DNA from: Methanobacteriota archaeon
Lineage (GTDB): Archaea; Thermoplasmatota; E2; DHVEG-1
Direction of reading: 5' to 3'
DNA: 64,000 bases
Assembly: GCA_903877165.1 (NCBI GenBank)
Contig: CAIRCU010000020.1
Span: 1 to 64,000 of the forward strand
The notes beneath the pieces were generated by a model. It made no database searches. It had not been told where the DNA came from and saw only the letters and a program-made list of their open reading frames with translations. Positions 1 to 64,000 of this stretch are shown here, one piece after another; the stretch's first letter is position 1; the number at the start of each line of letters is the position of its first letter. Made by a program: the position numbers and the translations under genes.

Positions 1-2087
1 GTGGTTGATGAGGCGGTGACGATGGACAAACCGCTGGTCTCAAGCGTCGTCTTCAGAGCGTCGATCTTCGAGCGTCCCTTGCCTCGTTCTTCTTTGAGGC
101 GTTGCGTGACGATGATACCATAGTCGATGCCTGTGCTTACTATGATCGCTGCGACGGTAATGTTGATGACAGACAGAGGGATGCCCAGCATCACCAGGGA
201 CCCAGGTTCCCAGGCGAGCACGAATATCACCGGGATGATAGAGAGTACGCCGGTCTTCACCGAACTGAACCCGATGATAAGGCAGGCGAGAATCAGCAAG
301 ATCTCGGTCAGCATCGAGGTCATCTGCGTTCCCATAATCTGCCTGTTGACGACCACGGTCACGGCATCCTGGCCAACCAGGGAAGAGACACGACCGTCGC
401 TTGGGAGGTCAGCTGCAGCCGCAAGCGCATTGATGCGGGTGACGGAGGCATCAAGCTGCTCGACGGAGAGCTGTGCGGGAAACGACACCATGACCAATGT
501 CTTTGAGCAGTCAGTATCCACCAGGCCGTTCTGCACGATCTTATCAAACAATATCGTGTTTATCCCCGCCAACGCCGTGATGTTCTTCAGAAGGGTGGTG
601 CGGTCCAACACATCGCTATATTTCTTCAGTTCGTCAGCGATGGAATACGCGGATCCACCCGCGCTTCGTATCTTGTTTTCTAAGGAATAAATAGCATCGA
701 TCGTCTCCGGGTTAGTGAGACCCTGGGCGTCGGTCTGCACGAGGAGTGCGTTGAAGTTCGCGCCTTTCCCGAACTTCTCCGAGTACTCGAGGAGCTTCTG
801 CACCTCAGGAATGCCCTTTGGAGCCATGTCGAGATAGTTGACGTCGGTCTTCACCTGAGGAAGAACCAGCAATGAAAGCACGACAAAGGCACAGCCAATG
901 ATAAACAAGCGTTTGCGTTGATCGACGACGAAATGAGCGAATCGAGTCCACCGCGGGCTCGTCTCATGATGTTCGTAGCGCATGATGAGGCAGAGGCAAG
1001 GGACAAGGATCGCTGCCGAGACGAAGATGAACATAGTGCCAAGCAGGCAGACGAACCCGAAAGCGACCATGGGCGGCATACTCGAAGTCATCAGGGACCC
1101 GAACCCAATCATCGTGGCAACACAGCAGAGCAGCACGGCCTTGCCCGTCATCTTCAACATGGATTCGACGCGATGCACGCGGTCGTCGTCAGTGCTGTCC
1201 TCAGCGAACCGACTGGAGAGGTACACTGAGTAATCGTCCCCAAGACCGATAAGCAAGGCGACCGCAGCGATCGTCAGGGTGGTCAACTCAGGGTGCACGA
1301 CTCCCAGGATCCCAAAGGTGAGGACGAGGGAGAATCCGAGCGGTAAGAACGAGATCACGAAGCTTTTCATGTCCCGATGGAAAAGGTAGATGTTAATTGA
1401 GACGAGCACGAGTGCGATGAGGAAGACGATAATAAGCGACTGGAACGTCTGCTCCCGCATCGCCTGATTCACCGCAAAACTCCCTGTCACCGTCATATCG
1501 GAGTAGTGTGCGGTTTTCGCAATCGCATCCTTCACGTTCTGCAGAATCTTCTCTTGGTCAGCGGTCTCTGAAAGCTGGAAGACGATGACGCCGTCCTTGT
1601 AGGTATCGAGGAAGAGCGTGCCTTTCATCGCCTGGACCCGCGCAAGATACGTCGTGATGAACCCTGGGTCGGTCGGGATCTCGTCAATGCCCTCGCCACC
1701 AAGCCCGCCAGGAAGAGCCGGCTTCGCATGCTCCGCCTTGATCAGGCTCGCGAGACTCGTCACCGAGATCACGCCGTCGAGGTCCCCGTGGTCCAATGAA
1801 TACGTATCGACTCTCGCCGCCACCCGATCCATCTCCTGAAGCACGAGGGGATCTCGGATGTCATCGGCTTCGACGTAGACAATAATACTCGATCCGATCC
1901 GGAACTCACGGTTGATTGCCGCCCACTGTTGCACCATGGGGTCGTTATTCGGCAGATAACTCACCAGATCAGACTGCATGTACAGATTCCGAATCTGCAG
2001 CCCGATCAGAATCGTGACTATCGTATACACGAGAAGGACGGTCTTCGGCCGACGGACAAGCACCGTCGCGATCCAATGGGCGATCAT
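1..2087 (-). CDS. MMPL/RND-family exporter (3' end outside window)
   Basis: Reverse-strand reading from ATG at 2087 gives MIAHWIATVLVRRPKTVLLVYTIVTILIGLQIRNLYMQSDLVSYLPNNDPMVQQW..., an RND/MMPL-like N-terminus. The ORF is open to the window edge, so it is absent from the ORF track. ATGA overlap with the HTH gene. Confidence 0.75.
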   Translation of the reverse strand, partial: MIAHWIATVLVRRPKTVLLVYTIVTILIGLQIRNLYMQSDLVSYLPNNDPMVQQWAAINREFRIGSSIIVYVEADDIRDPLVLQEMDRVAARVDTYSLDHGDLDGVISVTSLASLIKAEHAKPALPGGLGGEGIDEIPTDPGFITTYLARVQAMKGTLFLDTYKDGVIVFQLSETADQEKILQNVKDAIAKTAHYSDMTVTGSFAVNQAMREQTFQSLIIVFLIALVLVSINIYLFHRDMKSFVISFLPLGFSLVLTFGILGVVHPELTTLTIAAVALLIGLGDDYSVYLSSRFAEDSTDDDRVHRVESMLKMTGKAVLLCCVATMIGFGSLMTSSMPPMVAFGFVCLLGTMFIFVSAAILVPCLCLIMRYEHHETSPRWTRFAHFVVDQRKRLFIIGCAFVVLSLLVLPQVKTDVNYLDMAPKGIPEVQKLLEYSEKFGKGANFNALLVQTDAQGLTNPETIDAIYSLENKIRSAGGSAYSIADELKKYSDVLDRTTLLKNITALAGINTILFDKIVQNGLVDTDCSKTLVMVSFPAQLSVEQLDASVTRINALAAAADLPSDGRVSSLVGQDAVTVVVNRQIMGTQMTSMLTEILLILACLIIGFSSVKTGVLSIIPVIFVLAWEPGSLVMLGIPLSVINITVAAIIVSTGIDYGIIVTQRLKEERGKGRSKIDALKTTLETSGLSIVTASST

Positions 2088-2473
2088 GAGGCATCCTCCC
2101 GATGAATCCAGATGCGCACGCGATGCACACCAGAGTCCTGATCCGACGCGAACACGGTCAAGGCATTCAACCGACGCTCCAGGGTCTTCGCCCGCCGCCG
2201 CACGAGCACCAGCGGGGAGACGGCATAATACAGGTACGGGTTCTTCCCAATCGACTCGGTCTTCAATTTCTTCCGAGAGATGAGATGCCGGCTATGCATC
2301 TGGGCAAGCAGCTCTCGCACCGTGCTTGGATGCAGCCGCGTCCCGCGGATCACCTCGTCGCTGAGTACCCCGTCATGCCGCAAGAGAAAGAGATAGACGC
2401 GTGACTCAGCCTGCGAATCGAAGAGCTCATGAACTGCAGTCTCTAAGGAGCGATTCCCATGCCGAGGACTCAT
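2084..2473 (-). CDS. winged-helix transcriptional regulator
   Basis: Protein has an HTH-like segment (DEVIRGTRLHPSTVRELLAQMHSRHLISRKK). Start is coupled to the exporter gene by a 4-nt overlap. Confidence 0.6.
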   Translation of the reverse strand: MSPRHGNRSLETAVHELFDSQAESRVYLFLLRHDGVLSDEVIRGTRLHPSTVRELLAQMHSRHLISRKKLKTESIGKNPYLYYAVSPLVLVRRRAKTLERRLNALTVFASDQDSGVHRVRIWIHREDAS

Positions 2474-2536
2474 GCATCCACATCCTAATTATCAGTAATT
2501 TCAGATAAAAGTTGGTTTGTAAGTTTAAATACCTTT

Positions 2537-2548
2537 CGACAATTGTCG
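2537..2548. promoter_or_regulatory. 12-bp perfect palindrome CGACAATTGTCG next to TATA-like TTTAAATAC
   Basis: Read directly, in the intergenic region between the divergent HTH and DUF357 genes. Confidence 0.35.
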
Positions 2549-2653
2549 GCTCCCAGGCGACGAAACATTTCATCGGAAAACAGACGACAAAAAGTCTAGA
2601 GAAGCAACATTTAAGGCCCCAGACCGCCTCACCTTCGACAGCGTCTTGAGACC

Positions 2654-2890
2654 ATGAACCAGTCCACCCGCATCACCAAGGACATCACCATGTTTGAGGA
2701 GAACCGAAAAAAACTCCCCGCCTCACTCCCCGACTCAAGCGCAGCCGTCGCCAGGCTCGCTGAACAATACTATGAGGACACGAAGTACTACTACAGCAAA
2801 AAAGATTATTTCACCGCATTCGGCTGCATCAACTACGCACACGGGCTGCTCGACGCCATCCTCAAAACAACCCAGGAGGAATCTCCATGA
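2654..2890 (+). CDS. DUF357 family protein
   Basis: AEQYYEDTKYYYSKKDYFTAFGCINYAHGLLDAILK resembles the DUF357 signature. ATGA overlap with next gene. Confidence 0.7.
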   Translation: MNQSTRITKDITMFEENRKKLPASLPDSSAAVARLAEQYYEDTKYYYSKKDYFTAFGCINYAHGLLDAILKTTQEESP

Positions 2891-3438
2891 AAGTCAACAA
2901 GACTCTCGCACATTTCTATCACTACGCCTTCCCCATGCAGACCGCCCTCGTCACCTGTAACGACGACAAAGGCAAGACCAACATCATCACCCTCGCCTGG
3001 CACACCCCGATTTCCCGCACGCCGCCGCTCTATGGCATCTCCCTGTCACCAAAACGGTACTCGTATGACTGCATCCAAAAAACCAAAGAATTCGTCATCA
3101 ACTTCATCCCCTACGCGCTCGCACCGCAAGCCCACTACTGCGGCACCCATTCCGGGCGAAACAACGACAAAGCCAAGAACACACACCTTACGCTTACTCC
3201 AAGCACAAAACTTAAAACCCCGCTCATCGCCGAAGGCTATGCCCACCTAGAATGCACCCTTGTTAAAACAATCCCCATCGGCGACCACGACCTCATCATC
3301 GGCGAGGTCGTCGCAGCCACCGCAGATGACCATGCGTTCACCAACGATTTACTCAATATCGAACAGCAGCAGCCCCTCTACTACATCGGGGACAACAAGT
3401 ACACAACCCTGGATCCCGCAGCCAGACACGAGTTTTAA
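2887..3438 (+). CDS. flavin reductase / flavoredoxin family protein
   Basis: TNIITLAWHTPISRTPPLYGISLSPKRYSYDCIQKTKEFVINF is typical of the flavin reductase-like domain. Confidence 0.8.
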   Translation: MKVNKTLAHFYHYAFPMQTALVTCNDDKGKTNIITLAWHTPISRTPPLYGISLSPKRYSYDCIQKTKEFVINFIPYALAPQAHYCGTHSGRNNDKAKNTHLTLTPSTKLKTPLIAEGYAHLECTLVKTIPIGDHDLIIGEVVAATADDHAFTNDLLNIEQQQPLYYIGDNKYTTLDPAARHEF

Positions 3439-4214
3439 CCCAACCTGACTGACACCGCATCATCCTCAGCGGTCTGGAAACGAGACGCCGCGTTTCCCTT
3501 GTTGACCGCGATTTCAAGAAAGCCACTGCTGCTAATAGTCAGTAACGGCTCTCCCTCAAGAACATGCCCATAGGAGGGGACCAACGGCAAATCCTCCTCC
3601 TGCCGAGCGAAAGAGACATGCAGCCTACCACTAAGACTCGGAAGGAGCTGCGCCTTGATATTCGTGATGAGATTACCGAAATGATCAATGTACAGAACTG
3701 CCCCATTTATACGGCCATCCTGCCGCTCCGCGACAGGGAAGCGTACATCCACATATGACGTCGTGAGTTTTCCGAGCTTCTCGAACGGTACCCCTTTCGT
3801 GATGTAAGCAGCGACCGGGACGAAGAGATCACGTCCCTGAAAGGTCTGCCCGGAGTTTACCTGCTGAAGCCCAGGGGTCGTGATCTCATAGACGGTAAAA
3901 GGAGCCATCGCATGACAGACGGGGAGAAGGACGCCGTTGTCAGGACCGACAAACACGTAATTTTTCGTAACAATGAAAAGCGCCTTTCGCGTCGTGCCAA
4001 CCCCCGGGTCGACAACGGCAACATGCACGGTGCCTTTGGGGAACCACCCCGCGACCGTCCAGAGGAGAAATGCTGCTTGACGGACTTGATGTGCGGGAAT
4101 CTCATGGGTGATATCTATCAGCCTGGCATCGGTGAGACTGCAAGCGACCCCTTTCATCTGGGCGACATAGCTATCTTTCCTGCCAAAATCAGAGAGAAAC
4201 GTGATAATCTTCAT
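3435..4214 (-). CDS. SAM hydrolase / SAM hydroxide adenosyltransferase (DUF62)
   Basis: MKIITFLSDFGRKDSYVAQMKGV..., HVAVVDPGVGT, FVGPDNGVL motifs. Confidence 0.85.
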   Translation of the reverse strand: MKIITFLSDFGRKDSYVAQMKGVACSLTDARLIDITHEIPAHQVRQAAFLLWTVAGWFPKGTVHVAVVDPGVGTTRKALFIVTKNYVFVGPDNGVLLPVCHAMAPFTVYEITTPGLQQVNSGQTFQGRDLFVPVAAYITKGVPFEKLGKLTTSYVDVRFPVAERQDGRINGAVLYIDHFGNLITNIKAQLLPSLSGRLHVSFARQEEDLPLVPSYGHVLEGEPLLTISSSGFLEIAVNKGNAASRFQTAEDDAVSVRLG

Positions 4215-4317
4215 ATCAACCAGAGAAGAGAATCACGTTTGGCTTTAATAAGCTCAAGGAAAATAGACCATAACGCAAGATGCGAAGAAAGACAAAGCGA
4301 GGAGGGCGAAACTATAT

Positions 4318-4752
4318 ATGGGAGAACGAAGTAATAATACGAGGTGGAGTAAGAGTCCGGAAGGAAGCAGTATGCAGGAGAATAATATTATTGGCGACCC
4401 TCATGAACCCGGGTCGCATGCGTTGCGATGCCCGCAGTGCCATGGGGCTTTGACCGTTGTGCAAATAGAGCCAATCTACGAGGTCGATAATACGTTCAAC
4501 CCCTATAGGACGGTGGTCGAATGTGCCTCGTGTTCGTACCGGATGGTCACCGAATCCTACACGATTCTCGGGGGGATTAAGAACGTCGACGGGCAGTACG
4601 TGGAGATCGGTAGTTGGGGGCCGACTGGGAGTCGGATGCTCTCCAGGTTTAAATACACGGTGAACGAGGATCTGTTGAAAAACCTGAAGAAAACCCAGGA
4701 GCTTGTCGAGTTCCTGATTCTCAACGAGTCGGTCGTTCAGATTATCGGGTAG
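4318..4752 (+). CDS. zinc-ribbon-containing hypothetical protein (start possibly 4372)
   Basis: LRCPQCHG...VECASCSYR double CxxC pattern. Confidence 0.5.
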   Translation: MGERSNNTRWSKSPEGSSMQENNIIGDPHEPGSHALRCPQCHGALTVVQIEPIYEVDNTFNPYRTVVECASCSYRMVTESYTILGGIKNVDGQYVEIGSWGPTGSRMLSRFKYTVNEDLLKNLKKTQELVEFLILNESVVQIIG

Positions 4753-4854
4753 TCGGCTCACCAAGTCCCTCATGGGCATCTTCAGTATCAGAGCCTTCTT
4801 TTCTCTGAACACAAACATCATATACAAGGATAATTATTGATGCGCGATTGACCC

Positions 4855-6048
4855 ATGGTGAAGAAAGCGATTGTTCTCGCAGCAGGTGAAGGGAAGCGGC
4901 TGCGGCCGTTTACGGAGACGATGCCCAAAGTAATGCTTCCCGTCGCCAACAAACCGGTCCTCGAATACGTCTTCGATGCTGTCAAGGACGCAGGAATCAC
5001 CGACGTGATCTGCATCGTCGGCTACAAAAAAGAAGTCATCCAGGAGTACTTCAAGGATTATGACAAGGTCAACATCACCTACATCGTCCAAGACAAGCAA
5101 CTCGGGACCGGACACGCCCTCCTGCAGGCCAAACGAAAAGTCCATGAACCCTTCATCCTGCTCGCCGGCGACAACATCATCGACAGCCGCAGCATCAAGA
5201 AACTCATCGACAATCCCGCCGAGTACGCCATCCTCATCAAGAAACACCCCAATCCATCCAAGTACGGTGTCGTGTTCTTCAAAGACAACAAAATCTCCCA
5301 GATCGTCGAGAAACCCAAAGAAGACATCGGCGAGTACATCTCCACCGGGATTTACAAACTCCCTAAATCGATTTTCGCGGACCTCGAACGGTGCACCGCC
5401 CAAGGCATCTACGCCCTCTCCACCATCATCCAGAACCTCATCGACAACCAAAAGAAGATCAGTACGACCCTCGCAGACCTGTGGATGGACATCGTCTATC
5501 CCTGGGACCTCATCCATGTCAACGAAGTCATGAGCCACCATCTCAGCGCCTCGGTCAGTGGCACCGTCGAAAAGAACGTGACACTGAAAGGCCCGGTCTG
5601 CATCGGCAAAGACACCACGATATATGCAGGCTGCTACATTGTCGGACCGGTCATCATCGGCGACGACTGCGAAATCGGGCCGAACACCTGCATCTTCCCC
5701 TCAACGACCATCGGTGACAACGTCACCATCCATCCGTTCACCGAAGTCCGAAACAGCGTTATCATGGATGACGTCCACATCAGCTCCAACTCCCTCGTCT
5801 CTCATTCCGTCATCGGCAAAGGCTGCACCATCGGACAATCCTTCTCCGCTCTCGCACAGAAGACGACGATTGAAATCGAAGATGAATGCAAGAGGTTGAC
5901 GTCACCTATCGGGACGATGATCGGTGAAGACTGCGTCATAGACAGTCACGTCACCATCTCTCCCGGCGTTCTCATCGGCCGCAAGTGCACTATCGGCGCC
6001 ATGACTAAGATACAGAAACGCATCCCCAGCGAAACAAGCGTGATGTAA
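4855..6048 (+). CDS. bifunctional sugar-1-phosphate nucleotidylyltransferase/acetyltransferase (archaeal GlmU-like)
   Basis: AIVLAAGEGKRLRPFTETMPKVMLPVANKPVLEY nucleotidyltransferase N-terminus plus C-terminal left-handed beta-helix hexapeptides. Confidence 0.85.
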   Translation: MVKKAIVLAAGEGKRLRPFTETMPKVMLPVANKPVLEYVFDAVKDAGITDVICIVGYKKEVIQEYFKDYDKVNITYIVQDKQLGTGHALLQAKRKVHEPFILLAGDNIIDSRSIKKLIDNPAEYAILIKKHPNPSKYGVVFFKDNKISQIVEKPKEDIGEYISTGIYKLPKSIFADLERCTAQGIYALSTIIQNLIDNQKKISTTLADLWMDIVYPWDLIHVNEVMSHHLSASVSGTVEKNVTLKGPVCIGKDTTIYAGCYIVGPVIIGDDCEIGPNTCIFPSTTIGDNVTIHPFTEVRNSVIMDDVHISSNSLVSHSVIGKGCTIGQSFSALAQKTTIEIEDECKRLTSPIGTMIGEDCVIDSHVTISPGVLIGRKCTIGAMTKIQKRIPSETSVM

Positions 6049-7862
6049 TGTGTGGAATCATCGGATACACAGGTTTTCGTGAAGCTCGCGCCGTCCTCCT
6101 CGACGGCCTCAAACGCCTCGATTACCGCGGTTACGATTCTGCAGGAATCGCGGTCATCGGAACAACCTTGAGGGTGTACAAAGACGTCGGCGAAATCGCG
6201 AATATCGAAAAACAAATCCCGGCTCTGAAAGGCACCACTGGCATCGGTCATACCCGATGGGCGACCCACGGCGGCGTCACAAAAGAGAACGCCCATCCCC
6301 AACTCAGCTGCGACAAGAAAATCGCGATCGTCCACAACGGCATCATCGAAAACTACCAGAAACTAAAGGAAACCCTTATCAAGAAAGGCCATAAATTTGT
6401 CTCCCAGACGGATACCGAAGTCATCGCGCATCTCATCGACGAAGTGTACGACGGTAACATTGAAGAGGCGGTGTTCGCCGCGGTCGCCAAACTCAAAGGA
6501 TCATACGCTATCGTCGTCGTCTCCGAAAACGAACCAGAGAAAATCATCGGCGTGCGAAAAGAAAGCCCCTTGGTGATCGGCGTGGGTGATAATGAAAACT
6601 TCCTCGCCTCAGACATCCCAGCCTTCCTTAAATACACCAACCGAGTCATGTTCCTGGACGACGGGGAATTCTGCGTGATTACGAAGAACGCCATACGCAT
6701 CCTCAACGCCCAGAAGAAACCCGTCCACAAGAAAGAGGAGGTTATCAACTGGGACGTCAAGGACGCGGAGAAATCAGGGTTCCCGCATTTCATGCTCAAA
6801 GAAATCTACGACCAGCCGGAGACCATCCATCAAGTCCTCCGCGGAAGGCTCTCGGAAATCGAACAGACGATCACCTTCAGCGAGGACGTCGAAAAACTCC
6901 TTGCATCAAAATTCTCCGCTATCCATATCGTCGCCTGTGGCACCTCCTACTACGCAAGCCTCGTCGGCAAATATTTCATTGAACAACTAACGGACATCCC
7001 CGTTGAAGTCGCCCTGGCATCGGAATATCGGTATTATGGATCGAGGAATCCTTCTGTCCTTGTCATCGCGGTCACCCAATCCGGGGAAACCGCGGACACT
7101 ATCGCCGTGTTAAAAGACGCGAAAAATTCCGGGATGCGGACTCTCGTCATCACCAACGTCATCGGCAGTACAGCAACGAGGATCGCGGACAGCTACATCC
7201 TCACCCAATCCGGTCCTGAGATCGGGGTGGCTGCGACAAAAACCTTCACAGCACAAATCATCACGCTATTGCTCCTCAGTCTGAAGTCAGCAGTCCTGCA
7301 GGACACCCTGGGGTCTGCAGAGATGTACACCTACATCATCCACCTCAAGGAACTCCCCCGGTACGTCCGAGACGTACTCCAGCGCACTGATGAAATTAAA
7401 GCCATGGCTGAGCATTTGAAGGATGCGACCTCCGCGTTTTACATCGGTCGGGGTGTCGACTACCCGATCGCCTTGGAGGGCGCGCTGAAGTTGAAGGAAA
7501 TCTCATATATCCATGCAGAGGGATTCGCCGCGGGTGAGTTGAAACACGGACCATTCGCCCTGCTGACGAAAGACACCCCCGTCATCGCTGTTATCGCTCA
7601 GGAAGCGACCTACGATAAAATGATCGCGAACATCGGCGAGATCAAGGCGCGAGGTTCACCGGTGATCGCTGTCGCCGAGGACAAGGACACTGAAATCGAG
7701 AAGCACGCGGACTATGTTCTGCGGTTCCCGTGCGAAAGCAAGAGCCTTTCCTGCGTCGTCATCGCCGTCCTCCTTCAACTACTCGCGTATCATACCGCAA
7801 ATCTGCGGCACTGCTCTATAGACAAACCTCGTAATCTGGCGAAATCCGTGACCGTGGAATGA
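6048..7862 (+). CDS. glmS: glutamine-fructose-6-phosphate aminotransferase (isomerizing)
   Basis: MCGIIGYTGFREA glutaminase start; SIS domains; C-terminal KPRNLAKSVTVE. Confidence 0.95.
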   Translation: MCGIIGYTGFREARAVLLDGLKRLDYRGYDSAGIAVIGTTLRVYKDVGEIANIEKQIPALKGTTGIGHTRWATHGGVTKENAHPQLSCDKKIAIVHNGIIENYQKLKETLIKKGHKFVSQTDTEVIAHLIDEVYDGNIEEAVFAAVAKLKGSYAIVVVSENEPEKIIGVRKESPLVIGVGDNENFLASDIPAFLKYTNRVMFLDDGEFCVITKNAIRILNAQKKPVHKKEEVINWDVKDAEKSGFPHFMLKEIYDQPETIHQVLRGRLSEIEQTITFSEDVEKLLASKFSAIHIVACGTSYYASLVGKYFIEQLTDIPVEVALASEYRYYGSRNPSVLVIAVTQSGETADTIAVLKDAKNSGMRTLVITNVIGSTATRIADSYILTQSGPEIGVAATKTFTAQIITLLLLSLKSAVLQDTLGSAEMYTYIIHLKELPRYVRDVLQRTDEIKAMAEHLKDATSAFYIGRGVDYPIALEGALKLKEISYIHAEGFAAGELKHGPFALLTKDTPVIAVIAQEATYDKMIANIGEIKARGSPVIAVAEDKDTEIEKHADYVLRFPCESKSLSCVVIAVLLQLLAYHTANLRHCSIDKPRNLAKSVTVE

Positions 7863-7875
7863 GAGGGAACCAACG

Positions 7876-9081
7876 ATGAAATGCGTCATCCTAGCGGCAG
7901 GCGAAGGGAAGCGGATGCACCCGCTGACCTACACGCGACCCAAGGTCATGCTCCCTATCGCAGGAAAACCAATTCTGGAATGGAACCTGACGAACGCGGT
8001 GCGTGCAGGACTCAAAGACTTCCTGTTCATTATAAATTATAAGAGCGGGATGGTTCGAGATTACTTCCAGGATGGTAAACCCTGGAACGTAAAAATCTCT
8101 TATATCAACCAAGGGAAACCGTTGGGAACGGCACACGCGATAGGCATGGTCGAATCCTTCGCATACGATTTCGTGGTCCTATGCGGAGATACCATTTTTG
8201 GGACGACCGACATCAAGAACATCATGAAAAAAGACGCGCAGCTTGGGGTGACGACGACCGAGAATCCATCACAGTATGGCGTCGTCGACCTTGAAGGAGA
8301 CCTCCTCAAGGCTATCTATGAGAAAGAGCCGAACCCCGCATCCAACATCATCAACGCAGGCATGTACCACTTCGATGCGTCGATTTTCCCAGCGATTAAA
8401 AAAACCAAGATATCGCCCCGAGGGGAGTTCGAAATCACCGATTCCATCAACCTGCTGACACATAACGATCAACTACACGCCGTGCATCTCAAAGAATGGC
8501 GAGACGTGGTCTACCCCTGGCATCTGCTAGACGCCAATGAAGAACTTTTAAAGACCCAGAAATCTCGCTGCCATGGAACCATCGACAGCAAGGCGTCAGT
8601 GACAAACTCGGTCGTTATCGGCAAGGATTCCGTGATACTTCCAGGGACGTATATCGAAGGCCCCGTATACATAGGGAGAGACTGCAAAATCGGACCGAAC
8701 TGTTACATACGACCGTACACCAGTATAGGAGACCACTGTCATATCGGTAATGCCTGTGAGGTAAAAAACTCCATCGTGATGGATCACAGTAATGTCCCTC
8801 ATCAGAACTACGTTGGTGATTCCGTCATCGGATGTTATTGCAACCTCGGTGCCGGGACAAAGATAGCGAACCTCCGCTTCGACAAAAACGAAATCTCAGT
8901 TATTTTGAACGGGGCAAAAGTCGACACGAAACGACGGAAACTTGGAGCTATCATTGGGGACGACGTACAAACCGGGATTAACGCCACTATTAACACAGGG
9001 TCCATTATTGGAAATTCGGTTTTCATTGGCCCCGGTGCAATAGTCAACGGAGAAATAAAGCCTCAGGCGAGGATTTGGTAA
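7876..9081 (+). CDS. second bifunctional GlmU-like nucleotidylyltransferase/acetyltransferase
   Basis: MKCVILAAGEGKRMHPLTYTRPKVMLPIAGKPILEW; C-terminal hexapeptide repeats. Confidence 0.85.
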   Translation: MKCVILAAGEGKRMHPLTYTRPKVMLPIAGKPILEWNLTNAVRAGLKDFLFIINYKSGMVRDYFQDGKPWNVKISYINQGKPLGTAHAIGMVESFAYDFVVLCGDTIFGTTDIKNIMKKDAQLGVTTTENPSQYGVVDLEGDLLKAIYEKEPNPASNIINAGMYHFDASIFPAIKKTKISPRGEFEITDSINLLTHNDQLHAVHLKEWRDVVYPWHLLDANEELLKTQKSRCHGTIDSKASVTNSVVIGKDSVILPGTYIEGPVYIGRDCKIGPNCYIRPYTSIGDHCHIGNACEVKNSIVMDHSNVPHQNYVGDSVIGCYCNLGAGTKIANLRFDKNEISVILNGAKVDTKRRKLGAIIGDDVQTGINATINTGSIIGNSVFIGPGAIVNGEIKPQARIW

Positions 9082-9124
9082 AATCGTCTTCCTTTCCGTA
9101 ACCCTATAGGTATTTAAGAGAGGG

Positions 9125-10753
9125 ATGAATTTCCACCCAGTCATGATAGCAAGGAAATCCCTCTTCGCTGTTTCCATTCAATTCTTCATCCGATTTGTGG
9201 GATGGATCGGACTCGTGGTTCTCGCAAAACTCTGGGGTAGCTTCGCAGTAGGGGCTCTTGGGACCATCGGGGTCGCGATGGCCCTTGTCTCTGTTTTCAA
9301 CGTTATCGGGGATCTCGGGTTCGGCCAGGCAAACGTGAAACGAATCTCCGAGGGCAAAGACCTAGGCACTTGCCTGGGGACATTCACAGCAATAAAACTA
9401 CTCCTCACCGGCATCATGGTTGCCATTCTGGTCGCAGGAATTTACATCTGGAGAGTGGTCCTCCATGGTAACTTCACCGACGCCACGACAGAAACCGTCG
9501 TGCTAGTTTTCATTGTGTATTATATCTTCTATAACATCCAGTCGATCCCAATTACTACCTTCAACGGCACCGGAGAGATAGCGAAACTGCAATTAACCTC
9601 AATGACGGAGAATTCCCTGAAGATTCCATTGACAATTATTGTTGCGCTAGCTGGTGTGAGTCTGGTGTCCCTCGGGTCCCCGGTTCATTGGCCAGCGTTC
9701 CTGGAGCCCCTGAGACATTTCATCGCCAGTCACCCTGTTGGATCATTGGCGATGACGTACGTATTCGGGATGGTTGCATCCTGTGTAGTTGGATTCTGGC
9801 TACTTAGGAAATACCCATGGAAGCGGCCGAATCGGGAACTGGCTTCAAGCTATTTTGTATTTGCCTTACCAACTCTTCTCGTCTCAGTGGTAGTGACGAT
9901 TTCGACGAATATTGATAAACTCTTCATCGGATATTTCTGGACAAACACGGAAGTCGGATACTATTTCTCGGTTCAGCAAATCCTTCAGATAATGTTGATA
10001 ATCGCCCAAGTCATGATCATCGTGCTGTTCCCAATGTTCTCGAAATATCATTCGGACAAGCGCGTTGAGAAAATCCAAGAGATAACGCTTTCGGCCGAGC
10101 GGTACATCTCTCTCATCATGATTCCAATCGTGGTCGTATTACTCGTCTTTTCCGCGCCTATCATCAGCATCATGCTGAACAGCTCCTTTTTGCCTGCGGT
10201 TTCTGTGCTGACGGGGTTAACGTTTTATGCGTTAGTGTCTAGTTTCACCGCGCCGTACACTGCGTTAGTTATCGGGATGAACAAACCGATGACCGCGGCC
10301 AAGAACAGTCTCATGGTCTGCATCATCAATATTACTCTGAATGTGGTTTTAATCCCAAGAAACGGGCTTCTTTCTAGCTTTGGGATATCCGGACCAACGG
10401 GGGCCGCTGTCGCCACTACCATCTCAGCGACTATCGGGTTTATTGGTCTGAAGATTGTGGCCCGGCGTTTAACGAAAATCAAACTCGTACAGCCTCGATT
10501 GTTCTTCCATGTGCTCGCCGGTCTCGTCATGGCTGGTGTCCTGGAGCTTATCCTGCATTTTGTGACAGTGAATCGCTGGTTCTCTGTTCTATTCTTCGCC
10601 GTGGTCGGGCTCTTGATCTATCTTGGTATCCTTTCCGTACTCAAGGAGTTTCGTAAGGTGGATTTGGATTTCTTCCTTAACCTGCTGAGACCTAAGGAAA
10701 TGTTGCAGTACCTTAAAACAGAAATCAAGGGAAACGGGGAGAACAACAAGTAG
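9125..10753 (+). CDS. polysaccharide biosynthesis flippase (Wzx/MATE-like)
   Basis: Multi-TM oligosaccharide flippase architecture; glycan gene neighbourhood. Confidence 0.85.
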   Translation: MNFHPVMIARKSLFAVSIQFFIRFVGWIGLVVLAKLWGSFAVGALGTIGVAMALVSVFNVIGDLGFGQANVKRISEGKDLGTCLGTFTAIKLLLTGIMVAILVAGIYIWRVVLHGNFTDATTETVVLVFIVYYIFYNIQSIPITTFNGTGEIAKLQLTSMTENSLKIPLTIIVALAGVSLVSLGSPVHWPAFLEPLRHFIASHPVGSLAMTYVFGMVASCVVGFWLLRKYPWKRPNRELASSYFVFALPTLLVSVVVTISTNIDKLFIGYFWTNTEVGYYFSVQQILQIMLIIAQVMIIVLFPMFSKYHSDKRVEKIQEITLSAERYISLIMIPIVVVLLVFSAPIISIMLNSSFLPAVSVLTGLTFYALVSSFTAPYTALVIGMNKPMTAAKNSLMVCIINITLNVVLIPRNGLLSSFGISGPTGAAVATTISATIGFIGLKIVARRLTKIKLVQPRLFFHVLAGLVMAGVLELILHFVTVNRWFSVLFFAVVGLLIYLGILSVLKEFRKVDLDFFLNLLRPKEMLQYLKTEIKGNGENNK

Positions 10754-10771
10754 TCCTGTTTATGCTCATCC

Positions 10772-11818
10772 CTATAGGGATGATTGAATGACTGCGTTTT
10801 TAATTCTGTTGAAAGCATCGAGGTTTTTCAGAGGGGGGTCTCGTGTAGTCCAGGATATGTAATCGTCGGGACGTGCTATTTTGCCATAGACCTCTCGGAA
10901 AAGCTGGAAGATGACAGGAGGAACGTGTAGCTTTTTCATATTTATGCTTAAAGAACCAATGGATTCCTTTTTTCTCTGTTTAGCGAGGTACTGATTCATA
11001 GTGTCGTCAACGAACACTTGTGCCTGATGCGTTGTCATCCCCGTCATCTGACCGAGGTGGAGGGAAAGGCATGCTTTGAACGTCTCGTATGCTGGCTCGT
11101 ACACGCCTTGGTCCATATATTCAAACAGAGTCGGCCAGTACGCGACGCGGGATTCGATTTGCCGGGCGCCATAGAAGACGTTGAGCCGCTGCATCTTACT
11201 ATAGATGACGGTGAGTAAATCTGGGAGGAGCTCACCGAACTGCATCGGGTCCGTATCCGACCGAAGAAACTCCTGGTAAATGGTTTGCACTAGTTTCGTA
11301 CGGCGGACTGAGTACAGGACTTGGTAATAATCCACGAAATGCTGGCGGAAACGGTCTTGCGGTTCGTTGGAGGTAAGCGAGACGTATGGGTAAATCGGCT
11401 GCCAAAGGAACCGCTGTTTTTGGGGGAGGTAACGGAAGGCGATGTAATTTCCATGGGCACAAGAAAAATCCGGATGTTGCTCCAGGAATTGTACCGCTGC
11501 TTCAACCCCATAGGGGTTGATGAAATCATCATCGGCGCAGAAAATACAGTAGGGGTCCTGGGTGTGAAAGACCATGTCTGCGAACTTTTTATGGGGATTC
11601 AGGTCAGGAGGATATGATGTCAGATGAGAAATCGTCAATGATGGAAACCGGGCGATGACGTCTTTGTTGAGGGCTTGGTCGTCGGGTGGGCTTGAGTCGG
11701 CGACGACGATGTGGTACGGGCGGTTGAACTGTTGAAAATAACCGAGGATCCTCGTCAGGTACTGCGGTCTTCTGAACGTCGGGATAAAGATAGTGTAGTT
11801 CAGGGGTGATTCTACCAT
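10772..11818 (-). CDS. glycosyltransferase (GT2-like)
   Basis: YTIFIPTFRRPQYLTRILGYF... and FCADDDF DxD-type motif. Confidence 0.75.
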   Translation of the reverse strand: MVESPLNYTIFIPTFRRPQYLTRILGYFQQFNRPYHIVVADSSPPDDQALNKDVIARFPSLTISHLTSYPPDLNPHKKFADMVFHTQDPYCIFCADDDFINPYGVEAAVQFLEQHPDFSCAHGNYIAFRYLPQKQRFLWQPIYPYVSLTSNEPQDRFRQHFVDYYQVLYSVRRTKLVQTIYQEFLRSDTDPMQFGELLPDLLTVIYSKMQRLNVFYGARQIESRVAYWPTLFEYMDQGVYEPAYETFKACLSLHLGQMTGMTTHQAQVFVDDTMNQYLAKQRKKESIGSLSINMKKLHVPPVIFQLFREVYGKIARPDDYISWTTRDPPLKNLDAFNRIKNAVIQSSL

Positions 11819-11834
11819 TTTGTCATCAGAGGTT

Positions 11835-12980
11835 CTATTTCTTGTGCTTCAGGTAGTGTACGAAGACGTCGCAGACGAAATCAGCTTCTTCTTCGGTGAG
11901 TGTCGCTGCTGCAGGGAAGCTGATGCCTCGCGGTGAGATATCGTAGCACACGGGGTTTGCCTTTGCCATATTTTTTCCTTTCACGTATCGGGTGTAGGCA
12001 GGCATGGAGCTGATGGGGTAGAAGAAGGGTCGGCTGTCGATGCCGTTGCGCTGGAACTCCTCGATGACTTGTTCTTTGGTCGTATGGTACCGCTTGCCCA
12101 TGATTGCGTTGACGATCCAATAGGTATTTCGGACATTGGGTGCCTCTGAGTTGAATTGCAGGTCCTCAACGGCACCGAGCCGGTCAGTGTACCAGTGGAA
12201 CGCCTGTCGTTTCATGGCGACGAGTTCCTCGATGCGGCGGAGTTGTGCTAAGGCAAGCGCCGCCTGGATGTTGGTCCATTGATAGTTGTACCCGATGTCT
12301 TCGCACCAGAACATCTTCTTTGAGTATTCGACCATGCCGTGATGCCGGAGTTGTTTGCATTTATCGAAGAGGTCGTGGTTGTCGGTAACCAGGGCGCCGC
12401 CTTGCCCGGCCATTGCTAGCTTGGTCGCGTTGAAACTATATACACCGATGTCGCCTAGGGTCCCGGCTTGCCGTCCGTTGTACTTGGCCCCTAGGGCCTC
12501 TGCGGCATCTTCGATGACAGGGATGTCGTGGTCGTCTGCGATTTCTCGGATGTGATCCATGTCTGGCATGTTTCCATAGAGGTCGACGGGGATGACGGCT
12601 TTCGTACGAGTGGTAATCGCTTTTTCAAATGACTCCGGGGAGATGCACCAGTTCTGTCGGTCGATGTCCACGAAAATCGGGGTCGCGTTCATGTAGTGGA
12701 TGGGACAGGCGGAGGCAGCCCAGGTGACGTCAGGGACGATAATCTCATTGCCCGGCTTGATGCCTAAGGCGAGTAACGCGAGGTGGATGGCGGAGGTGCA
12801 GTTGACGACCGGCAGCACGTATTTCGCGCCGGTGTACTCGGAGAATTCCTTGATGAATTGGTCCATGTGCATGTTTCGTTTCTCGTACCAGCCGTAGCGT
12901 ACTGCTTCTGTGACGAGTCGGATTTCTGCTTCAGTGATCGATGGGCCGGCGGAGGGGATGCGCCTCTTTGGCGTTGTCAT
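11835..12980 (-). CDS. DegT/DnrJ/EryC1 family sugar aminotransferase
   Basis: IEDAAEALGAKYNGRQAGTLGDIGVYSFNATKLAMAGQGGALVT PLP-lysine region. Confidence 0.9.
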   Translation of the reverse strand: MTTPKRRIPSAGPSITEAEIRLVTEAVRYGWYEKRNMHMDQFIKEFSEYTGAKYVLPVVNCTSAIHLALLALGIKPGNEIIVPDVTWAASACPIHYMNATPIFVDIDRQNWCISPESFEKAITTRTKAVIPVDLYGNMPDMDHIREIADDHDIPVIEDAAEALGAKYNGRQAGTLGDIGVYSFNATKLAMAGQGGALVTDNHDLFDKCKQLRHHGMVEYSKKMFWCEDIGYNYQWTNIQAALALAQLRRIEELVAMKRQAFHWYTDRLGAVEDLQFNSEAPNVRNTYWIVNAIMGKRYHTTKEQVIEEFQRNGIDSRPFFYPISSMPAYTRYVKGKNMAKANPVCYDISPRGISFPAAATLTEEEADFVCDVFVHYLKHKK

Positions 12981-13528
12981 GTCGTGTGCTCCTTTTGTCT
13001 GTGTTGTGGGTTGAATTTTGCGATGTGGATAGAGTCAACGTAATGATCATGGAGGTAGAAATGGTCTTTGAAGACGCCTTCGATGACGTACCCGGCTTTT
13101 TTGAACATCCGCGCGGATCCGGTATTGTTTTCATAGTAGTCAGCGCAGATCTTGTGGTAGTGCAGGGTGTTGAAGACGTAGTCTTCGATGCCGATGATTG
13201 ACTCGGTGCCGTAGCCTTTGGACCATTCGGCCTTGTCATAGAGCATGATGCCGAGTTCGACGCGTTTGTGAACCTCGTGGAAGTTGAAGAGGCGGATGTT
13301 GCCGATGTGTTTCTTGGTGTCTTTAAGGAAGATGCCGACGAGTTCGGAGAAGCCGGGTTGGTTGGAGTCCTTGACGTAGTCGGTGGCGCTCTGTGGAGTC
13401 CATTTGCGGTGTCGCGCTTCGGTGAGGCCGACGATAGTGGGGTCGTTAAGGGCGGTGAGGTACTGCGGTGTGATATCTTCGATGGTGAATGTTCGCAGGA
13501 GTAAATGGGTGGTTGTGGTGGTGTTCAT
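12977..13528 (-). CDS. GNAT family N-acetyltransferase (RimJ/RimL type)
   Basis: ELGIMLYDKAEWSKGYGTESIIGIEDYVFNTLHYHKI...NTGSARMFKKAGYVIEGV. Confidence 0.88.
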   Translation of the reverse strand: MNTTTTTHLLLRTFTIEDITPQYLTALNDPTIVGLTEARHRKWTPQSATDYVKDSNQPGFSELVGIFLKDTKKHIGNIRLFNFHEVHKRVELGIMLYDKAEWSKGYGTESIIGIEDYVFNTLHYHKICADYYENNTGSARMFKKAGYVIEGVFKDHFYLHDHYVDSIHIAKFNPQHRQKEHTT

Positions 13529-14625
13529 GGTCTCGAAGGCTCGTGGATCCAGTGGAGGTCTTTGGTGATGCGTTGCGTCTGGAAGAGGTTTTCGTATTTC
13601 TGTAATCGGTAGTAGTTTATGTTGTTGAATTGTTCGCTGGTGAGGTGGTGGGATTCCAGTGTAGCGAGCAGGTCCTGTATCCCCTCGCGCATCCTCCAGC
13701 TGCAGGAGTATCCGGGGAATATTTTTTTGATCTTCTCAAAGGAGACTTTGTAGGTCCGTTTGTCGACGCCGTCTTGGATCTTCTGGTCCTTGACGAGGTC
13801 AACATCGACTGCACTTTCTTTCGTGCCGTCTCTGGAAAGGAAGCGGATTTCGGTGCCGGGGACAGTCTCAGTGAACATCTGAGCGATGTCGATGACCTGG
13901 TAGTTGTCATGGGTATCCCCGACGTTGAGGATGAGCGGGGTGCCAGGGGTGCCCTGGTACTCTATCGCGTTGTTGATTGCCTTGAGGACGTCAGTGATGT
14001 GGACGTTGGGCCGCCAGGCCTTGCCGTTGGAGTTCAGGACGATTTTCTTGGTGGTAAGTATCATGCCGGCGAACATATTGACGTACAGGTCGAACCGGGG
14101 TCGTGGGGAGGGACCGTAGACGGTAGCGAACCTCAGCATGATAGGGGAAAACGAGGAATCGGCGAGTGCGCGCAGGCCGTCTTCTATCTGGAGTTTGTTG
14201 AGCGAGTACGGAGACTGCGGGTTGGGTGGCGAGTCTTCTGTCAGTATCTCCTCTGAGGCTTTGCCGTAGATGGAGCAGCTGCTGGCGAAGATGAAGCGGA
14301 CGCCGTGGTCTTTGCAGAGACTGGCGAGGCGCAGTGAGTAGGTCAATGTCGGGTCGTACACCTCGTGGGGGTTGAGCTTGCCGAAGGGATCGTTCGACAC
14401 GCCGGCGAGATGGACGACAGAGTCGACCCTTCGGAGGTCTGCTACGGTGATGTCGCGGGCGTCCTTGAACTCCATGCGTTGAGGTTCAGGGGGGTAGAGG
14501 GTGCAGTCGCGGAAGAACCCGACGTCGTATCCGATGCAGTCATGATGCTGTCTTGTCAGATACGGCACGAGGACGGTGCCGATGTAGCCGAGTGATCCGG
14601 TGATGACGATGCGCTTGGTTTCCAT
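13525..14625 (-). CDS. NAD(P)-dependent epimerase/dehydratase (extended SDR)
   Basis: RIVITGSLGYIGTVLVPYL Rossmann motif; YSLNKLQ active site. Confidence 0.9.
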   Translation of the reverse strand: METKRIVITGSLGYIGTVLVPYLTRQHHDCIGYDVGFFRDCTLYPPEPQRMEFKDARDITVADLRRVDSVVHLAGVSNDPFGKLNPHEVYDPTLTYSLRLASLCKDHGVRFIFASSCSIYGKASEEILTEDSPPNPQSPYSLNKLQIEDGLRALADSSFSPIMLRFATVYGPSPRPRFDLYVNMFAGMILTTKKIVLNSNGKAWRPNVHITDVLKAINNAIEYQGTPGTPLILNVGDTHDNYQVIDIAQMFTETVPGTEIRFLSRDGTKESAVDVDLVKDQKIQDGVDKRTYKVSFEKIKKIFPGYSCSWRMREGIQDLLATLESHHLTSEQFNNINYYRLQKYENLFQTQRITKDLHWIHEPSRP

Positions 14626-14698
14626 ACTCCTTCCTAGGTGACCGCTGGTCTAGTGAAGTGTCAGATAGTTTATTCCCATATAAAAACATAAGGGGAGA

Positions 14699-15601
14699 TT
14701 AGAGCGGGGTTGTCTTCCAGAATTCCACGGTGCGGCGTATGCCCTCTTCGACTGGTACCCTTGGTTTCCAGCCGGTCTCAGACTGGATCCTTGTGATGTC
14801 TGCCCAGAAGTTGACTGGAGTATCAGTGGTCTTTGCGGGCGGTGTGAAGCGCTGCTGCACGTCATAGAAACGATACACCATGGTGATGATGTCGGAAATC
14901 TCTGTCGAGACACCGGAGCCGATGTTGAAGGTGTCTGCCTTAGTCTTCCTGCCGACTAGTGCAGTGATTGCGCTGGCGACATCCTCGACGTAGACGAAGT
15001 CGTTGCGGGTGCGCGGTGTCTTGATCTCCGGCGATTTTCCACTGCGTATGGCTGTGATGATATGGGGGATGAGCGAATGACTCTTCTGGCCGGGTCCGTA
15101 GACGTAGAAGAGGCGGACCCAGAGGAAGTCCATGGCGTTTGCCTTGGCGATCTCCCGGCCCATGGTCTGCAGTGAAATCTTCGCGGCGGTGAAGGGAGTG
15201 GATGCTTTCACCGGGGAGTCTTCTCGCAGCTGGCCGATCTTCTCGCCGTACTCCCAGCAGCTGCCGGTGCAGAGGACCTTTTCGCAGCCGAGTTCAGCCA
15301 GGACGTTCATGAGCCTGAGGCTGTGGAACAGGTTCTTCGTGCTCGTCTGGTAATCGTAGTTAGGAATCCCCTCCCAGGCGAGATGGACGACGGCCTCTGG
15401 TTTGAACGCCTCAAGCCGGGTCTTCACCGGTTCGATGTCCGCGAGGTTTCCCTGGAAGAAGAGCAGGCCAGGATAGGTCTTGAGCCGACTGAGGTCCTCG
15501 TCTGCCAGAGTCAAGAGTAAAAGCTCATGGCCGGCGGCATGCAGAGCATGGACGACGTGCTGGCCGATGAACCCGGTCCCACCAGTGACGAAGAGTCTCA
15601 T
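14699..15601 (-). CDS. NAD(P)-dependent epimerase/dehydratase (extended SDR)
   Basis: MRLFVTGGTGFIGQHVVHAL; extended-SDR layout. Confidence 0.9.
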   Translation of the reverse strand: MRLFVTGGTGFIGQHVVHALHAAGHELLLLTLADEDLSRLKTYPGLLFFQGNLADIEPVKTRLEAFKPEAVVHLAWEGIPNYDYQTSTKNLFHSLRLMNVLAELGCEKVLCTGSCWEYGEKIGQLREDSPVKASTPFTAAKISLQTMGREIAKANAMDFLWVRLFYVYGPGQKSHSLIPHIITAIRSGKSPEIKTPRTRNDFVYVEDVASAITALVGRKTKADTFNIGSGVSTEISDIITMVYRFYDVQQRFTPPAKTTDTPVNFWADITRIQSETGWKPRVPVEEGIRRTVEFWKTTPL

Positions 15602-16165
15602 TTAAAGCTCGATACCCCCGTAGGTCTTGACGAAGTCCTTGAAGCTCTTGGCTTTGGAATCCTTCTCGGAGATAATCGGGGTGCCGGTCACAGGCCAGGG
15701 GACACGCAAATCCGGGTCATTCCATTGTATGTTACCTTCTTTCTCCGGGGTGAAGTAATTGTCGACCTTGTACAGCATCGTACTGTTATCCATGAGCGTA
15801 CACATGCCATGGGCGAAGCCGCGCGGGATGTACAGCAATTTTTTGTTTTGCGGTGAAAGGATGATGCTGTCCCACTGTCCGAAGGTTGGTGATCCTTTGC
15901 GCAGGTCGACGAAGACGTCGAAGATCTCCCCGCTGATGACACGGACGAGTTTTGTCTCCGCGGCCGGAGGGAACTGGAAGTGAAACCCGCGAACCGTGCC
16001 TTTGTACACCGAAAGCGAATGGTTCTCTTGGACCCAGTCCCGATGCAGCCCGTGCTCATGGAAAATGTGTTCGTCGTACGCTCTCATGAAAAACCCGCGG
16101 TTGTCCTCCTTGGGTTCGAGCTGGATTTCATAGACCCCTTTGAGTTTACGTTCCTTAAACAACAT
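15602..16165 (-). CDS. RmlC/RfbC-like sugar 3,5-epimerase
   Basis: EDNRGFFMRAYDEHIF..., RGFHFQFPPAAETKLVRVISGEIFDVFVDLRKGSPTFG. Confidence 0.88.
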   Translation of the reverse strand: MLFKERKLKGVYEIQLEPKEDNRGFFMRAYDEHIFHEHGLHRDWVQENHSLSVYKGTVRGFHFQFPPAAETKLVRVISGEIFDVFVDLRKGSPTFGQWDSIILSPQNKKLLYIPRGFAHGMCTLMDNSTMLYKVDNYFTPEKEGNIQWNDPDLRVPWPVTGTPIISEKDSKAKSFKDFVKTYGGIEL

Positions 16166-16195
16166 CGCTATCCGTTCCGTTGATTAATCAGCACC

Positions 16196-16837
16196 TTAAA
16201 AAACTTCGTTCCCCTCCGATGGGCCGAAGATGAGATCCGCATATCTCCTCGTGGCCTTGATAACCGGAACCTCCTCACCTTCTCGATCATGGATGATCCG
16301 GGCGGTTTCTTCAAGGGAGCATCCTTTGTCGACAAAGTAGAACTCATGGAGACGTGACACCCTGAGCACATCCGGGATGTCGACGTAGATACGAAGGTCG
16401 GTCATAGCTAGGAGTTGAGGAATATCGAGGGCGACAACGCCATCGACGAGCCCGATGCCATGGTCAGGGATAAACAAGGGCCGATCACTGCGTATGCGCA
16501 CGATGGAACGAGTCGTAGGGTCATAGACCGGGGGATACACCTCGTCCCCCTGTCGCAGTCGAGCGACCGCATCTGTGATCTTGTCGTACTGGAAGCGTTC
16601 TCGGACGGTTTCTGTCCCGGTTCGCTGATCGCGACCAACCAGCCAGTTATCCAGAGGGATACGGACAGCGGATATGCCTCGGTCTGCGAGGTCTTGGATG
16701 AGGCGTTGGGCCAGCATCGTCTTGCCGCTCCGGCTGCATCCGCCGATGGCGAGAAGAAACCGAGAAGACCGCGAGGTTTCATACTGCGTGAGAACAGCAG
16801 CGAGCAATGTCGGATAATCCTTAATGTGTTTTTCCAT
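16196..16837 (-). CDS. uridine kinase-like P-loop kinase in the heptose operon
   Basis: Walker A GGCSRSGKT and downstream PLDNWLV. Start re-placed at MEKHIKDYPTL; it overlaps the upstream gene by 17 nt. Confidence 0.7.
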   Translation of the reverse strand: MEKHIKDYPTLLAAVLTQYETSRSSRFLLAIGGCSRSGKTMLAQRLIQDLADRGISAVRIPLDNWLVGRDQRTGTETVRERFQYDKITDAVARLRQGDEVYPPVYDPTTRSIVRIRSDRPLFIPDHGIGLVDGVVALDIPQLLAMTDLRIYVDIPDVLRVSRLHEFYFVDKGCSLEETARIIHDREGEEVPVIKATRRYADLIFGPSEGNEVF

Positions 16838-18023
16838 CTGATTCAAGGAGTTTACGGACGACTTGGAGGAGGGTGTTGTCGGGTGTGGCGAGGAGGGTTG
16901 TACAACCCGCCTGGCTTCCCGCCTGCAAGTCGCGTTCATCGTCGCCGATGAACACGGTTTTCGTCAGATCGATGAGGTGTTCCCGTGCCGCCTGGAAGAG
17001 CATCCCAGGTTTGGGTTTCCGGCAGTCGCAGTGTTCGTCCCAGCCGTGCGGACAGTAGTAAATCCCAGTGATGGACGCGCCGTTCTTCTGTAGGACAGCG
17101 TTCATCTTTGTATGGATATCAGCGAGGTCTGCCTCGGTCATGGCACCACGGGCGATCCCCGCCTGGTTCGTGATGAGGAAGATCTGATACCCATGCGTTG
17201 TTAGCAGAGAGAGCGCCTCGATTGCGCCGGGGAGGAACACGAACTCCTCCCATTTCTTGACATATTCGGCCTTCGGCGGCTTTGTGTTGATGACCCCATC
17301 GCGGTCAAGGAAAATGATTTTCTTAGGTTGAAGATAGCGTTTGGTAACCGGGAGTCGCTCCAGGGAGCCGACGCTGTAATATTTATGGTCGGTGCAGTAG
17401 CCAGCGAGTTGCCTTTCGTGAATCAATCTAGGGAGGATGATGTCTTCGAATGAGAAATTCTTAGGAGGCATTCGCGAAAGGATGCTTGTATCAAGGATGA
17501 AGAATCCGACGTCGACGCCGTTCAGTTCCGGTGTTTTACGGCTGCGGTCGTAAATGGTGACGAAGCCTTTGTCATCGACGAACATGTTGTTTTTCGTGGC
17601 ATGGTCTTTGTTGGTGTATACGGTGACGGTGGCCTTGGTGTGGTGAGCGTCATGGAATGAGACGAGGGCCTTGAGGTCGAGGGGCAGGTAGTTGTCGCAG
17701 TACATGAGGAGGAAGTGGGAGTCAAGCAGGTTGGCAGCGTTGCGGATACGTGTCCCGGTCTCATCCGAGACCGCGCCGACCGAGTAGCTGATGGAAAGTC
17801 CAAAACGTGAGCCGTCGCCGAAGTACTCCATGATTTTTTCCGGTAGGTATCCAAGGAGGAGCACGACGTTGGTGATCCCATTGCCTCGGAGCATCTCGAG
17901 GAGGTACTCGAGGAAGGGCTTCTGGTTCAGAGGGATCATCGGCTTGGGGATCGTGTCGGTAATTGGCCGTAACCTTGTTCCCTGGCCGCCTGCGAGGATC
18001 ACAGCTTGACGAATGGTCACCAT
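16821..18023 (-). CDS. fused sugar-phosphate nucleotidylyltransferase (HddC-like) + HAD heptose bisphosphatase (GmhB-like)
   Basis: N-terminus QAVILAGGQGTRLRPITDTIPKPMIPL; C-terminus IIFLDRDGVINTKPP...LITNQAGIARG...YYCPHGWDEHCDCRKPKPGM. Confidence 0.88.
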   Translation of the reverse strand: MVTIRQAVILAGGQGTRLRPITDTIPKPMIPLNQKPFLEYLLEMLRGNGITNVVLLLGYLPEKIMEYFGDGSRFGLSISYSVGAVSDETGTRIRNAANLLDSHFLLMYCDNYLPLDLKALVSFHDAHHTKATVTVYTNKDHATKNNMFVDDKGFVTIYDRSRKTPELNGVDVGFFILDTSILSRMPPKNFSFEDIILPRLIHERQLAGYCTDHKYYSVGSLERLPVTKRYLQPKKIIFLDRDGVINTKPPKAEYVKKWEEFVFLPGAIEALSLLTTHGYQIFLITNQAGIARGAMTEADLADIHTKMNAVLQKNGASITGIYYCPHGWDEHCDCRKPKPGMLFQAAREHLIDLTKTVFIGDDERDLQAGSQAGCTTLLATPDNTLLQVVRKLLESDGKTH

Positions 18024-18033
18024 AGGACACTCT

Positions 18034-19068
18034 CTAGACGTTCCAGAGGAGTTGCTCATCGATTTTTTTCTGGTCGAGAAGGTATTTCAATTGGACAAGG
18101 CGGTTGCAGTACCGGCCTTTGAACATTTCCGCAGTGAAATGGATGGCATCGAAGAATTCAACGAGTTCTCGGCCTCCGGAAAGAAGATCCCATTGGGGCT
18201 TGTAGTAGTCGTTAAGCTCGGAGAGGATTTTCTTAAAGGAGACGCGGTAGGTCCTGGAGTCGGAACCGTGTTCACCGGTGTAGACGATGGTGGATCCCTT
18301 CACCAAGCGTTGGGCTGCCTCAGCGAGTTCGCGGACCGTGAAGTTGCCGTTCCGTATGCCGACGTTGTACGACTGGTTGGCGACCAGGTCGGCGGGCGCC
18401 TCAAGCCCAGCGATGAAGGCGTTAGAGACATCTTGGACATGGACTACGGGTCGCCAGGGCGTCCCGTCGCTTTTCACCGCGATGTTCCCAGTGGTGTACG
18501 CGCTAGCGACGAAGTTATTATAGACGATGTCGCAACGCAGCTTAGGGCTTGCCCCAAAGACAGTCGAGGGCCTGAAGCAGACTACAGTGAAGTCCTTTGA
18601 TGCCAGCTTCTTGAGCTCGAGTTCCGCGTCCCATTTGGTCTTCGCGTACATGGTTATGGGGTTCTTCTCGCTAGAGTCCTCATCAAGCTCATCGCTCGTC
18701 TGGGCGATGCCGTACATGCTCTGTGATGAGGCGTAGACGAACCGCCTGATCCCACGTTCTTTGGCCAGCGTGGCGAGCCTCACGGTGGAGCGGTAGTTGA
18801 TGTCCGTGGTCAGCTGGGGACGGAGTTCACCAAGGGGATCGTTGGAGAGCGCAGCAAGATGGATGACCGCATCGATACCTTTGAGGTCGCCTTTGGAGAC
18901 ACTGCGGATGTCCTTGGTGATCTGCGTGATCGTGTAGCCCAGAGGGCTGACTTCGCAGCCGCGGTAGAAATCGGTGTCAAACCCGGTCACCTTGTAGCCT
19001 TTCCGCAGAAGGAGCCGCGTGAGGACTGACCCGATGTATCCTCGGTTCCCCGTCAGTAACACATTCAT
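18034..19068 (-). CDS. NAD(P)-dependent epimerase/dehydratase, paralog of the 13525-14625 gene
   Basis: MNVLLTGNRGYIGSVLTRLLLRKGYKVTGFDTDFYRGC; same layout and C-terminal pattern as the 13.5-kb gene. Confidence 0.9.
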   Translation of the reverse strand: MNVLLTGNRGYIGSVLTRLLLRKGYKVTGFDTDFYRGCEVSPLGYTITQITKDIRSVSKGDLKGIDAVIHLAALSNDPLGELRPQLTTDINYRSTVRLATLAKERGIRRFVYASSQSMYGIAQTSDELDEDSSEKNPITMYAKTKWDAELELKKLASKDFTVVCFRPSTVFGASPKLRCDIVYNNFVASAYTTGNIAVKSDGTPWRPVVHVQDVSNAFIAGLEAPADLVANQSYNVGIRNGNFTVRELAEAAQRLVKGSTIVYTGEHGSDSRTYRVSFKKILSELNDYYKPQWDLLSGGRELVEFFDAIHFTAEMFKGRYCNRLVQLKYLLDQKKIDEQLLWNV

Positions 19069-19085
19069 GGGACATCACCGGATGA

Positions 19086-19682
19086 TTACGGTCTCCTCTT
19101 CTGCTGCTGTTCTTCGCGAATCAGCGAGGTGAGAAGATGCTCGATAATGAGATGAATATCCTCCACACGCTGCATATAGAAGGAGGGGACATGGAGGTTG
19201 TGACGCGCGGTCTTCAGGAGTTTGCCGCCGTCGTATCCGGAGAGTCCGATGGTGACAGCCTGATGACTGTTGGCATAGTCAAGGGCTTTGATGACGTTCG
19301 GTGAGTTGCCGCTGCCGCTGATCCCGATGACGATGTCACCGGGCTCCATGAGGTTCTTGAGCTGCTCAACGAAGATGTCGTCGTAGCTTGCGTCGTTGCC
19401 CCACGCAAGCATCGTGGGGACGTTGTCCGTGAGGGCCATGACCTTGAAGCGGGGGAAGTCCCGCACGATCGTGCCTTTTGACAGGTCGCTGGCGAAGTGC
19501 GAGGCGGTGGACGCGCTGCCGCCGTTGCCTAGAATAAAGATTGTCCGACGCTGTGCACGAGCATCCAGTAGAATCGAGGCGAACTCCTCTATCTTCTCGA
19601 GGAAGTCAGGCTCCATCACATTCAGGGTCTTCTGAAGTTCTTGGAGGTAGTCTTTAGTGAATTGCTTCCGAAAGGTATCCAT
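19086..19682 (-). CDS. gmhA: SIS-domain sedoheptulose-7-phosphate isomerase
   Basis: ILGNGGSASTASHFASDLSKG and GISGSGNSPNVIKAL. Confidence 0.88.
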   Translation of the reverse strand: MDTFRKQFTKDYLQELQKTLNVMEPDFLEKIEEFASILLDARAQRRTIFILGNGGSASTASHFASDLSKGTIVRDFPRFKVMALTDNVPTMLAWGNDASYDDIFVEQLKNLMEPGDIVIGISGSGNSPNVIKALDYANSHQAVTIGLSGYDGGKLLKTARHNLHVPSFYMQRVEDIHLIIEHLLTSLIREEQQQKRRP

Positions 19683-19718
19683 GGTCCTTTCCCTTCCTAC
19701 ATGTTATTCGACGTGGGG

Positions 19719-20702
19719 TTAATCGCTGACGTAGATGATACGGCTGCCGCTTGATTCGAAGCGGAATGGGGTCTCCTTCAGCATGGAGAGGGCGCCGCGG
19801 ACCGCATCCTGTTTGTGCGGCTCGCAGTAGAAGAGGAGGAACCCGCCACCGCCGGAGCCCAGGATTTTACCACCGAGGGCGCCTGCTGCACGGGCTTTCT
19901 CGTAGTAGGAGTTAATGATAGGGTTGGAGATTTTCGATGCGAGCTGCTGCTTGTACATCCATCCCTTGTGTAGTAGGTTGCCGAACTCGGTGAGGTCATT
20001 CTTGCGGAGCGCTTCGTTCAACTCTGCGACCTGTTCCACCATCTTGTCAAGGATGTGCAGGTTCTGATCCGTTTTTTGTTTCTGTTCGGTGAGGATCTCC
20101 ACCGACTGCTTGGGCATCGCGATGTAGAAGAGCATGAGGTTATTGTTCAACTCCTCCTTAAGCGAAGCCTTGATGATGATCGGGTCGACATCGACTGATT
20201 CGTCCGCATTAAACTGGATATGGTTGAACCCCCCGTAGGCGGCCGCGTACTGGTCCTGCTTACCGATAGGCTGACCGAGGATATCAATCTCGATGTGGCA
20301 GGCCTCCTTTGCGAGGGTTTCCGCGGAGACGTACTCACCTTTGAACGCATGAAGCGCATGCAGGGTGCCGACCAGAACGCTGCTTGAGGCACCCAAGCCT
20401 GAACCCTCATGGGCCGGGAGTAGATCAGACATGTAGACAATCTCGATGCCGCGCGTGATCCCTCCCACGGTCTTTAACGCCTCTCGGACGAGATTGTGCT
20501 CAATTTCATCGACGCCCATCACATACTCGATTTTGGAGTACCCGACGCGGATATGGTCCGTGAACCGGGCGTTCACCGTGATGTACACGTATTTGTTAAT
20601 CGTCGTACTGATGACGGCACCAAACCTGGTCTTATAATAGACCTGGAGGTCTGAGCCGCCTCCGACAAAGCTCATGCGTAGTGGAGTCCGTGAGATGATC
20701 AT
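19719..20702 (-). CDS. hddA: GHMP kinase, D-glycero-D-manno-heptose 7-phosphate kinase-like
   Basis: MIISRTPLRMSFVGGGSDL..., EGSGLGASSSVLVGTLHAL, KILGSGGGGFLLFY. Confidence 0.88.
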   Translation of the reverse strand: MIISRTPLRMSFVGGGSDLQVYYKTRFGAVISTTINKYVYITVNARFTDHIRVGYSKIEYVMGVDEIEHNLVREALKTVGGITRGIEIVYMSDLLPAHEGSGLGASSSVLVGTLHALHAFKGEYVSAETLAKEACHIEIDILGQPIGKQDQYAAAYGGFNHIQFNADESVDVDPIIIKASLKEELNNNLMLFYIAMPKQSVEILTEQKQKTDQNLHILDKMVEQVAELNEALRKNDLTEFGNLLHKGWMYKQQLASKISNPIINSYYEKARAAGALGGKILGSGGGGFLLFYCEPHKQDAVRGALSMLKETPFRFESSGSRIIYVSD

Positions 20703-20856
20703 GGAATCAGTTGCCTGGTAATCAAAGACCGACTCTTTTTAAAGATTGTGTCTCAAATACAGGAGCGACCCCCGGATTCAAGGGAAATGTTAATATCGGT
20801 TCGATGAAATCCCTCAAATCAATCCAAAGAAAAAGAGTCTTTGGTGGGATTCCGCT

Positions 20857-21900
20857 ATGAACCCTGAGATAACCATTGGAAAACGACGCATTGGACCCCA
20901 GCACACTCCCTTCGTGATCCCAGAAATCGGAATCAACCATGAGGGCGACATCGGCAAAGCGAGACAAATGGTCCGGGACGCGGCAGGCGCGGGCGCGGAA
21001 TGCGTGAAGTTCCAATGTCACGTGATCGAAGACGAGATGATCCCCGAGGCGAAAAAAGTCATCCCGGGGAACGCCATCGAGTCGATCTACACGATCATGG
21101 AACGCTGCAGCTTGTCTGAGGACGAGGACCGAAGCCTGAAGGCCTACGCAGAATCACAAGGACTCATCTACTTGTCCACGCCGTTCTCACGGGCGGCAGC
21201 CGACCGACTGGAAAAGATGCACGTGCAAGCCTATAAAATTGGCTCAGGTGAATGCAACAACTACCCGCTCGTTGAGCACATCGCATCGTTCGGCAAACCC
21301 GTGATCCTCAGCACAGGCATGAACGACCTTCGCAGCGTACGGAAAAGCGTGGATATCTTGGAAGCCGCAGGCGTTCCCTATGCCCTGATGCACTGCACCT
21401 CACTGTACCCCACGCCGTACGCAAAAGTCCGGCTGGGTGCTTTGCCGCAGCTGCAGAAGGAATTCCCCCATGCTATCCTGGGGCTCAGTGACCATTCCCT
21501 CGGCAACTACACGTGCTATGCCGCCGTGGCGCTGGGAGCGTCTATCCTGGAGAAGCACTTCACCTCGGATAAGACCTGGCCCGGCCCCGATGTTCCAATC
21601 TCAATCACCCCGCAGGAGCTCACACAACTCATCCAGGGATCATCCGCTATCCACCAGGCGCTGGGTGGATCGAAAACCATCCTGCGCGAAGAACAGCCGA
21701 CCATTGACTTCGCGTACGCCTGCGTCGTCACCATCAAGCCCATCAAGAAAGGCGAACGGTTCACCACCGACAACATCTGGGTCAAACGACCAGGAACCGG
21801 GGAACTCAAGGCAGACCTGTTCAAAGACATCCTTGGGAAACGCGCCGCCAAGGACATCCCCAAGGACATCCAGCTGAAAAAGAGCCACATCACCTCATAG
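20857..21900 (+). CDS. NeuB-family nonulosonic acid synthase with C-terminal SAF domain (copy 1)
   Basis: FVIPEIGINHEGDIGKARQMVRDAAGAGAECVKFQCH; KIGSGECNNYPLVEHIASFGKPVILSTGM. Confidence 0.9.
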   Translation: MNPEITIGKRRIGPQHTPFVIPEIGINHEGDIGKARQMVRDAAGAGAECVKFQCHVIEDEMIPEAKKVIPGNAIESIYTIMERCSLSEDEDRSLKAYAESQGLIYLSTPFSRAAADRLEKMHVQAYKIGSGECNNYPLVEHIASFGKPVILSTGMNDLRSVRKSVDILEAAGVPYALMHCTSLYPTPYAKVRLGALPQLQKEFPHAILGLSDHSLGNYTCYAAVALGASILEKHFTSDKTWPGPDVPISITPQELTQLIQGSSAIHQALGGSKTILREEQPTIDFAYACVVTIKPIKKGERFTTDNIWVKRPGTGELKADLFKDILGKRAAKDIPKDIQLKKSHITS

Positions 21901-21964
21901 AAACAGATAACTTATAAATACAGCCATTTTTATTGCCAGCCCATCAGAAGATTGAGGGAAGACG

Positions 21965-23095
21965 ATGAATTATTGTAAACGGTGTGTCATGCCCGATACC
22001 CGGCCCGGGTTGAAGTTCAAAGACGGCGTCTGCAACGCATGTCTTAACTATGAGAAAAAGAAGACCGTCGACTGGGGCCAACGCTGGAGGGAACTGCAGA
22101 AATTCTGTGATAAGTACCGCGGCAGCAACGGCGACTCCTACGACTGTGCGATTGCAGTCAGTGGCGGCAAAGACAGCCACGTCCAAGTCCTTACCCTTAA
22201 AAAGAAACTGAACATGAACCCGCTGCTTATCTCCGTCGACAACTACAGCTGGACGCAGACAGGACGGAAAAACATCAAGAACATCTGCGACACCTTCAAC
22301 TGCGACCTGGTCACCTTCACTCCCAGGTTGAACACCCTGCGGGTCCTCACGAAAAAAGCGGCGATAAAACTCGGTCAACCATCCTGGTACTGGGACTCCC
22401 TGCTCTACGCAATCCCATACAAGTTCACCATGGACTTCGGCATCAAGATGCTCGTCTACGGTGAAAACGTATGCTACGAGTACGGCGGCAGCCAAAGCGA
22501 CACAGAAACGCCTTCAGCACTTGATCAGTTCGCCAACGACGTCGTCAAACCCACGAAGTTTGAAGAATGGGTCGGCGACGGCGTTACCATGAAAGACCTG
22601 GACATGTGCAAATTCCCCACCTACGACGAGATGAAGAAGGTGGGCCTTGATCCAATCTACCTCAGCTACTACATCCCCTGGGACTCCCACCGCCATTACC
22701 TCATCGCCAAACAATATGGGTTCCAGCACGTCGGCCACGAATGGAAACGCGAAGGCACCATCGAGGACTACAACCAGGTCGACACCATTGGCTACGACAT
22801 GAACCAGTTCTTCAAATGGCTTAAATTCGGCCATTCGACGGCCACAGAGCTGGCAGCTCGATGGGTCCGCGCCGGGATGATTACCCGTGACGAGGCTATT
22901 CAGCTTGTCAAAGAAAAAGACGATAAACTCGACCAAATCATTTACAACGACTTCCTCGAGTTCACCCGCATGAGCCACGAGGAATTCTGGGCCATCGCGG
23001 AGAAATGGTATAACCGCAATATCTTCGAAAAAGACATGTACGGGCTGTGGCACCTGAAAAACCCAATCTGGGAGCAAACCAAAACCAAAAAGTAA
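21965..23095 (+). CDS. N-acetyl sugar amidotransferase (PseA/WbpG family)
   Basis: MNYCKRCVMPDTRPGLKFKDGVCNAC zinc-binding N-terminus; IAVSGGKDSHVQ PP-loop. Confidence 0.88.
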   Translation: MNYCKRCVMPDTRPGLKFKDGVCNACLNYEKKKTVDWGQRWRELQKFCDKYRGSNGDSYDCAIAVSGGKDSHVQVLTLKKKLNMNPLLISVDNYSWTQTGRKNIKNICDTFNCDLVTFTPRLNTLRVLTKKAAIKLGQPSWYWDSLLYAIPYKFTMDFGIKMLVYGENVCYEYGGSQSDTETPSALDQFANDVVKPTKFEEWVGDGVTMKDLDMCKFPTYDEMKKVGLDPIYLSYYIPWDSHRHYLIAKQYGFQHVGHEWKREGTIEDYNQVDTIGYDMNQFFKWLKFGHSTATELAARWVRAGMITRDEAIQLVKEKDDKLDQIIYNDFLEFTRMSHEEFWAIAEKWYNRNIFEKDMYGLWHLKNPIWEQTKTKK

Positions 23096-23135
23096 AACCT
23101 ATTCAACCTTGAACTTACAAGGATTCCCGACAATC

Positions 23136-24296
23136 ATGGCAGCGCAGAGACAAGACAAAAAATCGTTAAAGCGAAAGATCGTTTTCCTGACAGGCACACG
23201 CGCAGACTTCGGGAAACTCAAGCCCCTGATCAACCGAGTGGAACACTCTAGCGAGTTCGACTGCTTCATTTTCGTGACCGGGATGCACACCCTATCGAAG
23301 TACGGGTTCACCTACGACGAGGTCCGCAAACAGAACTACAAAGAGATGTTTGTGTTCATCAACCAGACCCACAGCACGGAAATGGACATCATCCTAGCCA
23401 ACACCATCATGGGATTCAGCAATTTCATTAACGAAATCAAACCGGACCTTATCGTCGTCCATGGCGACCGGGTCGAGGCGCTGGCTGGAGCCATCGTTGG
23501 TGCATTTAATAACCGACTCGTGGCGCATATAGAAGGCGGTGAGGTCTCCGGGACCATCGACGAGATTATTAGACATGCGATCACGAAGCTTGCCCATACC
23601 CACTTCGTCGCTAATGATGTTGCGAGGCGGCGTCTCGTACAGATGGGGGAGAACGAAAAAACTCTGTTCGTCATCGGCTCTCCGGACATTGACATCATGC
23701 TCTCCAACACCCTACCGTCTCTTCCTGAAGTAAAACGGCGCTATGAGATCCCCTATGAGAGGTATGCCGTGTTCTGCTATCACCCGGTGACGACGGAGCT
23801 TGACTCGCTGAAGCATGACATTAAGAATGTGGTCTCCGCTCTCATACAATCAAGGAAAAACTACGTTGTCATTTACCCAAACAACGACAACGGCTCGGAA
23901 ATCATCATCAAGGAAATCGAGACGCTGCAGAAGAATCGGAATTTCCGGGTGCTCCCGTCCATGCGGTTCGAATATTTCTTGACGCTGTTGAAGAACGCGG
24001 AGTTCGTCATCGGGAATTCCAGTAGCGGCATCAGAGAGGCAGGGATCTATGGAGTGCCGACCGTGAACATCGGCACACGGCAGCAGAACCGTAGCAAGAG
24101 CCGCTCCATCATTAACGTGCCTGCAGTACATGCCGATGTACTCAAGGCTATCGCAAAGACGAATAATCTGAAGGTCAAGAAGACCTTTGAGTTTGGAAAA
24201 GGGAACAGCGCTGAGAAGTTCTTCAAGATCATCACAGCCCCTTCGTTCTGGAAGATCCCCTGTCAGAAGCAGTTTGTTGATCAGAAGCTGAAATAA
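23136..24296 (+). CDS. NeuC/LegG-like hydrolysing UDP-HexNAc 2-epimerase
   Basis: IVFLTGTRADFGKLKPLI; VHGDRVEALAGA; HIEGGEVSGTIDE; IGNSSSGIREA. Confidence 0.9.
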   Translation: MAAQRQDKKSLKRKIVFLTGTRADFGKLKPLINRVEHSSEFDCFIFVTGMHTLSKYGFTYDEVRKQNYKEMFVFINQTHSTEMDIILANTIMGFSNFINEIKPDLIVVHGDRVEALAGAIVGAFNNRLVAHIEGGEVSGTIDEIIRHAITKLAHTHFVANDVARRRLVQMGENEKTLFVIGSPDIDIMLSNTLPSLPEVKRRYEIPYERYAVFCYHPVTTELDSLKHDIKNVVSALIQSRKNYVVIYPNNDNGSEIIIKEIETLQKNRNFRVLPSMRFEYFLTLLKNAEFVIGNSSSGIREAGIYGVPTVNIGTRQQNRSKSRSIINVPAVHADVLKAIAKTNNLKVKKTFEFGKGNSAEKFFKIITAPSFWKIPCQKQFVDQKLK

Positions 24297-24317
24297 CCCA
24301 AGAAGGTGGCCCTCTTT

Positions 24318-25043
24318 TTATTTCTTGGTCGTCGACCAATGCTGGACCTGCTTGTTGATCTCCAACAGGGATGGATTCTCTAGCAGATAGGAGACGACCT
24401 GGGGGAGGGTGAACCGGGGGTTGTCATGGTAGAAATGCTGGAACACGAGCCGCATGAGTCTTAAATCGTCAATTTCATCTACGGTCAGTCGTATCTCCGG
24501 ATGCCGCAATAACGGTTCCACGGGGAGGTCGATTTTTTTTACCTGAGGGTTCTTCTCGAAGAAATGACCCCAGATTTCTGTGTCGGTCTCGGATTTCGAT
24601 GCGATAACGTTCCCGAGGGTCTCAATCTTCAGACCATAGCCGTAGGCACCGAGAGGCAGGCTCATGGTCGTGATATAGTCCGCATGGGTCCGTCGATAGG
24701 TGTCGATTATCTTGTCGATATAAACGGGGTCGGCCAGCGGATTATCCGCTGTAGTGGAGACAATGAAGTCCACGTTGAAGGATCGTGCGGCATTGTAGAG
24801 TCGGTCGAGGACATCTTCTTTGCTGCCGCGGAAATACTTGATTCCTTTTTTCTCAGCGACGTCGACAAGGATGTCGTCCTGAGGGTCGACCGAAGTACAG
24901 AGGATGACCATGTCAGCGTTCTTTGAGGTTGTTAAGCGGTCGATCATGTGCTCGATCATGGGGCGTCCTTCGATGTAGCGCATGACCTTGAGGGGCAGCC
25001 GCGTGGATTTCATCCGTGCGGTTATCGTGATGGCCTGTTGCAT
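24318..25043 (-). CDS. cytidylyltransferase-like protein (SpsF/NeuA/KdsB superfamily)
   Basis: ITARMKSTRLPLKVMRYIEGRPMIEHMIDRL; DFIVSTTADNPLADP. Confidence 0.85.
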   Translation of the reverse strand: MQQAITITARMKSTRLPLKVMRYIEGRPMIEHMIDRLTTSKNADMVILCTSVDPQDDILVDVAEKKGIKYFRGSKEDVLDRLYNAARSFNVDFIVSTTADNPLADPVYIDKIIDTYRRTHADYITTMSLPLGAYGYGLKIETLGNVIASKSETDTEIWGHFFEKNPQVKKIDLPVEPLLRHPEIRLTVDEIDDLRLMRLVFQHFYHDNPRFTLPQVVSYLLENPSLLEINKQVQHWSTTKK

Positions 25044-25045
25044 GC

Positions 25046-26119
25046 TTATTTCACCTTGTCCCAGTTGACGGCCTCTGCCTGCTTGACATCCATAGTCAGT
25101 TTCTTGCCGAGGAGCTTGAGGTAATCGCGCTGTTCAACCGTGTTTTCCGGTTCGGTGCGTTTGAAGGTGATGTCTTCGCGGGTGAGTCTTTGGCCTTTTT
25201 TCAGGTCACGGGCGGCGACGATAGTGAATTTCATGGGGCCATTGGAGGCGACCGCTTTTTCGTATTCGTTAATCTCCATTTTGCCGGTCCCTAGTGTCGT
25301 TACGAGGAGCTGGATTTGTCGTTGTATTTCGCAGAGCTGGTCGATGCCGATAGCAGATTCATAGTCAATGCGCCTCTCCCCGGGGTTGAGGGTGACATGT
25401 TTTTCGATAAAGTTTGCACCCTTGACAAAACCGGAGATCGTGATGAGGGTGTTGTCCTTGGAATCCCAACTGGTGTGATCTGCGTACCCAACGGGGACTT
25501 TGTAGGTCTCTTGCATCGTGGTGATTTTCTTGAGGTTAATGTATTCGAACTTGGTAGGATAAATTTGGAACCCGTACATCAGGAGGACGTCGGTTCGGTT
25601 GAGGTATTTCAAGGCGTAGGCTATGTCTTCCGAGGTGGATCCTCCGACGCCGAGGATGACGGGCATGGGCAGTTTCTTGGCGCGCTCCAGCATCTCAAGG
25701 TTGTTGATTGCGATGGCATGGAGTTCGACGGCGGTGACGAGGTCAGGATGTTCCGAGGCGAAGTCGATGGCTTTTTTCTCGTCAGCGAGGACGATGGTTT
25801 CAAAGCCTCGGTCTTTGGTTTCTTGCAGGACGGCGACCCAGGTTTCAGGGGGCAGTTTGAACTTGTCGTACAAGGAATAAAGGTGATGGGCATGGGTGAT
25901 ATAGGAGTCGACGTCGATGAGGATGTGGTACTTGACGGCGTCGCAGCAGTGGTGTTTGACGAGCTCAGCGAGGATGGCGGAGAAGTACTTCGGGTCGCCC
26001 TCGTGGATGTAGGCGGTCTCTGCGACGATGTAGGGTAGTGAAGGGTCGGCTAGCGCCTGTTGAAATTTGCTTTCGTTTCTTGGAGGAGCCATCGGGCGGG
26101 CGTTATCATTTCGTGACAT
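25046..26119 (-). CDS. NeuB-family synthase (copy 2)
   Basis: NeuB TIM barrel (YIVAETAYIHEGDPKYF..., ILGVGGSTSEDI) and C-terminal SAF domain. Confidence 0.85.
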   Translation of the reverse strand: MSRNDNARPMAPPRNESKFQQALADPSLPYIVAETAYIHEGDPKYFSAILAELVKHHCCDAVKYHILIDVDSYITHAHHLYSLYDKFKLPPETWVAVLQETKDRGFETIVLADEKKAIDFASEHPDLVTAVELHAIAINNLEMLERAKKLPMPVILGVGGSTSEDIAYALKYLNRTDVLLMYGFQIYPTKFEYINLKKITTMQETYKVPVGYADHTSWDSKDNTLITISGFVKGANFIEKHVTLNPGERRIDYESAIGIDQLCEIQRQIQLLVTTLGTGKMEINEYEKAVASNGPMKFTIVAARDLKKGQRLTREDITFKRTEPENTVEQRDYLKLLGKKLTMDVKQAEAVNWDKVK

Positions 26120-26131
26120 AAATAGTTTTCA

Positions 26132-27667
26132 TCAAACTCCATGGTGCTGGAAGAATTCCTGAAAACGCTGCTGTGGGTTGGGGGTGAAGAAGAGGTCTGC
26201 AATCTGTGTGGTCTCCTTGACGGCAGCCGCGTAGTCTTCGAAAATCTGCTTGGTGGAGGCGATGAACGCTTCGGGGGTGGACACGATGTAGGGGGTGTCC
26301 GCGGAGGGGGTCAGGTGAAAGAGGTCGAGGAAGATGTTTGGGGTTCCGAAGGCCATGGCTTCCAGGCCACTAGTGGAGTAGACCGTGGAGTGGAGGTCGA
26401 CGAAGCCGAAGAGCCGGAAGGTGTCCTCGTATTTGTTGATTAGGATGAGGTTGGTCGGGTGACGCCAGTCCTCGTACTTGGTCTTATCATAGGGATGGGG
26501 TTTGAAGAGGATGCCGATGTCCAGCTTCAGGGCGTCGAGTCTTTCCGAGACTTCTGTGACGAACTCTTGGACTTCTCGGGCAACGATCCACTGGGACGTG
26601 AAGAGGATATTGCGGGCATAGGGGGTATACTGAGATTTCATGGCTGCGTCATTGGGTTTTTCTTGCAGTTTCTTCGCAAGGTAGGGGTAGCCGGTGGCGA
26701 AAACCTTGTCTGGGCTGAAGAGGTTGCCGGTGCGGACCAGGTCTGCGTAGATGTCGCCGTGGGCGAGGAGGTACTCTGGTACGCAGTCGTGGTTCGTGGT
26801 CTGCTGGGTGCGCCGGTAGGCGGGCAGGTATTTGGTGATCAGGCCGTGCTGAATCTCGACGGAGGGAATGTGAAGCTTTCGGCAGGCCTGGGCTAGCGCC
26901 ATCGGGAAGCGGCCGTATCCGCAGCGGATTAGTACCATGCGGGGTTTGGTGTCGGACAGGGTGGCGGTGAGGAAGTCTTTGACGTAGACGAAGACGGCGA
27001 TGAAATCGTAGAGGTTACGGCGGAGGCGACTCTTGTCTACCGCTGCGGTCGTGCTGATGTATTCGATGACCTGTTCGAGGGTCTCTTGGCTTTCGATCCT
27101 GAAGGTCTGCCGTCTGGTAAGCTGGTGGAAGAGGAGATCCCAGAACGTCTTTGACCACAGCGGGAAGTGCATGGGCACATAATGCCTGGAGTAGAGGGGA
27201 TGGTCATAGTCTCGTCTGATGCCTGAGGTCTGAGGCCATTCGCAGACCGTGAGATTGTCGTCGAGGACGTCGTAGAGCGGATCCAGGTAGATGTCGTAGT
27301 AAGTCTCATTATACAGCTTCCTGCTCTCGCTGCTGGAGAAGCCGTAGACTGTGGTCCGCGGCAGCCGCAGCGGCTGGAGGCCTTCTTTGAAGGTGGAGAG
27401 GAAGGATCTGACCATCTCCATGCGTTCGGTCCCAGGGCCCGTCTGATCCCCGAGATGCTGGAAGTTTGAGTATAGAAAAATCCGCAGGAGGTTCCACAGG
27501 CGGGTGCCGTCTGCAATCTGGATGCTGTCGACAGGGAAACGGGTTTCGATGTCCTCGAGGAGCTGGTACGCGGTCTGGTCGTGGATTCTGCCGGAGACCT
27601 TGAGGTCGTATTCGTTGTAGAACGCAATTATTTGCTCAGCAATCTGACGAGAGTCCTTCGTCGCCAT
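26132..27667 (-). CDS. capsule-polysaccharide-type GT-B-like protein
   Basis: CRKLHIPSVEIQHGLI... HGDIYADLV... VFATGYPYLAKKL... KPHPYDKTKYEDW... STSGLEAMAFGTPNIFLDL. Start re-placed at MATKDSRQIAEQ; the longer ORF overlaps the divergent gene. Confidence 0.65.
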   Translation of the reverse strand: MATKDSRQIAEQIIAFYNEYDLKVSGRIHDQTAYQLLEDIETRFPVDSIQIADGTRLWNLLRIFLYSNFQHLGDQTGPGTERMEMVRSFLSTFKEGLQPLRLPRTTVYGFSSSESRKLYNETYYDIYLDPLYDVLDDNLTVCEWPQTSGIRRDYDHPLYSRHYVPMHFPLWSKTFWDLLFHQLTRRQTFRIESQETLEQVIEYISTTAAVDKSRLRRNLYDFIAVFVYVKDFLTATLSDTKPRMVLIRCGYGRFPMALAQACRKLHIPSVEIQHGLITKYLPAYRRTQQTTNHDCVPEYLLAHGDIYADLVRTGNLFSPDKVFATGYPYLAKKLQEKPNDAAMKSQYTPYARNILFTSQWIVAREVQEFVTEVSERLDALKLDIGILFKPHPYDKTKYEDWRHPTNLILINKYEDTFRLFGFVDLHSTVYSTSGLEAMAFGTPNIFLDLFHLTPSADTPYIVSTPEAFIASTKQIFEDYAAAVKETTQIADLFFTPNPQQRFQEFFQHHGV

Positions 27668-27737
27668 CGTGTCTCCTTTAAGGCGAGTGTGGGTACCGTG
27701 AGTAAAATTATATAGATTCTGCCGTTTCCGACACGCA

Positions 27738-28733
27738 ATGCCGCTCGACTGCCCCATGGTCTCGTTTCTCATCCCGCTGCGTAACGAGGAGAAGACCCTC
27801 CGGCCATGCCTTGATTCACTACTGGCATTGGAGTATCCTAAGGAGAAAATCGAGATCGTGCTCGCCGTTGGGCCGTCCACCGACATGACCAAGACGATCG
27901 CCGAGGAGTACGCGAAGGCCCATCCATCCATCACGATCGTCGACAACCCCTCGGGGAACACCGCGATTGGACGGAACCTCTGCATTGAGCATTCCACAGG
28001 TGAGATGCTCATGAACTACTCCGGGCATGTAATAGCCGAAAAAAACCTTCTTACTGTTTTGGCTCTGACGCTGCAGCAGCAGCCAGCTGACGTCGCCGCG
28101 GTCGGCTGCTCGAACCTCTCCCCGTCCGAGCAGAGCTTCGTCGCGCAGGCTTCAGGAGCCGCCTTCCTCAGTTACCTTGGCGGGAGGAGTTTCTTCTCGC
28201 AGAACGCGGGGTATCCGACGGAGCGGTTCACGGACCACATCTCGTTCGCCTGCTACCGTAGGAAACCCGTGGAGCAAGTCGGGAAGTTCGACCCGGAGTT
28301 CTGGTGCGGTCAGGACTACGAGCTGGACATCCGTCTCCGGGACGCGGGGTACAAGATTCTCTATACGCCAAGGACAAAAGTCCTGCATTTCAAACGGGCG
28401 ACGCTCCGGAGCCTGTGGCGGCAGATGTACCGCTACGGGATTGCTCGGGCGAAAATAGTGAAGAAACATCCCAAGACCCTGAAATTTTTCCATCTCATCG
28501 GCCCGGTGTTCATTATCGGCGGGATTTTCCTCGTGGCCCTCACGCTCCTGGGGCTCATCCCGGCCTGGATCGTCCCTCTCCTTGTCGTGGGATATGTCCT
28601 GCTCTCGTTCATCAGTATCCTGCAGGTGGCACGACGGCCGGCGATCGTCATCAGCAGCCCCGTGTTCTTCCTCCTAATTCACGTGGGGTACGGTCTTGGG
28701 TTTCTGCGAGGACTTCTCTACAGCAGACTGTAA
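27738..28733 (+). CDS. GT2 family glycosyltransferase with C-terminal TM helices
   Basis: VSFLIPLRNEEKTLRPCLDSLLALEYPKEKIEIVLAVGPSTDMT. Confidence 0.9.
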   Translation: MPLDCPMVSFLIPLRNEEKTLRPCLDSLLALEYPKEKIEIVLAVGPSTDMTKTIAEEYAKAHPSITIVDNPSGNTAIGRNLCIEHSTGEMLMNYSGHVIAEKNLLTVLALTLQQQPADVAAVGCSNLSPSEQSFVAQASGAAFLSYLGGRSFFSQNAGYPTERFTDHISFACYRRKPVEQVGKFDPEFWCGQDYELDIRLRDAGYKILYTPRTKVLHFKRATLRSLWRQMYRYGIARAKIVKKHPKTLKFFHLIGPVFIIGGIFLVALTLLGLIPAWIVPLLVVGYVLLSFISILQVARRPAIVISSPVFFLLIHVGYGLGFLRGLLYSRL

Positions 28734-28747
28734 GACTGCCTGAGGTA

Positions 28748-29458
28748 CTACGAGGAGAAGTCGGCGACGTACAGGATCGTGTCGGTAGGGAGGTACCGCA
28801 GCACGATGGTGCCCGAGCAGTTCGTGATCTGCTGCCCGATGGTCACGTTCCCGGTCGGCAGGGGATTGCAAGCACCCGAGCCGATCATATCGATGTTGCT
28901 CCATAGGATAGTCTGAGCGTTCACCGCGGTGACCGTCAATGTCCGGTTCGTCCAATCCTGAGTGAACACGACCTCCGGCGTCGTCGGCGGAACCTGTGGT
29001 TCCACAAACCCTAGGAGGATGCCGACCTTCACCCAGGTAAGGACGCGAATGCCCCAGGTCATGACCCGCCAGAGCATAATCTTCGACTGGAACTGGGAAT
29101 AGAACAACAGACTCGCATAGAGGCGTCCGACCCGATAGTACAACACAAACGTCCACAGCTTCATCAACAGGGTATGATTGGAACTAGCGTTCTTCACCAA
29201 CGAAGCCATCTGCGAAGAGTCCGCACGCGCACTCGCATGGAGAGCTTGTGCGACTTCAGGATGGGCCAGGAGCACCGGCAGCAGCTGCTGCTGGACCGCC
29301 GATGGAAGAACACTGAGCACCTGCTCATCAGTCAACGTCTCAACCATGGTTGCTGCATATGTCGGCTGCGACAGCTGGGTATCGACAGCTGAGGAAAGCG
29401 GAATAAACAACAGGCTTAGTACAACACATAGGCTTCCTACGACCAATAATCTCTTCAT
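28748..29458 (-). CDS. secreted hypothetical protein
   Basis: N-terminal signal peptide MKRLLVVGSLCVVLSLLFIPLSSAVD; no recognised family. Confidence 0.6.
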   Translation of the reverse strand: MKRLLVVGSLCVVLSLLFIPLSSAVDTQLSQPTYAATMVETLTDEQVLSVLPSAVQQQLLPVLLAHPEVAQALHASARADSSQMASLVKNASSNHTLLMKLWTFVLYYRVGRLYASLLFYSQFQSKIMLWRVMTWGIRVLTWVKVGILLGFVEPQVPPTTPEVVFTQDWTNRTLTVTAVNAQTILWSNIDMIGSGACNPLPTGNVTIGQQITNCSGTIVLRYLPTDTILYVADFSS

Positions 29459-29604
29459 AGTTTCTTTTCACCCCATAACCTAAGAGAGGTAACCATATAT
29501 AAAACTGTCTTCAGGGAGGAAACCATAGAAAACAACGCGGGCACCACTCCCGTCGCACCCCGGTCATTGTTTAAATAGGGGAGAGGAATTATCCGCAGTG
29601 AACC

Positions 29605-30639
29605 ATGAAGAACCTTAGGATTGCGGTGATTGGCGTCGGTCACATCGGGACCCAACATGCACGCCATGCGAGCGCTGCCGGCGACCTCATCGCGGTCTGC
29701 GATAGTAAACACGACCGCGCAGACGTCATCGCCACTCAGTATAAGTGTCACGCGTACTACTCCCTCACAGATCTTCTCACCGCGGAGCCGGACCTGGACC
29801 TCGTCTCCGTCTGCACTCCCAACGGCCTCCACGCGGAACATACCATCGCAGCCTTGAAGAAAGGCTGCAACGTGCTCTGCGAAAAACCCATGGCCACTAC
29901 CGTGCGCGACTGCGAACACATGATCCACACTGCGGAGGAAACAAACCATCGGCTCTTCATCGTCAAACAAAACCGATTCAACCCACCCGTCGCCGCCCTC
30001 AAACAAACCATCGCTGAGGGACGACTCGGGAAGATCATCAACGTCCAAGTCAACTGCTTCTGGAACCGCAACCAAGACTACTACCGGGAGTCGGACTGGC
30101 GTGGGACCCTAGACCTCGACGGCGGCACCCTCTTCACCCAATACAGCCATTTCATCGACCTTCTCTACTGGATGGTCGGGGATGTCGACGATGTCAAAGT
30201 CTACACCCACAACTTCCTGCACCATGACACCGTTGAATTCGAAGACACCGGCGTCGCTATCCTTTCGTTCGCATCCGGAGCCCTGGGCGCCATCAACTTC
30301 ACCATTAACAGCTATGGGAAGAACATGGAAGGATCTCTCACACTCTTCGGTGAGAAAGGGACCGTGAAAATCGGCGGTCAGTACCTCAACGTCCTCGAGT
30401 ACCAAAACATCGAGGGGTACACCATCCCCAGCCTGCCCCCGGGGAACCCCCCGAACACCTACGGAAAAGCGCTCGGCTCGATGTCCAACCACGACAAGGT
30501 GTACCAAAACATCGTTGATGTTCTGGTGCACGGCGGCAGGATCGCCACAGACATGCTCGATGGCCTCAAGACCGTCCAGATCATCGAAAAAATCTACAAA
30601 GCAGCAGGAAGGAAACCTAAGGGGAAAGGCGAAAGATGA
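29605..30639 (+). CDS. Gfo/Idh/MocA family oxidoreductase (WbpB/WlbA-like)
   Basis: RIAVIGVGHIGTQHARHAS; NVLCEKPMATT. Confidence 0.9.
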   Translation: MKNLRIAVIGVGHIGTQHARHASAAGDLIAVCDSKHDRADVIATQYKCHAYYSLTDLLTAEPDLDLVSVCTPNGLHAEHTIAALKKGCNVLCEKPMATTVRDCEHMIHTAEETNHRLFIVKQNRFNPPVAALKQTIAEGRLGKIINVQVNCFWNRNQDYYRESDWRGTLDLDGGTLFTQYSHFIDLLYWMVGDVDDVKVYTHNFLHHDTVEFEDTGVAILSFASGALGAINFTINSYGKNMEGSLTLFGEKGTVKIGGQYLNVLEYQNIEGYTIPSLPPGNPPNTYGKALGSMSNHDKVYQNIVDVLVHGGRIATDMLDGLKTVQIIEKIYKAAGRKPKGKGER

Positions 30640-31115
30640 ATAACAAACCAACACTCTTAAAGGCGCAGATTCGGGATGTCATATTCGGAAAGAACGTCAC
30701 CGTCGTCGAGCCTGTGAACCTCTACGAATGCGAAATCGGGGAAAATACCTTCATCGGCCCGTTCGTGGAAATCCAAAGCACCGCGAAAATAGGGAAACAC
30801 TGTAAGATCCAGTCCCATGTCTTCATCTGTTCCCTCGTCACCATCGGGGATTACTGCTTCATCTCACATGGCGCCAAGTTCGTCAACGATTTGTTCTCCG
30901 TGGGACATCCTGCGGGTGGCGATGAGACCATGTGGAAGCCGACGACCATCGGCAGCCATGTCTCCATAGGCACGAATGCCACGATCCTCCCGGTGCATAT
31001 CACGGACCATGTCGTCATCGGCGCCGGTGCCGTCGTGACCAAAGACATCACAACACCAGGGGTTTATGCGGGGAACCCGGCGCGAAAACTCCGATCCTTA
31101 CGACGCGGGGCTTAG
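30636..31115 (+). CDS. left-handed beta-helix acyltransferase (WbpD-like)
   Basis: Hexapeptide repeats IGENTFIGPFVEI, IGSHVSIGTNATILPVHITDHVVIGAGAVVTKDI; ATGA overlap with upstream gene. Confidence 0.88.
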   Translation: MNNKPTLLKAQIRDVIFGKNVTVVEPVNLYECEIGENTFIGPFVEIQSTAKIGKHCKIQSHVFICSLVTIGDYCFISHGAKFVNDLFSVGHPAGGDETMWKPTTIGSHVSIGTNATILPVHITDHVVIGAGAVVTKDITTPGVYAGNPARKLRSLRRGA

Positions 31116-31120
31116 ACACA

Positions 31121-32218
31121 ATGAAAATCCCTCTTGTTGATCTCAAGAGTAACTATCACTCCATCAAGCCTGAGATTGACCAGGCTATCGGCGAGGTCTT
31201 GGAGAGCAGCTCGTTCATCATGGGTCCGTACGTGAAGACTTTTGAGGATCAATTCGCAACGTATACCCATGTGAAGCATGCTGTGGGATGTGCGAATGGG
31301 ACTGCGGCTTTGCATTTAGCGTTGCTTGCCTGCGGTATCGGGAACGGCGATGAAGTCGTGACGGTCCCTAACACGTTTATCGCCACGACGGAATGCATCT
31401 CGTATGTTGGCGGCATCATCCGTTTCGTCGACGTGATCCCAGAGACCGCTTTAATCAATGTGGACCAGGTTGAAAAAGCTATTACGAAAAAAACCAAGGC
31501 CCTCATCGTCGTAGATCTCTACGGTCAGATGCCGGATATGGATCGGCTTCGGGAGATCGCGGTGGCCCACGATCTGGTGTTGATCGAGGATGCTGCCCAG
31601 GCCCATGGAGCCGAATGGCACGGCCGTCAGCCAGGTGCGTATGGGACGGTTGCCTGCTATAGTTTCTTCCCTGCGAAAAACTTAGGATGCTACGGTGACG
31701 GTGGTGTGGTGACCACCAACGACGATGACATCGCGCAGAGGCTGCGGCAGCTGTCGAATCACGGTCGCACGAAGAAGTACGAGCACGAGACCGAGGGGTA
31801 CAACTACCGGCTCGATGCCTTGCAGGCCGCGGTGCTCTCGGTGAAACTGCGGCATTTGCCCCAGTGGACGGAGCAGCGACGAGCCCATGCCCGGTTCTAC
31901 GACGAGCACCTGCCCTCATCACTCGGCAGGATCATCGAGGCGAAGGGCGCGAAGCACGTCTATTACATGTACGTGATCAAGACGACGCAGCGCGACCGTC
32001 TGATGCAGGCACTCGCGAAGCAGGAAATAGAGTGCGGCATCCATTATCCTCTCCCGCTGCATCTCCAGCCCGCGTACGCCTCCCACGGGTGGAGGAAGGA
32101 CCAGTTCCCGGTCGCTGAGCAGCTCGCTGAAGAGATCGTCTCCATCCCGATGTATCCGGAGCTTACTGCCGAGCAGCAGCAGTTCGTGGTGGATTGCATC
32201 AAGAAGACACAGGTGTAG
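31121..32218 (+). CDS. DegT/DnrJ/EryC1 aminotransferase (WbpE-like)
   Basis: MKIPLVDLKSNYHSIKPEID; EDAAQAHGAEWHGRQPGAYGTVACYSFFPAKNLGCYGDGGVV. Start re-placed from 30932. Confidence 0.92.
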   Translation: MKIPLVDLKSNYHSIKPEIDQAIGEVLESSSFIMGPYVKTFEDQFATYTHVKHAVGCANGTAALHLALLACGIGNGDEVVTVPNTFIATTECISYVGGIIRFVDVIPETALINVDQVEKAITKKTKALIVVDLYGQMPDMDRLREIAVAHDLVLIEDAAQAHGAEWHGRQPGAYGTVACYSFFPAKNLGCYGDGGVVTTNDDDIAQRLRQLSNHGRTKKYEHETEGYNYRLDALQAAVLSVKLRHLPQWTEQRRAHARFYDEHLPSSLGRIIEAKGAKHVYYMYVIKTTQRDRLMQALAKQEIECGIHYPLPLHLQPAYASHGWRKDQFPVAEQLAEEIVSIPMYPELTAEQQQFVVDCIKKTQV

Positions 32219-32222
32219 GCCG

Positions 32223-33089
32223 TCACCGGGTTTTCATGTGGGACAGGATGCCATCGCGTAGCTCAGGCTTCTCAAGAGCGAAATCAATGATCGCCTGGAC
32301 GTAGCCGAGCTTGTCGCCGACGTCGTACCGCCTCCCTTTGAAGGCACAAGCGTAGACCTTCTGCGACTTCGACAGGATGTTGAGGGAATCCGCGATCTGC
32401 AGCTCGTTATTCACCCCGGGCTTGGTGTGTTTCATCGCCTCGAGCATCTCAGGGGTGAAGATGTACCGGCCGATAGCCGCCAGCGTAGAAGGCGCCTCCT
32501 GCGGCCGTGGTTTCTCTACGATATGATCCACGAGGTAAAGCTCGTGGCTGGGATCCGGGACGCGGGTGGCAGTCACCGCCCCGTACCGGTCGATCTTTTC
32601 CCGGGGGACGTCTTGGACGGCGATCACCGAGGATTGATACTTGTCGAAGACCTGCAACAGTTGGGTCGTGCATGGGGTCTGTGATACAATGATGTCATCG
32701 CCGAGGAGGACGGCGAACGGCTCCGCGCCTATGTGCTTCTCAGCCGCGAGGATGGCATCCGGGAGCCCTTTTGGGGATTTCTGTCGGATGTAGTGGATGT
32801 TCGCCATCGACGCGATATCCGAAACCAGATGTAGGAGGTCGTCTTTCTTACTGCTCCGCAGATGCATCTCAAGCTCAGGGGATTCGTCGAAGTAGTCTTC
32901 GACTGCTCGCTTCCCGCGCCCGGTTATGATGATGATGTCGTCGAGCCCGGAGTCTATGGCTTCTTTGACCACGTAATGGATCGCTGGGGTGTCGATGATC
33001 GGCAGCATTTCCTTGGGCATCGCCTTCGTCACCGGCAGGAACCGTGTTCCCAGTCCGGCGGCGGGGATGACTGCCTTGGTGACTTTCAT
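32223..33089 (-). CDS. galU: UTP-glucose-1-phosphate uridylyltransferase
   Basis: KAVIPAAGLGTRFLPVTKAMPKEMLPIIDTPAIHYVVKEAI. Confidence 0.92.
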   Translation of the reverse strand: MKVTKAVIPAAGLGTRFLPVTKAMPKEMLPIIDTPAIHYVVKEAIDSGLDDIIIITGRGKRAVEDYFDESPELEMHLRSSKKDDLLHLVSDIASMANIHYIRQKSPKGLPDAILAAEKHIGAEPFAVLLGDDIIVSQTPCTTQLLQVFDKYQSSVIAVQDVPREKIDRYGAVTATRVPDPSHELYLVDHIVEKPRPQEAPSTLAAIGRYIFTPEMLEAMKHTKPGVNNELQIADSLNILSKSQKVYACAFKGRRYDVGDKLGYVQAIIDFALEKPELRDGILSHMKTR

Positions 33090-33091
33090 GG

Positions 33092-34360
33092 TTACCAGCA
33101 CACTCCTTCGTAGATGCGGGCGGTCTTCTTCGCCTGCTCGAGCCGCCGCCCGTCGATCACGATCTTCCCGGTGAAATCAATCGTGGAGAACTCCTCCCAT
33201 TTCGTGGTGATGAGGATGGCGTCCGCGGTCAGGACGTCCTGTGCCTGTTGGCAGTACTCAATGGCGGGGAAGAGCGTCTTGAAATTGTTCATCGCCTTGG
33301 GATCGTAGGCTTTAATGCGTGCGCCTCGCTTCAGGAGTTCTGTGGCAATCGGGATGGCACGGCTGTCGCGGATGTCATCGGTCTGCGGTTTGAACGCGAG
33401 GCCGAGCAGGCCGATAGTCTTTCCCTTCAAGGATGGCAGATGACGCTGTAACAACGGGATGAGCCGTAGCGGCTGGTCATCGTTGACCGTGCGTGTCCCA
33501 GCGATAATCGGTGCTTGCGCATGATGATCGTGGACCCAAGCAAGCAGTGCATCGATGTCTTTGGGGAAGCACGACCCACCCCAGCCGATGCCTGCGTCGA
33601 GGAAGGCGCGTCCGATGCGCTTGTCGTACCCCATGCCCTCTGCGACCTGATACGCATCGACTCCTAGGAGTTTGCAGAGATTCCCGATCTCATTGATGAA
33701 CGACACCTTGGTTGCGAGGAACGCGTTGCTAGCGTACTTAATCATCTCCGCAGCAGAAAGGCTTGTCTCAAGGACCGGGCAGGAGAAATCCTTGTACAGC
33801 TGTCGGAGCGTCTTAGCGGTTGTAGAATCCGAGACGCCGATGACGAGGCGATCGGGTTGAAGAAAATCATTGATCGCACTGCCTTCTCGGAGGAATTCGG
33901 GGTTCATAGCAAGGCCGACATCGACTCCGACGCGTTTGCCGGAGTGCTGTTCGAGGAGCCGCCGTATCTCCGTGTCCGTCGTCCCAGGAACCACCGTGCT
34001 TTTCACGACGACCACGTGCCGTCGAGGTAGCGTCCTCAGCACCGTTCCAATTTGAGTTGCCGTCCTCTGCACATAGGACAAATCGATAGCGCCGTTCTTC
34101 TTCGAGGGAGTCCCGACGCAGATGAACGTGATGTCCCCGGTGCTGATTGCGGCGTCAGCATCCATCGTCGCCTGCAGGGTACTGTGGTATGTTCGGAGGA
34201 TTTCCTCAAGCCCAGGTTCGTAGATGGGGGATCGGCCGCTGTTAATCGCATCAACTTTGGCTTGGTCGACATCCACGCAGGTGACGGTGTGGCCGAGTTT
34301 CGCAAAACACGCGCCGGTCACCAGTCCGACGTACCCTGTTCCGATGATCGTTAGTTCCAT
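33092..34360 (-). CDS. UDP-glucose/UDP-HexNAc 6-dehydrogenase
   Basis: MELTIIGTGYVGLVTGACFAKLGHTVTCVDVD; NPEFLREGSAINDF; GWGGSCFPKD. Confidence 0.92.
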   Translation of the reverse strand: MELTIIGTGYVGLVTGACFAKLGHTVTCVDVDQAKVDAINSGRSPIYEPGLEEILRTYHSTLQATMDADAAISTGDITFICVGTPSKKNGAIDLSYVQRTATQIGTVLRTLPRRHVVVVKSTVVPGTTDTEIRRLLEQHSGKRVGVDVGLAMNPEFLREGSAINDFLQPDRLVIGVSDSTTAKTLRQLYKDFSCPVLETSLSAAEMIKYASNAFLATKVSFINEIGNLCKLLGVDAYQVAEGMGYDKRIGRAFLDAGIGWGGSCFPKDIDALLAWVHDHHAQAPIIAGTRTVNDDQPLRLIPLLQRHLPSLKGKTIGLLGLAFKPQTDDIRDSRAIPIATELLKRGARIKAYDPKAMNNFKTLFPAIEYCQQAQDVLTADAILITTKWEEFSTIDFTGKIVIDGRRLEQAKKTARIYEGVCW

Positions 34361-34386
34361 ATCAGGTGTGAACCTCTTTGAGTTCT

Positions 34387-35328
34387 TTAAAGGTTAGCGT
34401 CCAGGGTGTCCCGGATGGCTTTGCGGACCGCCTCATCGGAGGTGTAGGTCGCGGTCCAGCCGAGGGTGTTCATCGCATTAGGATCGAGTTGGAAGCGGGG
34501 GACGTCTCCTTTCCAGCCGCGGTCCCCGCCGGTGTAGGCGAATTTCACGCTTGATAATCCCATCTCTTCGACGACCATTTCTGCGATTCTGGTTACGGTC
34601 GTGGTGGTGGTGCAGCTCAGGTTGTAGAGGTTGACTTGGTCGTGGCTGTGGGTGTACCCGTGGAGCATGCCGTTGACACAGTCGGTGACGTAGAGGTAGG
34701 GTTTGCATTGTCTCCCGTCCCCGAGGATTTCAAGGGTGTGGGGGTTGGTGTTGAGTTTGGTGATGAAGTCGACGATGACGCCGTGTGTGCCGTGTCGTCC
34801 GACGATGTTGGCGAACCGGTAGATCCAGCAGCGTAGGCCGAAGGTTCCGGCGTAGGCGCTGAGGAGTCCTTCGCCGCCGAGTTTGCCGGCGCCGTAGAGG
34901 GAGATCGGCAGGGTCGGCCCGTAGGATTCCGAGAGCAGGCTGCCAGTGGTTTCTCCGTAGACGACGCTGCTGGAGGAGTAGATGATGTCGTGGATGTGGT
35001 TGTGGCGCATGGCCTCGAGGACGTTATGGGTGGCGATGGTGCCTTGTGTGAGGTCGAGGTCCGTCTGGGTCTCCCCGAGCCTGACGTAGGGGTTGGCTGC
35101 GAGGTGGACGACGAGGTTGTGGCCTTCCATGGTCTTGGTAAGGGCTGCGGGCTGCAGGAGGTCTGCTTCTTTGAGAGTCAGGTGTGGGGAGTGGAGGTGG
35201 GCGGTGAGGAATTCCTTGCGGCCGGAGCTGAGGTTGTCATAGACGGTGACGGTGTGGCCTTGGGCGATGAGGGTGTCGACGAGGTTGCTGCCGATGAATC
35301 CTGCCCCGCCGGTGACAAAGACGCGCAT
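34387..35328 (-). CDS. NAD-dependent sugar epimerase (GalE-like)
   Basis: MRVFVTGGAGFIGSNLVDTL; SLYGAGKLGGE. Confidence 0.88.
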   Translation of the reverse strand: MRVFVTGGAGFIGSNLVDTLIAQGHTVTVYDNLSSGRKEFLTAHLHSPHLTLKEADLLQPAALTKTMEGHNLVVHLAANPYVRLGETQTDLDLTQGTIATHNVLEAMRHNHIHDIIYSSSSVVYGETTGSLLSESYGPTLPISLYGAGKLGGEGLLSAYAGTFGLRCWIYRFANIVGRHGTHGVIVDFITKLNTNPHTLEILGDGRQCKPYLYVTDCVNGMLHGYTHSHDQVNLYNLSCTTTTTVTRIAEMVVEEMGLSSVKFAYTGGDRGWKGDVPRFQLDPNAMNTLGWTATYTSDEAVRKAIRDTLDANL

Positions 35329-35345
35329 GGGAAAATGGCTCCTAA

Positions 35346-35639
35346 GTGCGTGACTTATGGTGTGGCTGTTTAAGAATATTTTCCCGTCATCGTGGGGAGG
35401 TGGTGGCGAAACCTTTTACTAGCTTGGTGGTGTTTCCTGGGGTGGGTCGGGAGATAGTGTCGCCGCGGATTCATCGGAACAAGCTGATGTTTCATTGGAT
35501 TACGAAGCACCATGAGATCGTGGTTGGGTTCATCACGAAGCGTTATGGGAAATGCGAGAAGTGCGGCAAGAGCATCCCTGAGGGCGAGACGATGTGTGAT
35601 CAATGTTTCGCTCGGGATAAGGAAGTGAGCGCGAAATAG
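35346..35639 (+). CDS. small zinc-ribbon protein (start uncertain)
   Basis: KCEKCGKSIPEGETMCDQCF CxxC-CxxC. Confidence 0.5.
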   Translation: MRDLWCGCLRIFSRHRGEVVAKPFTSLVVFPGVGREIVSPRIHRNKLMFHWITKHHEIVVGFITKRYGKCEKCGKSIPEGETMCDQCFARDKEVSAK

Positions 35640-35837
35640 CCGCCCTTTTTTGTTGAATAGGTTTTCTGTTGGGGTGCCGCTCCTGTCTTTTAATGAGAGT
35701 TGTGTTGAACGGAAAAGGGAAAAACAGGATGGCACGCGGTTCTAGTAATGGCGTTTAGGTAGCGATGGTGCCCGCCCATCCTGCCGAGGAACGGGCAGCA
35801 GGGTTGGTATGGTTGATTGAGGATGGTGTTGGGGTGG

Positions 35838-36029
35838 CTATTCTTTTTTGATGTTGACGGCTTTAGGGCCGCGGTCGCTGTCTTCAACCTCGTAGTCCAC
35901 CTTGTCTCCCTCGTTGAGGTTCATGTCTGAGGGGACGGATGAGCGGTGAACGAAGATATCCTTTCCATCTTCTCCGAGGATAAATCCATAGCCTTTGCGC
36001 GAGTTGTACCATTTGATGGTGCCTTTCAT
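35838..36029 (-). CDS. cold-shock domain protein
   Basis: MKGTIKWYNSRKGYGFILGEDGKDIFVHRSSV; upstream TTTAAAT box and GGAGG. Confidence 0.9.
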   Translation of the reverse strand: MKGTIKWYNSRKGYGFILGEDGKDIFVHRSSVPSDMNLNEGDKVDYEVEDSDRGPKAVNIKKE

Positions 36030-36199
36030 TGGGGTGTTCCTCCTTAGATTCGGAGTTGTGTGGTCTCACGGCAACCAGGTGATTTAAAAATCGCATGAGG
36101 CATGTCTGCATGGGCAATTTTCTTAATCAAGCGAAGTTGCGTGATGTGACTCAGGAATTCTCCTTGTGTTTTATATAGGTTTTCATCGTAAGGCCTTTA

Positions 36200-36334
36200 C
36201 ACTACATCGTATTTTTGCATACTGCCCGTCTTGCCGCGAAGACCGGACAACGACCCATAGGAATATGAGGTACGGACCCGGGTGGCGGCTCCCTTCGCCA
36301 GGATGGGTTGAGCGATTGAGACCGACGGTTTTTT
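36200..36334 (+). ncRNA. candidate structured RNA
   Basis: TATA-like TTTTATATAGG at ~36168; nested stems CCGTC(36226-36230)/GACGG(36324-36328), GACCCAT(36252-36258)/ATGGGTT(36303-36309), TGGCG(36283-36287)/CGCCA(36296-36300); T6 at 36329-36334. Confidence 0.3.
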
Positions 36335-36461
36335 CATTGGATTCCTGACAGCCAATCCTTATATCTCCTTAGGGTACACTGAGAGTATCTGCCGAAACCT
36401 CAAAGGGTGAGGCGAAAAAATATTTAAATAAGCCTAGCATCATATATTCCTAAGGAAACTC

Positions 36462-37319
36462 TTGGGGGATACTATGAAGAAACTCATCCTACTCGTCCTC
36501 ATGGCATTGGTGATCCTGTCACCATTTGCAAACGCAGCCATCAGTCCTTCGGAATCAACCGCACAGACCACACCTGCACCCACAGCGACCCCGACGCATA
36601 CCGTCTTCATCGAGGAGGGGACCGCGACGTGGTGCGGATACTGCCCGACCGCAGCCGAGGCCCTGAAGTCGCTCTTCGATAACTCCTCAGCCTACCCCTT
36701 CTACTATGTGGCGATGGTCGCTAACAGGAATTCCATAGCGTATAACCGGTTTGTGTACATGTTCAAAGCGCGAGCCTACCCCACCGTGTTCTTCGACGGC
36801 GGCTATCTTCAGCAAGTCGGTGTCGGCACCACCGTCGATCAAACCGTCAGCATGTACCGAGAACTCCTCATCAACGCCAGCACCAAACGAACCGTCCATC
36901 CATTAGCGCTGAACACCACCGCGGTTGGAAAAGGCGACGCAAAGATCGGCATCACAGTGAAGGTCACCAACACCGGCGACTCCCTGTACGTAGGCGTCTT
37001 GAAATCCTGCGTCACAGAGATCACGTCACGATGGAAAGATGCCCAAGGGCACCCCTACCACTACGGACTTCTAGACATCGCGTTTCGAAGACTCGTCGTC
37101 CTACCCCCTCAAAAATCAAAGGAATTCACCATGACCTGGAACGGGGCGATGAAACACGGGAATCTCACCTACGCTGACATCGTCGACTCCAACATCCTCG
37201 TCATCTCATCGGTCTCTCACTGGCTCCCCCATAAGATCCCCGCTGATGGAACCTACGTCAAGGAGCATTACGCCTTCTTCGTCGACCAGACCGACGCAGC
37301 AACCGTGTCCACCGAATAA
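36462..37319 (+). CDS. secreted thioredoxin-fold protein
   Basis: Signal peptide; EEGTATWCGYCPTAAEAL CxxC motif; FKARAYPTVFFDGGY. TATTTAAATA box upstream. Confidence 0.75.
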   Translation: MGDTMKKLILLVLMALVILSPFANAAISPSESTAQTTPAPTATPTHTVFIEEGTATWCGYCPTAAEALKSLFDNSSAYPFYYVAMVANRNSIAYNRFVYMFKARAYPTVFFDGGYLQQVGVGTTVDQTVSMYRELLINASTKRTVHPLALNTTAVGKGDAKIGITVKVTNTGDSLYVGVLKSCVTEITSRWKDAQGHPYHYGLLDIAFRRLVVLPPQKSKEFTMTWNGAMKHGNLTYADIVDSNILVISSVSHWLPHKIPADGTYVKEHYAFFVDQTDAATVSTE

Positions 37320-37491
37320 CACCCAGGACAATCACCATACGAGGGCCTCGGACCAACGGCCCGAAGACCCTCCAACCCTTTTCTTTCATTGAGTTTCTCC
37401 GAGGAAGACGACAGCTCGCTTCCAGCCCCATCCAGAGAGAAACGACCCTGCGCAGCCCCCCACCGCCTCATCACCTGACGACAACAACATC

Positions 37492-37510
37492 GTCGGGGGT
37501 ATCACCCGAC
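37492..37510. promoter_or_regulatory. inverted repeat GTCGGG-N7-CCCGAC abutting TATA box (TATAAAA ~37514)
   Basis: Perfect 6-bp arms read directly; ATG of the peptidase at 37545. Confidence 0.4.
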
Positions 37511-37544
37511 AATTATAAAAAGAACAAGCATAATAATAGGAATC

Positions 37545-38660
37545 ATGAAGCACGCCTCCGATTCCCTTCTCGTCCCCTGCATCCTGCTCCTCCTCCTTAT
37601 CGGGCCTCTCTCCCTGCACCCGGGCTCAATGGCCGCAAGCGCCACCGCCCTCCCAGCCTCCTTCAGCTGGCGAGATATTAACGGCACAGATTATACCACC
37701 CCAATCAAGGACCAGTCCCCATCACCCACCTGCGAAGCGTACGCGCTCTGCGCCGCCCTCGAAACCAAAGTCCGCTACGCCCTCCATGCCCAGACGACAC
37801 CGGACCTCTCAGAAGCCCACCTCTATTTCTATGCGGGTGGCACGATCGCCAAAGGCTACGTCAACCTCGCGGATGCAGCCAACTACCTCATGACCTACGG
37901 CGTCCCGGACGAAGGCTGCTTCCCCGACCCCCACCGCCCCGCCGACTTCCCCTACAGAAGTCTCGACGGCTGGGAAAACCGCACCACAAAAATCACAGAC
38001 TGGGGATGGGTCACCCACGACAATGAGTCCATCAAACAGGCACTCATCGCCCACGGCCCACTCGCCGTCTGCATCCACTTCCCCATGGACTTCTTCTATT
38101 ATCACAGCGGCGTCTACACCCCCACGTGGGGACAAAACGCGGGTGGGCATGTCGTCGCGCTCGTCGGCTACAACGACTCGCAGGCCTGCTGGATCCTCAA
38201 GAACAGCTGGGGGACCCGCTGGGGAGAAAACGGCTGGTTCAGACTCAGCTACACTGCTGATATCTTCTCTACGTGGTACGGCCCGGACTCCGGCATCATG
38301 TACCTCGGCAACGTGACCGGGAACCTTAACCCCCATGTCCCCATAGTCCAGTTCACCACTCCCCTCAATTACTACACATATTTCTCCGGCCTTTCACTGC
38401 CGACCATACTGAAAAAAATCACTCCTGAGAGGGGTGCAGCTCGCTTCATCGGCCCGGCATCTATACAAGCCACCGCCAGCAACGCGACTAGCGTGTCGTT
38501 CTACGTGGATGGTGTGCTCATGGCGACGGATACCGAGCCGCCGTACACCTGGCAACTGAGCGCTACCAGAGGGCTTCATACATTAGATGCGGTTGCGTCG
38601 GACGGCACCAACCTCTCTAAAGACACCATCGACTTTTGGACCGCGACGACCGTACGGTGA
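37545..38660 (+). CDS. secreted C1 (papain-like) cysteine peptidase with C-terminal Ig-like domain
   Basis: IKDQSPSPTCEAYALCAALE; AGGHVVALVGYN; WILKNSWGTRWGENGWFRLSY. Confidence 0.85.
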   Translation: MKHASDSLLVPCILLLLLIGPLSLHPGSMAASATALPASFSWRDINGTDYTTPIKDQSPSPTCEAYALCAALETKVRYALHAQTTPDLSEAHLYFYAGGTIAKGYVNLADAANYLMTYGVPDEGCFPDPHRPADFPYRSLDGWENRTTKITDWGWVTHDNESIKQALIAHGPLAVCIHFPMDFFYYHSGVYTPTWGQNAGGHVVALVGYNDSQACWILKNSWGTRWGENGWFRLSYTADIFSTWYGPDSGIMYLGNVTGNLNPHVPIVQFTTPLNYYTYFSGLSLPTILKKITPERGAARFIGPASIQATASNATSVSFYVDGVLMATDTEPPYTWQLSATRGLHTLDAVASDGTNLSKDTIDFWTATTVR

Positions 38661-38856
38661 CGCCTCCCCCCCCCCCGCCATCCTTACGGCACCATATACC
38701 TCCTTTTTCACTCCCTGCGACTGGTAAACCGATCGCGATCAATGAACATCCTTGGGAGTCTTTAAAAGGTGAAGATATCCATGACTATAGAGGCATGCTC
38801 TCCCGTCAGAGCCTCGAACGTCATGGACAGCGCTTCGTTTGGTTAGTTGTATCGTC

Positions 38857-40599
38857 TTATGCAGTGGTGACGTGGCTGCCGAACAGCTTGAAATTCAAGG
38901 TTCGTGTAACCGGTGAGGCGTCGTTCGCCGTGATTGTGAGTATCATCTGCGGCAGTGACTTCACGTACCCTAATCCTAGCCCGAAGAGCTGGATGGTACA
39001 GGATTTCGTCTGATTCACGGCGATGCCGCCAAGTGAAATCTGCGGGTTCTTGACTTTAAGGAACAATCCTCCGGAGGCGTTCACGCTCAGCGTGGCATTA
39101 TATGCGGGTGCGTTTCCGTTGTTCATCACGATCACCGTGAACCCTTTGCCTGCTGAAATAGAGTTGATTTTTAAGGCTGGGGCATGCCGTGGCCCGGTGA
39201 TGCCTTTCACGCAGAAGTTGGCGGTCCCATCCCAGCTTGAATCCGAGAAGGAGTAATTGTACAAATCCACCCAGTTGCCCCCGTTCTTATAGAAGCTTTC
39301 CCCGGGGTGAGCGATGGATTTAACAATCGTCCGTACTGAGCCTCCAAGAAGTACGGGGACATCGGACGTCCGGTCAAAGGGGATGCCACCTGTAGAGAGG
39401 GCGACGTAGAGGTAGAAAGGTACCCCGGCAGAGAGCGTGACCTGACTGGAGAGATCAATGGTATGGAACCCCTTATACTCCAGCGTCCCTGTCTTTGAGG
39501 CAAGCTCGTTCTGCAGCTGGCCGTTCGCAAATCCCCCATAGACTTTCACGGTGTATCCAACGTTGTCGGTAGCTGTGAAGAAACTCACTGCTTGGAGGTA
39601 GTCGCTTCCTGTCGAGGTAAACGCGTTGAAGACCTCGGATGCTGCGGTGAAGGTGTCCCGCCATCCATGGTAATCATGGTAATAGATCTTGTTGTTCTGC
39701 AGGTGGGTGACACCCTGGAATGAGACGGCGCCCATCTCCGGGTTCTGGCAGCTGCATTTGTCGTAGAAGGAGATGTAGAAGTAGCCGTTGAACCCCCACC
39801 AGGTGCCCCAGCTGTTCTTGACGATCCACGCGCCTGGCCCTTGGGGGGCTTGGGTGGTCATCGTGTCATCCCAGCCGACGATGGCGACCGCATGGTTGGG
39901 TGGATTGGGGTTGGAGGGTGGTTGGTAGAAGGTGTACTGCGGGTATTGTATGAAGGAGCCTTCGTAGTCAATCGCGGTGCCGATGACGCCGTGCTGCATG
40001 AGGCTGAGTTTGATGGAGTCGATGTTGCTGAGGTCCTGGCCTGCGATGTACCATTCGATGTCGTGGGGGTAGTAGTAGTGGTAGGAGGGGTCGGTGCGGG
40101 CCGGTTGGTTGTCGATGTTAGTGTAGGGTGCGTCGATTTCGCGGACGGCGCCGTCGCCTCTGGTGAGGTACGCGGAGCCAACGAGGTAGTCTCCACCTTC
40201 GTGGACAGGGATTCCTCCTCCGCCCGGATCGTCGTCGTTGTTCTGGTCGTTGAACCCGTTCCACCAGTCGAGGTGGGCCTCGGCGAGGTTCGGCTCTCCG
40301 GTTTCTCCGGCGGCTGCCCAGTTGCCGGTCATGAGGAGGTTGCCTTCCATGGAGGCCATGATGCCGTGGGTCCAGCAGGTCCCGTACTGTCCTTGGTCTC
40401 GGACGCCGGAGACGTAGTCAGTCCCGTTCACGTCCCGAAGGTCGAAGTGGCTGGGAAGCGTTGGTCGCGGTTCTGGTGATGCCTGTGGCAGACTGCTTTG
40501 CGGTGTTGCCGCGGCGATCATCGAGGCGCAGATGAAGAGTGCGACTGGTATGAGAAGCCTTCCTTGAGTAAAAATATGGTGCTTCATAGTGTTCCCCAT
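38857..40599 (-). CDS. secreted C1 cysteine peptidase, larger form
   Basis: [58 protein letters not shown]. Confidence 0.88.
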
Positions 40600-40686
40600 C
40601 GTGATATTATAGGCTCAAGGTATAAAAATGCATCGTACAAGGGTGATATGAAGATAAAAAAACAAAAGGGAAAGAGGGGGGGTGCT

Positions 40687-41934
40687 TTAGGAGACCCCGA
40701 GGACGAAGAAGAGCCAGATCTTAGCGGTTGCGGTTTTGGAGATCTCGTCGGCTGAGACGGTAATCGTGGTTTTGCCGATTCCGAGGATTTGGTCTTTAAT
40801 TTTGTATTGGCCGCCGGCGGCGATGGTGGTGGTATTCTCTTTGAGGCTGCCGGAGAGGACGTGGCCGGTCAGTTCGATGCGCCAGGCGACATCGAGTGCC
40901 GTGGTCCCTGTGTTTTGCAGGGTGACGGTGACGCCCAGTCCACCCTTGATGGTGATTTTAAGCTGGTGCTGGATCGTGAAGGTGGCTGTTTTACTCGTCT
41001 CGGTATTCCCTGCGTTGTCGACGGAGTAATAGGTGATGGTGTGGGTGCCGTCCGGGAAGACGGTGAACGGTCCTATGTATGTCTTTATCACGCCGCCGTC
41101 GAGTTGGTATTTGGTGTAGTTCACCCCGGATTTCTCGTCCGTCGCTTTGAGTGTCACGGTGACGTGGTGCGTATAAATGTCGCCTTGCATGGTCCCGTTC
41201 AACTGGCAGGTTGTGACGGGTGGCGTGATGTCTTGTCCTGGTTCTCCGATGATCTGCAAATCATCGATCATGAGGAACCACGAGTTCGTGGAGCAGCAGT
41301 GGATGCCGATGTAGTATTTACCATAGTGGCTGCCGAGGTCGAAGGTGAACGGGGTCCACGAGGTCGGCACTAGGACGTAGGGGGACGGGGAGATGATTGT
41401 GAAGGCTGATGGGTCGGTGGTGGTTGTTGAGACGCCGATTTGGAATCGTTCGAGGTTGTACAAATTGCTATAGGTTTTCGCCCAGAAGGTCAAAGAAGTG
41501 AACGTGCCGTAAAGTTGGGGGGTGATCAGCCAGTCATTATTGGCGTCTCCAGTGTTGTCATCGTTGAACGCCGCCGCGTATTTGCTCCCACTGTGAGGCT
41601 GGGCGTCAGGGATGCCCGTCATGGGCGGAGTCGTGGTGGATGGGTTGAAGATGATGAAGGCTTGAGGCTCGCCTTCATGCGGCCAATCGTAATAATCCAT
41701 GCCGAAGGTCGGGCTGCCGTCGATGTCGAGGGTGGTCCATGGTGGGAAATCGAGCGCGAAATCCGTGTAGTTCTCAAAGCCATCCTGGAAGATGATGCTG
41801 CTACCGGAGGATGCTTGCTGCGGCAGCGTGATCGCAGGATGTGACGCTTGCGGACTTGCAGAAGACAGCGGCATTATCATCGTCAGACTGAGGGCGACAA
41901 CAAACCCGATTTTGAAGAAAGATGGTTTCCACAT
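40687..41934 (-). CDS. secreted surface protein with Ig/OmpL47-like repeat and shared C-terminal GGLGV domain
   Basis: Signal peptide; KYQLDGGVIKTYIGPFTVFPDGTHTITYYSVDNAGNTE; C-terminus IKGGLGVTVTLQNTG... Confidence 0.75.
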   Translation of the reverse strand: MWKPSFFKIGFVVALSLTMIMPLSSASPQASHPAITLPQQASSGSSIIFQDGFENYTDFALDFPPWTTLDIDGSPTFGMDYYDWPHEGEPQAFIIFNPSTTTPPMTGIPDAQPHSGSKYAAAFNDDNTGDANNDWLITPQLYGTFTSLTFWAKTYSNLYNLERFQIGVSTTTTDPSAFTIISPSPYVLVPTSWTPFTFDLGSHYGKYYIGIHCCSTNSWFLMIDDLQIIGEPGQDITPPVTTCQLNGTMQGDIYTHHVTVTLKATDEKSGVNYTKYQLDGGVIKTYIGPFTVFPDGTHTITYYSVDNAGNTETSKTATFTIQHQLKITIKGGLGVTVTLQNTGTTALDVAWRIELTGHVLSGSLKENTTTIAAGGQYKIKDQILGIGKTTITVSADEISKTATAKIWLFFVLGVS

Positions 41935-42086
41935 TTCTACTCACTCATGAATGTTTTATTTGAATATGAGTATATATTTCTTTCTATTGAAGGGATTTTA
42001 CCCTAGCGCCACGGTGCTTGAAAGAACGAGACAGCAGATGGCATCATGATGTGAAGAAAAAAAGAAAAAAAAGAGAGGGGGGAGTC

Positions 42087-43301
42087 TTAGGCGACTCCGG
42101 AGACGAAGAACAACAGGAGTTTTCCAGTGGCCGTCTTTGAGAGGTCGCCTGCGGTGACGGTGATTTTACCGGTGCCAAGGCCTAAGACAAAGTCATGAGC
42201 CTTGATCTGGCCGCCTGCGGGTACGGTCACGGTGCCTGGAGATGCCTTCGCACCGCCAATCCATATAATACAGTTGGTGATGGTGATCTTCCAGGTGAGG
42301 TCGACTGGCGTCGGGCCTGTGTTCTTGATGATCGCGGAAACTCCTAATCCACCCTTGAGCTCTATCTGGATAGCATGGAGGATGGTGAAGGAGGCGTTCT
42401 TCGTCGTCTCGATGTTGCCGGCGACATCAACGGAGTAGTAGGACACCGTGTGTGCGCCGTCGGTCATCACGAAGAAGGGCGCGGTGTAGGCCTTCAAGGA
42501 TCCGGAGTCGACTTGGTACATGGTCGAGGCTACGCCGGAAAGGTCATCGGTCGCGGTCAGGGTGACTTGGACGTTGGAGATGTAGGTGCCGTTCACCAAT
42601 GTGCCGTCGAGGGCGATGATCGTCTCTGGGGGTGTCGTGTCTCCTAGGCCGACTCGAGCCCATAGGTTCCAGTTATACGGTAGGCCGACAGGTCCAATTT
42701 CTATCCAGCCGTCCGTGGCGTCCCAGACCCAGTCTCCTTTCCCGGGAACATAGGGGCCACCATCAACACCAGCAGGATATTGGCCAGCCGCTGTATTCAA
42801 CCAGGCGATTGAGACCCACATGTCTTTGTCGCCAGCTATGGTAACAGGGCTCGTCAAGGACACGTTAAACCACGAGAAAACATCAGGTCCCGTGAAGTCC
42901 TGACTGTAAAGCAGGGTGCCAGGGGTTGTCGCGGTTCCTTGATCATAAATCTTCACTTGGCCGGAAAGCGCGGGTCCAGGCGTAGCGTCGGGGTAGCCGT
43001 AGTGGACGCGGACTTGGTCAATGACATGGTTCGCGTAATTGGCGAGTTCGGTTGGGGTTAGGCGGATTGCGGACTCGAAAGTGCCACCTGCGGTGAGGCC
43101 GATTGAGTTCTGGTTCGTGCCGTCATCGTAGTGCAGGAAGTCCTCGCGCATGTTGGTTGGTGAGGCAGTGCCTTGCGATGCTAGTCCAGAATGGCTGGTG
43201 GACAACGGCGTTTTTGCTGAGACAGCGGTCGCCGAGAGAACCATGGCGATTGTAATCAGCAAAACAATAGCTCCTTTTAATTGAGTGTTCTTCGTCTTCA
43301 T
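42087..43301 (-). CDS. paralog of 40687-41934
   Basis: MYQVDSGSLKAYTAPFFVMTDGAHTVSYYSVDVAGNIETTKNASFTI; C-terminus LKGGLGVSAIIKNTG... Confidence 0.75.
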   Translation of the reverse strand: MKTKNTQLKGAIVLLITIAMVLSATAVSAKTPLSTSHSGLASQGTASPTNMREDFLHYDDGTNQNSIGLTAGGTFESAIRLTPTELANYANHVIDQVRVHYGYPDATPGPALSGQVKIYDQGTATTPGTLLYSQDFTGPDVFSWFNVSLTSPVTIAGDKDMWVSIAWLNTAAGQYPAGVDGGPYVPGKGDWVWDATDGWIEIGPVGLPYNWNLWARVGLGDTTPPETIIALDGTLVNGTYISNVQVTLTATDDLSGVASTMYQVDSGSLKAYTAPFFVMTDGAHTVSYYSVDVAGNIETTKNASFTILHAIQIELKGGLGVSAIIKNTGPTPVDLTWKITITNCIIWIGGAKASPGTVTVPAGGQIKAHDFVLGLGTGKITVTAGDLSKTATGKLLLFFVSGVA

Positions 43302-43696
43302 AATGTCCTCCCGTATATTTTTCCTATAGAAGCAAATGGCGGGACTGACTTATTAATTTTTCCAGAGATTATTATATAAAAGCGAAAAAACAAGCCCGAT
43401 ACCGACATTTCAGGAGGGAGAACGCGGAATGGTTTGCCAACCAAAGGGAGAGAATATAGGCACTTCATTGAAGAAAAGCTCCCTGTTATGGTTCCCCACT
43501 CACGATGCATATAATGCCACTTATCTGAGTATTCGGTTTCCTCTTCCTATGAATTATATGAACGGATGATGTTGTTTATTTAAAAAATAGGAAAAATATC
43601 ATTATTTACGCCTTAAGCTCCACTCTGACAAAAGATATTAATATAATAATCGGTATTATTTCAAACCGGATTAAGATAGAAGGGAGGATCTCCACC

Positions 43697-46600
43697 ATGG
43701 TACAGTACGTAAGAGCAAAAGCCATCGTTATCATATTAAGCCTAATTTTCATCGGCACCGCGGTGATTCCCGCCGTGCAAGCACAGTTCTCAGAAGATCT
43801 GTCGGCACCGACATGGCAGGCGCAGCCTCTGACAGGGCCGCTCACCCCACTCGTAGAATCCACGGAATGGGCCCCCCACGGCGGCAACCCCATGCCGCTG
43901 ACGAGCACGCCTCTGGTCGTCCACCTCCCGACCACCCAGATCTCCATGATCCTGCATCTGAACCCCCCTGCATCGTACCTGAACACGACCTTATCCAACG
44001 TCCCTGCTGGCTATGACCCAAGCAGCCGATCCTACTACGGGTGGTGCGGGGACTACTTCCATTACATCCAACTCGGCGTCGTCTACCAGGCCACGCTGTA
44101 CTCCACCTACGACAACGCCCTCCCCAGCTACCTGTACCATCAGAACTGGAGCAAGGTCAACTACATCCTGAACCATAAAATCGGGACGGACTACCAGCAG
44201 ATCCAAAACGCGATCTGGTACCTGCTCGACTGCGGGAACCATGGATTAAACACGAACGGATGGGCCATGGTCAACAACGCCATCGCGAACGGCGGCGGCT
44301 ACATCCCCGGGTCAGGAGACAAATGCGCAGTCATCCTCGGCGTGAACCCAACCGTCCAACGCACCATCTTCGAACTCACCGTCCCCCCACGCATCATCAC
44401 CCTCAACTATGACGGCCAAGGCACTGTCGCCAAGAACCCGGACCTCACCGCGTACGTCTACGGCCAGACGGTGAACCTCACGGCCTCGGCGAACCCCGGT
44501 TGGACCTTCGACCACTGGAGCGGGGATGCGACGGGCTCGGCGAACCCCACGACCGTGACCATGACGGGGAACAAGACCGTGACCGCGGTCTTCACCCAGA
44601 ACCATTATACCCTGAGTACCGCCACAGACGGTTCCGGGACTGTAAACAGGGACCCTGATCAAAGCACCTATACCTACGGCCAGGTCGTCCATCTCACCGC
44701 CCAGGCGGACCTCGGCTGGACGTTTGACCACTGGAACGGGGATGCCACCGGAACCTCAAACCCCGTAGATGTCACCATCAACGGCAACAAGGCCGTGACC
44801 GCATATTTCACCCAGAACCATTACACCCTCAGTATCACAACCGATGGCTCAGGAACCGTAACCAAAGAGCCAGACCAGACGACGTACACCTACGGACAAG
44901 TCGTCACGCTGACCGCTCAGGCGGACCTCGGCTGGACATTTGACCATTGGACCGGTGATGCCATCGGCAGCAGCGCGACCGCCACCATCACCATGACAGG
45001 CGATAAGGCGGCGACCGCCTATTTCACCCAAGACCAATATACCCTCACTGTCTCCACAGATGGATCTGGATCGGTGATTCTTGACCCCGATCAAGCGACG
45101 TACACCTATGGGCAAATCATTCAGCTGACCGCTGAGGCGGACCTCGGCTGGACGTTTGACCACTGGAGCGGTGGTACTGCCAGTACGGCAAACCCTGCGA
45201 CAATCACCATTGTCGGGAACACCGCAGTGACTGCCCACTTCACCCAGAATCAGTACACTATCACTGTGACTCTCGACGGCTCAGGCAGTGTGATAAAGAA
45301 TCCTGACCAATCGACGTATACCTACGGCCAGGTCGTCCATCTCACCGCCCAGGCGGACCCCGGCTGGACATTTGATCACTGGAGTGGGGATGTCACCGGC
45401 AACGCCAACGCCGTCGACCTCACGATTCTAGGGAACGCGGCGGTCGGTGCACATTTCACGCAGAACCACTACACGCTCACCGTCTCTACGGATGGGTCGG
45501 GGAACGTGATGAAGAATCCTGATCAATCGACGTATACTTATGGCCAGGTCGTTCAGCTGACCGCCCAGGCGGCTGTCGGCTGGACGTTTGACCACTGGAG
45601 CGGGGATGCGACCGGTTCGGCGAATCCCACCACGGTCACGATGACGGGGAACAAAGCCGTCACCGCGCACTTCACCCAGAACCAGTACACCCTGACGATC
45701 ACGACGGACGGCTCGGGTTCCGTTCAGAAGAGCCCTGATCAAACCACGTACACGTACGGCCAGGTGGTGACGTTGACCGCGGTTCCCGCGCAAGGTTGGA
45801 GCTTCAGCTACTGGAGCGGGGACGCGACCGGGAGCACGAACCCGATTCAGATCACCATCGACGGCAACAAGGCCGTGGCCGCACATTTCACCCAGAACCA
45901 GTACACCCTCACCATTACTATCGATGGCTCGGGGAACGTGACGAAGAACCCGGATCAAAACACGTACACGTACGGGCAGGTCGTCACCCTGTCTGCCTTC
46001 CCGAGCGCCGGCTGGAGCTTTGACCACTGGAGCGGGGATGCGACCGGTTCGACGAACCCCACGACCGTGACTATCGCTGGGAACATGGCGGTCACCGCGC
46101 ACTTCACTCAGGATCAGTACACTCTCTCTCTTACCCTTGACGGTTCAGGCAGCGTCGCCAAAGACCCAGACCAGACGACGTACACCTACGGACAGGTCGT
46201 CACGCTGACGGCGACTGCGGCGCAAGGCTGGAGCTTCGATCACTGGAGCGGGGATGCGACCGGTTCGGCGAATCCCACCACGGTCACGATGACGGGGAAC
46301 AAAGCCGTCACCGCACACTTCACCCAGAACCAGTACACCCTGACGATCACCACACATGGGTCGGGAACGGTAGTGAAGGACCCGGACCAGGACACCTACA
46401 CCTACGGGCAGGTGGTTGGACTGACTGCGCAGCCCGCACAGGACTGGGTCTTTGACTATTGGACGGGCGATGTCACAGGGAGTGCTAACCCGACGTCAAT
46501 CACGATAACCGGCGATGCTGCGGTGACTGCGCATTTCACGGAGCAGGATCTGACTCCTCCATTGGTGAACATCACGCAACCCTCCAATGCCGTGTACTTG

Positions 46601-46975
46601 ATGGATAAACCGCTGTGCCCGTTTGTGATGCCGCTGTTCTTCCACAACATCACCGTCAAGGTGAACGCTTCGGACAACCAGTCAGGGATTGACCACGTGG
46701 TCATCTATGTTGATAACGTCAGCAAGGCCACCTTGACTACCCCGCCCTACCGCTGGGTATGGACTGAGACGAAACCCATGAAGCATACGCTGACGGCGGT
46801 CGCGTTCGACAAGGCGGGGAATCACGCCTCGGACTCTAAGATGGTGTGGCGGTGGCGGTTCCATCCGATCATCATCGGACTCTTCATGCTGAAGGCATTG
46901 TTCATGAATAAGCACAACGGCACGCCGGGCATGGAAGCAACAACGTCAGCAACAACATCCGCACCAACGTCATAA
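43697..46975 (+). CDS. surface protein: N-terminal thioester-like domain, ten InlB-type B-repeats, C-terminal Ig-like domain
   Basis: YGWCGDYFH...YQQIQNAIWYLLDCG; ten copies of [QH]YTL..xTDGSGxVxKxPDQxTYTYGQVVxLTAxxxxGWxFDHWSGDATGSxNPxxxTxxGNxAVTAHFTQ. Confidence 0.85.
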   Translation: MVQYVRAKAIVIILSLIFIGTAVIPAVQAQFSEDLSAPTWQAQPLTGPLTPLVESTEWAPHGGNPMPLTSTPLVVHLPTTQISMILHLNPPASYLNTTLSNVPAGYDPSSRSYYGWCGDYFHYIQLGVVYQATLYSTYDNALPSYLYHQNWSKVNYILNHKIGTDYQQIQNAIWYLLDCGNHGLNTNGWAMVNNAIANGGGYIPGSGDKCAVILGVNPTVQRTIFELTVPPRIITLNYDGQGTVAKNPDLTAYVYGQTVNLTASANPGWTFDHWSGDATGSANPTTVTMTGNKTVTAVFTQNHYTLSTATDGSGTVNRDPDQSTYTYGQVVHLTAQADLGWTFDHWNGDATGTSNPVDVTINGNKAVTAYFTQNHYTLSITTDGSGTVTKEPDQTTYTYGQVVTLTAQADLGWTFDHWTGDAIGSSATATITMTGDKAATAYFTQDQYTLTVSTDGSGSVILDPDQATYTYGQIIQLTAEADLGWTFDHWSGGTASTANPATITIVGNTAVTAHFTQNQYTITVTLDGSGSVIKNPDQSTYTYGQVVHLTAQADPGWTFDHWSGDVTGNANAVDLTILGNAAVGAHFTQNHYTLTVSTDGSGNVMKNPDQSTYTYGQVVQLTAQAAVGWTFDHWSGDATGSANPTTVTMTGNKAVTAHFTQNQYTLTITTDGSGSVQKSPDQTTYTYGQVVTLTAVPAQGWSFSYWSGDATGSTNPIQITIDGNKAVAAHFTQNQYTLTITIDGSGNVTKNPDQNTYTYGQVVTLSAFPSAGWSFDHWSGDATGSTNPTTVTIAGNMAVTAHFTQDQYTLSLTLDGSGSVAKDPDQTTYTYGQVVTLTATAAQGWSFDHWSGDATGSANPTTVTMTGNKAVTAHFTQNQYTLTITTHGSGTVVKDPDQDTYTYGQVVGLTAQPAQDWVFDYWTGDVTGSANPTSITITGDAAVTAHFTEQDLTPPLVNITQPSNAVYLMDKPLCPFVMPLFFHNITVKVNASDNQSGIDHVVIYVDNVSKATLTTPPYRWVWTETKPMKHTLTAVAFDKAGNHASDSKMVWRWRFHPIIIGLFMLKALFMNKHNGTPGMEATTSATTSAPTS

Positions 46976-46993
46976 GAGAATTGACTATCGTGA

Positions 46994-47035
46994 CCTCCTG
47001 CGGGATGACGCGCGGGAGGCTCTCCGATTTTTTTT
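46994..47035 (+). terminator. intrinsic-like terminator (9-bp stem then T8)
   Basis: CCTCCTGCG (46994-47002) / CGCGGGAGG (47011-47019), T-run 47028-47035. Confidence 0.6.
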
Positions 47036-47065
47036 CTTTCATTTTTTTATGGAGGAAACCTTTAA

Positions 47066-48187
47066 ATGAGTTCGATGACTGTGCGGAGACAAATGAAGAC
47101 AGCTCCTCAAGAAAACACGGAGTTCAGATTCGCGTTAAACGACGCACTCCGTATCTTTTTCAAGGATGCGATAAAGGTCAGTGTACGGCATCCCTCGCAA
47201 GCGCTGTTCTTCTTGAAGACCTATCGGTGGCAGAAGCAGGCGGCGCGGACCCGTGAGACCTGGGAGCGGCAAGGAACTCACGTGCCTCCGATCATGATTT
47301 TTTCCATCACTCATCAATGCAACCTGAACTGCAAGGGATGCTATGAGAAGGCGATACGGCCGCCGTCGAAGAAGGAACTGACGGACCAGCAGCTAAGGAA
47401 AATCATCGACGAGGCGCATGAGCTGGGCATCTCGTTTATCGTCGTCGCGGGTGGAGAACCGTTCATGAGGCCTGCGTTCTTCGACATCACCAAAGAGTAC
47501 CCTGACATGATCTTCGTCATCTTCACCAACGGCTTGCTCATCAACGACCACATCCTTGAGTCGATAGCACAGCAAAAAAATATTGCTCCGTTAATCAGTC
47601 TGGAGGGATGCGAAGAGGAGACGGACGACCGACGGGGAAAAGGCATTTACACCAGGTTGCAGCACACCATGGAGAAGATCCAGGGGAAGCATGTCTTCTT
47701 TGGGACATCGCTGACGCTGACGGCACAGAACTTTGATACAATTTTGAACGAATCGTTCATCCAACATCTCGTTGACACCGGATGCAAGTTCTTCCTCTTT
47801 ATCGAGTACAACCCGATAAAACCGGGGACGGAACAATGGATGGTGACAGGCGACCAGAGAAAAAAATTGATGGAGACGTTGAAGGGATTTCGAGAACGAT
47901 GGCCTGCCCTCTTCATCGCGGTGCCTGGTGATGAGGACGAGATCGGTGGGTGTCTTGCGGCGGGACGAGGCTTCATCCACATTAGTGCTGAAGGCGATGT
48001 CGAGCCGTGCCCATTTGCTCCGTATTCAGACATGAATCTGAATACAGTGTCGTTGAAGGATGCGTTGAACTCCGCATTCCTGAGAAAGATCCGTGAGCAT
48101 CATGCGCAGCTCCATGGGACCGACGGCAGCTGCGGGTTATGGGCCAAACGTGAACTGGTTGAGGCGTTGCTGAAGGAGTCGAAATAA
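47066..48187 (+). CDS. radical SAM protein with SPASM/Twitch-like C-terminus
   Basis: SITHQCNLNCKGCYEKA; GGEPFMRP; C-terminal GCLAAG...VEPCPF...GSCGLW cysteines. Confidence 0.88.
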   Translation: MSSMTVRRQMKTAPQENTEFRFALNDALRIFFKDAIKVSVRHPSQALFFLKTYRWQKQAARTRETWERQGTHVPPIMIFSITHQCNLNCKGCYEKAIRPPSKKELTDQQLRKIIDEAHELGISFIVVAGGEPFMRPAFFDITKEYPDMIFVIFTNGLLINDHILESIAQQKNIAPLISLEGCEEETDDRRGKGIYTRLQHTMEKIQGKHVFFGTSLTLTAQNFDTILNESFIQHLVDTGCKFFLFIEYNPIKPGTEQWMVTGDQRKKLMETLKGFRERWPALFIAVPGDEDEIGGCLAAGRGFIHISAEGDVEPCPFAPYSDMNLNTVSLKDALNSAFLRKIREHHAQLHGTDGSCGLWAKRELVEALLKESK

Positions 48188-48228
48188 CCGTGGCTGGGGC
48201 TGTCGTCGAACCCTAACATTTTTTTTAC

Positions 48229-48350
48229 GGGCCTGGCGGGGGTTTATGCTGTGCCAGCGGGAGAAAACGATGGGTGATAACTACCCATTTTTCATAGTCA
48301 TCGTCTTGGCACGCTGAGACTCGTTATTCCTCTTTCTTTTTATCCTTTCT
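48229..48350 (+). repeat. tRNA-tail repeat copy A
   Basis: GGGCCTGGCGGG plus about 100-nt flank similar to copy B, ending in a pyrimidine/T-rich tract. Confidence 0.6.
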
Positions 48351-48673
48351 ACTAAACACTGAATCATAGTGTATCATAGGTTTGGTTTCATTCGATGATG
48401 TATCTTTATATCCGCTCTAGAAAAAGTATATATATGACGAATGACATATGTTTTCCCACAGATTTCCCACACGGGGGTCAATATGACACGAACAGGCCTC
48501 AATAATCCACAGCAGACGCTCCTCAATAATGACAACGTAGCGTCAGTGAGAATCATCACGATTACTCGTGATTGCCTTCATTATTGAACAGGCCGGTTTT
48601 TTCCCATCCTTTTCACCGTATGTTCGGAGATTCAACACGAAATGCGGTGGATATTATAAGGAGGAAGAACAAA

Positions 48674-49624
48674 ATGAATGAACGAAAAAAAACGCTAGTG
48701 GCATGTCTCGTCATGGTCGTCGTACTCATTGGTACACTGACGACTCTGATACCAACCACTCAAGCAGGGCTGATCTTCAACTTCCAGAGCGTCCTGAACA
48801 TCAAATGGGGAAATGAGACACAGCGACCATTGATCCCGCGAGGGGAACTCCGGTTCGTCACGATCATCATCACCCACACAGTCTCAAAAACAGCGCTGGG
48901 GAGCGGCGTCCTCTCCATCCTAACAGGGGCCCTTATCCCCATACACGTCGAAATCGTCGAAGCACCACCGTGGTGCACCGCGGCCATCCAACAAGGGACC
49001 CTGTCAGTCACGGTCCAACCCGGCGCTGTCTCAACTGTGGAAACGACATGCGCCATACAAGTCGACAACGATGCGCCCGCCTACAGCCTCGGAACAATAC
49101 GGATGCGGGCGACTGCAGACAGAACAAGCCTCATTGAAGGATATTCAAATGAATTCACCCTCAGCTTCACCCCCGCGTATAAATCGTTGATAGGCTTGTC
49201 TCTACCAGAAACGAACGTCAAAGAGCTTGGACCGAGTGAGACCGCGACGCTGCCCATCAACATCGAGAACCTCGGCAACGGCGGGACGGTCGTACAACTT
49301 CGCGTCACCCAGGTTCCCAAAGATTGGGTTGCCACAGTCACCTCCCAGGTTACCTTGGCGGAAGGCACTGGATCATCAGCGACTGCGTACCTCACCGTCA
49401 TTCCCCCAAAATCATTTGGGTACCACAACGAAGAACAAACCATCGAAGTCTCCCTGCAGCCGATGTTCGCAGATGACATGTCCCAAAAAGGAGTGATTTC
49501 CTACGAGTCCTTCCTCGTGCAAAGCAGAGGATTCTCCGCCCCCGGATTCGAGACAAGCATCTTCCTCGGTGCATTCGCCATGACACTACTGATTGTCGTC
49601 TACATCAGGAGGAGGAAAAAATAG
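48674..49624 (+). CDS. secreted protein with C-terminal PGF-CTERM-like sorting signal
   Basis: Signal peptide MNERKKTLVACLVMVVVLIGTLTTLIPTTQAG; C-terminus SAPGFETSIFLGAFAMTLLIVVYIRRRKK. Confidence 0.7.
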   Translation: MNERKKTLVACLVMVVVLIGTLTTLIPTTQAGLIFNFQSVLNIKWGNETQRPLIPRGELRFVTIIITHTVSKTALGSGVLSILTGALIPIHVEIVEAPPWCTAAIQQGTLSVTVQPGAVSTVETTCAIQVDNDAPAYSLGTIRMRATADRTSLIEGYSNEFTLSFTPAYKSLIGLSLPETNVKELGPSETATLPINIENLGNGGTVVQLRVTQVPKDWVATVTSQVTLAEGTGSSATAYLTVIPPKSFGYHNEEQTIEVSLQPMFADDMSQKGVISYESFLVQSRGFSAPGFETSIFLGAFAMTLLIVVYIRRRKK

Positions 49625-49737
49625 AGTGTATATAGATTACTCCGCGATATGCCCGCTCTAGGGATCTTCAAAAATAATCCCTCTCTTTTTCTTTTTTTTA
49701 CTGTTATCGATTAGTACAAACAGGAGAGCGAAGGAAT

Positions 49738-49858
49738 GGGCCCGGCGGGGCTTTAACCAATCCAACAGGTGAAATCGGGGGTCGATAACTACCCGATTGC
49801 GGTGGTTATCGCCTTGTCGCCTTGAAACTCACTATCTCTCTTTTTTTCTTTTTGTCCC
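49738..49858 (+). repeat. tRNA-tail repeat copy B
   Basis: GGGCCCGGCGGGG-CTTTAACC...CCAACAGGTGAAATCGGGGG...GATAACTACCCGATT..., T-rich end. Confidence 0.6.
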
Positions 49859-50065
49859 TTCAATTACACCATAGGACCACTAGTCAGATTCAGGAGGGAA
49901 TATAAGCATGGTTTTGCTATTAAACTGGTGAATATATAAGTGGAAGATTAAGCTTAGCGGCTTTAATAGACCGAATCTCCATGCGTTTAAATTTTTATTC
50001 TGTCCAAACATTTAAATGAATCAGCCTTATATTATTTTATCACAAGTTCAAGGAAGCATGATTTC

Positions 50066-51628
50066 ATGTTTAAAGATGTTTCTAAGAGAGGCGTGGTTGT
50101 TGGAATGCTTGTCCTGTGTCTCGGCGTTTGTATCACTCCGTGCATCAGCGGTGGTTTGAATCAACGTCCAACCCTTTCAACTGTTCATCCACAGATGCTT
50201 GGCGGGAGTCCTCCGAAGGAGGAATGGAATAAGACGTTTGGCTCTCCTCACCTCGATGATGCCGCCTATGATATACAACAGACCAACGATGGTGGATACA
50301 TCATCGGGGGATACGCGAGATCTTACGGTATCGCGTACTATAATCCATGGCTCATCAAGATCGACTCACAGGGGACCATGGAATGGAACAAGACGTTTGA
50401 TTATTATTCTCTCCCGACCAGGGCAGGACGGATATGGTCTGTCCAACAGACCTCGGACAACGGGTATATCCTTGGATGCACATTCGTCAACATGTCGAAG
50501 TCCAACCCTGACGGAGCTCAAAACTTACCTGAAACAAGCCGTGGTTTCATCAATTCTCTAGTGCTCATCAAAACCGATTCGCAAGGACATGAACAATGGA
50601 ACAGAACCTATGCTGGTCTGAACTACTCATGGTGCTACTGGGTCCGACAGACAAGCGACGGCGGCTACATCGTGACCGGCGGCGGGAACGCAAGCAGTGA
50701 CGGCTCACCCGACGTGTTCCTTCTGAAGACATCCTCTGATGGATCTCTTCAATGGTTGAAGATGTACGGAAGAAGTGACATGGATGAAGAAGGCCACATG
50801 GTCCAACAGACCTCCGATGGAGGCTACATCATCACCGGGATGTCGGATTGTAACTATGTGTCGGACTGGGGTAAAATGTGGTTGATTAAAACTGATGCGA
50901 GCGGTTCTCTCGTCTGGGAGAAGAAATTCCAGGCGACCGACAATCAAGTGAGTGTCGGACTGAAGAATTACGGCAATTCTGTGCAGCAGACCAGTGACGG
51001 CGGTTACATTATTGCCGGCATCATGAATTACGAGGGGTGTTTGTTGAAAACCGACGCAAACGGAAACGAGACATGGCGGAAAACCCCGTTTCTCAATGAC
51101 ATCTCGTTCTTCTGCTATGCCGCAACACAGACCACTGACGGCGGATACATAGCGACCGGCAACGGGCTCATCAAGACAGATAGTGTGGGAAACGAAGTGT
51201 GGAATATCACTATACCGACGCCGTTCACCACAGGACAGCAGACCAGTGACGGCGGTTACATTATCGCCGGGTCGAATAACGGATACTACAACGGCGATGT
51301 CTGGGTGATTAAATTCGGAAAAGAGCCGGAGATCCCTAAAATCTCATTCACAATCTCTGGCGGCCTAGGCATTCATGTGAAAATCTCCAACGACGGGACT
51401 GTGAATGCAACCAACACCACCTGGCAGGTCAACATTGAAGGCGGCATCCTTCACCGAATCAATAAAACCGTGCAGGGAACGGTCGATGTAGCTGTCGGTG
51501 ACACAAAGACAGTGACGACTGGAACACTCTTCGGCCTTGGCACCATCCATGTAACGGCAATCGTGGGTGATACAGACAAAGTTGTGGACGGTAAACAATT
51601 ACTCATCCTTTCCATCGTAAAACAATGA
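50066..51628 (+). CDS. secreted beta-propeller-like repeat protein with C-terminal GGLGV domain
   Basis: Seven [VR]QQTSDGGYIIxG-type repeats; C-terminus ISGGLGIHVKISNDGT... Confidence 0.7.
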   Translation: MFKDVSKRGVVVGMLVLCLGVCITPCISGGLNQRPTLSTVHPQMLGGSPPKEEWNKTFGSPHLDDAAYDIQQTNDGGYIIGGYARSYGIAYYNPWLIKIDSQGTMEWNKTFDYYSLPTRAGRIWSVQQTSDNGYILGCTFVNMSKSNPDGAQNLPETSRGFINSLVLIKTDSQGHEQWNRTYAGLNYSWCYWVRQTSDGGYIVTGGGNASSDGSPDVFLLKTSSDGSLQWLKMYGRSDMDEEGHMVQQTSDGGYIITGMSDCNYVSDWGKMWLIKTDASGSLVWEKKFQATDNQVSVGLKNYGNSVQQTSDGGYIIAGIMNYEGCLLKTDANGNETWRKTPFLNDISFFCYAATQTTDGGYIATGNGLIKTDSVGNEVWNITIPTPFTTGQQTSDGGYIIAGSNNGYYNGDVWVIKFGKEPEIPKISFTISGGLGIHVKISNDGTVNATNTTWQVNIEGGILHRINKTVQGTVDVAVGDTKTVTTGTLFGLGTIHVTAIVGDTDKVVDGKQLLILSIVKQ

Positions 51629-51695
51629 GGTAGTAAAAAAAAATCAGGAGTCTAATTTCATAAGAAAAACTAACTGTAGGAGTAAGGGAAGAATC

Positions 51696-53390
51696 ATGAA
51701 TCATACGAAGTATGCCAAAATCGTGATGCTGACTGCCGCCGCCCTATTCGCGATGACACTGCTCAATTCCGGGGCCCTATCACAGAACGCACAAAACCAA
51801 ACGCCGCCCCAGACACTTGACCCCAAGGAAGGCCACTTCCTCTACACCCCCTGGCATTCCAAGACCACCTATCTCATCAATGAAACCGGCGTCGTCAACC
51901 ACACCTGGCAGGGGGATTACTATCCCTTATATGATTCTTACGTGGATCATAACGGTTCTGTGTATCTCACTATCCAGTCCGGCCAAGGCGGCGTCCAAGT
52001 AATTGCCTACAACGGCACCACCCTCTGGAACTACCACTATACCCGAGACGCCGGCTACGCCACCCATGACCTCTCTATCCTCCCTAACGGTGACTTCCTC
52101 CTCATCATGCAAGAAGTCAAATCGGCCGCCCAAGCCATCCAAAAAGGACGCGACCCTGGCACTATCTGGTTTGGCAATTTCAACCCAAATTTTATTATCC
52201 AAGTCCATCAGACCGGACCAACCAGTGGGGACATCGTCTGGGAATGGCACGTCTGGGATCACATGATCCAAGACTTTGACGCCACCAAAGACAACTACGG
52301 CAACGTCAGCCAGCATCCTGAACTCGCCGACATCAACTGCGACTATTGGTGGAACGTCGGCTGGCCCTACATGAACTCCATCGATTACAACCCCCAGAAC
52401 GACCAAATCCTACTCAGTGCCCATAACTGTGACGAAATCTGGATTATAGATCACAGCACCACCACAGAAGAAGCCGCAAGCCACACTGGAGGAACATATG
52501 GCCACGGCGGCGATCTCCTCTACCGCTGGGGAAATCCGCAGGCATATGATCGAGGAACCGCTGCGGATGAGAAACTGTATCTCCAACACCAAGTCTGCTG
52601 GGTTAAACCCGGTCTTCCCCATGCAGGAAACATCCTCATCTTCTCCAACGGCAACAACCGACCGGGAGGATATCTTTCCAGTTGTGATGAGTTCACCCCT
52701 GCCATCAACAATGATACGGGAGAATACTATGAACCGCCAAGCGGGGAACCATACGGTCCTGCTAACCTTACTTGGCAGTTCATGCTGCCGCAAAACCTCT
52801 TTTCAGACGGCTTTGGCGGCGCCCAGCGGATGCTCAACAACAATACCCTCATCTGCTCCGGATGGAACGGGATTTTCATCGAGGTCACACCAGACAAACA
52901 GATCGTCTGGACCTTCGATGCAGGCGACCAAGTCTACCGCACCGAATATATCTTCTCGAATCAACCACCACCGCAGCCAAAACCAAAAGTGTACGTCACC
53001 GGTCGTCTTTCCTGGAGCGATGTCAAACCAGGCGCTACTGTCACAGGAACATTCCAGTTACAAAATTACGGGGGCGCGAGCTCCTCTCTTAACTGGACCA
53101 TTGACACATCCTCGCTTACCTGGGGGACGTGGACTGTTTCCCCGACATCAGGAAAAAATCTGACACCTGATGATGGATCGGTGACCATTAATGTCACCTG
53201 CATTGCACCGACGGATAAGAATAAACAATTCCGAGGCTCCATGAAAGTCATCGATACGGATAATGCTTCAGACAATGCTAGTGTCCCTATCATCCTGACG
53301 ACACCGTATATGCCACCCCGTTTCTTCCCCCGATTCTGGCAATGGATCGCCTACTTCTTTGACATAATGCAACAGTTCCATCAAAGATAG
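51696..53390 (+). CDS. secreted arylsulfotransferase (ASST)-like protein
   Basis: TYLINETGVVNHTW...; GYATHDLSILPNGDFLLI...; MNSIDYNPQNDQILLSAHNCDEIWIIDH; GGAQRMLNNNTLICSGWNGIFIEVTPDKQIVW. Confidence 0.75.
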   Translation: MNHTKYAKIVMLTAAALFAMTLLNSGALSQNAQNQTPPQTLDPKEGHFLYTPWHSKTTYLINETGVVNHTWQGDYYPLYDSYVDHNGSVYLTIQSGQGGVQVIAYNGTTLWNYHYTRDAGYATHDLSILPNGDFLLIMQEVKSAAQAIQKGRDPGTIWFGNFNPNFIIQVHQTGPTSGDIVWEWHVWDHMIQDFDATKDNYGNVSQHPELADINCDYWWNVGWPYMNSIDYNPQNDQILLSAHNCDEIWIIDHSTTTEEAASHTGGTYGHGGDLLYRWGNPQAYDRGTAADEKLYLQHQVCWVKPGLPHAGNILIFSNGNNRPGGYLSSCDEFTPAINNDTGEYYEPPSGEPYGPANLTWQFMLPQNLFSDGFGGAQRMLNNNTLICSGWNGIFIEVTPDKQIVWTFDAGDQVYRTEYIFSNQPPPQPKPKVYVTGRLSWSDVKPGATVTGTFQLQNYGGASSSLNWTIDTSSLTWGTWTVSPTSGKNLTPDDGSVTINVTCIAPTDKNKQFRGSMKVIDTDNASDNASVPIILTTPYMPPRFFPRFWQWIAYFFDIMQQFHQR

Positions 53391-53522
53391 GATGACTCCT
53401 CAGTTGCCGCAATATACGGAATGGTTTCCTCTTCGGTCAAACCTATAGGACGGCTGAATCCTGCCAAGGTAAAAAAGACTCGAATACTAGATTATTAGAG
53501 TCTACAGGGATGTGAATGAAAC

Positions 53523-53664
53523 GGGCCTGGCGGGAGTCGAACAACCCAACAGGAGAAAAACGGGGCGAAAAACCGCGAAAAAAACCGCTTTGGAATCCAC
53601 AGGTGAACGGGACTATCGATTCTATTCTCACTAAAAGCCTTCTCCACCTTTCTTTCCTTTTTCA
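53523..53664 (+). repeat. tRNA-tail repeat copy C, candidate left attachment site
   Basis: AACGGGCCTGGCGGGA-G-TCGAAC matches the tRNA-Arg 3' end on the plus strand at 22/23 positions; downstream CCAACAGGAGAAAAACGGGG as in copy B. Confidence 0.6.
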
Positions 53665-53669
53665 AAGAG

Positions 53670-54056
53670 GTGATTATTCTGGATAATTCTGTCTACACAA
53701 AGATGACACGGTGCGAAAAAGAAGTCGCCTTGACGTTGGAAAAACTCGGAATCGAGTGGAGGTACGAACACCCTATCTTCGTCTGGGACGAACAGGGACG
53801 GCCGCGCGTGTGGGCTCCTGACTTCTATCTCGTCCCCTTCGGAATCTACCTCGAAGTCTGCGGTTCAATAACCTTCGATTACACCTACAGAAAGAAGATC
53901 CTCTCAGATAACGGCTATCAAGTCATCTTTCTCCATTTGTACAAAACCTCACGGCATTGGAAAAGATTCTTAGTACACGCTTTAGAATTCTATGTGAAAC
54001 ATCACACAAAGAAACTCGCCTTAGCAAAGAATACTCTTCAAACTAAAATAGAATAA
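53670..54056 (+). CDS. small PD-(D/E)XK/Vsr-like nuclease candidate (GTG start)
   Basis: YEHPIFVWDEQGRPRVWAPDFYLVPFGIYLEVCGSITFDYTYRKKILSDNGYQVIFLH. Confidence 0.55.
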   Translation: MIILDNSVYTKMTRCEKEVALTLEKLGIEWRYEHPIFVWDEQGRPRVWAPDFYLVPFGIYLEVCGSITFDYTYRKKILSDNGYQVIFLHLYKTSRHWKRFLVHALEFYVKHHTKKLALAKNTLQTKIE

Positions 54057-54091
54057 TAAAAAAAGAAAGGAGAAGCGGGCTTGAAGCCTGA

Positions 54092-57000
54092 TTACAGTCC
54101 GCTTACGGTGAACTGATATGAAGACACCAGTTGTTTCAAATCCGACCCGACTAAGATGTTGCCGTCGGGGTCGCGGAACGCTGCATAGATGCGATACATC
54201 CCATTCCCATTCTTCAGGTCGTTTCTCTTGATTTTGCCGTTGAAAACGGTGTCAAGGCCGAACTGGTGACTGGCGGTGATCGTCCTGGGCGTCGTCTCAT
54301 GTACGGTATCATTATCAACAATCCAACCGGTTCCAGATTTATAGAACTGCACCTGGATGAGCAGGTAACCTTTGATGTCGGTCGATCCCGTGTTGTTGAT
54401 CTTCGACTGATTGTTGAACAGGATGGTCAGCTTTGGGGTATATTGTCGGTCCGCGTTCCCGGAATAAACTTTGACGTATTCATGGGTGGTTGGTGTCGTC
54501 CCGCTGATGTCGCGGTTGCTGCGTAGGCAGAGTTTTGTCTCTCCGCGTTTCTGCAGCCAGCTATAGTTCGTCAAGGTGATGGTATTATAGCCGGTCCCAA
54601 AACCTGTGGTATTGAGTCCGCCGCCGTTCCCGGAGTAGTGGCTTTTGCCGTAGTCGGCGGTCTGTAGCGGGTCATGGGGGTAGGTCGGCTGGCCGTTCTG
54701 CACCGTGATGGTGAAGTCCGTGGACGAGTTGTCGCTGTATTTGTAGAGGGAGAGGGTGGCGCTGGTGATGTTCGCGTTGTTCGGCAGTGTCGTGGTGTTG
54801 AATAGCAGCATCCCGCGGTAGATATTGTATGTTGGTGGAACTCCGGATGTTTTATCTTGGCCGATGAACAGAGATGTCGCCGTGCTGGAGATGGTTCCTG
54901 AGAGTGCGGTCCATGCGGTGTTGTAGGTTGTACTGGAGCTGTAAATGTATCCATCATTGGTCAGTGAATAGACGGTGATGGTAGGGTCGATGACGATCGG
55001 GAACGTCATGGTAGTGAGTGCTGAGAACGGGAGGCCGGAGAGGAGGTAGGTGTCGCCATTCAGGTGGATGATGCGGTAGACCAGCGGCATCGTCGCGGAG
55101 GTGTTTCCTTGTTCGTAGGCGGTGCCGATGGGGAGTGCGCAGGCGAAGTGGTTGAGGGCGTCTTTGAATTCTATGCCTTGGGTGATGGTGATGTTTCCAG
55201 TGATCGGGTCTTGGCCGTCGTATGAGGTGAGGCCGAGGCTATCGATCTTCGTGGCGAATACGAGGTACGTGTTGTTGCTGAGGCCGTACTGTGAGGGCGG
55301 GTGGCTCTGGAGCAGTGCTTTGGTGGTGTTGCTGAGGGTGATGGCTTCCTTCAACTGCATGTTCTCGTAGGTGTAGGTGACGTTGGTGCCTGTGAAGATG
55401 CCTGGGTAGGTTGCGGTGTTGTTGGTGAATAGTCCTTGGCTGCTTTGTGTGGTTTGGAGGGTGTGGGTGGACCAGCTCGTAGGATCGATGTAGCCGACGC
55501 CTGTGAGTTGGGTGCGGACGACTGTGGTGGGGTCAGTGGATCTGTTGTAGGCGAAGGCGATGGGCCAGGTGCTCTGGATGTTGGGTTTGAAGTAGGCGGC
55601 GTAGGGGCCATGGTCGTTGCCTGCGTAGTACCCGTGTGCGTACGCAAGGCTGTCTTGTGGGAGCAAGGTGAGGGTGGTGTTGATTGGCTGCCAGTCGTTG
55701 GGTGTTGGTTGGTAGTTCACCTGTTCAGGGTAGGAGTCGAGGACGGTACTCCCTGTTGTAGGGTCGTGGAATGTGTTCCATGTTGCTCCTCGATTGATGA
55801 GGGTGTAGTTGTCTGGTGGTGCGGGTGGGTCGGTGAGGTTGATGTATTCGTTGCTGGTGTAGCTGTTCTTGAGGGTATAGACGGCAAGGGTGGCGGTGAC
55901 GGAGACGTTGAAGCTGTGTTTGGATGTTGTGCGTTCGTTGCCTGTGGTGTCGACCGCGGTGATGGTATAGTTGTATCGTCCGGTGAGCCAGGTGTCGTTG
56001 AAGACGCATCGATACGAGTTCGATGATCCACTCACTGCGTTCATGGTGATGTTCATTCCCTCGGCGGTCTGCCATTGTGTCGGCTTCCAGATCTCAGCTT
56101 TCGCATACTCTACATTAGTGGCGTTATCCATGATTGTTGCCTGGATGGTGACATTGTGGCCAAAGCCTAATACTGACGGAGATGCGGAAATCGAGGTGAT
56201 TACCGGTCCGGTGGTATCAATCGTCACGTGGCGTGTTTCGGTGCTGCTGTGATTCCCGGTGGTGTCGATGGCCTGGGCATTATAGGAGTATGTGCCTTCG
56301 GTAAGTCCGGTGAAGTTGTGGGCTAGGTTGTAGTGGCTGTTGTCGTAGGCGGCTTTGATTTCTTCCAGGCTGAGGGCTCTGGTGTAGAGCTGTGGCTCAT
56401 CCAGTAGTCCGTCGAAATGCGACCAGCTTGCATGGTTTTCGTAGGAGAACGAGGTGTTCTGGGTGTTGGTGACGTTGCGGATAGTTCCGGCGATCCCGTG
56501 GTCGAAGGCGCCGTCGACGTAAAGGGAGAGGTTGGTGCCTGTTCTGACGTAGGCGAGGTGGTGCCAGGCGTTGTTTGTTGTCTCTCGTGTGCCGTTGACG
56601 CAGGTGACTTGACCGGCTGCGCTCATGGTGTAGAGTCGTGCGCCGGTGGAAGTGACGCCCATGAAGTAACCTTTGTTGCCGGCTTCGGGCTTGTTGCTGA
56701 GGATGATTGAGACGTTTGAGTAGGTGTTTTGGTGGCTTTTCTCCCAGACCATGAAGGTGAAGTCGCTGGTGCCGAGGTTCAGGCTGGTGTTTTTACCAAG
56801 GTCGACGTAGTCGTCGGTGCCGTCGAAGTCGAGGGCTTTGCCGAATTTCCCGGCGACGATATTGCTGGGTCCGAGGCCGTTGTGGAATCGTCCGAAGCTA
56901 TCATAGGTGGAGTTGTCGGTGACGCCGGTGGTGTTGTAGGCTTCCATGGGCCAGTAGCCTTTGAGGTTGCGGTTCCAGTCGATAAAACCTACGGTTCCTC

Positions 57001-60000
57001 GGGTGTCTTGTATTGTGGTGTTCACGGTGACCCAGTTGTGGTTGAGGACGGAGTTGTTTTGTGGGGTGAACGGGGTGGTGAAGATAATGGTCGGGGTGGG
57101 GACGACTTGGAAGGTGAAACCTGGGAGAATGTTTGTATTGTTGGCGTTGTCGACGATCCAAATGGTGTAGTTGTATTGTCCTGGCTGCCAGGTGTTGTTG
57201 AAGGTGTAATTATAGTCGTACGGTGTGCTGTAGTTGGCCTGCATCGTGTAGTTGTAGGACTGGTTATTGGGATTGGTGATGTTTACGCGGACTGTCTTGA
57301 CGCCGCTTTGGTTATCAAAGAAGTTGGCGCTGATGGTCACAGGGAAACCACAGGGAATCGGGTTTGGGCTTGACTCAACGTCAACGAACCCAGGTATGAT
57401 TGATTCGACGTAAACGGTGTGGTTATAGGTGTTGACGTTGTTTTGGTTGTCGTGTGTCGTGAGCGTTACGTTATAGATGCCTGTGGCGTTGAAGGTGTGA
57501 TTGGCGTTTTGTTCGTATGAGTAGTTACCGTCGTGGAAATTCCAGGTCCAGTTCACTATCGGGTAGGCTCCTTGTGAGAGGTCATGGAAGTACGCGGTCT
57601 GTCCTGGTTGTGGGTTCCCGGTGATGTTGAAGTTGGATCGGAGGATGATGACGGAGATGTTCTGGGTGGTGTTGTAGGTGTTTCCTGCGCCGTTGCGGAT
57701 GGTGAGGTTGACTTTGAAGGTGCCAAGGTGGCTATAGGTGTGTTGGATGTTTTGGTTGTAGGATACAGTGCCGTCGCCGAAATGCCAGGTCCAGTTCAGA
57801 AGTCCGTTTGATTGTGAGGCTCCGCCTATTCCTGCGTTAAATCCTGGGCAGGATGCTGGTTGGCTTTCAGTGATGGTCGTGGAGGCGAATTGGCCTTGGA
57901 AGAGGCTATCCCATGAGGAGACCAATCCGTTGTCTTTCTGGGTGGCAGTGATATTGAGGGGTGGTGACCAGTCGGTGGCGTTGAGGCTGTAGGGGTTGTC
58001 TTTGGCGCGTACTTGTATTTGGTAGGTTCCGGGGAACATCCAGCGGATTTTTTGGGTGCAGGTTTGTCCTGACGGGTGGGGTCCTCCGGTGATCCATCGG
58101 GTGTAGTAGTAGACTCCGAGGCTGGTGTTCCATCGCCATTGGTACCAGATGGGGTTTCCATTGGGGTCGGTGGTGTTTGTTGTATAGTTATAATCTTTGC
58201 CGCTGTATATGGTGGTGTTGCCTGTCGGTCTTCGTGGTGTGGCAGGGGGATTGTTGGGTGGATGGAGAGTAATTTCTCCTGATTGATAGGAGTCGTTTGA
58301 ATATTGTCCATGATCGAGGATCCCAGGCAAGTATACTTCTTTTCTATAACAATAGCCGCTTGAATTGTAGAGGTAGACTGTGAGGTTGTAGAGTCCCGCG
58401 GGTGCGTAGGGTGGTAGTGTGTCAGTGATGTTATCTGTTGTCCCTACGGAGGTGACGGTAGTGTTTTTCTCCGAGGTATATCGGCAGAGGATTGGATAGT
58501 CTTTTGAGGTCAGAATTGCTTTGAGATGGCTGCGGTCTTGTTTGACAGAGGTTTTGATAGTGTAGGTAGCGTTCATGGAGTCATTCCATGTATTGGTTGA
58601 TTTCCAAGGCTTGGAGCTGATATTGGTAAACAGACTATTAGGAAATCTACCAATCGCCAAGATTCCGTATCGTTTGTAATACCACAAGTTACTTAATGGA
58701 AATACTATTCGGTATTCGCCGTTTTCTTTAAGAATTGTGTAGTCACCTACGGCATAACTTATGTTACGGTAGGAACAAATTGGAATCTTAAATATTGGAG
58801 TATTGTTATGGCTCAGATTTAACGCGAGGACATATTTTTCAGAATCGGCATATAACGTCTTCTCGTGGTATGCTGTAATAAGCATGATTGGATTGGCCGG
58901 AGTACCACAAATCGTCATATCTGAAGATGGAACAAATTTTATAGTATTGTTATATTTATCTTTCTTATTCATAGTGCTTGTTATGTTAATTTCTTCTATT
59001 TCAAATCCATTGTCCTCTCGAAAACGGAATAATTTATCGTCACCGGTCTTTCTATGGTTAGGATACACCAAATTACTATCTTCATACCAGAAGCCTCCTC
59101 GTGGATCCCTAGTAAAAGTAAACCAGGTTATGTTACCTGTATAGTTACTGAAATTCCTTGTCCATTTCGGTGTCCCATTTGTATATACAGCATAGATATG
59201 TGGATCTCTGAGGTCTGCAAAATGGGAAGTATTGTATCCATCAAAATATATGGTATCATTTATCAAAGTGGGACTTGCTTGGCTTTCGCCCCAGTACGTG
59301 TAATTCCAGTACTCGGTCAGATTAACCTTATTGTCAGCCGCTGGAGTAACATTAATCGCATAGATCCTTCCAACAACCCTATTAACAGGCAACGTATCCG
59401 GTTTTTTATATTCAGTTAAAATAAAAAATGTATTATTTTTAACACAGATGGAGTTGATTCCTGAAAAATATCCGCTTCCAGTACTTAGACTATCTGTTAT
59501 AATGGAGTTCGACGCGATAATAGAATCCGTAGGATCCCCATTTGTATTATTGCATTGAAATTCAGTGACATTATTTCTTTTCACGACAAAATCTACTTTT
59601 CCGTAGTCTGCTGAATTCGTAGTAAAATTACAATTTTGATATTGGCGTGGAAAAACCCCATATGGAACCGTTGAGTTCCATTCAATTTTTTGGCTTGTGC
59701 TGTTATATCGAAACAGGCAGATAGAGTAAATAAAATAGTTTCCTACTACTTTTATAAAGTCCCCTAGGGTCATTTCAGGAACGCAGTAGTAAGGGTCGAT
59801 GGTTGTATTTTCTCCAAGAAAGATCTCACCTGTTAAATTTCCTGTCTTAACGTCATAGGCAAGAACCGGGCCATCAGCGCAGGGTAAAATGATTGTTTTA
59901 TTTTCTACGATACATGGACTAAAGGGAGTTGGTCCCAGTTTTCTTAATTTAAACTGGCTTATTGGTATTGAATTATGCCATACCACATGGATATTGCTTT

Positions 60001-60493
60001 CATTAGAAGCATTTACTAAAATTATTGTCTCATTATCGCAAGCGACAACTTGGCTGTTGTTGTCAATCATTGGTGAAGAAAATGCTGCCGCGGCGTTTAA
60101 ATACTGAGTATCTGACCATAATCTGTCGCCGTAATAATTGTATAAAATGAGATTATTGTATCCATAGGGAAAATGTTTTGGGAAAAAATAATGAAGAAAA
60201 TCTTCAACGTTGTTAAATGAACAGGCAGCGATTTTACCATTTCCCACGATCCCGTTACCATTGGTGCCCCATGATGCTCCCTTGCCACCGCAACCCCAAA
60301 CAATGCTCTCATTGGATGTTGGGCCGGGCAGCCGAATATTTTCCGTTGTTTGAGGATCTTGATGAATAACTCCACCGCCCCACGGTGGAAGATTAAAATC
60401 CCCTGAACTAAGAGGCTGGAAGATTATCGAAATCAAAAGAATTTCTATAACGATGCAAGAAATTTTTTTCAAATCCTCTTTTCTAATTTTCAT
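54092..60493 (-). CDS. giant secreted surface protein (PQQ-like propeller N-term, PKD, LamG-like, DNRLRE-like domains)
   Basis: Signal peptide; NWTWHFGDGTVSYNQNIQHTYSHLGTFKVNLTI (PKD); KALDFDGTDDYVDLGKNTSLNLGTSDFTFMVWEK (LamG); C-terminal DNRLRE-type region. Confidence 0.85.
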   Translation of the reverse strand: MKIRKEDLKKISCIVIEILLISIIFQPLSSGDFNLPPWGGGVIHQDPQTTENIRLPGPTSNESIVWGCGGKGASWGTNGNGIVGNGKIAACSFNNVEDFLHYFFPKHFPYGYNNLILYNYYGDRLWSDTQYLNAAAAFSSPMIDNNSQVVACDNETIILVNASNESNIHVVWHNSIPISQFKLRKLGPTPFSPCIVENKTIILPCADGPVLAYDVKTGNLTGEIFLGENTTIDPYYCVPEMTLGDFIKVVGNYFIYSICLFRYNSTSQKIEWNSTVPYGVFPRQYQNCNFTTNSADYGKVDFVVKRNNVTEFQCNNTNGDPTDSIIASNSIITDSLSTGSGYFSGINSICVKNNTFFILTEYKKPDTLPVNRVVGRIYAINVTPAADNKVNLTEYWNYTYWGESQASPTLINDTIYFDGYNTSHFADLRDPHIYAVYTNGTPKWTRNFSNYTGNITWFTFTRDPRGGFWYEDSNLVYPNHRKTGDDKLFRFREDNGFEIEEINITSTMNKKDKYNNTIKFVPSSDMTICGTPANPIMLITAYHEKTLYADSEKYVLALNLSHNNTPIFKIPICSYRNISYAVGDYTILKENGEYRIVFPLSNLWYYKRYGILAIGRFPNSLFTNISSKPWKSTNTWNDSMNATYTIKTSVKQDRSHLKAILTSKDYPILCRYTSEKNTTVTSVGTTDNITDTLPPYAPAGLYNLTVYLYNSSGYCYRKEVYLPGILDHGQYSNDSYQSGEITLHPPNNPPATPRRPTGNTTIYSGKDYNYTTNTTDPNGNPIWYQWRWNTSLGVYYYTRWITGGPHPSGQTCTQKIRWMFPGTYQIQVRAKDNPYSLNATDWSPPLNITATQKDNGLVSSWDSLFQGQFASTTITESQPASCPGFNAGIGGASQSNGLLNWTWHFGDGTVSYNQNIQHTYSHLGTFKVNLTIRNGAGNTYNTTQNISVIILRSNFNITGNPQPGQTAYFHDLSQGAYPIVNWTWNFHDGNYSYEQNANHTFNATGIYNVTLTTHDNQNNVNTYNHTVYVESIIPGFVDVESSPNPIPCGFPVTISANFFDNQSGVKTVRVNITNPNNQSYNYTMQANYSTPYDYNYTFNNTWQPGQYNYTIWIVDNANNTNILPGFTFQVVPTPTIIFTTPFTPQNNSVLNHNWVTVNTTIQDTRGTVGFIDWNRNLKGYWPMEAYNTTGVTDNSTYDSFGRFHNGLGPSNIVAGKFGKALDFDGTDDYVDLGKNTSLNLGTSDFTFMVWEKSHQNTYSNVSIILSNKPEAGNKGYFMGVTSTGARLYTMSAAGQVTCVNGTRETTNNAWHHLAYVRTGTNLSLYVDGAFDHGIAGTIRNVTNTQNTSFSYENHASWSHFDGLLDEPQLYTRALSLEEIKAAYDNSHYNLAHNFTGLTEGTYSYNAQAIDTTGNHSSTETRHVTIDTTGPVITSISASPSVLGFGHNVTIQATIMDNATNVEYAKAEIWKPTQWQTAEGMNITMNAVSGSSNSYRCVFNDTWLTGRYNYTITAVDTTGNERTTSKHSFNVSVTATLAVYTLKNSYTSNEYINLTDPPAPPDNYTLINRGATWNTFHDPTTGSTVLDSYPEQVNYQPTPNDWQPINTTLTLLPQDSLAYAHGYYAGNDHGPYAAYFKPNIQSTWPIAFAYNRSTDPTTVVRTQLTGVGYIDPTSWSTHTLQTTQSSQGLFTNNTATYPGIFTGTNVTYTYENMQLKEAITLSNTTKALLQSHPPSQYGLSNNTYLVFATKIDSLGLTSYDGQDPITGNITITQGIEFKDALNHFACALPIGTAYEQGNTSATMPLVYRIIHLNGDTYLLSGLPFSALTTMTFPIVIDPTITVYSLTNDGYIYSSSTTYNTAWTALSGTISSTATSLFIGQDKTSGVPPTYNIYRGMLLFNTTTLPNNANITSATLSLYKYSDNSSTDFTITVQNGQPTYPHDPLQTADYGKSHYSGNGGGLNTTGFGTGYNTITLTNYSWLQKRGETKLCLRSNRDISGTTPTTHEYVKVYSGNADRQYTPKLTILFNNQSKINNTGSTDIKGYLLIQVQFYKSGTGWIVDNDTVHETTPRTITASHQFGLDTVFNGKIKRNDLKNGNGMYRIYAAFRDPDGNILVGSDLKQLVSSYQFTVSGL

Positions 60494-60652
60494 ACTATCC
60501 TCCTCAAAAAAAGGAACGCTTAAGTTTATTTAAATATATCTCACTTTTTTTATTTTTACTTGATAGTCGGCTGATAGTGAGTTTAACTTGAAATTGAATT
60601 GATAAATATTTTGTTTGTTGTTTTAAGATATTTTTTAGTATCTTTGGCTCAA

Positions 60653-60712
60653 TGACCTTTTTAGGCCCATCCCTATTCATCCCAAATGCAGATGGGCGAG
60701 GGTCACTTTTTT
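60653..60712 (+). terminator. two-tier hairpin plus T-run in divergent intergenic region (terminator, leader or small RNA)
   Basis: TGACC(60653-60657)/GGTCA(60701-60705) outer stem; GCCCATC(60665-60671)/GATGGGC(60691-60697) inner stem; T6 at 60707-60712. Confidence 0.5.
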
Positions 60713-60834
60713 ATTAATGTTCCTTCTAATGTAATAGCAGCGTCATGACCGATAAATTTTAATAAGTAATAATATATTAAAGAATACGACAATTTCCATT
60801 TCCCATGCTCTATATTGGGTTTGAAGGGATGATC

Positions 60835-61830
60835 ATGAAAGCGAGATGGTTAACAGTTGGACTATTTTTGATTCTTGTTATTACCTGTCTGGGTCCTGTT
60901 ATTGCCCAAAATATTGAAAAACAACCGAGATCAACCTTAGGAGGCAAATGGTGGTACGTCGGCGGCACAGGACCAGGGAACTATACTATCATCCAGAACG
61001 CTGTAGATAACGCTAGTAATGGAGACACCGTCTTTGTCTACCATGGGACGTATAATCAAAAACCAGGCTCTTTAGAATGTGTCTGGGTTTATAAGTCAAT
61101 TTCTCTCATTGGTGAAGACAAGAACATCACAATCATTAGGGGAAACCAGGTAGGCGATGTTATCCGAGAACTCGCTGGCGATGTGACCATCACCGGATTC
61201 ACCCTTGAGAACGCTGGCACTGGGACTACTTCAGGCTTAGCCCTTGACATCTACAAATCTAACGGCATGGGAACCATCAGCAATATCTCAATCCACGACA
61301 ACATCATTGCCAATAATGAAAATGCCATGTGCATGTTCGATTGTAATAATGCATCCTGCTTCAATAACATCTTCCTGAATAATAGCTATAATTTAATTAT
61401 TTCACGAAGTATATATTGCTCAATAAATCACAACCTTTTCTATAAGGGAGGGGGCGTGAATATATATCTCGAGGATTACCCTAATTTCATTAATTTTACT
61501 GGCAATGAATTCAGAAATACCTATTACGGACTCGTAATCCAAACCAGTATGGGAGTCTTGATTCATGCCAATAACTTCATTAACAATACCAGCCCAGCAC
61601 GGTTCAACAAAGAAATAGGCTTTTTAGGGCTCCTCCATAATGCGCCTCTCTACAAGCAACAATGGAGTCAAAACTACTGGAGCGACTGGAACTCGACCAA
61701 CCCCCGACCAATCCCAGGCACCCTATATATCCTATTCGGTGGCATCTTTGGCCTTGAATATCGACTTCCCGTTCCGGTGCGGGAATACGACCCAGACCCA
61801 GTCCAAAACCCTTACAACTACTTTCCATAA
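60835..61830 (+). CDS. secreted right-handed parallel beta-helix (NosD-like) protein
   Basis: Signal peptide; GPGNYTIIQNAVDNASNGDTVFVYHGTYNQ; NNIIANNENAMCMFDCNNASCFNNIFLNNSYNLIIS. Confidence 0.8.
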   Translation: MKARWLTVGLFLILVITCLGPVIAQNIEKQPRSTLGGKWWYVGGTGPGNYTIIQNAVDNASNGDTVFVYHGTYNQKPGSLECVWVYKSISLIGEDKNITIIRGNQVGDVIRELAGDVTITGFTLENAGTGTTSGLALDIYKSNGMGTISNISIHDNIIANNENAMCMFDCNNASCFNNIFLNNSYNLIISRSIYCSINHNLFYKGGGVNIYLEDYPNFINFTGNEFRNTYYGLVIQTSMGVLIHANNFINNTSPARFNKEIGFLGLLHNAPLYKQQWSQNYWSDWNSTNPRPIPGTLYILFGGIFGLEYRLPVPVREYDPDPVQNPYNYFP

Positions 61831-61887
61831 AAAGTAACCGGGCGAAACTGGAAAAACCACTCCCCCCAAATGAACTTCTGATGTCTC

Positions 61888-62250
61888 TTAGTTGGTTTTT
61901 GTTAGGGGCGAGGTATGCGAAATTACTTCCTCCATCACTTGAAGATCAAATTTAAGCTTCGATTGATAATGATTAAAGAGAACATTAGGTAAGGTGAGGT
62001 AAGGAATGCCTTCAGTGCAGCATATATCTAGTATTTTTTGAATCAATTTTTGATAATGTGGATTTGCTTTTTCTTCATCTGATACTAGTATAGGGTGCCC
62101 GCCATCGTTTTGAACCTCAATGCAATAGGCTACTAAGTATAAATCAGCCCATCTTTGCAAGTATTTTTGCCTCTCCTGAATCACCTGAGTTTCAATGGGA
62201 AAATAGATCCTTTGATTCTCTGGTATTATATGCTCATCAATAAGCCGATC
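61888..62250 (-). pseudogene. truncated PIN-domain (DUF4411-like) toxin remnant
   Basis: FPVVDRLIDEHIIPENQ...RWADLYLVAYCIEVQNDGGHPILVSDEEKANPHYQKLIQKILDICCTEGIPYLTLPNVL. Frame continues upstream of the listed Met and is cut by TAG with no start codon. Confidence 0.5.
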
Positions 62251-62341
62251 AACGACAGGGAATAAACCAACCTACATCAACAGATTTGAATACTTTCAGT
62301 CACCCTATTAAATATAATAAAGAAAATAATTATTCACATCT

Positions 62342-63745
62342 ATGGAAGATGACCACCAGAGTGCTACGAGCACCCTGGTGGCCTGGAGCCATGATAATAT
62401 GAGTATCACAGCCCCGTGGATGATACAAGAAGAAAGCTCTATTAAACATTATTCAACCCACAAACACACTCAGACCACCATCTCTTCATTCTCTCACCTA
62501 TCAGACTCCTACAAAGCCAAACCAACGAATGGTTTAGCAGGAGGTAGACACCAAGAATGGAAACCAACGATACCCAACCCAGGCAAGCATACTATCGACT
62601 TTCTACAACCACCGAGCATTACTATGGAGGACTACATCGATTTAATCCTCAAGAAAGTCAATAGAATCGATTTCCCCATCATACTTGACCCCACCAAGGC
62701 ATCCTTCGACGACGTCGCCATCCACGCAATCCTTCGGCAAAGGATGAAGAAAACCACAGTCGCCAAACGCATCACCTACGCCCGCTACATGGAAAAACAT
62801 CACGCCCCCGTAGATTTCAGACACCCAACCTACGAGAACTTCATCCGACATATGGACTACCGCGAACAAATCGAAAACGCAGGATTCGGTGCCCTCGGAC
62901 ATGAATGGAAGACCATGCGCATGTTCCTCCGCGCCTACGGCCTCTCGAAATGGGACTACCGACCACCCTCAGCGCCCTACTACAAGGTTAAGGTAATACC
63001 CTTCCCTGAACAAATCTCCGAGATCCTACGCCTCACCTACTCCGAGGATGAGTACGAAAACGCCCTCATCCAGTACATCCTCACCCACAATTTCATCATC
63101 GGATGGAGAATCCCCAGCGAACCCTCAATTATGAAACTCAGTGACGTAACGATAGACGACCATGACCGGGGTTTCATTAAGATTACGGAGCCAAAGAAGA
63201 TGAATTCCACGAGAATCGTGACGCCGGTTGAGATTATGACGAACCATCGTCGTAAATCGTTCAAGAACTGGATTGACAGCTGGCGACCAAAGGTGGCAAA
63301 CCAATACTCCAAGGACTTTCTCTACCTCAAGCATGATGGAACCCCGTTCTGCAAGGAGTCGCTTCGAATGTTCCTCAACAGGAAAGCTTCGCCTATAATC
63401 CAGACTGTAATCCCGAAGTATCACAACTATGTCGCACGGGATTTCTGTGCTATAGCCCGCCTTATCCGGACTAAGATCCAGACAGGAAGCTTTGATGAAT
63501 TCGAAGTCAAGGAATGGCTCGGGCACACCAAGATCCAAACCACAATGTGCTACATTAAGGACGCAAGCCACTACTACAAACTTGCACCTTACGATTGGAT
63601 TAACCGCGTCCTCAAAGCTGCCTCGATAAACAGCGAGGAAAACGCGGAAATTCGAAAAGGCGAAAAAGTAGGTGCTTTCGACCCAAATCCCTCCGAGAAG
63701 AGGGAACGGGCCTGGCGGGATTCGAACCCGCGGCCTACAGCTTAG
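62342..63745 (+). CDS. tyrosine recombinase/integrase, C-terminus read through antisense of tRNA-Arg
   Basis: GWRIPSEPSIMKLSDV; HNYVARDFCAIARL (HxxR-type); WLGHTKIQTTMCYI; ends RERAWRDSNPRPTA. Confidence 0.8.
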   Translation: MEDDHQSATSTLVAWSHDNMSITAPWMIQEESSIKHYSTHKHTQTTISSFSHLSDSYKAKPTNGLAGGRHQEWKPTIPNPGKHTIDFLQPPSITMEDYIDLILKKVNRIDFPIILDPTKASFDDVAIHAILRQRMKKTTVAKRITYARYMEKHHAPVDFRHPTYENFIRHMDYREQIENAGFGALGHEWKTMRMFLRAYGLSKWDYRPPSAPYYKVKVIPFPEQISEILRLTYSEDEYENALIQYILTHNFIIGWRIPSEPSIMKLSDVTIDDHDRGFIKITEPKKMNSTRIVTPVEIMTNHRRKSFKNWIDSWRPKVANQYSKDFLYLKHDGTPFCKESLRMFLNRKASPIIQTVIPKYHNYVARDFCAIARLIRTKIQTGSFDEFEVKEWLGHTKIQTTMCYIKDASHYYKLAPYDWINRVLKAASINSEENAEIRKGEKVGAFDPNPSEKRERAWRDSNPRPTA

Positions 63746-63781
63746 GAGGCTGTCGCCCTATCCAGTCTAGGCTACAGGCCC
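63707..63781 (-). tRNA. tRNA-Arg (CCU anticodon)
   Basis: Cloverleaf read by eye: GGGCCTG/CAGGCCC acceptor, GCCT/GGGC D-stem, ACAGC-CTCCTAA-GCTGT anticodon arm, GCGGG-TTCGAAT-CCCGC T-arm; CCA not encoded. Confidence 0.93.
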
Positions 63782-63894
63782 ATGCGCGTCACTGACAACA
63801 GGAACGAGTTTTTTATAGCTTGGGAACTGGGAAGCGCTGCATGGTCTTTCGCTGGAAAAAACCTGAGTACATCGTTTTTTGTCGTCACGGGTCG

Positions 63895-64000
63895 TTAGGA
63901 GGGTGGCTGGTATTCGGTGGAGAACGAGGCTGAGGCGCCGTCGGCGGATGCGGCTGAAATGCTCTGGAGGTCGTGGAGCCGGATGGCCTCGTAGGGGATC
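63895..64000 (-). CDS. C-terminus of a gene starting beyond the window
   Basis: Open minus-strand frame ...IPYEAIRLHDLQSISAASADGASASFSTEYQPPS-stop. Confidence 0.45.
   Translation of the reverse strand, partial: IPYEAIRLHDLQSISAASADGASASFSTEYQPPS

Follow-up and report, generated by a model that had tools for sequence, protein, structure and literature searches.

The window, by which we mean the whole 64,000-nt stretch of DNA analysed, comes from a draft metagenome-assembled genome of 1.98 Mb. It carries a tRNA-Arg(CCU) gene, a tyrosine integrase gene whose frame runs into that tRNA, and three copies (A, B and C) of the image of the tRNA 3' end, each of which is a short core followed by a related flank that we call the left arm. 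The genes between the copies encode exported or surface proteins. The features are as follows.

47066-48187, plus strand: radical-SAM protein gene, just outside A
48227-48240, plus strand: core of copy A, identical to the tRNA 3' end at 14/14 nt; without a right arm on its left
48241-48345, plus strand: left arm of copy A, the most diverged (34.6 bits)
48674-49624, plus strand: cargo of the A-B unit, an exported protein with a C-terminal sorting signal (choice-of-anchor T / Heimdall-CTERM-like)
49715-49735, plus strand: right arm belonging to the A-B unit, adjoining core B on its left, AAACAGGAGAGCGAAGGA
49736-49750, plus strand: core of copy B, two mismatches to the tRNA
49751-49860, plus strand: left arm of copy B, with the inverted repeat CGATAACTACC/GGTGGTTATCG
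50066-51628, plus strand: cargo of the B-C unit, an exported beta-propeller repeat protein (weak, repeat-level matches)
51696-53390, plus strand: cargo of the B-C unit, an exported arylsulfotransferase-like protein (PF05935, 8e-11)
53502-53520, plus strand: possible right arm belonging to the B-C unit, adjoining core C on its left, CTACAGGGATGTGAATGA; under the motif threshold used
53521-53542, plus strand: core of copy C, tRNA-Arg 3' end over 22 nt with one mismatch (21/22); putative left attachment site of the integrase-bearing element
53543-53664, plus strand: left arm of copy C, CCAACAGGAGAAAA ... TCTCACTAAAA, with a pyrimidine-rich tract; E 3.7e-14 in its own genome
53670-54056, plus strand: 128-aa PD-(D/E)XK nuclease-like protein, immediately after left arm C (fold comparison weak)
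54092-60493, minus strand: cargo of the C-tRNA unit, a 2133-aa exported protein with PKD, laminin-G-like and Ig-like domains
60805-61830, plus strand: cargo of the C-tRNA unit, an exported NosD-like beta-helix protein
62342-63745, plus strand: tyrosine integrase gene; the frame passes through the core into the antisense tRNA
63673-63705, plus strand: right arm in the integrase-to-core interval, TTTCGACC..CCTCCGAGAAGAGGGA, conserved at integrase-adjacent tRNAs
63706-63782, minus strand: tRNA-Arg(CCU), the proposed integration target, in which the 3' end at 63706-63727 forms the intact attR core

Two other reading frames were seen in the window. A short one at 61888-62184 on the minus strand matches only the C-terminal third of DUF4411 and is likely a remnant, and another at 43697-46975, outside the stack, encodes a 1092-aa exported protein of repeated ~75-aa units.

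The copies had been placed by the earlier note at 48229 (A), 49738 (B) and 53523 (C), in the same direction as the tRNA 3'-end image, and both coordinates and orientation were borne out. The 12-mer with which all three were said to begin, GGGCCYGGCGGG, is indeed the image of the tRNA-Arg 3' end, and four of its five exact occurrences across the 1.98-Mb genome are A, B, C and the tRNA. The alignment of A with B, put at about 115 nt, was recovered over 110 nt at 69% identity (E 9e-6 in a search of the whole genome), and no further A- or B-like copies were found by sequence search of the 1.98-Mb genome. Each copy consists of 14-22 nt that mirror the tRNA-Arg(CCU) 3' end and an element arm of ~110 nt, laid out as AACAGG(A/T)GAAA ... 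CTCACTAAAA and then T-rich. The proposal that the copies are scars decaying with age was borne out in part. Left-arm scores are lower the farther a copy lies from the tRNA (C 58.6, B 48.0 and A 34.6 bits), yet the core of A is better kept than that of B, despite A lying farther from the tRNA, so simple ageing by distance holds incompletely; other arrays show both trends.

Two models had been offered for the copies: successive integrations at one tRNA, or a tRNA-tail-derived family of structured RNAs or 3'-UTR elements. An RNA family would be expected to conserve the tRNA-like half, whereas at attachment sites this half would change with the target, which makes the core the key test. We scanned 44 genomes of the host family with an arm-only pattern that left the core out (AACAGGWGARA N36-64 CTMACTAAAA). 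Seven matches were found, against none for the reversed control; six were preceded at fixed spacing by a clear tRNA 3' end, representing five different tRNAs, and the seventh, in the relative G034, by a partial one. A sequence model of the arm, also built without the core, detected matches in 38 of the 44 family genomes at E<=0.01, and at E<=1e-4 in 28 host-family genomes and five others of the same order, with none in the other Thermoplasmatota sampled. A tRNA 3' end stood in fixed register at 19 of the 27 strong arm matches outside the training set, compared with 1 of about 380 control windows. The sequence ahead of the arm follows the targeted tRNA (Arg, Val, Pro, Met, Gln, Asn or Lys), and for units with their far-end tRNA on the same contig, permuted pairs agreed as well as core and own tRNA in 0 of 5000 cases. 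The earlier note had suggested asking whether matches in relatives adjoin tRNAs or integrases, and they do: tRNA 3' ends lie in register, and an integrase family lies beside the tRNAs.

Folding gave the RNA model some support. The hairpin described in A and B, with its compensating changes, is present and folds better than shuffled sequences (z = -3.2 for B and -2.1 for A), T-rich tracts follow the copies, and most arms contain some inverted repeat. In contrast, the hairpin is not kept as conserved pairs family-wide: RNAalifold identified none in 15 aligned arms, and the folding tendency of the arm family is weak (mean z -0.65 versus 0.02 for control stretches). An Rfam search of the window and region returned no family apart from tRNA, the tRNA-like half varies across the family with the local tRNA target, and the arm family co-occurs with an integrase. 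Since the core tracks the target tRNA and not the family, the attachment-site model is well supported and the RNA model is not, and we consider a structured RNA or 3'-UTR family to be highly improbable.

The arm recurs behind various tRNA 3' ends, which agree in each case with the tRNA at the opposite end of the unit, and is linked to one integrase family, as expected for the first model. Based on these results, we conclude with a probability of roughly 0.9 that three related elements entered the tRNA-Arg(CCU) 3' end successively and that A, B and C are their left attachment sites (attL or tandem junctions). Short direct repeats can also come from slippage or illegitimate recombination, and the repeats might in principle be duplications of the tRNA 3' end made without an integrase. 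Such events would not account for the fixed spacing from core to AACAGG, for a conserved 110-nt arm on one constant side, or for an integrase adjoining the tRNA at many loci, and we give this explanation next to no chance.

The product of 62342-63745 is a tyrosine recombinase (Phage_integrase, E 3e-4; XerC/XerD-type matches weak). Its catalytic residues R256, K285, R366, H395 and Y404 are invariant among 15 relatives, and the catalytic domain is complete upstream of the core, with just the last codons falling inside it. An SSV-type suicidal integrase was considered and rejected, since the att site does not split the gene. Relatives of the integrase were found in 31 of 45 host-family genomes, nearly all abutting a tRNA (Arg, Val, Pro, Asn, Met, Glu or Gln), and in the integrase tree the enzymes group partly by target tRNA. 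Outside the host order, only two weak relatives were found among the Thermoplasmatota sampled. The named relatives come from Thermoplasmata metagenome genomes such as B44_G15 and bin14, and the host family is probably Marine Benthic Group D (Thermoprofundales). Searches of viral contigs, phages and plasmids turned up no relative of the integrase, and hence no virus or plasmid vehicle.

The order of an element is tRNA core, left arm, cargo, integrase where present, right arm and tRNA. The right arm was recognised by the motifs CTCCGAGAG, TCTCCTGTT or AACAGGAGA about 20 nt from the core, and AACAGGAGA is a candidate arm-type binding site for the integrase. A right-arm motif was present at 16/16 integrase-adjacent ends, 7/15 integrase-less ends and 22/52 left flanks of cores, with 12% in random windows. 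The eight of 15 integrase-less ends at which no right arm was recognised count against the attachment-site reading, as does the figure for core flanks.

In the window, the integrase-bearing unit from C to the tRNA spans 10.2 kb (53.5-63.7 kb), and the integrase-less B-C (3.8 kb) and A-B (1.5 kb) units are stacked outward from it. Both arms are present in the A-B unit, the left one at A and the right one at B; in the B-C unit the right arm, at C, is only weak. Integrase-bearing units with a left end and a matching tRNA include, besides the 10.2-kb element, one at tRNA-Val in the same genome (7.5 kb) and those of G013 (9.8 kb), G017 (9.5 kb), G029 (3.7 kb) and, with a shortened integrase, G038 (3.8 kb). 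The tRNA-Val(TAC) element, on contig C35 (L094: 8250-15866), belongs to the same family and encodes a 1372-aa exported protein and the same nuclease-like gene, here of 124 aa, behind its left arm. Integrase-less units with a matching tRNA were found in G030 (0.8 kb), G038 (1.35 kb), G022 (1.5 and 2.2 kb) and G016 (1.9 kb), and overall such units in relatives cover 0.8-6 kb with one to few genes. Units without an integrase are the majority, and arrays are widespread in the host family, both of which go beyond the earlier note.

Arrays of integrase-less units occur in G015, G017 and G036, the longest of which, in G036, has seven left ends over 18 kb. This seven-unit array lies at tRNA-Arg(CCT) on contig C48 (14617-32993; L139-L141), where no integrase was found on the contig, and carries C25, M14, caspase-like and transglutaminase-like proteins. 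Elsewhere (L101:1146-9159), an array of tRNA-Pro(CGG) cores has a truncated piece of tRNA-Pro as its right end, with an intact tRNA-Arg(CCT) 0.3 kb away, and may be nested or relocated.

On the 5' side of tRNA-Arg(CCT), about ten genomes of different genera share the same genes, whereas the 3' side is shared only within one genus and otherwise varies between genomes; repeated insertion at a tRNA 3' end leaves such a pattern. The sequence itself shows the cores with their change from tRNA to tRNA, the arms and their spacing, the linked integrase family, the arrays and the one-sided hotspot. In the mechanism that we propose, the tyrosine integrase would recombine the tRNA 3' end with a circular element whose core lies between right and left arm. 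The tRNA would be restored by the core that comes in, and the tRNA end that it displaces would be left on the opposite side of the element, behind its left arm. With every further insertion at the restored tRNA, older units would come to lie farther out, so that the order reads tRNA, integrase, element (10.2 kb), C, unit (3.8 kb), B, unit (1.5 kb), A and older DNA. Both the recombination itself and the order of insertions are predicted from the arrangement of the copies, and integrase-less units may be movable by an integrase from a neighbour or another element.

The cargo of relatives includes toxin-antitoxin pairs (VapBC, ParE-like and AbiE), peptidases of families C25, M14, C14 and C39, DNA methylase, ZIP transporter, sulfotransferase and radical-SAM protein. 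Peptidases of families C25, M14 and C14 have been reported for Thermoprofundales genomes as well (PMC6461988). Homologues of the 128-aa nuclease-like protein occupy the same position in three other integrase-bearing elements; Pfam and fold comparison of this protein gave weak nuclease matches only. Directly behind the left arm in two other elements (L087:4773-5630 and, in G034, L082:9926-10759) lies a gene for a ~280-aa protein with a P-loop-like GGMGTGKTS motif, and the one of the two tested had no Pfam match. A methylase-plus-partner pair, a candidate restriction-modification cargo, is found at tRNA-Met in two genera, with and without an integrase (L097:10325-12277 and L151:4133-6136). The radical-SAM gene left of A has homologues in few genomes (71-76% identity), which lie inside a unit at tRNA-Arg(CCT) in G031 and beside element arms or cores in G034 and G043. 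Because it is sparse and found in or beside units elsewhere, we rejected the view that it is an ancestral neighbour of the tRNA in the host.

Present-day mobility of the integrase-less units is a separate matter. The units could be internal-deletion derivatives of full elements that were stacked long ago and are now immobile, a reading that is compatible with attachment sites and competes only with the view that the units are still mobile. G022, which is 95% complete, holds two units and no integrase match, so some units may be fossils; G034 and G030 are likewise unit-bearing genomes without any integrase match. Furthermore, some cores and arms have decayed (G031 and G036), and the methylase pair at tRNA-Met is shared by G022, without an integrase, and G029, with one. 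In contrast, the G016 Pro, G030 Pro and G022 Met units lack a recombinase gene and retain both attachment ends, with near-perfect cores and both arms; the cargo is discrete, at one to three genes; and related cargo (radical SAM, Lrp-like regulator) reappears in different units and genera. On balance we give the dead-derivative reading slightly less than an even chance. A more ambitious proposal, which we put forward tentatively and consider rather unlikely, is an integron-like archaeal cassette system at tRNA genes, in which a lineage-specific tyrosine integrase acting in trans would capture, stack and shuffle short integrase-less cassettes whose arms and tRNA-end cores match.

The closest parallel to the attachment-site arrays is provided by the ssrA islands of Dehalococcoides, which follow one RNA gene in tandem and each terminate in a repeat of its 3' end with a conserved flank; 15 of 31 lack the integration module, niche genes are carried as cargo, and the integrase frame crosses the attachment site into the RNA gene or the neighbouring island (PMC3146451). 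Both systems share tandem stacking, many integrase-less units and an integrase frame across the attachment site. The ssrA islands are bacterial and depend on a serine-type (Ccr-like) recombinase acting at a single tmRNA gene, whereas the present elements use a tyrosine integrase family at many tRNA genes in archaea, with units down to 0.8 kb. Similarly, cis-mobilizable elements (CIMEs) are attachment-site-flanked units without a recombinase beside a recombinase-bearing element. As a difference from CIMEs, no conjugative or transfer genes were recognised in the present units, which may or may not be mobilizable. CIMEs and accretion are cited for ssrA islands (PMC3146451) and streptococcal ICEs.

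The element has the hallmarks of a classical tyrosine-integrase tRNA element, namely a far-end repeat of the tRNA 3'-end core and an intact R-K-R-H-Y integrase. Classical (non-suicidal) archaeal elements (PMC8371274; Thaumarchaeota, PMC6563490) likewise keep the integrase intact after integration, target tRNA 3' ends and have short att cores, and arrays through site re-use are already known for archaeal elements (PMC6563490). A conserved left-arm family with long arrays of integrase-less one- to few-gene units is not mentioned in the sections of these papers that were consulted (PMC8371274, PMC6563490). In archaeal integrons and CALINs (PMC9668308), too, short gene units alternate with recombination sites in arrays, which often lack an integrase. 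Integron attC sites were considered and rejected here, as there are no conserved pairs, the core follows the tRNA and the window has no Rfam match; the sites are tRNA ends with arms, and growth would occur at the tRNA. By its matches, which are weak and of XerC/XerD type, the integrase is probably not IntI-like. Tycheposons are tRNA-anchored cargo elements with tyrosine recombinases. The present elements share these features, and differ in that no replication or packaging genes were recognised here; the name is from PMC11389934. No description of the present family was found in the literature searched, mostly papers outside subscription, and the novelty of this archaeal element family is provisional.

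Together, the results provide an archaeal counterpart to the tRNA-anchored stacking of recombinase-less islands seen at bacterial ssrA, with a different recombinase class and many targets. The left-arm model offers a handle for locating all such units in the order, and for seeking their circles in existing metagenome reads. If the integron-like proposal is true, such a cassette system would supply exported peptidases, surface proteins and toxin-antitoxin pairs. Overall, our results indicate how an uncultured archaeal lineage acquires and varies genes for exported and surface proteins, as small stacked units beside tRNA genes.
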